From Patescibacteria group bacterium (GTDB lineage: Bacteria; Patescibacteriota; Dojkabacteria; JAKAPS01), in contig JANWIC010000007.1 in NCBI GenBank assembly GCA_025450075.1, positions 1-39,288 of the forward strand: a stretch of 39,288 nucleotides of DNA, read 5' to 3'. Both the position numbers and the translations under genes were made by a program. Position 1 is the first letter of the stretch; the number at the start of each line of letters is the position of its first letter. Positions 1 through 39,288 of this stretch are shown here, piece after piece. Under the pieces are notes generated by a model. It was not told the DNA's origin, searched no databases, and was given only the letters and a program-made list of their open reading frames with translations.

Positions 1-924
1 CTACTCTATTTTATAAATAGAGTAGTATTTGTCTTGTTTGTGTATTTCCTTCACCGTTAATTCTCCTTTATAATCTGGTAAAAGGATTATCTCTATACGT
101 GAAAATTTCTCTCTAATTTTATTCTCTTCTGAGGATTCATTGATAATAAATTCCCCTCTGTTTGTTCTGACAAACCAATATCCTTTGAAGCTCTGTACAT
201 TCTGAATTTTTCCTAGTCCTATATGATCTAAAATCTCTTGTAAAAATTCCTTTAGCTGCATACCGTTCTTCTTTGATGTAAAATCAATGCGTACTTCTGA
301 AATCGGAGCGTACAAACCATCATAATACCTCTCGTCTCCTGCAGGCATTCCTAATTTATAACCTTTATCCTTAACTAGGTGAATAAGATCCCCTATTGCA
401 TCAATTGGAGCTTCTCTGTCGTAAATTGTATCCTTTATCCACTCATATTGTCTTTCATTTGCATTTTCTGGGGTAAGATCTTTATCAACTAAATCTTCCA
501 AAAACTTATTTGGCTTCTCTTTTTCAATTGGTTCATATAGGCCGTAGTAACCTATTGGTCGTGCACTTTTAGATTTCCCAAGTACATACCCTTTCTCATT
601 CAAAAGTTTATAATAGTCATACATATTCTTTTCAGGAAACTTTATATCTTTCTCCCATTTAAATCTTAGCTTCTGACTGTTATTTACATTAAGTCCAAGA
701 TGTATTTTTAATCCAAAATAAAACCCTGATTTGCATCTTTCGGCTAATTCAGCTAGCTTATTCTCAATATCTACCAGTTCTCCTTTAATAGCTTCAATAA
801 CCACAATGTTTGCCTCTAAATTATCATCCTGGATAATAGGAACAAATCTGTCAAAGATCTTAAATGACTTTTTGCTAAGTTCCTCTATTTCTTCTTTCAA
901 ATCTTTATATGTAAATACATTCAT
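1..924 (-). CDS. hypothetical protein with an internal duplicated motif
   Basis: Intact 307-aa ORF ending in TAG at 1-3; two internal copies of KGYxLG...YYxGLYxPI. Confidence 0.75.
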   Translation of the reverse strand: MNVFTYKDLKEEIEELSKKSFKIFDRFVPIIQDDNLEANIVVIEAIKGELVDIENKLAELAERCKSGFYFGLKIHLGLNVNNSQKLRFKWEKDIKFPEKNMYDYYKLLNEKGYVLGKSKSARPIGYYGLYEPIEKEKPNKFLEDLVDKDLTPENANERQYEWIKDTIYDREAPIDAIGDLIHLVKDKGYKLGMPAGDERYYDGLYAPISEVRIDFTSKKNGMQLKEFLQEILDHIGLGKIQNVQSFKGYWFVRTNRGEFIINESSEENKIREKFSRIEIILLPDYKGELTVKEIHKQDKYYSIYKIE

Positions 925-1051
925 GATAATTATCTTATACAGATATTATACCAAATCACTTGAAATAGTGTGGAGAGTCGGGGAGTACTCAAATCACTCT
1001 TAAATCAGGAATGCTGATATAGCAGTCTAAACTAAGAATGGTTATTCTAAC

Positions 1052-1075
1052 ATTGTCTACTGCTCTCCGTTTTCG
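1052..1075 (+). repeat. diverged repeat element A (R-family)
   Basis: ATTGTCTACTGCTCTCCGTTTTCG vs R1 minus ATTGTCTAACTCTCTCCGTTTTCG. Confidence 0.5.
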
Positions 1076-1197
1076 CTTAACGATGTTATAAAAATTCCAA
1101 GTTATTTACTTCTACTTCCAATCCTCTTACTCTGTTTTTTAACCTTTCTATATGTAAAAATAAACTATATAATACCTATACTTTGTAAAATATTTAT

Positions 1198-1953
1198 ATG
1201 AAAACGTATACTTGGAATTCAATTTACAAAGATTATGTCATATATGAAGATAATGATATATTAGGTATTAATAAGCCAGCTGGAATATCTGTTATGTGGG
1301 ATAGAAATAAAGTAGACATTGTATCTTTAGCACAAAGTCAGAATATACATTTATTTCCTGTTCATAGAATTGATAAGGAAACTTCAGGATTTATTGTTTT
1401 TGCCAAAAATCCAGAAGCTCGTTTATCTGTAACACGCCAATTCAGTAAACATTTAGTTCAAAAAAAATATCTTGCAATAGTACGATTCGGAGATTTACCA
1501 AATGAAGGGACTATAGATTTACCTTTATCTGAAGGAAGAAAGAAAAAAATCAGAATAGCTGCTAAGAAAGAACATATTATTTTTGATAATACAACAAATT
1601 CTTGGTTTACGAAAAACTCCAATATTTTCTCAGATAAAAAGAACTATCCTTCAAAAACTAATATAAAAAGTATCTATCAAGATGACATTTACTTACTCTT
1701 ATCGGTAAATCCAGTAACGGGACGAACTCATCAAATTAGGGTACACCTGGCTTGGGTAGGTTTTCCCATAGTTGGTGATCCACTCTTTGAAAAACAAAAT
1801 ACATTTCAGAGAATGTATTTGCATTCATATTCATTAACATTTATTCATCCTACCCTACATAAGGAAATAATATTAAAAGCTCCTCCAGAGAAAAGTTTCT
1901 TCATTCTTTTAGAGAAGTGTCAATTAAGTTCAGATTATCTCAATTGGATATAG
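1198..1953 (+). CDS. RluA-family RNA pseudouridine synthase
   Basis: HRIDKETSGFIVFAK and GRTHQIRVHLAWVGFPIVGDPLF motifs. Confidence 0.93.
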   Translation: MKTYTWNSIYKDYVIYEDNDILGINKPAGISVMWDRNKVDIVSLAQSQNIHLFPVHRIDKETSGFIVFAKNPEARLSVTRQFSKHLVQKKYLAIVRFGDLPNEGTIDLPLSEGRKKKIRIAAKKEHIIFDNTTNSWFTKNSNIFSDKKNYPSKTNIKSIYQDDIYLLLSVNPVTGRTHQIRVHLAWVGFPIVGDPLFEKQNTFQRMYLHSYSLTFIHPTLHKEIILKAPPEKSFFILLEKCQLSSDYLNWI

Positions 1954-1984
1954 CTCATTCTCCACTATATTAAATCAAAACCTA

Positions 1985-2065
1985 TACAAATACTGTCCCC
2001 CCGGTTTGCCCGAAGGTGGGCCAGCTTCCCGTTTTTGAACAAACCACCCGTTTCAACTATACCAA
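1985..2065. other. GC-rich island with hairpin potential, unidentified (possible ncRNA or gene remnant)
   Basis: ccccccggtttgcccgaaggtgggccagcttcccg...caaaccacccg in otherwise AT-rich intergenic DNA; GGTTTG/CAAACC and GCCC/GGGC complementary arms. Confidence 0.35.
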
Positions 2066-2168
2066 CAATACTTCCCATCGCTAAAATTTGATAAGAGCAT
2101 AAGACGCTAGAACTCTCTTGCTTTCAGGTTATTATTCTACCTATAATTGAGATATAAATTATACTTTT

Positions 2169-3092
2169 ATGCTTGAAACAGATATTGATGGAAATGCAGA
2201 ATTTAGAAGAAATGATTGGTCGCTCCAGGATGTTTCAGATTTTTCTCCTTCAACCAAAGAACAAGTCCGACAAATAATCGCGTATTCTGATTCCCCACTA
2301 CTTCAGGGTGGAAAAATGGAAGTTACGTTTTCTAAAAGCGGTACTTTAATAGCCTTTGACACAAACGAAGGAGATAATATATTAAATATGCTTCAAACTC
2401 GAAAAGCTAATAAGAGTAAATCGAGTACTGAAGAGGGAGAAATAGTCACATTTTACGAAGATGAGATATCTGTAGTTATTGGAAAACGACAAGATGGAAC
2501 TACCAAACAGAGAGTTGAAATACGAATAGATAAGTATCAATCTGTCTCAGTTGCTTTGCGGCATACGCTTGGCCTAGGCGATTTATTACTACTCCAGGCG
2601 GCACCAACCCCATTAACTTCTGAATATGCTGAGAAGTTAGTAATAGACGGTGAAGTTTCCATGGGGAGAAGAACCATCCCCATAAAAATTGCAGCTGATT
2701 CAAAAGATATTAGGCATATGGAACCACCACTACCTAAAGACGGATGCAGGGTTGTATATCATGGTACCTCCCTCACTACAGCATTACAAATAGCTGAAGA
2801 AGGATTTCGAAGTGTATTATATGTTCGCCCAACTCTTTCTGAAATACCTTATGGGACATCATTGACACTAGCAAGAAATGAATGGGAAGGATATCAAAGG
2901 GCTGATTCTTCAGGATATGGGGCAATCATTGTGTTACAAGTTCCAAACGACAAACTTCAAGATAGAGGTGAAATGTTCTCGCCTGCTGGAGGTGTGGAGC
3001 ATATATTCCAAACGATACATATACCCGCAAGTGGGGATAGAATTGAAGAATTAAGAATGGCACAAATAGTTATAGGAACTATGGGAATATAG
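2169..3092 (+). CDS. hypothetical protein, C-terminal ADP-ribosyltransferase-like fold candidate
   Basis: 307-aa ORF; VVYHGTSLTTALQIAEEGF resembles the YHGT...I..GF motif of ART/Tpt1-like folds. Confidence 0.6.
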   Translation: MLETDIDGNAEFRRNDWSLQDVSDFSPSTKEQVRQIIAYSDSPLLQGGKMEVTFSKSGTLIAFDTNEGDNILNMLQTRKANKSKSSTEEGEIVTFYEDEISVVIGKRQDGTTKQRVEIRIDKYQSVSVALRHTLGLGDLLLLQAAPTPLTSEYAEKLVIDGEVSMGRRTIPIKIAADSKDIRHMEPPLPKDGCRVVYHGTSLTTALQIAEEGFRSVLYVRPTLSEIPYGTSLTLARNEWEGYQRADSSGYGAIIVLQVPNDKLQDRGEMFSPAGGVEHIFQTIHIPASGDRIEELRMAQIVIGTMGI

Positions 3093-3492
3093 CATATATC
3101 CCGCCTGAGTATATTGCAGAAATTATAATAGTTCGCCAAACACCACGCTGATACAAGAATAGTAATGTAAAGTGTTGAAGGGTACTCTAAATTATAACTT
3201 AATAAGGAATCTTAATATAACAATCTAAAGTGAGTTTGGCGATTATTTTTATCTATTGCAGTGAGCGAAATTATATGTTATTTCAAAAACAAAACTTTTT
3301 GTTTCAAATATTGAATCTGGTATCATTGATATTGGTAATCTAGCGTATATTACTCATCACGATAAAATTATCAATATGCGTTTTGCTAAATAATTCCACT
3401 CTTACTTAGGAAATATAATTTTCATTGCAGTTGATATTGTTTTTTATTGATTATAAGCATATACTTAGCAAGATCTTTACATTAAACATTTT

Positions 3493-3972
3493 ATGAGAAA
3501 TAGCAAATTCAACAACAGTTCTTACGGGAAAAAGCCATATAGCAATAAAGTCGATATCATGGGGGATGAAATACGTCAAATGTATAAGGCAACTTGTGAT
3601 AACTGTGGAAGATCTTGCGAAGTCCCTTTTAGACCTTCAAATAACAAACCTGTATATTGCAACGATTGCTTTTCTTCTATGAAAGATAAACCTGACACTT
3701 CGAGAAGATCAGATGGATGGAATGCAAAGAGATCAAATTTTGATACAAAGATGATGTTTAAAGCAACATGTGATGAATGCGGAAGATCATGTGATGTTCC
3801 ATTCAAACCATCGAATGGAAAACCGGTATATTGTAGTGACTGCTTTGAGAAAAAAGGAAATATATCCCCAAATAGGCAGGGAAATAACGACCATAACTTA
3901 TCGGAACAATTAAGAGTAATGAACACAAAACTTGATAAACTGATAGAATTATTAACTGCTCGAGAAGATTAG
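3493..3972 (+). CDS. zinc-ribbon protein with two tandem CxxC...CxxC modules
   Basis: MYKATCDNCGRSCEVPFRPSNNKPVYCNDCF and MFKATCDECGRSCDVPFKPSNGKPVYCSDCF. Confidence 0.88.
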   Translation: MRNSKFNNSSYGKKPYSNKVDIMGDEIRQMYKATCDNCGRSCEVPFRPSNNKPVYCNDCFSSMKDKPDTSRRSDGWNAKRSNFDTKMMFKATCDECGRSCDVPFKPSNGKPVYCSDCFEKKGNISPNRQGNNDHNLSEQLRVMNTKLDKLIELLTARED

Positions 3973-4706
3973 TCACTATCGTGTTTTTGACTTCTTAATG
4001 AAAAAGCGATTCTTTTAGACCCTTGTATAAAACATTCAGGTCTTACAGGAATTGTTAAATGCATATTAGAATTGTGCCTTTCAATAATAACAGCATTATA
4101 AAATATTCCTGAGCCTCTTATGATAGTAATTCCATAACGATGAAGATATCTTGTAATTACTTGTATTCCAAATTCATCAATTTCACCTTTATGAGATATA
4201 AGTGGAAGAGGAAGTTCATAAAGTAATGCGATATCTCCTTCGTGCATATTATTATAAATGTCTTCCAAAAAGCTAAATGGATTAGCTAAATATCGTGCTA
4301 AATATACTGAAAGAATAATACTTGGAAGTTCGGGATGATTGGAACGAATATTATGAAATATAGGAAAAGATAGATTTGCATCTCCTGTGACAATGTGGAT
4401 GCCTGGATGCCTTCCTTTTATTTGGTGAGCAGTAATACCGTATAACTTAGAATTCGTATCAACAATTTGTTGAATATCTACTAATGCTGAAGCATCTCCA
4501 CATCCAGCATCTATTACTAGTTGAGGGGAATCATTCCTATTCTTTATCAGCTGAATAAGATCAACCCCAAAGTTTCTAAATAAAGAAGCGTAATCTTGTA
4601 AATTCTGGGTAAAAGCAGGGTAATCAACTTTGTCCTGATTAGCAAGATAAAGTTCGGCAGCTAAGTCATTCATTGCCCGAATGTCCGGGCTATTGCTTAG
4701 TGACAT
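3969..4706 (-). CDS. class I SAM-dependent methyltransferase-like protein
   Basis: LVIDAGCGDASAL motif I; 245-aa ORF; TATAAT upstream. Confidence 0.7.
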   Translation of the reverse strand: MSLSNSPDIRAMNDLAAELYLANQDKVDYPAFTQNLQDYASLFRNFGVDLIQLIKNRNDSPQLVIDAGCGDASALVDIQQIVDTNSKLYGITAHQIKGRHPGIHIVTGDANLSFPIFHNIRSNHPELPSIILSVYLARYLANPFSFLEDIYNNMHEGDIALLYELPLPLISHKGEIDEFGIQVITRYLHRYGITIIRGSGIFYNAVIIERHNSNMHLTIPVRPECFIQGSKRIAFSLRSQKHDSD

Positions 4707-4782
4707 TACATATTATAATATGGGTATTATACCAGATTCTAAAGAATAATCGGTAGATTATAGTTAAATTGTATAAAAATAT

Positions 4783-5310
4783 ATGTCAGAAAGAATTGTT
4801 GGCGATTCCCCTATTATTCTAATAGAAAAGAAAAAAAGACCTAGCATTTCACAATGTGAGCTATCTGAATTAGATCTACAAGTTGAAGCACTATTAATGG
4901 GCAGTAATGGTATTTATGAGTCGCTGCTTAATGAAGCACAAAAGGCAGGTATTCTTTATACACAGGTTTCTGATATCTATAGAAAAGGGAATTGTGAAGT
5001 TGTTAGCAAAAGATTGGCTGAAAAGTTAAGAGATACATCTTATGAAGTTAAACTAATGGTATACAAAAAAAGACCCATAGGCAGAGTCCATCATTATTTC
5101 GTTGCAGTAATTCACCCTAATGGACAGGTATTTTATATTGATCCTACATGGCAGCAATGTTTATCAAGATTTAATGATGAATTCCCGGCGTTTATAATTT
5201 GGGAAAAGAGCGAAATGGAAAATGGTAGCCAACCTTACTTTTGGACGTTAGAAGAGATAGCACCTGACACCCATTGTATCTGGACCGATGCTGTATGTGA
5301 AGATCTATAA
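4783..5310 (+). CDS. hypothetical protein, possible papain/transglutaminase-like Cys-His-Asp enzyme
   Basis: GNCEVVSKRLAEKL ... HHYFVAVI ... FYIDPTWQQ ordered C-H-D residues. Confidence 0.55.
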   Translation: MSERIVGDSPIILIEKKKRPSISQCELSELDLQVEALLMGSNGIYESLLNEAQKAGILYTQVSDIYRKGNCEVVSKRLAEKLRDTSYEVKLMVYKKRPIGRVHHYFVAVIHPNGQVFYIDPTWQQCLSRFNDEFPAFIIWEKSEMENGSQPYFWTLEEIAPDTHCIWTDAVCEDL

Positions 5311-5327
5311 TGTAGTATATCAATGAT

Positions 5328-5741
5328 TCATTCCAACACACTAAACTTCTTCGTTATATCACGAATTGTATGATCTTCACCTACTAAAATGACACCAATA
5401 AGATGCAAGTCTTGTGTAAAACTTTTTCAATCTCTTCTTTGAATTCCTGATACCTTTTATGTAATCTCTATCCTAACTGAGTAAATCTATAGCATCTTAT
5501 CTCTTCGATTCCTTCAAATTCTCAAGAATTGTCAATAATTGATTTCCATTAACTTTGAGAATGACAGTACTAAACATAATTGCTGCATGTCAATTCATTT
5601 TTTATCAATGACAGGTTCCTGGTCATAGTTACCAGGATAAGAGAGGGTAAATCGTCCCATCAGAATTACAGCAACATTTATAGCTTTCCCCTTTTCTAGA
5701 TTTTGATCAAGTATTATTGCAATTCTTTTTGTTTGTTCCAT
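5328..5741 (-). pseudogene. degraded DUF2000-family gene
   Basis: Conceptual fragments MEQTKRIAIILDQNLEKGKAINVAVILMGRF..., STVILKVNGNQLLTILENL and IGVILVGEDHTIRDITKKFSVLE* in different frames/with stops; ORF track shows nothing here. Confidence 0.75.
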
Positions 5742-5800
5742 ATATTTGTAGTAATTTAAAATAACTAGATGATGAGTTTGTCAGATAAACAAATTCTCAA

Positions 5801-6481
5801 TTAAAGTTCCTTAAAATAATCATTTAGTTCTTCAATTAATTGATTTACTGAATTGATGACAAAATAGCCATTATGGAAGCTGTATACTGCAGGATCTTCT
5901 TGAATTGCTGCTCGTATACTAAATGGCTTTTTGAGAGTTTTTGCATCAAGTGCGTGTTGTATTTCTCCAAATGACGACATAAGTCCTGCACCAAATGCTT
6001 TAATAGTATCTCCTTCATTGATAAGACCAAATTCAATGGTAAACCACCAGAGGTTAGCAATTTTATGTATATCTTCTTTCTTTATATTTGCCATAGTAGA
6101 TGCAAATAGATTGGTTAACCTCAACGTATCATTGTGGAGTAAGAAGGGCAGATGTCCCAAAATATCATGGAACATGTCCGGCTCAGGTGTGAAATCAAGT
6201 TCTTCCATGCTTCGCAAGTAGGTAGTGATTGGAAATACATCTTTTCCAATCAACGTTATCCATTGAGAAGCTGATAAATATCGAATTATTGTATGTTCAA
6301 TACGCCAGCCAGTGGAAGGTGTAATTTTTTTGTTAAGTTCACGTACTGTCGGTATAGAATCAGGAGTAAATTCGATTTTTTTTAGTCCATCCAGATATTC
6401 TTTACAGGCAAACTTTTCAATATTTGGTAATTGCTTCTTGAATAAAGTTTTCCAGATTGAGTTTTGTTGTTGTGTATTCAT
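5801..6481 (-). CDS. biopterin-dependent aromatic amino acid hydroxylase (phenylalanine 4-hydroxylase-like)
   Basis: TPEPDMFHDILGHLPFL (HxxxxH iron ligands), WWFTIEFGL (Glu ligand), AFGAGLMSSFGEIQHAL. Confidence 0.93.
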   Translation of the reverse strand: MNTQQQNSIWKTLFKKQLPNIEKFACKEYLDGLKKIEFTPDSIPTVRELNKKITPSTGWRIEHTIIRYLSASQWITLIGKDVFPITTYLRSMEELDFTPEPDMFHDILGHLPFLLHNDTLRLTNLFASTMANIKKEDIHKIANLWWFTIEFGLINEGDTIKAFGAGLMSSFGEIQHALDAKTLKKPFSIRAAIQEDPAVYSFHNGYFVINSVNQLIEELNDYFKEL

Positions 6482-6492
6482 TTTAGGATAAA

Positions 6493-6518
6493 AATATAAA
6501 AAGCTCCATAATGGAGCT
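6493..6518 (-). terminator. intrinsic terminator/attenuator upstream of the hydroxylase
   Basis: Minus strand AGCTCCA-TTA-TGGAGCT followed by TTTTTATATTTTT, between the leader ORF and the hydroxylase ATG. Confidence 0.85.
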
Positions 6519-6546
6519 AAAAGATGGATAAAAAAGTATTAGCTCC
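6513..6546 (-). promoter_or_regulatory. putative antiterminator stem
   Basis: Minus strand GGAGCTAA (6546-6539, end of leader ORF with stop) is exactly complementary to TTAGCTCC (6520-6513, 5' arm of terminator). Confidence 0.7.
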
Positions 6547-6610
6547 GATAACGGGTATCATAATAGAGATAATATCGAATTGTTTTTTGATGATCTTTAA
6601 AGATATCCAT
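6539..6610 (-). CDS. Tyr-rich leader peptide MDIFKDHQKTIRYYLYYDTRYRS
   Basis: 23-codon ORF with TAA stop; GGAGG SD 7 nt upstream of ATG; 5 Tyr in residues 13-21; directly upstream of terminator and Tyr-forming enzyme. Below ORF-track size cutoff. Confidence 0.85.
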   Translation of the reverse strand: MDIFKDHQKTIRYYLYYDTRYRS

Positions 6611-6633
6611 AAAAAAACCTCCGAGAAGGAGGT
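6611..6633 (-). promoter_or_regulatory. SD-containing terminator-like hairpin in front of the leader ORF
   Basis: Minus strand ACCTCC-TTCTC-GGAGGT followed by a T run; GGAGG is the leader SD, 5' arm ACCTCCTT equals the 16S anti-SD sequence. Confidence 0.7.
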
Positions 6634-6845
6634 AAAATGTGTAAAAATAACTATTACAAACTAACCCCCATAAGAAGCAAGGTAATAATAGCTATATGTA
6701 ACAGTAGTTTTGTATGTCATAATGTTGAGATTATAACAAATTTCAAGAAATTCCTCAATAATTTGGTTTCCATTATTGTATTCCTTATAATCTATATAAT
6801 TCCTAAGCAGCTTCAACTGCAATTTAATTCACATATACACTCTGA

Positions 6846-7157
6846 TTAAAATAATCCTCTTGATTGTGCTTCATTTCTGAGCAAATCTGTGAGATGTCCT
6901 GCTATTCCCTCATTCACTTGCTGCTTTTGTGTATCATTTAAACTGTTTTCATCGATGTTATTCTTTTGAAAAAAGTCATTTTTTACCTGATCAAACAATT
7001 GCTGGTGTTCATCTTTCATGTTGTTTCCTGTTCCGTAACCTGGATTAGTATTTCTTGCTCCAAGCCAGGAAGATATAGTATGATCTGCTATCCCTCCTAC
7101 TACAACTGATCCAGCCATTTGTGCAAAGTGGTTTTGTAAAAGATTTTGGAAATCCAT
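6846..7157 (-). CDS. hypothetical protein
   Basis: 103-aa intact ORF, Gln/Asn-rich. Confidence 0.6.
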   Translation of the reverse strand: MDFQNLLQNHFAQMAGSVVVGGIADHTISSWLGARNTNPGYGTGNNMKDEHQQLFDQVKNDFFQKNNIDENSLNDTQKQQVNEGIAGHLTDLLRNEAQSRGLF

Positions 7158-7266
7158 AATTTATTGATGATATATATTCCATCTTAAAATATTTCCATAT
7201 TTGAAACTGTAATCTTCTCAACATTTCTACTGGACAATATCAATTGTAAAGTATTCTGATCGCACT

Positions 7267-7920
7267 ATGGCTAATAAAAAGAGAAAAAACAAAACACCCA
7301 TCATATAAAATACTTTATGGCTTATACAGCTTAACTGGAAGTATGTCTCCTTCATTATTATTTCTAGAGTGATAGGAAATATTAACTCTTATGCTGGTAG
7401 ATTCATCAATTCATTTTTTATCGGATTGATGCTTGATAAGATTACTGTATATATTAAATCGCCTCATCAAAATACTTCCTTTATCCTTTATCCATTAATA
7501 ATATTTGGTCTCTACTATTTCTTGACTTCAGGAGCAAGTATTATGCGTAATCTAGGTGAGAACTTATCTGGTTTTCAATTCTCCTATGTATTACCCGAAA
7601 TCTTACTCCATGAAAAACTCAATACACTGCATATTGCAAGGTTTTTCTATAGAAATGACCCGATCCTAATCCTTGATGAACCGACTGCATCTATAGATGC
7701 AGTAGCAGAAGCAAATATCTTTAATAGGATATATTCCTTTATTGAGTATAAAACAGTGATAATCATCTCACACAGATTTTCGACTGTAAGAAATGCTGAC
7801 ATGATTATAGTTCTAGACAATGGCAAGATTGTAGAAGAAGGATCACATACAGAACTGCTTGCTAAAGATGGCGTATATGCTAATGCATATAAATTACAGG
7901 CCAAGGGATATCAAGATTAA
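7267..7920 (+). pseudogene. ABC exporter remnant (N-terminal TM segment fused to C-terminal ATPase tail)
   Basis: NINSYAGRFINSFFIGLMLDKI... then directly FFYRNDPILILDEPTASIDAVAEANIF...ISHRFSTVRNADMIIVLDNGKIVEEG; no Walker A or LSGGQ; upstream in-frame continuation is broken by TAA at 7306-7308. Confidence 0.85.
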
Positions 7921-8378
7921 TGTATTTGGTCTAATACTTCTCCAAGTTTGTATAATGATTCACTCCATCCTTGTTCCATTCCTTCAAGCGCGGGTTCCAT
8001 TTGTGGTGTTTTTGTAACAACATGTACATCAAGATGCATGATACATATGCCATTAACTTCTTCAAAAGTAACAATATTTTCTGTTTCAAGTAATGGATTC
8101 CCATTTTCATCTTCAGCTGCTACTGCTCGAAAAGAGAGTTTCGCATTTGGTATTACTTCTTGAATCGTACCTTTCATTGGATATATATTCCCTTCTGGTC
8201 CTTTCATATCAATATGAATATTTCCTCCTGACTTTACTTCGATTTCACATGTAGGGTTAGTAAATTGTCGTGGTCCCCACCATTTTGCTAATAGTGCTGG
8301 ATCGGTCCATGCCTGATATACCAATTCTTTTGAGGCTCCAAAAATTCTACGAACATGCAGTGATTTTTGAGTTTCCAT
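7917..8378 (-). CDS. SRPBCC/AHSA1-family protein
   Basis: VRRIFGASKELVYQAWTDPALLAKWWGPRQFTNP ... GMEQGWSESLYKLGEVL. Confidence 0.9.
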   Translation of the reverse strand: METQKSLHVRRIFGASKELVYQAWTDPALLAKWWGPRQFTNPTCEIEVKSGGNIHIDMKGPEGNIYPMKGTIQEVIPNAKLSFRAVAAEDENGNPLLETENIVTFEEVNGICIMHLDVHVVTKTPQMEPALEGMEQGWSESLYKLGEVLDQIH

Positions 8379-8442
8379 ACTTAAGAAATAATATATATAG
8401 TATATATTTTTCTCACTTAAAAATCGATACCTTTTGAAAGTT

Positions 8443-9393
8443 TTAGGTCAGAAGTGATAAATCAAGATGCCATTTAGGAGGATAAAAATATTGGATTTCT
8501 TCATTATTTGTAAGATATTTCGTCTTAATCCTTACCCTGTTACTTGCTAGGTGAGGGAAATTTACCCTGCAATATTTATCAGTTTCACAGAATAACCCTT
8601 GACAATCAATTGTGTGTAATCTTCTGTTACATAGGGATTTAAAGTGCAAATTATATTTATTGAATAATTCTTCCTGGTGGTCAACCATCCATTGGATAAT
8701 ATACTCGCTATCTTTTCTACCTGTATCAAGAAAGCATTTTGCAATCCCTCTTACTGCACCTGGACCTGCAATCGTAAAATCATCTTCATCAAACTGAAAC
8801 AAATCTGAGTAATTGAGATCAATAGCAAGCTGATAGGCCATAAAATCTCCAATCATTGGAAGGGAATGAAGATATAAGTAAAGTTGTTTCAATGAAGTTG
8901 ATGAAAGAATGGTGTTGATATATTTTGTTTTCAAACATATTTCTTCAATAAGCCGAAGATGGTTTACATGTTTTACATGTGATGCATACTTTTCAGTTGA
9001 TGCAAGAATAAAAGCATTCCCATAAATTGCTTTTCCTTTTTCTTTTCGTTTGGTAAGTATTTTTGCAATTCTATCTACGGAAAAATTTCGGATCGTAATG
9101 GGCTCTCCTAGTTGGGATTCAACATATTCCCATGTTTCACATTTATTCAAAAGTCGAAAAAGGATTACCCTCATAGCAGTACTAATCGGATCATATTGAT
9201 GTGAATAGATAACTTCTTTAATGAGAAATTGGGATACTCGATCAGAAGCTCTATATGTATTACAAAATTTATATTGCTGAAGAATGGGATCTTGGGTCAG
9301 AGGTGTTATATGGTTGATCTTATTGAAGAAGATATTCTGTCTTTCTGCTGCAAAATACCAATATGTATAGAAAGTTTCAGGTCTTGGTTTCAT
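8443..9393 (-). CDS. HMUDK_hel / alpha-glutamyl-putrescinyl-thymine pyrophosphorylase-like protein
   Basis: PLTQDPILQQYKFCNTYRASDRVSQFLI and GDFMAYQLAIDLNYSDLFQFDEDDFTIAGPGAVRGI resemble the helical domain of phage 5-hmdU DNA kinase-associated families. Confidence 0.6.
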   Translation of the reverse strand: MKPRPETFYTYWYFAAERQNIFFNKINHITPLTQDPILQQYKFCNTYRASDRVSQFLIKEVIYSHQYDPISTAMRVILFRLLNKCETWEYVESQLGEPITIRNFSVDRIAKILTKRKEKGKAIYGNAFILASTEKYASHVKHVNHLRLIEEICLKTKYINTILSSTSLKQLYLYLHSLPMIGDFMAYQLAIDLNYSDLFQFDEDDFTIAGPGAVRGIAKCFLDTGRKDSEYIIQWMVDHQEELFNKYNLHFKSLCNRRLHTIDCQGLFCETDKYCRVNFPHLASNRVRIKTKYLTNNEEIQYFYPPKWHLDLSLLT

Positions 9394-9432
9394 AGATCTT
9401 TTTATACACTACTTGTATACAGATTTCAACAG

Positions 9433-9461
9433 TTGACTCTATCATATAAAAAAGGTATAAA
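9433..9461 (+). promoter_or_regulatory. sigma70-like promoter (TTGACT-17-TATAAA) for a leaderless transcript
   Basis: TTGACT 9433-9438, 17-nt spacer, TATAAA 9456-9461, ATG 6 nt later. Confidence 0.75.
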
Positions 9462-9467
9462 TCACAT

Positions 9468-10343
9468 ATGCAAAATTCGGGAAAAATAAAAAGTATTTAT
9501 TACGGACAAAATTTTTTGAAAAATCCAGGTCTTGTCCGCCTTCTCCTATCCCGCACATCTATTTCAAAAAATGATACCGTTTATGAAATTGGTGGAGGGA
9601 AAGGAGTAATAACAACTGAATTAGCACAAATTGCAGGAACCGTTTTAGTAACAGAAGCAGATCAGGAACTATTTCAGTCTCTTCAACAAAAATTTAAAAA
9701 CCAAAAGAATGTTGAAATATATCAAAAGAATGCATTAACATATCCGCTTCCCGAAGGAAAATTCAAAGTGTTTGCAAATATTCCTTTTCGGATTACTTCA
9801 GATATTATCAGGTATCTTCTTGATAATACAAATGCACCAGTTGATACATATCTCATCTTACAAAAAGAATCGGCAATAAAATTTTGCGGATATCCGTCAG
9901 GAAAGGAAACACAATTTTCCCTCTTACATAAAACACAATTTGATCTTTCAATAATTTACCAATTTAAGAAAACTGATTTCTATCCATCACCACGAGTCGA
10001 CTCGGTGCTACTCCATATCCATAAAAAAGAAAAAAGTGATATCTCATCAAAACACAAATTTCTTTTTTATGATTTCATCACATTTGCATATAATCAGCGA
10101 GTACCTTCATTACAAAAAGGATTGCGGGAGATCTTTACACAAAATCAATTTACTAGACTTGCAAGTGATAATAAATTTTCACAAAAAGCTGTTCCAACAG
10201 ATCTTAATTATCAACAATGGCTTAATCTATTTTCATTCTTTCTGACTTTGGATATTACTAAGCAGGCAAGAGTATCAGGAGCATATTTGAAGCAGCAACA
10301 ATCCCAAAATAAAATACTAAAGATCCATCGTACACGCGTGTAA
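9468..10343 (+). CDS. Erm-like rRNA adenine N6-methyltransferase
   Basis: GQNFLKNP, VYEIGGGKGVITTELA, NIPFRITSDIIRYLL (Erm-type NIPF rather than KsgA NLPY), IFTQNQF C-terminal motif. Confidence 0.85.
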   Translation: MQNSGKIKSIYYGQNFLKNPGLVRLLLSRTSISKNDTVYEIGGGKGVITTELAQIAGTVLVTEADQELFQSLQQKFKNQKNVEIYQKNALTYPLPEGKFKVFANIPFRITSDIIRYLLDNTNAPVDTYLILQKESAIKFCGYPSGKETQFSLLHKTQFDLSIIYQFKKTDFYPSPRVDSVLLHIHKKEKSDISSKHKFLFYDFITFAYNQRVPSLQKGLREIFTQNQFTRLASDNKFSQKAVPTDLNYQQWLNLFSFFLTLDITKQARVSGAYLKQQQSQNKILKIHRTRV

Positions 10344-10389
10344 TATCACCAACCCATCATCTTCTTATGGTAAAATATATCCAGTATTA

Positions 10390-11862
10390 GTGTCTATTAT
10401 GTTCAGAAGAAAAACTCAATCCGGACAATTCGTAATAAAAAGAAGAAAACCTTATCGCTATGTGATATTTGTTCTTTTTTTCCTTTTGGTAGTAATAGGA
10501 ATTGTTGCGGTCAGAGCCTTTATCTTTTCCCGAGGTGTTTTTAAATCCGAAGGATTGGGAAGAGATATACTATCCTTTCTCCCCCTACCCAATCCGGGAT
10601 ATACTTCCGATGTCCAAAAAGCATTTGATAATAATAAGACAATAAATGTCCTATTAGTGGGATATGGAGGAGCAGGGCATGATGGCCCATATTTGACCGA
10701 TTCTATGCTTGTTGTGCGAATTGATCCTCAAAAGAAAAATGTCGCATTAATTTCAATTCCTCGAGATTTATGGGTGCAAATTCCAGAAACTGCTACTTCA
10801 AGCTCATATGGAAAGATAAACTCAGCTTATGCAATTGGCAATGATACACCTGATTATCCGACTAAATCTATACAATATACAGGAAAATATGGGGGAGGGA
10901 ATCTTGCAAAAGCAGTCGTATCAAATGTTTTAGGAATACCAATCGACTACTTCGTAGGAATTGATTTTGCAGGTTTTCAAAAAGTAGTAGATGATCTTGG
11001 TGGTGTAGATATAAACGTGACGAATGCATTTGATGATTATCAATACCCAAGCGGGGATCAAAATGCAGACGGTCCACCTTGTGTTGCGCAGATGAATACC
11101 CCAACATCCTGCCAATTCTGGCATGTCCACTTTAGCGCAGGGCTTCAGCATATGGATGGACAAACAGCTTTGGAATATGCGAGATCACGTCATGCAATCG
11201 GAGTAGAAGGGACAGATTTTGCCCGATCCCAACGACAGCAAAAACTCCTGGTTGCCATTAAAGATAAAGCTTTACAGATTAATGCCCTTCCAAATATGTT
11301 CTCAATAATGAATTCATTACAAGATAGTCTTATTACTGACATGACAATTGCTGATATGAAAGATTTAGCAGGAACACTAAAAGATTGGAATATTGCAAGT
11401 CCAGTACATGCTGCTCTAACTAACCAAAACTTTTTGAAAGACTCATATTCATCAGATGGACAATATATACTTTTGCCGAAAGAAGGATTAAATAACTATA
11501 CAAATATCCAAGAATACATTGCAAATATTTGGGATGTTCCGGGTGTAAATACCGCAATGCAAAATGTGACCGTTCATATTGTTGATAATGTGGGAAATAG
11601 GGCATTAGCAGCACAAGTAGAAAAAAATCTTACAGAATGGGGAATTCAAGCAGATATTATTACTAATCCATCTATCCCGACGCCAAGTCAAATAGAAATA
11701 TTGGATGGGACAAACAATAAATATCCTGATCTTGTAAATGTAATTAGAAATGTTGTTCTTCCTTCGAATCTGACCGGATTCAATCAAAATCAGCAGGTCC
11801 TACTGCATCAGGACCGGGAAAGCAATGTGCTAGATGTTGTGCTCGGGTCTTTGAAGGATTAA
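10390..11862 (+). CDS. LytR-CpsA-Psr (LCP) family protein with LytR_C domain
   Basis: N-terminal TM; LTDSMLVVRIDPQKKNVALISIPRDLWVQIP; ALEYARSRHAIGVEGTDFARSQRQQKLL. Confidence 0.93.
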   Translation: MSIMFRRKTQSGQFVIKRRKPYRYVIFVLFFLLVVIGIVAVRAFIFSRGVFKSEGLGRDILSFLPLPNPGYTSDVQKAFDNNKTINVLLVGYGGAGHDGPYLTDSMLVVRIDPQKKNVALISIPRDLWVQIPETATSSSYGKINSAYAIGNDTPDYPTKSIQYTGKYGGGNLAKAVVSNVLGIPIDYFVGIDFAGFQKVVDDLGGVDINVTNAFDDYQYPSGDQNADGPPCVAQMNTPTSCQFWHVHFSAGLQHMDGQTALEYARSRHAIGVEGTDFARSQRQQKLLVAIKDKALQINALPNMFSIMNSLQDSLITDMTIADMKDLAGTLKDWNIASPVHAALTNQNFLKDSYSSDGQYILLPKEGLNNYTNIQEYIANIWDVPGVNTAMQNVTVHIVDNVGNRALAAQVEKNLTEWGIQADIITNPSIPTPSQIEILDGTNNKYPDLVNVIRNVVLPSNLTGFNQNQQVLLHQDRESNVLDVVLGSLKD

Positions 11863-12337
11863 TTATTGTTACTGTTGATATGATACAATGATCCTCTTGA
11901 GGTAAATGAGGGTCAAAAGTTTCTCTGTAGATTCCATTTGCATCCAACGAGAGAATTGTCCATCTTTTATTTTTTACGTCTGATAAATCTGTTATGATCA
12001 AATAGTTCTTTTCATCAATTTTTATTTCAACAAGACTAAGTTCAGAACCTATAATATACGGGCTTATAATAGAGACTCCCCATCCATCAAAATCTACGAT
12101 TTGTGAAGATAATGCTTGTAATAATATATCGCGTACCTGGCGGGTATGGGATTTAGCCTGGTTCCCTATCTTCGTCTCTGCTGCTACCATTTCCATTAGT
12201 TCTTTACCTACATACCCATTACACTCAAGCATCAGAACCAATTCAACTGCTGCTTCAAGTGGGGAGGTATATGTGAGAACTTGTGCTTCTTCAGAAGAAG
12301 GATTCGACAATAAACCAGTACTGATGGGGTAAGCCAT
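11780..12337 (-). CDS. hypothetical protein, 3' end antisense to the LCP gene
   Basis: 185-aa ORF; overlaps 11780-11862. Confidence 0.6.
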   Translation of the reverse strand: MAYPISTGLLSNPSSEEAQVLTYTSPLEAAVELVLMLECNGYVGKELMEMVAAETKIGNQAKSHTRQVRDILLQALSSQIVDFDGWGVSIISPYIIGSELSLVEIKIDEKNYLIITDLSDVKNKRWTILSLDANGIYRETFDPHLPQEDHCIISTVTIINPSKTRAQHLAHCFPGPDAVGPADFD

Positions 12338-12396
12338 ATTATTATGGGTTGAAATATAGCCGAATTATATCAAAAGCTGGATTGCAAAGGAAGTGT

Positions 12397-14265
12397 TTAG
12401 GATCGGGCCTGGACATGCATATGAGCAAACTGTTCGTTATACAACTTGGCATACAATCCGCCTTTTGTTAATAATTCGTGATGTGTTCCTGATTCAACAA
12501 TCATACCATCCTCTACAGCGAGAATTACATCTGCAGCAAGGATAGTTGATAATCTATGAGCAATGGCAAGTGTTGTCCTGTCCTCCATTAAAGGTTCTAA
12601 AGAGGCTTGAATGAGTCTTTCTGAATGAGTATCAAGAGCGCTAGTCGCCTCATCTAAGATAAGTACGCGTGGGTTTTTTAAGATTACCCTTGCAATAGCA
12701 AGTCTTTGCTTTTCTCCACCGGATAATTTGTAACCTCTTTCCCCAACAATCGTATCATATCCTTCTGGAAGGGAAGCAATCCGGTCATGTATCGCAGCTG
12801 CTTTTGCTGCAGCAATCATTTCTTCTTCTTTTGCATCTGGTTTAGCAAACAATAGATTTTCTCGTATTGTTGTATTGAATAGGAAACTTTCTTGTGTTAC
12901 ATACCCAATCATTTGTTCAATTGTTGAAAGTGATAATGAACGGATATCATTACCATCAATAAGAACAGATCCAGAATCTACATCATAAAGACGTGAAAGA
13001 AGGTAGGTAAGTGTTGTTTTCCCGGATCCACTGGGACCGACAAGAGCAGCAAGTTGTCCCGGCTTTATATGGAATGATATATCTTCAACCCCAAACGGCT
13101 GTCGGGAATGTTCTTCCAAATGATTCCCTTTATACTGGAATGAAACATGGTCAAAGACAATATCACCCTTAATTTCTGCAGGTGTTAAATTGATCGGATT
13201 TTCTTTTTCAGATATCTCAATTGGCATATCCAGATATTCAAATATCCTGTCGAATAAGGCTAAGGCACCTTGAATCTCAACTTGTACGTTCAATAATTGT
13301 CCTATCGGGAAAAATAACCTGCTTTGCAGAGTTGTAAAGGCAACTATACCTCCCAGGCTAATTGAGGGATGAAGTGGGGAGTGGATAATTTCAAGTCCCG
13401 CAATAAGGTAGACAATTGCAGGAATTATGTTAAAAAATGTTCCGATAAACATAAAAAACCATCGGCCAACCATTTGCTGCCTTACCTGCAACTGTGCAAG
13501 TTTTTCACTTTCATCATTGAATTGTGTTGAAACATGTTCCTGTCGGCCATATGTCTTTATGAGCATGATACCACTTACTGATAATGTCTCTTGCATAACA
13601 GAAGTAAGCCTAGCAAGACTTTTTTGAGTTTCTTCATTACTTGATCTTCTTACATGTCCGACTTTTGAAGTGATCCATAAAAATACTGGTACCAGTCCAA
13701 GAGAAACCGCTGTTAGTGTTGGGCTGATAAACAGCATAGCAATTATTGTACTAAGAACTGTTGAAATATTTGAAACAACAGTTGTTGCTGTATCTGTAAT
13801 GACGCCTTGTACTCCACCGATATCATTTGAAAGTCTGGATTGCATTTCACCAGTTTTTGTTGAAGTGAAAAAATCTAAAGACATCATCTGCAGATGGGAA
13901 TAGAGGTCATTTCGAAAATCTCTCATAACATGTTGCCCGATAACATTATTCAGATATGACTGTCCGACATTTATGATTCCCCCAATTATTGGAGTAATGA
14001 ACATTAAACTGACAAAAAAGATAAGAAGATTAAGGTTATGCTTTCCAATAGCATCGTCAAATACATATTTGATCATTAATGGATTGATTAATCCAATAAG
14101 GGTGGTGACGATAATGGCAAAAAGGACAAGGATTACTTGTGCTTTGTAAGGTTTGAATGCTGATGCAACCCTTTTTAGTGTTTTAATATCAGATACACCA
14201 ATAGGTTTTTTCCCATCAACTTTTGCATAAGAACTGGTTTGTCTGAATATTGCTCTTGGACCCAT
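12397..14265 (-). CDS. ABC transporter ATP-binding/permease exporter
   Basis: TM domain plus GPSGSGKTTL, LSGGEKQRLAIARVILKNPRVLILDEATSALD. Confidence 0.95.
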   Translation of the reverse strand: MGPRAIFRQTSSYAKVDGKKPIGVSDIKTLKRVASAFKPYKAQVILVLFAIIVTTLIGLINPLMIKYVFDDAIGKHNLNLLIFFVSLMFITPIIGGIINVGQSYLNNVIGQHVMRDFRNDLYSHLQMMSLDFFTSTKTGEMQSRLSNDIGGVQGVITDTATTVVSNISTVLSTIIAMLFISPTLTAVSLGLVPVFLWITSKVGHVRRSSNEETQKSLARLTSVMQETLSVSGIMLIKTYGRQEHVSTQFNDESEKLAQLQVRQQMVGRWFFMFIGTFFNIIPAIVYLIAGLEIIHSPLHPSISLGGIVAFTTLQSRLFFPIGQLLNVQVEIQGALALFDRIFEYLDMPIEISEKENPINLTPAEIKGDIVFDHVSFQYKGNHLEEHSRQPFGVEDISFHIKPGQLAALVGPSGSGKTTLTYLLSRLYDVDSGSVLIDGNDIRSLSLSTIEQMIGYVTQESFLFNTTIRENLLFAKPDAKEEEMIAAAKAAAIHDRIASLPEGYDTIVGERGYKLSGGEKQRLAIARVILKNPRVLILDEATSALDTHSERLIQASLEPLMEDRTTLAIAHRLSTILAADVILAVEDGMIVESGTHHELLTKGGLYAKLYNEQFAHMHVQARS

Positions 14266-14378
14266 ACATGAAAGAATAAAGCGAAATGATTATATCATGC
14301 AGACAGAAAATCTCCTACCCATATCCTGTACAAACGGCCTCTTTTTGCTATATAGTATAGGTACTTAAACTGCCACTC

Positions 14379-15563
14379 ATGCGATATGTCATTATTGGTG
14401 CCGGGATTGCTGGAACCACAGCAGCAAATGTAATTAGAAAACAGGATCCGGAAGCCGATATCACGTTAATTACGAACGAAGAGTATCCTCTATATGCAAG
14501 AATAACAATAGCAGATTATGCAGCAGGAACCTTCCCAAGAGAACGGCTTTTTTTAGAAACAGCAGTAAAGCTTGCCCAGGATAACATCAAATTCCTATCT
14601 GGACATACTGCGTTATCGCTTAATAGAAAAGCACATACCGTCATTTGTGTTGATAGAGATCAAGAACAAAAAATCTTATCATATGATAAATTGCTTATAG
14701 CTACTGGTGGTTCACCTCGCACACTTGATGTAAAAGGCGCGGATGGAAAAGGTATATTCGGACTGTATCATATCGACGATAGTGATAAGATTCGGGCCTA
14801 TCTTAAAGGGAAAAAAAAAGGAATTGTATCAGGCGGTGCATCGCTCGCAAAAGATTTTGCAAATATTTTTGCCAGTCATGGTCTTGATACTACGTTACTT
14901 ATTCGAGGTCCGAGGTTTATGCATAAGATTTACGATGAATACACAAGTGAATTTGCCCATTCTATGATGGAAAAAAATCATGTTCATGTATGTGTAAATG
15001 AAGAGATTTCGGAATATGAGCTTGATGCAAATGGATGTGTATGTGGAGTAAAGACGAATTTAGGTAGAAGAGAATGTGATATTGTGGGAATTGGATTGGG
15101 TATCAATCGGATTTCACCTTTTATTGAAACTTCTGATTTATCTTTTAATAATGGAGTGTTAACAAATGAATATCTGCAAACATCCGATCCGGATGTCTTT
15201 GCAGCAGGAGATATTGCTGAATATTTTGATATATATACCCATGCTTATCGAATGAATGGTGATTGGCCAGCAGCAAGACAACAAGGAACATGTGTCGGGA
15301 AGACAATGACCGGGCAAAAGACAATGTATGCAGATGTCGTTGTAGATACGCTTAATGTTTTTGGAGTAAATATATCAACTATTGGTTTGATAGACTACCA
15401 TAAAACGACATCTTACATCCGGGAAACTTCTTCTTCATATATTCGCATTATAACCAATGATGATAGGGCAATTGGCGGTATAACAGTTGGAGATCCTGAG
15501 TTTACAGTTAAACTTAAGAGGGCTGTACTTGAGAGAAAGATAGTCCAAAGCAATTATATCTAA
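14379..15563 (+). CDS. FAD/NAD(P)-dependent oxidoreductase
   Basis: GAGIAGTTAANVIR, LLIATGGSPR, SDPDVFAAGDIAEY. Confidence 0.9.
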   Translation: MRYVIIGAGIAGTTAANVIRKQDPEADITLITNEEYPLYARITIADYAAGTFPRERLFLETAVKLAQDNIKFLSGHTALSLNRKAHTVICVDRDQEQKILSYDKLLIATGGSPRTLDVKGADGKGIFGLYHIDDSDKIRAYLKGKKKGIVSGGASLAKDFANIFASHGLDTTLLIRGPRFMHKIYDEYTSEFAHSMMEKNHVHVCVNEEISEYELDANGCVCGVKTNLGRRECDIVGIGLGINRISPFIETSDLSFNNGVLTNEYLQTSDPDVFAAGDIAEYFDIYTHAYRMNGDWPAARQQGTCVGKTMTGQKTMYADVVVDTLNVFGVNISTIGLIDYHKTTSYIRETSSSYIRIITNDDRAIGGITVGDPEFTVKLKRAVLERKIVQSNYI

Positions 15564-15565
15564 TT

Positions 15566-16504
15566 CTAATCGGGTAATCCCAGTTGTGCTAAAAATCTTT
15601 CTAGGATTACTTTGCCTAATTCATCAATATCATCTTCACCACTATAGCTTGCCCTCTTTTCTTTAGGATTTTGATTTCCGTTTTGTTGATTTTTAAAACT
15701 TTCTTCAATATCATAAGAAGCATATACACTTACAGGAAGGGTGAATTGATGCATCTTTTTGATCCAAAAGGATGCATACTTCATATTTCTATTTTTGTTG
15801 ATAGTCCAAATAACATATTTTTTACATAATTCAATTTCTTGCATTGTCCAACCCTCACTCCTTTTTGCAGCCAGGGAACGGACAATTCTTGTCCAATATG
15901 CATCTCTGACATGTTGCGCAATAATTATTTCAATAACAGTTCCTGTTAAAGGTGGGAAAATATATGATCCACTCTTTCTTTCTCGAATTTTGGTATGTAA
16001 ATATTGGTTAATATCAAATGCATGTGATGCAAGAATAGTTACGAATTCAGATACAGGAATATACCAATATTGATGAAATAATTCTTCAACCTCAGAAGGA
16101 CGAATAAAACAAACATTTTCAGCCATGGCTATTGCCTGAATTGGAGAGATAGTATGTGTATAGGCAAGCCGTAACATTTCCTTGAATTCTTCACGATAAA
16201 ATTCGATAAGTACAGGTATTTTATCATTATCAATATTTCGATAATTTTGAAAAGCAACAAACATTGTTATTTGAAGTCCAGTGGCATAAGATTTTTTGAG
16301 TTCATCTTTTTCGAATGATCTGATATATTTTTGAAAATCAGGATCTTCATCTAGATATAAGTATAATATATCGTCAAATGGTTCTAATCCTTCTGTATAT
16401 GAAGTATATTCCGGATTACTGGAATCGGTGAAATGGCCATGAGAACCTGGTGTATCAGGAGAAGTATTTGTTGGATTATCACCAGATGAATAGATATTAC
16501 CCAT
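15566..16504 (-). CDS. hypothetical protein
   Basis: 312-aa intact ORF. Confidence 0.7.
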   Translation of the reverse strand: MGNIYSSGDNPTNTSPDTPGSHGHFTDSSNPEYTSYTEGLEPFDDILYLYLDEDPDFQKYIRSFEKDELKKSYATGLQITMFVAFQNYRNIDNDKIPVLIEFYREEFKEMLRLAYTHTISPIQAIAMAENVCFIRPSEVEELFHQYWYIPVSEFVTILASHAFDINQYLHTKIRERKSGSYIFPPLTGTVIEIIIAQHVRDAYWTRIVRSLAAKRSEGWTMQEIELCKKYVIWTINKNRNMKYASFWIKKMHQFTLPVSVYASYDIEESFKNQQNGNQNPKEKRASYSGEDDIDELGKVILERFLAQLGLPD

Positions 16505-16571
16505 GCGTATAATGTTAATACTTTCAGTCTAACTTGACAAATGTGAGGAATAAATACGTTAATGACGGCTA

Positions 16572-17876
16572 CTATTCAACCCGTAATGCATCTATTGGAT
16601 TCATCCTGCTTGCCTTCAGGGCAGGAATAGCTCCTGCAAGAAATGCGATGAATAAATCAATGACAAGGATTATAATGAGAAATGAAATAGGAAATGTAAG
16701 CAAACTATATCCTTCAAAACCCTTCAAGAAATATTTCCTTGCTAAGTTATTTGCAATACTTCCAATTCCAACACCTAATAATATACCAATGATTCCTCCC
16801 CAAAACCCTATGGAAATAGCTTCAAAAGCAAACATAGAAAAGATGCCACCTTTACCCATTCCTAATGCCTTCATAAGTCCGATTTCTCTCGACCTTTCAA
16901 GGACAGCCATCAAAAGGGTATTAACAATACCAAGTGTTGCAGCCAAGATTGCAATTGCAGCAAAAAGGCTTAAACCCACTTGTACGGTGGTAATTACTCC
17001 CTGAATAGAAGAAGAGATACTGCTTATAGAATTTGAATTGTACCCTTTATTACTAAGTGTCGTTTGAAGAGCTGATTGATCTTTTGAACTTAATGAATCT
17101 GTAATTGCCGCAACATTTGAAAATGATTGCTGGTCAGTTGGTGTAGTATCCAGTTCATTAAAAATGGCATTGTTAACGGATACTGGAAATATTGCATTAT
17201 CACCTACAAGAAGATTTGTGACCATTACGCCACTCACATGAAACTGTTTCAATGTAGGAGTTGGTGTGCCTGTCACTTTATTAATATTTGAACTGGTAAT
17301 AAATGCAAATGAAACTGTTTTACCAATTAAGTCAGATGGGGATGAATAACCGAGCGTTTTGATTGCTTTGTATGGTAAAATGACACTTGTCGAATCATTA
17401 GCAGATGGTATAGTACCTGCTGCAAGACTGAGAGTTTCTTCCGGAACATAGTAATATGCAGAAACTGCATATTTATCATTTCCATTTAGGGTTACATACA
17501 AAGTTTGGAGATTGGTATGTTCGCCATATACTTTTTTTATTCCTTTTATCTGTTGGATACTTGCCATATCAGATGAAGAAATGAGTGGTGTGACTTCAAT
17601 TCCAATTTGGTTTGTATATTTTGGAAGTGTATCAGTTGGAGCAAAAGGATTGCCATCTCGTCCTTGGTTTGGATTTTTCTTTACAATAAATAATCCGTTC
17701 GGGATATCAACAGCTTTGATCTGGTTGTTAATATAGTCCTTAGCGCCGTTACCGATTGCAACAGTAAGGGTAAGTGTAATTGTCCCAATAATGATTGCAA
17801 GAATAGTTAAAATGGTACGAGTTTTTGATCGTAACAAGTTTGAATTAGCTGTTCTAATAATATCAAGTGTTTTCAT
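16572..17876 (-). CDS. MacB/FtsX-type ABC transporter permease
   Basis: LLRSKTRTILTILAIIIGT; C-terminal SREIGLMKALGMGKGGIFSMFAFEA and ALKASRMNPIDALR. Confidence 0.93.
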   Translation of the reverse strand: MKTLDIIRTANSNLLRSKTRTILTILAIIIGTITLTLTVAIGNGAKDYINNQIKAVDIPNGLFIVKKNPNQGRDGNPFAPTDTLPKYTNQIGIEVTPLISSSDMASIQQIKGIKKVYGEHTNLQTLYVTLNGNDKYAVSAYYYVPEETLSLAAGTIPSANDSTSVILPYKAIKTLGYSSPSDLIGKTVSFAFITSSNINKVTGTPTPTLKQFHVSGVMVTNLLVGDNAIFPVSVNNAIFNELDTTPTDQQSFSNVAAITDSLSSKDQSALQTTLSNKGYNSNSISSISSSIQGVITTVQVGLSLFAAIAILAATLGIVNTLLMAVLERSREIGLMKALGMGKGGIFSMFAFEAISIGFWGGIIGILLGVGIGSIANNLARKYFLKGFEGYSLLTFPISFLIIILVIDLFIAFLAGAIPALKASRMNPIDALRVE

Positions 17877-18540
17877 GATTTAAGATTTTTCCATCTTGGA
17901 TATATATTCTCCTGTCACACATTTTTGCAATATCATCATCATGGGTAACAATGATAAGGGTAATATGCTTTTCTTTATTCAATTTAAAAAGAAGGTCTAT
18001 GATAGTTTTGCCGGTAGTACTATCGAGGTTTCCTGTCGGTTCATCAGCAAATATTATTTTGGGATTATTAATTAATGCTCGAGCAATGCATACTCTTTGT
18101 TTTTGACCACCTGACAAATCTGTCGCTTTGTTCTTCTTTTTATCTTCCATATCAACTTCTTTGAGAACTTGGAGAACCCTTTCATGTCTTTGATTTGCTG
18201 AAATTCCTTTAATCATTAATGGAAGTGAAATATTCTCAAAAACATTCTGGTTAGGTTTAAGAAAAAACTGTTGAAATACAAATCCAATATTTTCATTTCT
18301 GAATTTGTTTAATTCCCTTGCATTGTAATTTGCAAGATTTTTTCCTTCGTATTGCACGCTTCCTGATGTTGGGGTATCGAGTGCTGCCATGACATGCATA
18401 AGAGTAGATTTTCCGCTTCCTGATTTACCAACAATAGCAACACTTTCTCCATCATTAATAGTAAGATTAATACCATTTAATGCATCATAAGTATTTTTCT
18501 TGTTTCCGTAAGTTTTATGAAGATCTGTTACTTGAATCAT
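17863..18540 (-). CDS. ABC transporter ATP-binding protein (LolD/MacB type)
   Basis: GKSGSGKSTLMHVMAALD, LSGGQKQRVCIARALINNPKIIFADEPTGNLD; overlaps permease start. Confidence 0.95.
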   Translation of the reverse strand: MIQVTDLHKTYGNKKNTYDALNGINLTINDGESVAIVGKSGSGKSTLMHVMAALDTPTSGSVQYEGKNLANYNARELNKFRNENIGFVFQQFFLKPNQNVFENISLPLMIKGISANQRHERVLQVLKEVDMEDKKKNKATDLSGGQKQRVCIARALINNPKIIFADEPTGNLDSTTGKTIIDLLFKLNKEKHITLIIVTHDDDIAKMCDRRIYIQDGKILNHENT

Positions 18541-18770
18541 AATGATTGGTTACTTCTTGATTATATCCAACTAGGGAAGTGTTGTATAGTATAATTAATT
18601 AAAGAACAATTCTATAGAATATATTATCTCAAATTCCCATTATTGCAGTGGTCGAAGTTTATGAGGAGGTAAAAGATATTAGAATACAAAGAGTTTCCTT
18701 TACTGTTTCGACAGATCATGTGAAATTTATACTCAAAAAGAATTCAACTGATTCCTTGTGCTTTTAAATG

Positions 18771-19157
18771 TTAGTTACATGGTAAATACCTATTTATTTC
18801 ATCCAGACGTATTAAATATGCATAATCAACAGTATATTTGTAAAGATTTAACGCCGTTGGATTTTGAATAAATATTTTTTTGATTAATAATGAATAAATC
18901 TTAACAATATTATTATCCTGTCCTTCTTCGTTTAAATAGTGCTGAACAAGATCTTTAGCTGTAAAGTATGATCTTAATTCATATTCTAAAAGTATTTGCA
19001 CAATCTTATCTACATCATTAACTAAGGATGGATCGTGTTGAGTAGCTTCGGGGAAAAGAAGAGAACTACAATATATCCAGTTTTGAATAACTTCTTCAGG
19101 AGTACAGGGTTCAATTGCAGTATGTTTTAAAAGGTCATCACTTTCCGTAGTTGACAT
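18771..19157 (-). CDS. hypothetical protein
   Basis: 128-aa intact ORF. Confidence 0.6.
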   Translation of the reverse strand: MSTTESDDLLKHTAIEPCTPEEVIQNWIYCSSLLFPEATQHDPSLVNDVDKIVQILLEYELRSYFTAKDLVQHYLNEEGQDNNIVKIYSLLIKKIFIQNPTALNLYKYTVDYAYLIRLDEINRYLPCN

Positions 19158-19268
19158 AATAGATTAAATAATGTGGGGGGATTAATAATTGGTTGAAGTT
19201 TCTTTCATAGAAAAGACTATAGTAAAGGCATTATATCATAAATTAAGACTTTTTTCATTTCATTTTTC

Positions 19269-20261
19269 TCATGAATTATGATATTGCAATGCAATATTAC
19301 TCATAACTGTATTAAAATATGCCAAAACTCCGACCCTACTTATTGCCATTTTAGTTCCTTCAATATATTCATTATGTAAGGCATACAAGGTAGCTGCTGC
19401 AATGATTGCTTGTTCAACTATTGCTTTGGCCATTCTCATTCCCGTACAATGAACTTCTCCTGGGTTGGCTGCAGTAATGTCTGCAAATTGCTCAGCAATT
19501 TCAGCCATTTCTCCAGTAATACGTCGACTTCCATTATTTTTGTATCTATTTTCAAGATCATCATACATATTTCTTCTAGTTTCATCTAAGCTATATTGAT
19601 TATGTTGATATGGATCTACTTTATCTAAACCAATAAAATTTGCTTTAGGTAAATTAATTTGTATAAATTCTAGTAACATTTCATCAAGTGGAACACCTGA
19701 AAATATTAGATTCGCTCCTTTGAGTGCTAATCCAAATGCAAATGCAATTCCATCAATTCCTGCATTTGACTTTACAAGTACTAATTCCAGTGCTGGTATT
19801 AATTCAGGTATTTGAAATCCAATTTCTAGGATTGCGTCTATAATGCTTTGATTAATAGCATCTCCAAAAGTCATTCCATCTTGAAAATGCCCAACTATTC
19901 TACCTGAAAGCGGAGGTAAAGAAGGGTCATAATTTGACCCTTCACATGTTAATGTTAATGCGGTATTTGCTTGTTTAACTAGGGGACTTAATGCAGGCGG
20001 AAAGGATGTCTCTCTTCTATGACCTTCTGGAATTGTTAAAAGTAATTCTCCATTAGGCCCTGAAAATGCATATTCTCCTTCTTTATAATAGGTAGGTTTC
20101 ATTGTAGAATATGCATTACCTGAACTAACCCATGTTGATTGTATTAACTCCCAATTCTTCCAGTAACGCTCCATTTGCATAGGTGACAGGGTAGGAATCT
20201 TTACCTCGGGTATTAATTGTACATCAGATTCTATATCTCCCATTTCTACATAATGATACAT
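19269..20261 (-). CDS. hypothetical protein
   Basis: 330-aa intact ORF. Confidence 0.7.
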   Translation of the reverse strand: MYHYVEMGDIESDVQLIPEVKIPTLSPMQMERYWKNWELIQSTWVSSGNAYSTMKPTYYKEGEYAFSGPNGELLLTIPEGHRRETSFPPALSPLVKQANTALTLTCEGSNYDPSLPPLSGRIVGHFQDGMTFGDAINQSIIDAILEIGFQIPELIPALELVLVKSNAGIDGIAFAFGLALKGANLIFSGVPLDEMLLEFIQINLPKANFIGLDKVDPYQHNQYSLDETRRNMYDDLENRYKNNGSRRITGEMAEIAEQFADITAANPGEVHCTGMRMAKAIVEQAIIAAATLYALHNEYIEGTKMAISRVGVLAYFNTVMSNIALQYHNS

Positions 20262-20396
20262 CCAATTATATCACTATAGGCCATATTAAGTCCATCTTTC
20301 AATATTTGTTTATTTTTATTTTGACATGTATTGAAATGGAAAATTTATTGCTATATCTTTATTATTTCGTTATCTTTATTGCAATATCTGAAGAAA

Positions 20397-20495
20397 ATGA
20401 AAACGCTTCTCATTGACAATGGAACTTCATACCTTTATCAACTGATTAGTCATTTGGATAGGATGTGCAGCGATGTAGAAGTAAAAATATTGTGA
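20397..20495 (+). pseudogene. possible N-terminal remnant of a class I glutamine amidotransferase (TrpG/PabA-like)
   Basis: ORF MKTLLIDNGTSYLYQLISHLDRMCSDVEVKIL* resembles the start of GATase domains. Confidence 0.45.
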
Positions 20496-20521
20496 CAAAT
20501 TTTTAATTATCTCAATAAAAA

Positions 20522-21406
20522 TTAATTATCCAATCCTTTTTTCAGTTGAGAGTACATAACATCTTTGGGAGCTTTTTGTCCTGTAAATAATTCGAATTGG
20601 AAAGCGCCTTGTTCAACCAACATTTCATGACCATGGATTATGTTAAAATTCTTTTCTTGTGCCTTTTGTGTAAATTCAGTATTATTTCTTTGAAAGACTA
20701 CATCAAGTGCTATCCTGTTTTCAAGGAATAGTTCATTTGAGTCTTCAGATTCATATTTAGGCGGATATGTACTTAATTGTAAGAAATGACATAACCTGCA
20801 ATCGCAATCTTCTTTACTTTTAGTTCCTACGGAAGTAGCATTAATTAACACATCATAATCTTTAAATTTTCCGGAATCGTTTATATCACCATATTGAGTA
20901 TCAAATTCTTCAGCAATCTTTTTTGCTCTTTCTACATTTCGATTTAAAATTGTGATATTGGCATTATTTATTTTGAGTCCATACGTAATTGCTCTTGCTG
21001 TTCCACCTGCACCTAAAATTAAGACATGCTTATTATGAAGATCAATTCGCTGTTTCAATGTAGTTAGGGCTCCAATCCAGTCAGAGTTAAATCCTATTAA
21101 GACTCCGTTATCATTAAATACTGTATTACATGCTTTAATGGCTTGTACTGCCTCATCTGTATGATCAAGGTATTTGATAACAGCTTCTTTAAATGGCATA
21201 GATATACTGTATCCAAGAAAATTGAATGATCTCATAGCATGTATTGCATCTTTTATATTCTCAATCTCCCAACCATGGTAGATATAGTTTAGGTTCAGAT
21301 AAGCAAAACCAGCATTATGCATAAACGGTGACTTTGTCATTTTATTGGGAAAACCAATAGAGGCACAGATCTTCGTATTTGGGTTGGGAAACTGATATGT
21401 TCTCAT
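20522..21406 (-). CDS. aroE: shikimate 5-dehydrogenase (likely start at MRTYQF)
   Basis: TKSPFMHNAGF, GYSISMPFKEAV, GFNSDWIGA, VLILGAGGTARAI, NATSVGT. Confidence 0.9.
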   Translation of the reverse strand: MRTYQFPNPNTKICASIGFPNKMTKSPFMHNAGFAYLNLNYIYHGWEIENIKDAIHAMRSFNFLGYSISMPFKEAVIKYLDHTDEAVQAIKACNTVFNDNGVLIGFNSDWIGALTTLKQRIDLHNKHVLILGAGGTARAITYGLKINNANITILNRNVERAKKIAEEFDTQYGDINDSGKFKDYDVLINATSVGTKSKEDCDCRLCHFLQLSTYPPKYESEDSNELFLENRIALDVVFQRNNTEFTQKAQEKNFNIIHGHEMLVEQGAFQFELFTGQKAPKDVMYSQLKKGLDN

Positions 21407-21410
21407 TTTT

Positions 21411-22193
21411 TTAGATAATTTTTGACCTTCTCCACACAAAATCAAAAAAATTCTTCATTAATTCTGTAATAGTCGGATCATCTATAATTACCGCGATAAT
21501 ATGCATAGATTGGGTGTTGTGGATAGCAACAAAATCATTATATATATTAACACCGCTTGTAACGGGAAAATCTTCCGGTAAAATCCTCACTTCTTTATAT
21601 TGTTCTTTGCTGGTCCTATGAAATGTCATATCTGAATCAGCTTCATCAATCAGCATATGAAGATATGTCCCTTGTTCAATCCTTTGTTTAATGTGTTCAT
21701 TCCAATATTCATCATCTTGTGGAATAAGGTCGCCAGTTGCAGCATTACTCATTACCTCGCGTATAAGGGGAGGATGTGAAAGGAGTCTTTCATCATATAT
21801 CCGCTTAACTGCATTTTCTCCCTGGTATACCTTAACATGAGATCTATTGATGCTAGTTCTCATGAATTCTGGTAATTCTGAGAGGAATATATCTAATTTT
21901 TTTAATTCAATGTCAGCTTCAACTTTTTTCTTAGTGATTATATCTTTTAATACAGATATATCTTCAATAAATAGCTTTTTATCATAATTTTCCCCATTCG
22001 TTGCGACAAGCCCCTTTTCTTGAAGTTGCTTAGCTGCCTTATATGCTGATGACTTATCCATTTGGATGGTATTTGCAATTTCTGTAGCATTTGAAGGACC
22101 TTGTTTTAAAAGGGCAAGATAAAAGTTGATTTCATTCTCAGTAAAATTATTCCTGCTTAATATCTCCCTTATTTGAATAATTGTTTCTTCCAT
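21411..22193 (-). CDS. TrmB-like transcriptional regulator
   Basis: N-terminal winged-helix ENEINFYLALLKQGPSNATEIANTIQMDKSSAYKAAKQLQEKGLV; directly upstream of aroE. Confidence 0.82.
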   Translation of the reverse strand: MEETIIQIREILSRNNFTENEINFYLALLKQGPSNATEIANTIQMDKSSAYKAAKQLQEKGLVATNGENYDKKLFIEDISVLKDIITKKKVEADIELKKLDIFLSELPEFMRTSINRSHVKVYQGENAVKRIYDERLLSHPPLIREVMSNAATGDLIPQDDEYWNEHIKQRIEQGTYLHMLIDEADSDMTFHRTSKEQYKEVRILPEDFPVTSGVNIYNDFVAIHNTQSMHIIAVIIDDPTITELMKNFFDFVWRRSKII

Positions 22194-22380
22194 AGTTTAA
22201 ATCTATTGATGACATTGTATCAGCGAGAAAGAAAAAATGGAAATTCAAGTAGTAGAGAAATCAACTACAAGTATGTGAGTTAGGAAATATGCTATCTGAA
22301 AAGATTCCTAAGTTGAGTTTTCATCAAATTCAATTTAAGATATAATAGCGTCAATATTTATAATAATTTCTTCACTAATT

Positions 22381-22935
22381 ATGAGTAAATATGTCTATCT
22401 CATGTCTAAAAACCCATCTAAAATATTTGCTGCAAAAAAGGCTTTTAGTGAGTATGAAATTGAATTAAGATCTTTGGATTTTGAAATACCTGAAATACAA
22501 GCGGATACTAGTGTAGAAATTGCAAAATACGCAGTTCAGCAAGCTTGGGAGATATTCCATGAACCAGTAATTCGGGAAGACCATAGTTTTTTTATCGATG
22601 AATTAGGTATTCCAGGTCCATATATGTCATATGTTGAGCGTATGATTGATATTCAAAAATTAACTAAATTACTTAGTATATTAAATTCTAAAAAAGGCCA
22701 TTTTACGGTTGGAACTGCATATATGAGTAAAAAAGGGGGGTTACATGAATTTTCTTTTGATGTTCCTATTGAATTTGAATCAGTACCTAGAGGAAGGGAA
22801 ACAACTAGTTGGGATAGGATAATTCGTTTAGCAAATGAAACAAGGGTATTTACTGAATATCCAGAAGAAGAAAGGATGCATATTTGGACAACAAATTACA
22901 GAAATATCGCTAATTTGATTGCATCTGAAGATTAA
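22381..22935 (+). CDS. HAM1/RdgB-like NTP pyrophosphatase
   Basis: MSKNPSKIFAAKKAF, EIQADTSVEIAKYAVQQAW, REDHSFFIDELGIPGPYMSYV. Confidence 0.8.
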   Translation: MSKYVYLMSKNPSKIFAAKKAFSEYEIELRSLDFEIPEIQADTSVEIAKYAVQQAWEIFHEPVIREDHSFFIDELGIPGPYMSYVERMIDIQKLTKLLSILNSKKGHFTVGTAYMSKKGGLHEFSFDVPIEFESVPRGRETTSWDRIIRLANETRVFTEYPEEERMHIWTTNYRNIANLIASED

Positions 22936-23028
22936 TTTAAAACAGCATTCTACAAATCTGGAAAAAGTAAAATGTTTCAAACTTGGCTATGAAATATTAA
23001 GTTAGCATTATTCTTAACTTCATTTTAC

Positions 23029-23639
23029 TTAATTCCAAATAAAGCTATTAGCTATCTGAGCAGTTTCATTTTGATAATTTGGGATATGGTTAAATAGAAT
23101 AAAACAAGCTTTATTATCCTTCGTTAGAGTGTATAAAGTATAATTACCGCTTGAATCAATTCCTTCTGTTTCATATGCTTTTGCTCGACTTGCTAAAGTT
23201 TTATCTCCAATTGCTATTTCGGCACCTGAAGGAGTATTTTTTACCACCAAGTTTTAGCGTCATATTTGTTGGGGTTTGTAGAACAATTAATCTCTGCAAT
23301 GTCAGGAGTTGGAATATGGGGTTGAGTAGTAGTTTTAATATATATGAGACTTGTATCGTTTGGATTTGCTGCAACAACCAAATAGAGAATTGAGGGATAC
23401 TTAATTGTATATTCCCAAATACCGTTTGTATAGGAATTCCAATGTGCGGGAACTGTTACAGAAGGAAAAGCAGTTGGAAAGGTTGTTGGATTTGCGGAAT
23501 ATTTATTTTTAGAAATTTGTGAAGATAATATATTTTTTTGATGAACAAAGTATACGATAAAGTAAATTATAGCTACTAGTAAAATAAGTATACAGAGCTG
23601 AATTATTTTGTTTTTCTTAATATTTGAAATTAGCATCAT
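23029..23639 (-). pseudogene. frameshifted membrane-anchored/lipoprotein-like gene
   Basis: ORFs 23241-23639 (TM + ...KYDAKTWW*) and 23029-23250 (VVKNTPSGAEIAIGDKT...) are continuous after a -1 shift at TGGTGGTAAAAAATACT. Confidence 0.7.
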
Positions 23640-23648
23640 TTTTCTTAA

Positions 23649-24059
23649 TTAAAAATACTTCACGATACCATTATTCTTTGTGATTGCTTCTTCAACTGAT
23701 TTGTAATGCATTATAGTAATGGGAACAACTTTTTCCAATGACCAATAATTTCTGCCTTTTGGAGAAACATTCTCAAGAAGTGTAAATTTATCTTCTGGAA
23801 CTTCATAAATAAATATTTCAGTCTCTAATCTTGATTTATATTTTTTAGGAACTTGGAAAGTAAGAATATTTTGCTTATCGTAATATAAATCAAATCCTTC
23901 ATTTGATCCCCATGGAAATGCATGTGCAGATGCATAAGCGGGATCATCTGTTGCATAAACTGCAGGTGGGACATCGTAGTCAATTTGCCCGGGTGTATAT
24001 CTTTTTCTTGGTTCTAATTCTTTTATATTTGGAACAATTGTTCCATGATATAGTTTCAT
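23649..24059 (-). CDS. small ADP-ribosyltransferase-fold-like protein
   Basis: KLYHGTIVPNIKELEPR...PPAVYATDDPAYASAHAF. Confidence 0.55.
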   Translation of the reverse strand: MKLYHGTIVPNIKELEPRKRYTPGQIDYDVPPAVYATDDPAYASAHAFPWGSNEGFDLYYDKQNILTFQVPKKYKSRLETEIFIYEVPEDKFTLLENVSPKGRNYWSLEKVVPITIMHYKSVEEAITKNNGIVKYF

Positions 24060-24081
24060 TCTTATTTTATGTTTTAAGTTT

Positions 24082-24435
24082 TCATTCTACTAAATGTTTA
24101 TGCTGATCTGGATACCATTTAGGGCAGCTTGCTACAATAAGTTTTAAATGGTCTCCTTTTATCCAGTATTTTTCGCTTCTAGGGATTAGAATCATATCAC
24201 CATTGGCTAAGATATATTCTGTATTTTGAATGAATACAATTCCATTCCCTGATTCAACGTACCAAATTTGATCAACACTTTCATCTATATCTAATCCTCC
24301 CTATTCTGGATATGACCCATTAATATGGGAAATTACTAGTTCCATAGAATCTAGAGGAAGATTATAGTCGAATATATTGGAATCATTTTTTGATTGTGTA
24401 GAAATTGCTTGAGATGCTTTCGTTTGTAAGTTCAT
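24082..24435 (-). pseudogene. cupin-domain gene interrupted by one in-frame TAG (24301-24303)
   Basis: MNLQTKASQAISTQSKNDSNIFDYNLPLDSMELVISHINGSYPE*GGLDIDESVDQIWYVESGNGIVFIQNTEYILANGDMILIPRSEKYWIKGDHLKLIVASCPKWYPDQHKHLVE*. Confidence 0.75.
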
Positions 24436-24559
24436 ATTTCGTATTTATAAGATAAAATTATCATCTATATTTTAGATTAAGGATAATTATTTGAATTTCA
24501 AAAAAAGGGAAGTGAAACTAAAAATTTAAACTCAATCTTATATAAAAAATCTGTAAGAA

Positions 24560-24850
24560 TTATTTTACAATGTTAAATCTGTTCACCATATTTCCGTCAA
24601 TTTCCACCTTCCCGAGAAATTCTTCAAGGGATCTAATCCAGACAATTCCTTCTCCATAATCTGAACGATAGATTACAGCAACTGTTTCAGTTGCTTCAAT
24701 TACACCCAATCCAAGGATTGTATAAAATAAATCAGGGTGTTTGTAATGATACCACTGTTGACCCTCGTGAACTTGTTTTGCAGCTTCATCAAGTTCTTGT
24801 CGTAAATCTTGTTGATTTTCTGCCATGTTTTCTGATGAATTATGTACCAA
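24560..24850 (-). CDS. DUF1653 domain protein
   Basis: WYHYKHPDLFYTILGLGVIEATETVAVIYRSDYGEGIVWIRSLEEFLGKV. Confidence 0.75.
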   Translation of the reverse strand: MVHNSSENMAENQQDLRQELDEAAKQVHEGQQWYHYKHPDLFYTILGLGVIEATETVAVIYRSDYGEGIVWIRSLEEFLGKVEIDGNMVNRFNIVK

Positions 24851-24902
24851 TTATACATGAGTAATTATGAAAAGCAAGAAAGATGGTTTTGAGTTTGTAC
24901 TA

Positions 24903-24945
24903 CGGATTCCGGAAGCGTCGGACAGTATTCGAACTTGGTTTATGC
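24903..24945 (-). repeat. diverged repeat element R0
   Basis: Minus strand AAGTTCGAATACTGTCCGACGCTTCCGGAATCCG, similar to R1/R2. Confidence 0.45.
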
Positions 24946-25737
24946 ATAATCCTCTTTATTACTCTTAATTTTTTTTGAAGTAAATAAAATAAACAGAGGC
25001 AATTTTGAATATGATTCCCAAAATCTCAAGTCCACTTCTTTGACTGCTTCTAATGGCTTTGGTTCCACGATTCGTTCAATTTGAAAATTAGTTTCTTTGA
25101 GCTCGTCTGTCATTTGTGAAATAGGTCTAGCAAAGAAGCTAATAGTAAAGTCTGTACTCCAACTGTCACTTCGTATTTCATTGTTAAAATAGTCGCCAAA
25201 TATTTCAATTGTTTTGCTTAGTTTATTTTTTCTATAACCAATAATTCTGGAAGTTTCATTTTCATCCTTATTTTTGCACGCATTATCGAGTAGGGGGTGG
25301 GTTGTTGAAAATTGAAGTAGTCCATCAATTTTCAATACCCTGTTAATTTCATTTAACAGATTAATCCAAGATTGAACATAATGAAAGGTGAGTGAGGAAT
25401 AGACAAAGTCAAAGGTGCTATCTACAAAATCAAGCTTCTCCATATCCATCACAAAAAATTCAATTTCAGGGAATGCCTTCTTTGCTTGTTTGATCATTCC
25501 TTCTGATATATCAATTCCGACTACTCTATTAGCCCCAAGTGATTTTAAATGAGCACATTCCTCACCTGTTCCACAACCTATACAGAGTATATCTTTTCCC
25601 TCTAAGTTTGGAAGTATTTTATACATCGCTGGCTTTTCCAAATATTCATGAGCAATATTTGATCCTTTTCTAATATCTTTAGCCCAGGCTTCTGCATTCT
25701 TGTTATATGATTGAATGGTAGATGGATCTGTAGACAT
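24940..25737 (-). CDS. class I SAM-dependent methyltransferase
   Basis: DILCIGCGTGEECAHLKSLGANRVVGIDISEGMI. Confidence 0.92.
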   Translation of the reverse strand: MSTDPSTIQSYNKNAEAWAKDIRKGSNIAHEYLEKPAMYKILPNLEGKDILCIGCGTGEECAHLKSLGANRVVGIDISEGMIKQAKKAFPEIEFFVMDMEKLDFVDSTFDFVYSSLTFHYVQSWINLLNEINRVLKIDGLLQFSTTHPLLDNACKNKDENETSRIIGYRKNKLSKTIEIFGDYFNNEIRSDSWSTDFTISFFARPISQMTDELKETNFQIERIVEPKPLEAVKEVDLRFWESYSKLPLFILFTSKKIKSNKEDYA

Positions 25738-25805
25738 AAGTTTATGTAATTTATGAAAGTATAGCAGATATAATTGAAGAGTTGTATTTCAGTTTGTTCG
25801 ATTTT

Positions 25806-25853
25806 CGAAAACGGAGAGAGTTAGACAATCTTCGAACTCATTTCATGTATCAA
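25806..25853 (-). repeat. diverged repeat element R1
   Basis: Minus strand ATGAGTTCGAAGATTGTCTAACTCTCTCCGTTTTCG; shares 21/24 nt with 1052-1075 (+). Confidence 0.55.
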
Positions 25854-26014
25854 ACTTCGAAAGTTCAATTCCTTAATGATTAATAACCTCAATCTTTTTA
25901 TCAGTAGCATCAAGTTTAAAGATTCCTCCTATTGGATAAGTAATTCTAGGGAAAGTATGACCAAAATCAACATTCCTGATTTAAGCGTAATTTCAGTACC
26001 CCTTCTTCTCCACA

Positions 26015-26719
26015 CTATAAAGAAGATTGAACTTTGCTTATTGCAGCTATATTTCCAATACCTCTTCCAAGCATCCCAAGAAAAGCTCCACCAATTGTCG
26101 CAATAGGAAGAACAGTTATGAAAGATCGCATATTATCATCATTAATAAAGTCCCGCATTGTATGATATGTATGCTGGTTGGCAAATCCCCATATTTTATC
26201 TGATTGTTGACTTACAATGTTTAAGAACATATTATCAACAACAATAAAAGTTACAAGAATACATGCAGCAGTAATAAAGGATGTAACAGCACCTCCGATA
26301 GCAGCATCTTTCAATGATTTTGTCTTTCTACTTGCAATAATTCCTCCAATTGCAATAAGAATAAAATATCCAAAGTATGCTATGGTAATAATAGATCCGT
26401 TATCAGGAGCGTTGTTTGTAAAAATTACATTTGTAAAGACAACTGCAATGGAAGAAATAACTCCAAGAACAATACCAAACCAAAATTTATTCATGGTATT
26501 TTTCCTTCTTGTAAGAAATAAAATAAAGTATTCATGTATAATATTTTTTAATTCATCCAGAATTGTTTTTATCCAAAATATCATTCCAATGGTATAACTT
26601 AGCTTCTCATCATTATATCTATCGGCAAATGTTTGCATCATTGATTTTTGAAATCTTTTTTTAAATTCTTTTGGATAGAATTGAATGATGCTTTGATATA
26701 AAGTTATTGCCTGTTTCAT
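26015..26719 (-). CDS. multi-TM membrane protein with permease-prefix-like N terminus
   Basis: YPKEFKKRFQKSMMQTFADRY then several hydrophobic helices; 4-bp start/stop overlap with PadR gene. Confidence 0.75.
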   Translation of the reverse strand: MKQAITLYQSIIQFYPKEFKKRFQKSMMQTFADRYNDEKLSYTIGMIFWIKTILDELKNIIHEYFILFLTRRKNTMNKFWFGIVLGVISSIAVVFTNVIFTNNAPDNGSIITIAYFGYFILIAIGGIIASRKTKSLKDAAIGGAVTSFITAACILVTFIVVDNMFLNIVSQQSDKIWGFANQHTYHTMRDFINDDNMRSFITVLPIATIGGAFLGMLGRGIGNIAAISKVQSSL

Positions 26720-27069
26720 AATTGAATTGAAAGAAGATTGGATAAATTACTACTTTGTACTAAGAGAGTAATATCATTCATCCGTTGAACCTCAGCTCCT
26801 AACGCTTCACTACCCTTTTTGGTAATTCGGTAATACTTTCTTGGCACAGCATCTACACCTTTTTTCTCCTCGCTTTCCTCAATAAGCTGATCTTCAAGCA
26901 TACGCTTTAATGAGCCGTACAGTGTACCGTTTCCCATAGAAATTTTTCCGCTACTATCATTTCGTACTTGTTTCATAATTTCATACCCATGCATTTCTTT
27001 TCTTGCAAGAGCAAGAAGTATGTAAAAGACAGCTGGTGTTAATGGTTTATATGTTTGAATGATTTTCAT
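26716..27069 (-). CDS. PadR-family transcriptional regulator (start probably 27069, not 27135)
   Basis: LTPAVFYILLALARKEMHGYEIMKQV...MGNGTLYGSLKRMLEDQLIEE; TTGACG-18-TATAAT-6-ATG supports start at 27069. Confidence 0.9.
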   Translation of the reverse strand: MKIIQTYKPLTPAVFYILLALARKEMHGYEIMKQVRNDSSGKISMGNGTLYGSLKRMLEDQLIEESEEKKGVDAVPRKYYRITKKGSEALGAEVQRMNDITLLVQSSNLSNLLSIQL

Positions 27070-27075
27070 ATACTT

Positions 27076-27105
27076 ATTATATGTCCGTAACAGACCTATC
27101 GTCAA
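27076..27105 (-). promoter_or_regulatory. PadR promoter with operator-like palindrome in the spacer
   Basis: TTGACG (27105-27100), 18-nt spacer containing GTCTGTTACGGAC, TATAAT (27081-27076). Confidence 0.65.
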
Positions 27106-27138
27106 TAGGTGAAGGTGAGAAAATAGCCCTAACATCTC

Positions 27139-27188
27139 ATCCTCCTATCAAATGGCAGCACTGGTAACTATTGTTGCTATAGGAGGAT
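27139..27188. repeat. perfect 10-bp inverted repeat with 30-nt loop
   Basis: ATCCTCCTAT (27139-27148) / ATAGGAGGAT (27179-27188). Confidence 0.8.
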
Positions 27189-27202
27189 TTGTTGGTTTGG
27201 AC

Positions 27203-27250
27203 AAAACGGGAGGAGATAGACGTTCTTCGAACTCATTTTATGTTCCAAAG
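27203..27250 (-). repeat. diverged repeat element R2
   Basis: Minus strand ACATAAAATGAGTTCGAAGAACGTCTATCTCCTCCCGTTTT, similar to R1. Confidence 0.5.
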
Positions 27251-27440
27251 TTTAAACGTTGATTACAAATTATAATTCTTCTTCAAAAAGATAGGTTTTT
27301 CTTGCAAAGTGTGTTTTACAAGTTATTCTATACAGATCAATAAATTGATATAATCTGAATGTTATGAATAAAGATAAAATAAGTCAGTTCTGCAAGATAA
27401 TATTTACATGAACCTTTACTACATTAAATGAATTAATAAA

Positions 27441-27743
27441 ATGAAGATGATCTATGTGACTTTAAATAATGTTGATGAAGCAAGAAAAATAGGCAGAGAA
27501 CTGCTAGATAAGAAATTGGCTAATTGTGTTAATTTCTTTCCTATTACCTGTATGTACAATTGGGAAAATGAGATCACAGAAGAGCCAGAAGTAGTTCTCA
27601 TTATTAAAACACAAGATGATATGTTTGAAGCAGTCGAAAAAGTCGTTAAATCAAATATTGATTATACTGATTTTATTGGTCAGATTCATGTTGACAAGAT
27701 CAATGACGAATTTCAAAGTTGGCTCAACGAAATTGTACATTAA
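27441..27743 (+). CDS. cutA: CutA-like divalent cation tolerance protein
   Basis: ARKIGRELLDKKLANCVNFFPITCMYNWENEITEEPEVVLIIKT. Confidence 0.92.
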   Translation: MKMIYVTLNNVDEARKIGRELLDKKLANCVNFFPITCMYNWENEITEEPEVVLIIKTQDDMFEAVEKVVKSNIDYTDFIGQIHVDKINDEFQSWLNEIVH

Positions 27744-27754
27744 CCATTATATTT

Positions 27755-28267
27755 ATGTTAAATAAACAACAAGCTCATCTTGGTGCATTTGAATTTGAAG
27801 GAATCTTACAATCCACTACTTTTGTAGAAACTGTAGATGTTAAAACAGGTGTACAGTGTGATGTGTATACATTTGATAATGATAAATAGAAAGACTTAGG
27901 AATAATTCATATTGCAGCAGGTTGTAAGACCCCATTACAGAAGGTATTAAAAGGAGATAAAACAATTGAGGGGTATATTTCAGGAAGCGGGAAACTTATT
28001 ATAATTAGAATTGATGGCTCAAAGGTTGAGTACACTGTTGATGAATCAACACAAAAGCCATTTGAGATAATAGTAGCTATTGGAGAACAAATGCAATGGC
28101 AAGCTGATCCAAATTCTCCACTAGAGGCTTATGAGATTTGCTATCCTCCTTATCAAGATGGTCGGTACGAAAATCTTCTTGAAGAAATCGGATTTCTCCG
28201 TTCTCATCACTCATTAATATCAATAATATTTTCAAGCAAGAAAACGTATCTATCGAAACGAAAATAA
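27755..28267 (+). pseudogene. cupin-like gene interrupted by one in-frame TAG (27887-27889)
   Basis: 171-codon frame MLNKQQAHLGAFEFEG...CDVYTFDNDK*KDLGIIHIAAGCKTPLQKVLKGDKTIEGYISGSGKLIIIRIDG...YEICYPPYQDGRYENLL... otherwise open. Confidence 0.75.
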
Positions 28268-28317
28268 CGCCTAACAATAGTGAGAAATGGAGCTTTGAGC
28301 CTGTTATGAGTTTAAAA

Positions 28318-28405
28318 CGGAGAGAGAGAGATTCGAACTCTCGCGGCGGTTTCCCACCCTAAGGGTTTAGCAAACCCTCCCCTTCAGCCACTTGGGTATC
28401 TCTCC
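28318..28405 (-). tRNA. tRNA-Ser(GCT), class II with long variable arm
   Basis: GGAGAGATACCCAAGTGGCTGAAGGGGAGGGTTTGCTAAACCCTTAGGGTGGGAAACCGCCGCGAGAGTTCGAATCTCTCTCTCTCCG; acceptor GGAGAGA/TCTCTCC. Confidence 0.95.
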
Positions 28406-28460
28406 ATAGCTAATTGCACATGGAGTATAACAAAAATTGAGATGCTTTCCAATAACTTGC

Positions 28461-29765
28461 TTATTGTATATTCGCCTGACGAGTTAGTTTCTTTATTTCG
28501 ACGAGTGCCTTGGATCGATATCTTTCAGCAAATGAATAAAGTCCTTTTAGTGGAATCTTTTCAATATGTATCCCTTTCTTATCATCTTTAATCATGGAAA
28601 GTAATGCACCTGCGGACCATGCCTGCACTTTACATGCTTCAGAATATTCAAAGATTCTTCCTTCTTTACTGACACAATACAGTTCTGGGATATGTCCCAA
28701 ATCCTTTATTGCTCTGGATAACTTATTTTTAATTTCATGTGCGTCTTTTTCAAAACCATAGCGTCGCAAACCTTCATAAAATATCCAGTTATCATGAGGC
28801 CAAATTGATCCGTTATGATATGAATGAGGGTTAAACATCTTTTCACCAGTTGAAAGTGTTCGAAGACCAAATGATGTCATCATATCATTTTGAAAAAGCC
28901 TGTTTCGGATCATAAGTGCATGCTCCTGGTCAACAACTCCGGTATAGAGTAAATATCCTGGGTTTGATGTGATGATGCTGAACTTATTGAAATCTTTATC
29001 AATTGCTGCAGCATAAAAGTTTTCTTCAGGCATGAAAAAACAATTATGGATGTTTTCTTGCAATTGCTTTTCGATTCCTTTGAAATAGTCAAAAAGCATT
29101 TTCCCTTCATCTGAAAAGTAGGGAAGCAATATATCAAGATGATGAATCATTTCATATTGCAATCCCTGCACTTCTATATATGCTACTGGATAACTCGGAA
29201 GTGACCCGTCTTTGTATGAAAGTGAATCAAATGAATCTTTCCAATTCTGGTTTGATATTCCGTTTGGATTCATCCTTTGTGTTGTTACAAACAGGAAATT
29301 GTTCTGGTGATTTTTTATCCAAATGAGGGCTTCCTCAATTGATGAAATAAGGGAAGCAATAGTATTCGTATCTCTTGTGTAATGTAGGTATTTTTCTGCT
29401 AAAATAACATACAAAATTGTTGCATCAACTGTACCGTAGTATGGGAAATCCCATCCATTTGCGACAAGAGCTTCATATACCTCATCTTTTATAACTCTAT
29501 CCTCATGAACGATCTTCCCTCTCTCTTCTTCTCTTTTTTCATTGTATTCTTTCCCTTGGGTTTGCATCAGTTTAAGAAGCGTGAATTTTGCAACTTCAGG
29601 GTAAAGTTTAATAAGCTCTAGAGAAGTAATAGCGGCATCTCTGCCAAAGAAGCAATGGAATTTACCTAGACTGGCATTTAGCCATCCGTTTTCATTCCGT
29701 AAATCGTGAATGTTGTGTGTTGCGACAGATTTAATATTCATGAGAAAAGCTTTTGGGAATAACAT
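28461..29765 (-). CDS. amylo-alpha-1,6-glucosidase-like (glycogen debranching) glycosidase
   Basis: GKFHCFFGRDAAITSLELIKLYPE, GTVDATILYVILAEKYL, NPHSYHNGSIWPHDNWIFYEGLRRYG. Confidence 0.88.
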   Translation of the reverse strand: MLFPKAFLMNIKSVATHNIHDLRNENGWLNASLGKFHCFFGRDAAITSLELIKLYPEVAKFTLLKLMQTQGKEYNEKREEERGKIVHEDRVIKDEVYEALVANGWDFPYYGTVDATILYVILAEKYLHYTRDTNTIASLISSIEEALIWIKNHQNNFLFVTTQRMNPNGISNQNWKDSFDSLSYKDGSLPSYPVAYIEVQGLQYEMIHHLDILLPYFSDEGKMLFDYFKGIEKQLQENIHNCFFMPEENFYAAAIDKDFNKFSIITSNPGYLLYTGVVDQEHALMIRNRLFQNDMMTSFGLRTLSTGEKMFNPHSYHNGSIWPHDNWIFYEGLRRYGFEKDAHEIKNKLSRAIKDLGHIPELYCVSKEGRIFEYSEACKVQAWSAGALLSMIKDDKKGIHIEKIPLKGLYSFAERYRSKALVEIKKLTRQANIQ

Positions 29766-29829
29766 TTATTGCTCATAATAATATACCAGTATGTCATTTA
29801 TGTCAAAAGTATCATATAATTTAAAGGTA

Positions 29830-29860
29830 CGGGAAAACCTGGCTATTCCCGATGAGTTTT
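29830..29860 (+). promoter_or_regulatory. 5' UTR hairpin(s) before the EVE gene
   Basis: CGGGAA...TTCCCG (29830-29851) with an alternative GAAAAC/GTTTTC pairing; TATAAT just upstream. Confidence 0.4.
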
Positions 29861-29881
29861 CACTTCAACAAAATTTAAAAA

Positions 29882-30271
29882 ATGGAATATTTTTTAGCAA
29901 AAACTGATCCTGATACCTACTCTATTCAAGATTTAGAAAAAGATAAAGAAACTGTATGGGATGGAGTACATAATTTTCAAGCAATTAATGTCATCAAATC
30001 GATGAAATTTGGTGACAAGATGCTTATATACCATAGCGGTGGTGAGAGCGCAATTGTAGGAATAGCAACAATTGTATCCGATCCTAGGAAAAACGAAAAA
30101 GATCCGAGACAAAGTTGGGTTGTGGATGTTCGCTTTGAAAAGATTTTTGAAAAACCAGTTACATTAAAAGAAATAAAGGAAAGTGGAATGTTTAACGACT
30201 GGAAGCTTGTGTCTCAAGGAAGGTTATCAACGATGCCAGTACCGAAGGATTTTTTAGACTGGATTCATTAA
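29882..30271 (+). CDS. EVE domain protein
   Basis: MEYFLAKTDPDTYSIQDLEKDKETVWDGVHNFQAINVIKSMKFGDKMLIYHSGGESAIVGIATI. Confidence 0.93.
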   Translation: MEYFLAKTDPDTYSIQDLEKDKETVWDGVHNFQAINVIKSMKFGDKMLIYHSGGESAIVGIATIVSDPRKNEKDPRQSWVVDVRFEKIFEKPVTLKEIKESGMFNDWKLVSQGRLSTMPVPKDFLDWIH

Positions 30272-30705
30272 TATGAATAAGCTAACCAGCGAGATTTAGC
30301 ATGTTGTAACATAAGTTGAATTGCATGACTAAGCTGTACATGAATTGGACTAACCTTTATGTTATCAGGTATTGATTCCCATATTCCGGGTCTTTTTAAT
30401 TTGATGTTTCCTAAAATCCTATCCATATATTCACCATCCCCATCAATTAATCCTAAAATCTCTGCTGATACACTTTCGATTAAACTTCCTTCTTGAACAG
30501 TAAGATTTCTTTCTAATTGTGAAGGTGTAGCACGTACCCATATTTTTCGAAACTCTCTAAATTGAAACTGGGTATCAATTGGATCATTTGAAAAAGGGTA
30601 TTGGTTTTCAAAATCATAAATTGTTTGGACAACTTGATTTGCAAAAACCTTTTCAAAACTATTTGGAGCTGATAAGCCTTCTTGAGCAAGAACTGAATTA
30701 CTCAT
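30268..30705 (-). CDS. hypothetical protein
   Basis: 145-aa ORF, 4-nt convergent overlap with EVE gene. Confidence 0.6.
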   Translation of the reverse strand: MSNSVLAQEGLSAPNSFEKVFANQVVQTIYDFENQYPFSNDPIDTQFQFREFRKIWVRATPSQLERNLTVQEGSLIESVSAEILGLIDGDGEYMDRILGNIKLKRPGIWESIPDNIKVSPIHVQLSHAIQLMLQHAKSRWLAYSY

Positions 30706-30758
30706 AATTGCTGGAATAAATCATTGAGATCATATATGAATAGTCAATTGCTGTCAAG

Positions 30759-31193
30759 CTAAGGAATTCGTATTGCAGAAATATCAGCTAAACTGATCCA
30801 AGCGGCCATCGACCCAAATCCCTTTTTGTTAATTTTGAACGGTTCAACAATTTGAGGATTTGTAATATGGATAAATATAGCATATCTTTTATTCTTGAAC
30901 CTCTCGAAAAAATTAGAAATGTCACTTTCTTCAATGCCATCAGGAATGTAGTAGGTATTTAGAAGCTTTTGTATCTCTTCAGGGGAATTGCATATATATT
31001 GCTCAACATTTGTAACTGTTGCTTTAAGAATAACCGGGCCACCTGTATTTTTGAAATAAATGATATCTCCTTTTTGCACAATATCCCATGGCTTTGATTT
31101 ATTCATAAACCATCTGGATTCGATAGTTTTTGCCCCTTCCAAAATCTTTGGAATCATATTCCAGGTAGGGGTCATAATTGCTACATGTTCCAT
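30759..31193 (-). CDS. ASCH/PUA-like domain protein (likely start at MEHVAIM)
   Basis: KILEGAKTIESRWFMNKSKPWDIVQKGDIIYFKNTGGPVILKATVTNVEQY. Confidence 0.7.
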   Translation of the reverse strand: MEHVAIMTPTWNMIPKILEGAKTIESRWFMNKSKPWDIVQKGDIIYFKNTGGPVILKATVTNVEQYICNSPEEIQKLLNTYYIPDGIEESDISNFFERFKNKRYAIFIHITNPQIVEPFKINKKGFGSMAAWISLADISAIRIP

Positions 31194-31194
31194 C

Positions 31195-32241
31195 TCAGAT
31201 AATAGAATTGATATATCTGCCTTCTTTGAAGGCGAGTATATTTTCAATTGTCGTATCCAAAATACGATAAATTGCTTCTTTACTGTTAAATGCGTTATGA
31301 GGAGTAACTAACACATTCGGTCTGGAAAGCAGGAAGTGGTTTTCAAGAGCTGTCAGCATGCTTGATTGTTTAAATTCTTTTGTAAGAAGTTCTCGCTCTT
31401 CTTTTATGAGTCCTTCTTCTTCCAGCACATCAAGTCCGGCGGCAGCAATGATTCCTTCATCCAGCGCTTTTACTAAAGCATTTGTATCGATTAAGCCTCC
31501 TCTTGATGTATTGATAATAATGGCACCATGTTTGATCGTATGGATATTATCCATATTAATAATATGATGGGTTTGTTCATTATCAGGGATATGAAGTGTA
31601 ATAATATCTGATTGGCTGAGAAGTTCAGGCAGTTCGACATATCTCACTCCAAATTTATCAATTAATTCTTGTTTTTGAGTACGGGAAGCGGCAAGGATAT
31701 GCATTTCAAATCCCGCTGCAATTCGAATAACATGTAACCCAATATTTCCTGTGCCAATGACCCCGATTGTTTTTCCTTTCAAGTCAAAACCCTGTAATCC
31801 CTCAAGAGTAAAAATTCCTTTTTTTGTATTCTCAATTGATTCTGGGATATGTCGGGATAGTGCTAATATCAAAGCAAATGTGTGCTCAGCAACTGTATTC
31901 TCTCCATATACCGGAACATTTGAGATTAGAATTCCTTTTTGTATTGCTTCTGATATAGCAATATGGTCATATCCGGTTGATCTGGTAGCAATAAATTGTA
32001 GGGAATGCAGATTATCTAATACTTCTTTTGAAATTTTAGAATAGATGAATCCCGATAATATATTGACATCAGCATATTGTGAAGGATCCACATTAGAAAT
32101 GATATCGGTAAAAAACATAATATTATCATTTCCGAGTCTTTGGATGATATAGTCTTTTTCATCATCTTCAATTTCGAAAAATACGATTTTTTTGTCCATA
32201 GGAAGAGCTAATAGATAACATTGTGTATGAGTAATGAGCAA
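31195..32241 (-). CDS. D-isomer-specific 2-hydroxyacid dehydrogenase (D-LDH-like)
   Basis: GKTIGVIGTGNIGLHVIRIAAGFEMHILAASRT, IINTSRGGLIDTNALVKAL, GLDVLEEE, VLVTPHNAFNSKEA. Confidence 0.94.
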   Translation of the reverse strand: MLITHTQCYLLALPMDKKIVFFEIEDDEKDYIIQRLGNDNIMFFTDIISNVDPSQYADVNILSGFIYSKISKEVLDNLHSLQFIATRSTGYDHIAISEAIQKGILISNVPVYGENTVAEHTFALILALSRHIPESIENTKKGIFTLEGLQGFDLKGKTIGVIGTGNIGLHVIRIAAGFEMHILAASRTQKQELIDKFGVRYVELPELLSQSDIITLHIPDNEQTHHIINMDNIHTIKHGAIIINTSRGGLIDTNALVKALDEGIIAAAGLDVLEEEGLIKEERELLTKEFKQSSMLTALENHFLLSRPNVLVTPHNAFNSKEAIYRILDTTIENILAFKEGRYINSII

Positions 32242-33054
32242 TTGTCAAATAACTTTGACGTTGGGTTCAATTTACGCTATATTTTATATGTTCAAACTAC
32301 ATGCATGCATAAATATTTTGATATTTTTAACCACGGTTTTCTATCACTTTTTGTTGATGAAATTGTAGATGTCGATGGGTTCGCATTGATCTTTTCCAGC
32401 GCAAATGACGGGATGTATTGGAATGCTGCAAACAAGATCAATTTTCCTGAAACGGAAATTACAGAAACAGTCATTGATATCGAATTATTATTTTCTAACA
32501 AAAACAGAAAACCAGTATTTTGGATTTCTCCTGATGACCATCCCGATAATATGGAATATATTATCCGGGATAAAGGATACTCACATAAGGCGGTAGATAG
32601 CTGGATGATACAGCGAGACCCGAAACATGTCATTCCTGCTCCTTCATCGTTGTATATCCAGGAAGTACAAAATGTCCAGCAAATGGAAGATTTCATAAAA
32701 GTGTTCGGGATGAACTGGGATGACAGTGCTGGAACCTATGCATCAGTAATTCGCAAGAAAGCTTTCGATCCAATATTTTCCCAAACAAGCAAACTGCTTG
32801 TCGGATATGAAGGGAATACACCAGTTGCAATTACCGGATATGTTATATCTGAAAATGTAGCAATGGTACATAGTGTTGCAACAATAAAGGATAAAAGACG
32901 ACATGGGTATGCAAGCATTATGTCCCAACAGGCAGTCAGCAAATCCCACGCTGATGAAGTTATCGTAAAAGTCGATGCGTATAGTGAAGCAAAAACCCTC
33001 TATTCAAAACTCGGCTTTGAAGATCTTGCCCAAATAAAAATTTACTGTAAATAG
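32221..33054 (+). CDS. GNAT-family N-acetyltransferase
   Basis: VAMVHSVATIKDKRRHGYASIMSQQAV...YSEAKTLYSKLGFEDLAQIKIY. Confidence 0.82.
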   Translation: MCMSNEQLSNNFDVGFNLRYILYVQTTCMHKYFDIFNHGFLSLFVDEIVDVDGFALIFSSANDGMYWNAANKINFPETEITETVIDIELLFSNKNRKPVFWISPDDHPDNMEYIIRDKGYSHKAVDSWMIQRDPKHVIPAPSSLYIQEVQNVQQMEDFIKVFGMNWDDSAGTYASVIRKKAFDPIFSQTSKLLVGYEGNTPVAITGYVISENVAMVHSVATIKDKRRHGYASIMSQQAVSKSHADEVIVKVDAYSEAKTLYSKLGFEDLAQIKIYCK

Positions 33055-33102
33055 GGTTTTCCAAATTGTTCTCATTATGTATAATGAAGGCAACTTATCA
33101 TT

Positions 33103-34350
33103 ATGTTGAAACTGCCTAACGTAAAAATTGATGTGTCTTTGTATGAGATTACCGTCTTACTATTGCTTATAATTATTGCAATTTTTGCTTTACTTTACGT
33201 GCAGGAAACCTCACAGCATAAAACGACTGTAACACAAGTTTCTGCACTTTCGAAAAACCTTCAGACGAAGCAGGAGGCAATAGCATCGCTTCAAAATCAG
33301 ATAAAGAAAGTTAATAAAAATTATGTGAATTTACAAAGTACAGACTTAAGTAAGCAGGAAGCAACTCTGCAGGCACAGCTTGACTCTGTGAATAATGCAT
33401 TCAATACCTATACAAGCTTACAAAAACAAATTAGTGATGCAAAAAATTTAGGACTAAATACTGACATATTTACGACACAACTTGCCGCTATTTCACAACT
33501 TCTCCTTTCACAAGATTATTCGGATGCAATTTCTAGTGGAAATACACTTAATACAAATATTACGAATGCGGTAAATGCATATAAAGCACAAAAAGCTGCA
33601 GCTGAGGCAGCTGCTCCACCGGCAAACCTACCTGGAAGTTCATTTAATATTACGACGATTTCTGCACAAGGAAAACAGTATACTGTATATTATGTTTCTA
33701 TCGATCTCACTTCCCCTAACTTGAAAATCATTACAGATACAGCAGATTCATCGGATTGCACAAATAACTGCAACCTATTAGATCTTATGACATATTATAA
33801 TAGGGACCATGGTTTTGCTGCGATAAACGGTTCATATTTTTGTCCTGCATCATATAGTAACTGTGCGGGATTAACAAACTCATATGATTATCCTTTCTAT
33901 AACTCAAATCTGAAGAAATGGATAAACCAAGGAGACTTGTCATGGATAAACAGATCAATATTTACATTTGATGGAAGTGCACAATTTTATGGAGATGGAA
34001 CAACCTATCTTGGATCTAATGCAACCCCACCTGCAGTAAATGCTGGATTTGCAATGGCTCCGGGTCTTTTACATAATGGTCAAGTTATTGTAAATAACTT
34101 TCCGTTAGATACAAAATCCTCAACTGTTGCAGCAACACGCGGAGCATTTGGATTAAAAGGTAATAACTTAATCATTGCAGATGCATTTGGCTGCACAGTT
34201 CCACAAATGGCATATATAATGCAAGCGATGGGAGCTACTGAAGCAATCAATTTAGACGGAGGAGGATCAACAGCAATGATTTATAACGGAAAATATGTCT
34301 TGGGACCCGGGAGAGCTATTCCAAATGCGATAATTTTTGCAAGAGGATAA
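33103..34350 (+). CDS. phosphodiester glycosidase (NAGPA-domain) protein with TM + coiled coil
   Basis: N-terminal TM/coiled coil; FAAINGSYFCPASY, AINLDGGGSTAMIYNGKYV. Confidence 0.9.
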   Translation: MLKLPNVKIDVSLYEITVLLLLIIIAIFALLYVQETSQHKTTVTQVSALSKNLQTKQEAIASLQNQIKKVNKNYVNLQSTDLSKQEATLQAQLDSVNNAFNTYTSLQKQISDAKNLGLNTDIFTTQLAAISQLLLSQDYSDAISSGNTLNTNITNAVNAYKAQKAAAEAAAPPANLPGSSFNITTISAQGKQYTVYYVSIDLTSPNLKIITDTADSSDCTNNCNLLDLMTYYNRDHGFAAINGSYFCPASYSNCAGLTNSYDYPFYNSNLKKWINQGDLSWINRSIFTFDGSAQFYGDGTTYLGSNATPPAVNAGFAMAPGLLHNGQVIVNNFPLDTKSSTVAATRGAFGLKGNNLIIADAFGCTVPQMAYIMQAMGATEAINLDGGGSTAMIYNGKYVLGPGRAIPNAIIFARG

Positions 34351-34352
34351 GG

Positions 34353-34655
34353 TCAATCTATAATATTATCTGGAATAGTGTCTGTACCAGTTTGCATTTC
34401 TGCAATTCCACTTATTAAATCAACCATATATTCAAAAGTGACACCCTTTATCATCAATGATTCACCTATTCCATTTATTATCTGTTGTCCCATTATTTCC
34501 CCAAAAGTTTCATAAATTCCAAGACATTTTTCAACAAGATCTATTGTGCGAGGATCAGGAAATCTAATAAGTAATTCATTAATCAGCTCTTCAATGACCG
34601 TATCTTTAAGTTCAACTTTCGAACTTTCATGCGCTTTTAATGTTTCTAGTCTCAT
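34353..34655 (-). CDS. hypothetical protein (start probably MRLETLK)
   Basis: ORF 34353-34712 with downstream Met. Confidence 0.55.
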   Translation of the reverse strand: MRLETLKAHESSKVELKDTVIEELINELLIRFPDPRTIDLVEKCLGIYETFGEIMGQQIINGIGESLMIKGVTFEYMVDLISGIAEMQTGTDTIPDNIID

Positions 34656-34743
34656 AAGAATTAATTTTTCACACTTTATCGTATAACAATAGATATTGTC
34701 AATAAATGGCACATATCACTCAAGTATAGATCAATGTATGTTT

Positions 34744-34757
34744 GGGTTTACAAACCC
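34744..34757. promoter_or_regulatory. operator-like palindrome GGGTTTACAAACCC in the GT51 promoter
   Basis: Perfect 6+2+6 palindrome positioned at the -35 region of TATAAA (34770-34775). Confidence 0.5.
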
Positions 34758-34797
34758 TCCATTATCACGTATAAATAATGGACATGGAAAGAAAATA

Positions 34798-35496
34798 ATG
34801 AAAAGAATTATTTCGATCATTTTCAGTGTTTTTGTCTTCTGTCTTATCCTATTAACAATAGGTGTCTTTTTCTATTTCAACAATATACCAAATGTAAAAG
34901 ATGCTCCATCCCGGGTCCAGCATTTCATACAAATTCATAAAGGAATATATGTCGCAGGAAATATTCCTCAAAAATTGCAAGAAGCAACGATAGCAGTTGA
35001 AGACCGTCGTTTCTATTCCCATCACGGTCTTGATATCATTGGATTTGTAAAAACAGTATTTTTAGATCAGATAACAAAAACCCCAAATGGTGGTGCAACC
35101 ATAAGCGAACAATTAGCAAAGAATTTATATGTCAACCAGGAAGATTCTGTAAAGTCGAAACTTGAAACTGCCGGGCTTGCAGTAAAGCTGGAAAGGAATT
35201 ATTCAAAAGAAGAAATATTGACGATGTATGTAAATGCAATATATTACGGAAATTTAGAATACGGGATAGGTAAGGCAAGTCAAGGATATTTCCACTCGAC
35301 TCCTGCAAACCTTGATTGGGCACAAGCATCTTTATTGGCAGGTCTTCCACAAGCACCAACATATTATAACCCAGAGAAAAATTTGCCTGCTGCAAAAGCA
35401 AGACAACAGATTGTCCTGAATGCTTTAGTAAGGCAAGGCTTCATATCTCAAAAGCAGGCAGAGGATGCATATAATGAGAAATTAAAATTCTTTTGA
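34798..35496 (+). CDS. monofunctional peptidoglycan glycosyltransferase (GT51), no transpeptidase domain
   Basis: ATIAVEDRRFYSHHGLD, GGATISEQLAKNLY, ILTMYVNAIYYGNLEYGIGKASQGYF, LAGLPQAPTYYNP. Confidence 0.92.
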   Translation: MKRIISIIFSVFVFCLILLTIGVFFYFNNIPNVKDAPSRVQHFIQIHKGIYVAGNIPQKLQEATIAVEDRRFYSHHGLDIIGFVKTVFLDQITKTPNGGATISEQLAKNLYVNQEDSVKSKLETAGLAVKLERNYSKEEILTMYVNAIYYGNLEYGIGKASQGYFHSTPANLDWAQASLLAGLPQAPTYYNPEKNLPAAKARQQIVLNALVRQGFISQKQAEDAYNEKLKFF

Positions 35497-35551
35497 ACAT
35501 ATTGCTTTCATTTTTCCTTCGAGATATAATCCTCATCATCACACTATCATT

Positions 35552-36163
35552 ATGGCTATTACACAAATAGAACAAGATTCAACTATCCAGGAAGAATTAC
35601 TTATAGGAGTAAAGGATATTTATCTTATGCATATGGATTTAACGACCAATAATCCTTTTTTGCAAGTAATGTTATTATCTTTAGTTAATACATTTCCTGC
35701 CCATGAAGATACTCAAGAATTAGTTAATCCTGATGTAATCTCTTGGTTAAATGGTATTCAGGGGTATTTAGAATTTAAAGGGGTAGATGAATCGATTCTC
35801 TCCTTATTTAATAATCCATCAAGAGCAGTTATGTATTTTACTTCTCTCGCATTCCTTCAAAAATTAGATAAAGATTCGTTAGGATGGAGTGAACAATATC
35901 GTCAAAATGATTTACCGAAAGTTTCCGGTGAATCAGTAGATAATGCATTGATGTGGTATGAAAATAGAGATGGTGTTACAATACCGAACGAGCGAAGAAA
36001 AATGATTGAAGAACAGAGAGAAACAATGGAAATGGTATATGGATGTTTTCCAACAATAAACCAGTTATTTAAAGATTGCATTGAAGTAAATTTCTTACTA
36101 TATCTTGCAATGAAAATAGAACATGAAAATACTAATGGTCATTCATGGCGATTAAGTATATAA
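35552..36163 (+). CDS. hypothetical protein
   Basis: 203-aa ORF with TATAAT 21 nt upstream of ATG. Confidence 0.7.
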   Translation: MAITQIEQDSTIQEELLIGVKDIYLMHMDLTTNNPFLQVMLLSLVNTFPAHEDTQELVNPDVISWLNGIQGYLEFKGVDESILSLFNNPSRAVMYFTSLAFLQKLDKDSLGWSEQYRQNDLPKVSGESVDNALMWYENRDGVTIPNERRKMIEEQRETMEMVYGCFPTINQLFKDCIEVNFLLYLAMKIEHENTNGHSWRLSI

Positions 36164-36216
36164 TATTGAGCTCGACTTTCCATTTTGTTATACTGTCTCG
36201 ACATAAGTAAGATTCA

Positions 36217-37479
36217 ATGGAGGGAGATAATATCAAGTTAGTTGATGTATTTGGCTCTGGTCAATTTAGAAATGACTTATTTCCCACTTTAACGTTAGAA
36301 GAATTAATTACTTTTCCAATTTCAACACAATTATTACTGGATACCCAGGATGGATTACGGACATCTAATCCCCTATTAGCTGATTTTATTGCTTCCCTTG
36401 TTCTTCAAAGTCAATCTCTTCACCCTGAAACGGAAAATATAATCCCTTTTTGGAAGTTATCTGATGTTTGGCATAATATAATTAAAGAATTTAGAAATGA
36501 GACTGGAAAAAGAGAAATATTATTGTATATGAAAAATAGGGAAATTTTAGAAAATGAATGGCTTTGCATGATTTATATATTAAACCTTTTTGTTCTACAT
36601 CTTTTTGAGTATAGACAAATGGAACAATATCACGAATTAGATGAATCGGATATTTTTGCTCAAACTGAAACATATGGTCATCAAACCCCTCTTGGATTTC
36701 CGGTAATTTCAAGAAGTACAATTGATAATGTATTGGCACACAAATCTAATATTTATATATGGACACAGTTTATCAACCGTAATAGAGAAAAATTTGAAAA
36801 AAAGAATCCATTTTTACTTTCTGAAATCAGGAATACTTTTAATTTTCCTGATGAGTGGTATTATGAAACATTTCTAGAAATACTTACAATAACTTACGCC
36901 ATATTAGAATTGCAAAATTTGAGCGATACACCAAGATCAATTAATATGTCTGGACTTCCAAGGCTTTGTGGTTGGATGGTAGATGATCTTGATCCAAATT
37001 CATTACATTTGCATCAAAGGTATGCATTAAATAAAGCAAAAAGTACTATCAAACATGATTTTGAAGAAAATCAATATTTATCAATGGCTATTATAGATCT
37101 ACTTGAAATGGGGCAAATAGATTATACGGATGATATAATGAAATTGCTTGCAGCCGCAGAACAACTTGTTGCTAGATTAAAATTTGCTGATGTTGTACAT
37201 GCTCAAATAAGTAAGAGTAATGAATGTTTTTATCCTAGTAATTTTCAGGTTTCTCATATTTTAGTAATTGATGCATACAATAGACAAAATGAAGAAATTG
37301 AAATGAAGTTAGAAAAATCTTCACCAATCCATTTAAATTGGTTTATTTCCAGAATTTGTATGGAATTTTTTTCCAAACTTAATCCTTCAAAGCAAAAGGC
37401 ATATAAAAACGTATTACTACGGTTTGTCTATTTGCTCAATAATTCAAGAGATATTCTTGCCCCCCTTGAACTATCATAA
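36217..37479 (+). CDS. hypothetical protein
   Basis: 420-aa ORF with TATACT 22 nt upstream of ATG. Confidence 0.75.
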   Translation: MEGDNIKLVDVFGSGQFRNDLFPTLTLEELITFPISTQLLLDTQDGLRTSNPLLADFIASLVLQSQSLHPETENIIPFWKLSDVWHNIIKEFRNETGKREILLYMKNREILENEWLCMIYILNLFVLHLFEYRQMEQYHELDESDIFAQTETYGHQTPLGFPVISRSTIDNVLAHKSNIYIWTQFINRNREKFEKKNPFLLSEIRNTFNFPDEWYYETFLEILTITYAILELQNLSDTPRSINMSGLPRLCGWMVDDLDPNSLHLHQRYALNKAKSTIKHDFEENQYLSMAIIDLLEMGQIDYTDDIMKLLAAAEQLVARLKFADVVHAQISKSNECFYPSNFQVSHILVIDAYNRQNEEIEMKLEKSSPIHLNWFISRICMEFFSKLNPSKQKAYKNVLLRFVYLLNNSRDILAPLELS

Positions 37480-37545
37480 GTTTACTAGTTACCATTTACT
37501 GCTATGCTTCGACTTGTTATACTGCAAATACTTTATATCTTTCTT

Positions 37546-38265
37546 ATGAAAACACAACCGATTTATTTAGAAGATTCGTATCAACAGGAAATGGATGGAG
37601 TCATAGAAAATGTGTTAGATGAAAGTGAAGGTCGATATAGGCTAATTCTTGATAAAACTGTATTTTATCCAATGGGTGGTGGACAGTCTACAGACCAAGG
37701 TATTCTTGAATGTCCTGAAGGGAAAATGGAAGTATATATGGTGATGATGAAAGATGGTGAAATCAATCATTATGTGAAAGCTATTATGAAACCAGAGATT
37801 GGACAAAGAGTTCATGGAAAAATAAATTGGGAAAGAAGATATGGAAACATGCGCAAACATTCAGCAGGTCATGTAGTCGACTTTGCACTTTATCTCCTTG
37901 GTTATTCACCGAAAACTCTATTACCCTTGAAAGGAGATCATGATAAAAAGCCTCAAATTGTTTATCAGGGAAGCGTAGATACTCCATTGCAAGAAGAAAT
38001 TGAAAAAAAAGCAAATGAGCTAGTCGCACAAAATATTTCATTTTCATGGGCATTTAAACCTCTTGATGAAGTTGAAAAGCAAGTTATTTATCTACAACCA
38101 GGACTTCCTGCAAATAAACCATTAAGAATTTTGACTCTCGAAGGAGTGGGATCAGTGGCAGATGGTGGAACTCAGGTACATCAAACTGCTGAGATTGGCC
38201 ATATATCGATAACTCAGATTGATGTTCATGATGGTCAAACCATAGTTTTCTATTCCATAGCATAG
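37546..38265 (+). CDS. AlaX-like alanyl-tRNA editing protein (start probably MKTQPIYLED)
   Basis: YPMGGGQSTDQG, RKHSAGHVVDFAL, DGGTQVHQTAEIG; TATACT 22 nt upstream of MKTQ start. Confidence 0.88.
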   Translation: MKTQPIYLEDSYQQEMDGVIENVLDESEGRYRLILDKTVFYPMGGGQSTDQGILECPEGKMEVYMVMMKDGEINHYVKAIMKPEIGQRVHGKINWERRYGNMRKHSAGHVVDFALYLLGYSPKTLLPLKGDHDKKPQIVYQGSVDTPLQEEIEKKANELVAQNISFSWAFKPLDEVEKQVIYLQPGLPANKPLRILTLEGVGSVADGGTQVHQTAEIGHISITQIDVHDGQTIVFYSIA

Positions 38266-38313
38266 ATATCACCAAGATTTGGTGTTATAATCCCCGAAAT
38301 ATCATTTATCATT

Positions 38314-38772
38314 ATGAGAATTCAAGGCAGTGGATGGGATGGAATAAGATGGCTTCATGAACAACAGGATTTAATCCTACATGAAATGCGATCTAGGAAG
38401 ATACTTGCATTTTTAATCAAAAATGCTTTAAATAATGGAGATAAAGTTGGTCTACGATATTATAAAGATGAAAGTCGAAAAAATATGCTAATAGAATTCA
38501 CCTGGAATAGGGTGGATTATTATGTTAATCAATATGAGTTAAGAAAACTTACTCTTAATGAATTTGGACCAGTATTATTATTTATAGGAACGGCAAAACG
38601 ACTCAGAATTATTAATAATGGTCAAGAATATTCTGATGTCGATCATCAATTTATTATTGCCCAGGGAATACTTAACGATGATGTGGATACAGTACAATCA
38701 GTTATGGCTGCATGGGATGAAAATATAGCAGCCTTAGTAGGTGCGGAAGATATACCATTTGGATTGTCCTAG
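38314..38772 (+). CDS. hypothetical protein
   Basis: 152-aa ORF, TATAAT 22 nt upstream. Confidence 0.65.
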   Translation: MRIQGSGWDGIRWLHEQQDLILHEMRSRKILAFLIKNALNNGDKVGLRYYKDESRKNMLIEFTWNRVDYYVNQYELRKLTLNEFGPVLLFIGTAKRLRIINNGQEYSDVDHQFIIAQGILNDDVDTVQSVMAAWDENIAALVGAEDIPFGLS

Positions 38773-38775
38773 TTT

Positions 38776-39177
38776 ATGAGCAGTTCTGAACCAATTGGCC
38801 CTAATAGTAGACGCAGAAAACCTTTAAAAGTGCCTGATCTAAAATTAAGGTTAATTGAAGCGAAAAAATCAGAAAAGTGGTTTGTCCCTGAAATGGATGA
38901 AACTTGGCAAAGTATTGTATCTCTATTCTGGGATGAAAATATTTATAATGTAGTAGAGTATATTTCCTGGCAGCCATTTGAAAGTGAGCAGGTTGAAGTT
39001 CATGAAATCATTGTATATAGAAATGTACAAGACTATGATAATTTAGAATTGTATGATATGAAACCTTATAGGGTATTAGTTGCTCTATTTTATTCGGAAG
39101 AATTTAATTTGTATCAGGGAGTCGTTATTGGTTGGAAAGAAGATGAGCTGATTGCTGAAGAATATATACTAAATTAA
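38776..39177 (+). CDS. hypothetical protein
   Basis: 133-aa ORF closely following the preceding gene. Confidence 0.65.
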   Translation: MSSSEPIGPNSRRRKPLKVPDLKLRLIEAKKSEKWFVPEMDETWQSIVSLFWDENIYNVVEYISWQPFESEQVEVHEIIVYRNVQDYDNLELYDMKPYRVLVALFYSEEFNLYQGVVIGWKEDELIAEEYILN

Positions 39178-39288
39178 TCTGGAATGAGAAATCAAATATG
39201 GAACACCGCCTCTGAATTTCAAAGATAGTAAGGTATTAGGAATCATTTTGTGAATTTGTTATACTCGTCTTGGCATGGATAAAAACAT

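What the first reader, a model, noticed from the sequence alone, without database searches (positions are those of the whole stretch)
5801..6633. Tyrosine-rich leader peptide and terminator/antiterminator: probable ribosome-mediated attenuator of an aromatic amino acid hydroxylase
Seen directly on the minus strand: SD GGAGG, 7 nt, then ATG of MDIFKDHQKTIRYYLYYDTRYRS* with Tyr at positions 13, 14, 16, 17 and 21. Next comes an intrinsic terminator (AGCTCCA-TTA-TGGAGCT-TTTTT), then the hydroxylase ATG. The last 8 nt of the leader ORF, GGAGCTAA including the stop codon, are exactly complementary to the terminator 5' arm TTAGCTCC. Geometry: a ribosome stalled at Tyr13-17 leaves GGAGCTAA free, so the antiterminator forms and the gene is read through. 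A ribosome reaching the stop codon masks GGAGCTAA but not the terminator, so transcription ends. The logic fits the biochemistry, because phenylalanine hydroxylase makes tyrosine. Classical leader-peptide attenuators (trp, his, phe, leu, ilv, thr) are well known; I am not aware of a Tyr-specific one controlling a hydroxylase, or of one in this kind of genome. It also uses a simpler 3-segment design in which the stop-codon region is the antiterminator arm.
Basis: partly seen in the sequence, partly recalled or inferred. Interest (0 to 1): 0.95.

Follow-up and report, generated by a model that had tools for sequence, protein, structure and literature searches.

The report
Tandem tyrosine attenuators before phenylalanine hydroxylase
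In a tiny-genome bacterium, the gene predicted to make tyrosine from phenylalanine appears to be switched on only when ribosomes run short of tyrosine, by two tyrosine-rich mini-genes placed in series in front of it, and similar tyrosine-reading switches sit before the same kind of gene in several other bacterial phyla.

Summary
The finding is real and larger than reported. On the minus strand the described leader (MDIFKDHQKTIRYYLYYDTRYRS*), terminator, complementary arms and hydroxylase are all present. In front of that lies a second Tyr-rich leader, MTYKTTVTYSYYYLASYGG* (6720-6661), directly behind a good sigma-70 promoter (6758-6730). Its last codons pair with that terminator's 5' arm. So two Tyr attenuators lie in series, and leader 2's SD is exposed only if attenuator 1 reads through. 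In 752 kb of the genome, only these two sites pass the attenuator scan; shuffles give 0.19 per pass and none with five Tyr. Hydroxylase homologues in Chloroflexota, Flavobacteriales and another patescibacterial class carry Tyr-run leaders before terminators. In all 14 leaders modelled, a ribosome at the Tyr codons frees an antiterminator and one at the stop codon does not (shuffle P about 1e-8 over 12). The genome has no detectable TyrA, so the hydroxylase is the only tyrosine route I found. Best explanation: ribosome-mediated transcription attenuation by Tyr-tRNA supply. I found no Tyr-specific example in the papers searched. There is no expression evidence.

The parts
6730..6758 (-). sigma-70-type promoter TTGAGG-17-TATAAT (TG before the -10); expected transcription start about 0-3 nt before the leader 1 ATG, so leader 1 is probably leaderless
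   Evidence: 10 of 12 matches; 9 nt between -10 and ATG. Consensus match only: the region's promoter count was no higher than in shuffles
6661..6720 (-). leader peptide ORF 1, MTYKTTVTYSYYYLASYGG*, Tyr at 3, 9, 11, 12, 13, 17
   Evidence: 6 of 18 non-initiator codons are Tyr, P=0.0015 at local base composition
6647..6695 (-). protector (1:2) hairpin of unit 1: AUAGCUAUUAU (Tyr codons, 6695-6685) with GUAAUAGUUAU (6657-6647)
   Evidence: MFE structures
6664..6669 (-). antiterminator arm 1, GGGGGT (last two codons of leader 1), pairs with ACCTCC of terminator 1
   Evidence: (duplex -13.4 against null -7.0, P=0.005)
6611..6633 (-). terminator 1, ACCTCC-TTCTC-GGAGGT plus T tract; its 3' arm GGAGG (6622-6618) is also the SD of leader 2
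6539..6610 (-). leader peptide ORF 2, MDIFKDHQKTIRYYLYYDTRYRS*, Tyr at 13, 14, 16, 17, 21
   Evidence: P=0.02 at local base composition
6539..6546 (-). antiterminator arm 2, GGAGCTAA (end of leader 2 including the stop codon)
   Evidence: (duplex -13.2 against null -4.1, P below 0.001)
6513..6520 (-). TTAGCTCC, the complement of arm 2, overlapping the 5' arm of terminator 2
6489..6518 (-). terminator 2, AGCTCCATTATGGAGCT plus TTTTTATATTTTT
5801..6481 (-). regulated gene: biopterin-dependent aromatic amino acid hydroxylase, 226 aa, closest in solved structures to phenylalanine-4-hydroxylase; the HxxxxH and E iron-ligand motifs (FHDILGH, WWFTIEFGL) are kept
   Evidence: Pfam PF00351 1.2e-44; PDB 2v28 2.2e-39 with alignment; NCBIfam PRK11913 below its curated cut-off

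Best explanation
Two ribosome-mediated transcription attenuators in series sense charged tyrosyl-tRNA and control a phenylalanine hydroxylase, the enzyme that makes tyrosine. Step 1 (inferred): transcription starts at or just before the leader 1 ATG and a ribosome loads at the 5' end. With enough Tyr-tRNA it runs to the stop codon and covers GGGGGT; terminator 1 forms and RNA polymerase leaves within the T tract, just before the leader 2 ATG. If no ribosome loads, the 1:2 hairpin sequesters GGGGGT and terminator 1 also forms. If the ribosome stalls at Tyr9-13, segment 1 is covered, GGGGGT pairs with ACCTCC, and transcription goes on. Step 2 (inferred): pairing of ACCTCC also frees GGAGG, the SD of leader 2. 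A second ribosome tests Tyr supply again: a stall at Tyr13-17 leaves GGAGCTAA free to capture TTAGCTCC; reaching the stop codon masks it and terminator 2 forms. The hydroxylase is transcribed only if both tests report Tyr shortage. Shown: sequence elements, complementarity, predicted position-dependent folding, recurrence before hydroxylase genes in other phyla. Inferred: transcription start, stalling, termination, enzyme activity.
For: Two units with entirely different arm sequences each keep the same three-way complementarity. P(terminator) by ribosome position in unit 1 is 0.01-0.14 at Tyr9-13 and 0.98 at the stop; in unit 2, 0.03-0.05 at Tyr13/14 and 0.93 at the stop. Nascent-stage capture of the 5' arm is 0.99 against 0.00 and 0.86 against 0.00. 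The only two attenuator-like sites in 752 kb. Homologues: leaders such as MKLSWLSSATYYYPPLGGG*, MTTFMTHSQSYYYFLS* followed by MIILAHMYYYYCFP* (also tandem), MSVSLFTSTYYYY......YAYYYAETTPAALPC..., MKRQNTYYYYHLILNKN*, MNNNCTYYYYYTDPNWN* before terminators. Tyr-stall minus stop-codon difference positive in 14 of 14, combined shuffle P 1.6e-8 over 12 leaders and 2e-6 without the window. At least 4 Tyr in 8 residues upstream in 9 of 82 hydroxylase loci against 0 of 639 other genes in the same loci. No prephenate dehydrogenase found in the genome.
Against: No RNA or protein data. Homologues are 46% identical at best, so there is no alignable ortholog of the leader and no classical covariation test. 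Most of the 82 homologue loci lack such a leader, and several positives are close relatives (L007, L009, L010, L012), so the pooled P values overstate independence. At equilibrium unit 2 keeps P(term) 0.6-0.8 when the ribosome is at Tyr16/17, so the outcome there depends on co-transcriptional capture. Individual shuffle P values for L178 unit 2, L002, L008 and L013 are 0.14-0.28. No SD is seen near the hydroxylase ATG. No GTP cyclohydrolase I or pterin carbinolamine dehydratase was found, so the cofactor source is unclear.
Confidence: 0.84

Rival explanations
1. Only one unit is a working attenuator (unit 2, or unit 1); the other terminator merely ends an upstream transcript or is a decayed copy.
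For: Unit 1 begins 125 nt after the upstream gene's stop, so T1 could also serve as that gene's terminator. The two leader ends share only 24 of 45 bases, compatible with divergence of a spare copy.
Against: Both units keep intact stems, T tracts, complementary arms and Tyr runs, with the last clustered Tyr exactly six codons before the stop and arms starting 12 and 13 nt after it. A promoter-like site lies between the upstream gene and unit 1. Another patescibacterium (L178) also has a tandem pair.
Confidence: 0.1
2. The leaders act by translational control or by RNA-protein or small-molecule sensing (riboswitch, T-box) rather than by ribosome stalling and termination; the Tyr codons are incidental to AU-rich RNA.
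For: AU-rich sequence makes Tyr codons common: 9 of 669 other genes in this genome have a Tyr-dense upstream ORF. In an archaeal homologue (L011) folding suggests SD sequestration rather than termination.
Against: No Rfam family, T-box included, matches the window's leader. Terminators with T tracts are present. TAT and TAC are used interchangeably in the Tyr runs across leaders, also in GC-richer Chloroflexota, where AU-richness cannot explain them. Complementarity sits just beyond a Tyr-stalled ribosome.
Confidence: 0.05
3. Chance: two terminators of upstream transcription plus random AT-rich ORFs.
For: Short ORFs with Tyr are frequent in AT-rich DNA.
Against: 0 of 20,000 shuffles of the leader give two units. 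The genome sample gives only these two sites. The arrangement recurs before the same gene family in other phyla.
Confidence: 0.01

Closest known systems
trp / pheA / his leader-peptide attenuators of Enterobacteria (trpL, pheL, hisL)
   Same: Short leader ORF with a run of the codon of the end product, alternative antiterminator and terminator, relief on shortage of charged tRNA; unit 1 also has a 1:2 protector
   Different: Regulatory codon is Tyr; the gene is a hydroxylase; two units in series; leader 1 probably leaderless; unit 2 lacks a protector and uses the stop-codon region as its arm
AroR leader of Corynebacterium glutamicum (Phe-Tyr-Phe), before aroF (described in PMC11802643)
   Same: Aromatic leader peptide with a Tyr codon, ribosome stalling
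   Different: Reported to respond to Phe limitation and not to Tyr availability; regulates DAHP synthase; one unit
Tandem attenuators of Salmonella mgtCBR (PMC3641672)
   Same: Two short ORFs in one leader that control transcription elongation
   Different: From my own knowledge the two mgtCBR ORFs sense different signals (ATP and proline); here both units read the same amino acid and the first terminator's 3' arm is the second leader's SD
T-box leaders of tyrosine genes in Firmicutes (own knowledge)
   Same: Sense tyrosyl-tRNA charging and control transcription
   Different: Bind uncharged tRNA directly, no leader peptide; no T-box match in the window

Membership tests
Ribosome-mediated (leader peptide) transcription attenuator | short ORF with clustered codons for one amino acid | tested here: met
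   Two ORFs, 6 of 19 and 5 of 23 Tyr. Translation itself not shown
Ribosome-mediated (leader peptide) transcription attenuator | intrinsic terminator between leader ORF and regulated gene | tested here: met
   Two terminators
Ribosome-mediated (leader peptide) transcription attenuator | mutually exclusive antiterminator freed by a ribosome stalled at the regulatory codons and masked by one at the stop | tested here: met
   (folding predictions)
Ribosome-mediated (leader peptide) transcription attenuator | regulatory codon matches the end product of the regulated gene | tested here: met
   Tyr codons; gene in the phenylalanine hydroxylase family. Product inferred from homology; not assayed
Ribosome-mediated (leader peptide) transcription attenuator | arrangement conserved before homologous genes | tested here: met
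   Found before homologues in Chloroflexota, Flavobacteriales and another patescibacterial class; absent from most other homologues
Classical four-segment (trp-type) attenuator | 1:2 protector hairpin that silences the untranslated leader | tested here: inconclusive
   Present in unit 1, not seen in unit 2
Ribosome-mediated (leader peptide) transcription attenuator | readthrough responds to charging of the cognate tRNA | not testable with these tools
   Needs an experiment
T-box / riboswitch / Rfam leader family | match to a curated covariance model | tested here: not met
   Only a tRNA-Ser matches in the window

The most novel reading that the evidence does not exclude
A previously undescribed, cross-phylum class of tyrosine-specific leader-peptide switches controls biosynthetic phenylalanine hydroxylases. 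It arose more than once, occurs in Patescibacteria as a two-checkpoint tandem in which the first terminator's 3' arm is the second leader's ribosome-binding site, and has a translational variant in an archaeon (L011).
Probability: 0.4. Interest if true: 0.87.

Novelty: new variant of a known kind. Interest (0 to 1): 0.74.

Why it matters
Tyr was missing from the set of amino acids I know to be sensed by dedicated leader-peptide attenuators, and no example turned up in the papers searched; the one known leader with a Tyr codon (AroR) responds to Phe. Here a Tyr-specific design recurs before one gene family in several phyla, including organisms with about 1 Mb genomes and few known regulators. 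It suggests that these hydroxylases work biosynthetically, as supported genetically for Dyella japonica and Echinicola (GapMind, PMC7311316). The serial layout is a compact two-check design whose sensitivity can be modelled and tested in a reporter, and it implies coupled transcription and translation, with leaderless initiation, in Patescibacteria.

Tried and rejected
Close relatives of the window gene: none in 97 relatives or 86 genomes of the class, nor in viral contigs or phages. My first corrected-format terminator scan had a bug (one terminator in 752 kb) and was redone. Equilibrium folding to full length showed no gating for L178, L074 and L081; folding the nascent RNA up to the 5' arm was the fairer test and did. 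Tested negative for a Tyr leader: L005, L177, L179, three plasmid phhA genes (L183-L185), and the large Anaerolineales group L031-L086. L014 has a terminator but no Tyr run in a plausible leader. A translational reading for the Piscirickettsia leader was not supported (RBS accessibility hardly changes). A duplication origin of the two units could not be decided: 24 of 45 identical bases may reflect shared Tyr codons. Seven paper searches for a Tyr-specific or hydroxylase-linked attenuator found none; one each on Patescibacteria, archaea and tandem attenuators gave only mgtCBR as a relevant tandem case. The library lacks most subscription journals.

Full report
What is there. All coordinates are window, minus strand. 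In addition, the 5' region holds a sigma-70-type promoter site, TTGAGG-17-TATAAT (6758-6730), and nine bases later the ATG of a second Tyr-rich ORF, MTYKTTVTYSYYYLASYGG* (6720-6661). Its last two codons, GGGGGT, pair with ACCTCC, the 5' arm of terminator 1 (ACCTCC-TTCTC-GGAGGT-TTTTTT, 6633-6611). Leader 2 (6610-6539), arm GGAGCTAA, terminator 2 (6518-6502) and the hydroxylase (6481-5801) follow.

Chance. Dinucleotide shuffles of the 364-nt leader gave two terminators in 1 of 20,000 cases and two attenuator-like units in none. The two leaders hold 11 Tyr in 40 non-initiator codons where 7.5% is expected from local composition (P=1.3e-4). Scanning 752 kb of this 1.11 Mb genome, both strands, found 70 terminators; only these two are preceded by an ORF whose end is complementary to the 5' arm. 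Shuffled DNA gave 0.19 such sites per pass and none with five Tyr. Tyr-dense upstream ORFs alone are not rare in this genome (9 of 669 genes), so the case rests on the combination.

Geometry. I folded the RNA downstream of a ribosome whose leading edge lies 12-13 nt past the first base of the A-site codon (assumed footprint). Unit 1: P(terminator) is 0.01-0.14 with the A site at Tyr9-13, 0.98 at the stop, and 0.98 with the ribosome at the start, because a 1:2 hairpin formed by the Tyr codons protects the arm. Unit 2: 0.03-0.05 at Tyr13/14, 0.6-0.8 at Tyr16/17 (depending on how the stem is scored), 0.93 or more at the stop. If only the 5' arm has been transcribed, its capture upstream is 0.99 against 0.00 (unit 1) and 0.86 against 0.00 (unit 2, up to and including Tyr17). 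In both units the last clustered Tyr lies six codons before the stop and the arm starts 12 or 13 nt after it, where a stalled ribosome ends. An untranslated unit 2 would tend to read through, but unit 2 is exposed only after unit 1 has read through, so unit 1 would guard against false opening (inference).

Comparative test. The hydroxylase occurs in no other of the 86 genomes searched in the class; nearest relatives are Chloroflexota at 46%. Their upstream regions carry Tyr-run leaders: L007, L008, L009, L010, L012 and L013 (for example MVKHTLYVYAYYYAETTPAALPCVLLKN*) with a strong terminator about 100 nt before the gene. So do two Flavobacteriales (L074 MKRQNTYYYYHLILNKN*, L081 MNNNCTYYYYYTDPNWN*) and other patescibacteria: L003 MKLSWLSSATYYYPPLGGG*, L180 MSVSLFTSTYYYYSTRLYCKGL..., L178 with a tandem pair MTTFMTHSQSYYYFLS* and MIILAHMYYYYCFP*, and L002 with a weak MMFNTYYASSGR*. 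A leader with at least 4 Tyr in 8 residues stands before 9 of 82 hydroxylase loci but 0 of 639 other genes in the homologue loci; five of the nine are close relatives, so the nominal P of 2e-9 is too small. In all 14 leaders modelled, a stall at the Tyr codons captures the terminator 5' arm more than a ribosome at the stop does. Against shuffles of the region between Tyr codons and terminator, the combined P is 1.6e-8 over 12 leaders, 2e-6 without the window's two. I identified several of the terminators by eye before this test. Arms differ completely between lineages (GGGGGT/ACCTCC, GGAGCTAA/TTAGCTCC, TAAGGAAG/CTTCCTTA, GAACTGAG/CTCGGTTC, and TTTGCCCTG with CAAAG...CAGGC in Chloroflexota), which stands in for covariation. 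On the protein tree the trait needs about five changes (placement of long branches uncertain). The window and the Chloroflexota leader group are near neighbours there, but patescibacterial L002/L003 and Flavobacteriales lie apart, so repeated origin or horizontal spread is likely.

Leaderless start. A TANAAT box lies 8-10 nt before the ATG of the first leader in the window, L007, L010, L012, L008 and L013. Transcription would begin at or next to the start codon, unlike trpL.

Gene and setting. PF00351 at 1.2e-44. The best solved relatives are phenylalanine-4-hydroxylases, with the iron ligands kept in FHDILGH and WWFTIEFGL. NCBIfam's phenylalanine 4-monooxygenase model is the best match but below its cut-off, so substrate is inferred. 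No prephenate dehydrogenase domain, pterin carbinolamine dehydratase or GTP cyclohydrolase I was found in the 93.5% complete genome. Tyrosine by hydroxylation or uptake is then the likely supply, with the pterin from outside.

Known systems. It works like trp-type attenuators. Leader peptide systems were described for Proteobacteria and Actinobacteria and then Firmicutes (PMC2965389). C. glutamicum AroR has Phe-Tyr-Phe but responds to Phe only (PMC11802643). Tandem attenuators are known for mgtCBR (PMC3641672). A biosynthetic role of bacterial phenylalanine hydroxylase is supported genetically (PMC7311316). I found no Tyr-specific attenuator or hydroxylase attenuator in the papers searched. 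I therefore call it a new variant of a known kind.

Noticed in passing
L011 (archaeon GW2011_AR15), about 150 nt before the hydroxylase ATG at 2992: Tyr-run ORF MHKPAAQSKYSYYYYC* shortly after an archaeal-type TATA box. Folding suggests that a ribosome past the Tyr run leaves the hydroxylase SD (GGAGG) paired, and one stalled earlier partly frees it (accessibility 0.27-0.36 against 0.08; shuffle P=0.03): possible translational Tyr control in an archaeon. Weak, single case.
   Followed up: partly
L182 (Piscirickettsia salmonis plasmid pPSEM90-3), locus 1259-1360: ORF MHQLSSFSSALFHALPVVIAAAYYYSHRPYYCY* ahead of phhA. GCCCTTAT in its Tyr region is complementary to ATAAGGGC near the phhA start, but modelled RBS accessibility changes little; no terminator seen.
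   Followed up: partly
window 5741-5595 (minus): 48-aa ORF that resembles the start of DUF2000 (E=0.0018, below the curated cut-off) and then stops; the following bases look like a decayed remainder. Possibly a pseudogene next to the hydroxylase.
   Followed up: partly
window 9393-8443 (minus): Protein with a strong match to the 5-hmdU DNA kinase helical domain (HMUDK_hel, 1.7e-95), a family I associate with phage DNA modification.
   Followed up: no
window 7369-7920 (plus): ORF whose C-terminal half looks like an ABC transporter ATPase end (LDEPTASIDAVAEANIF) but lacks the Walker A part: probably a truncated ABC gene.
   Followed up: no
L179, L180 (G452, G450): Hydroxylase reading frames with many in-frame TGA codons, consistent with UGA read as an amino acid; leaders in these genomes must be read with that code.
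   Followed up: partly
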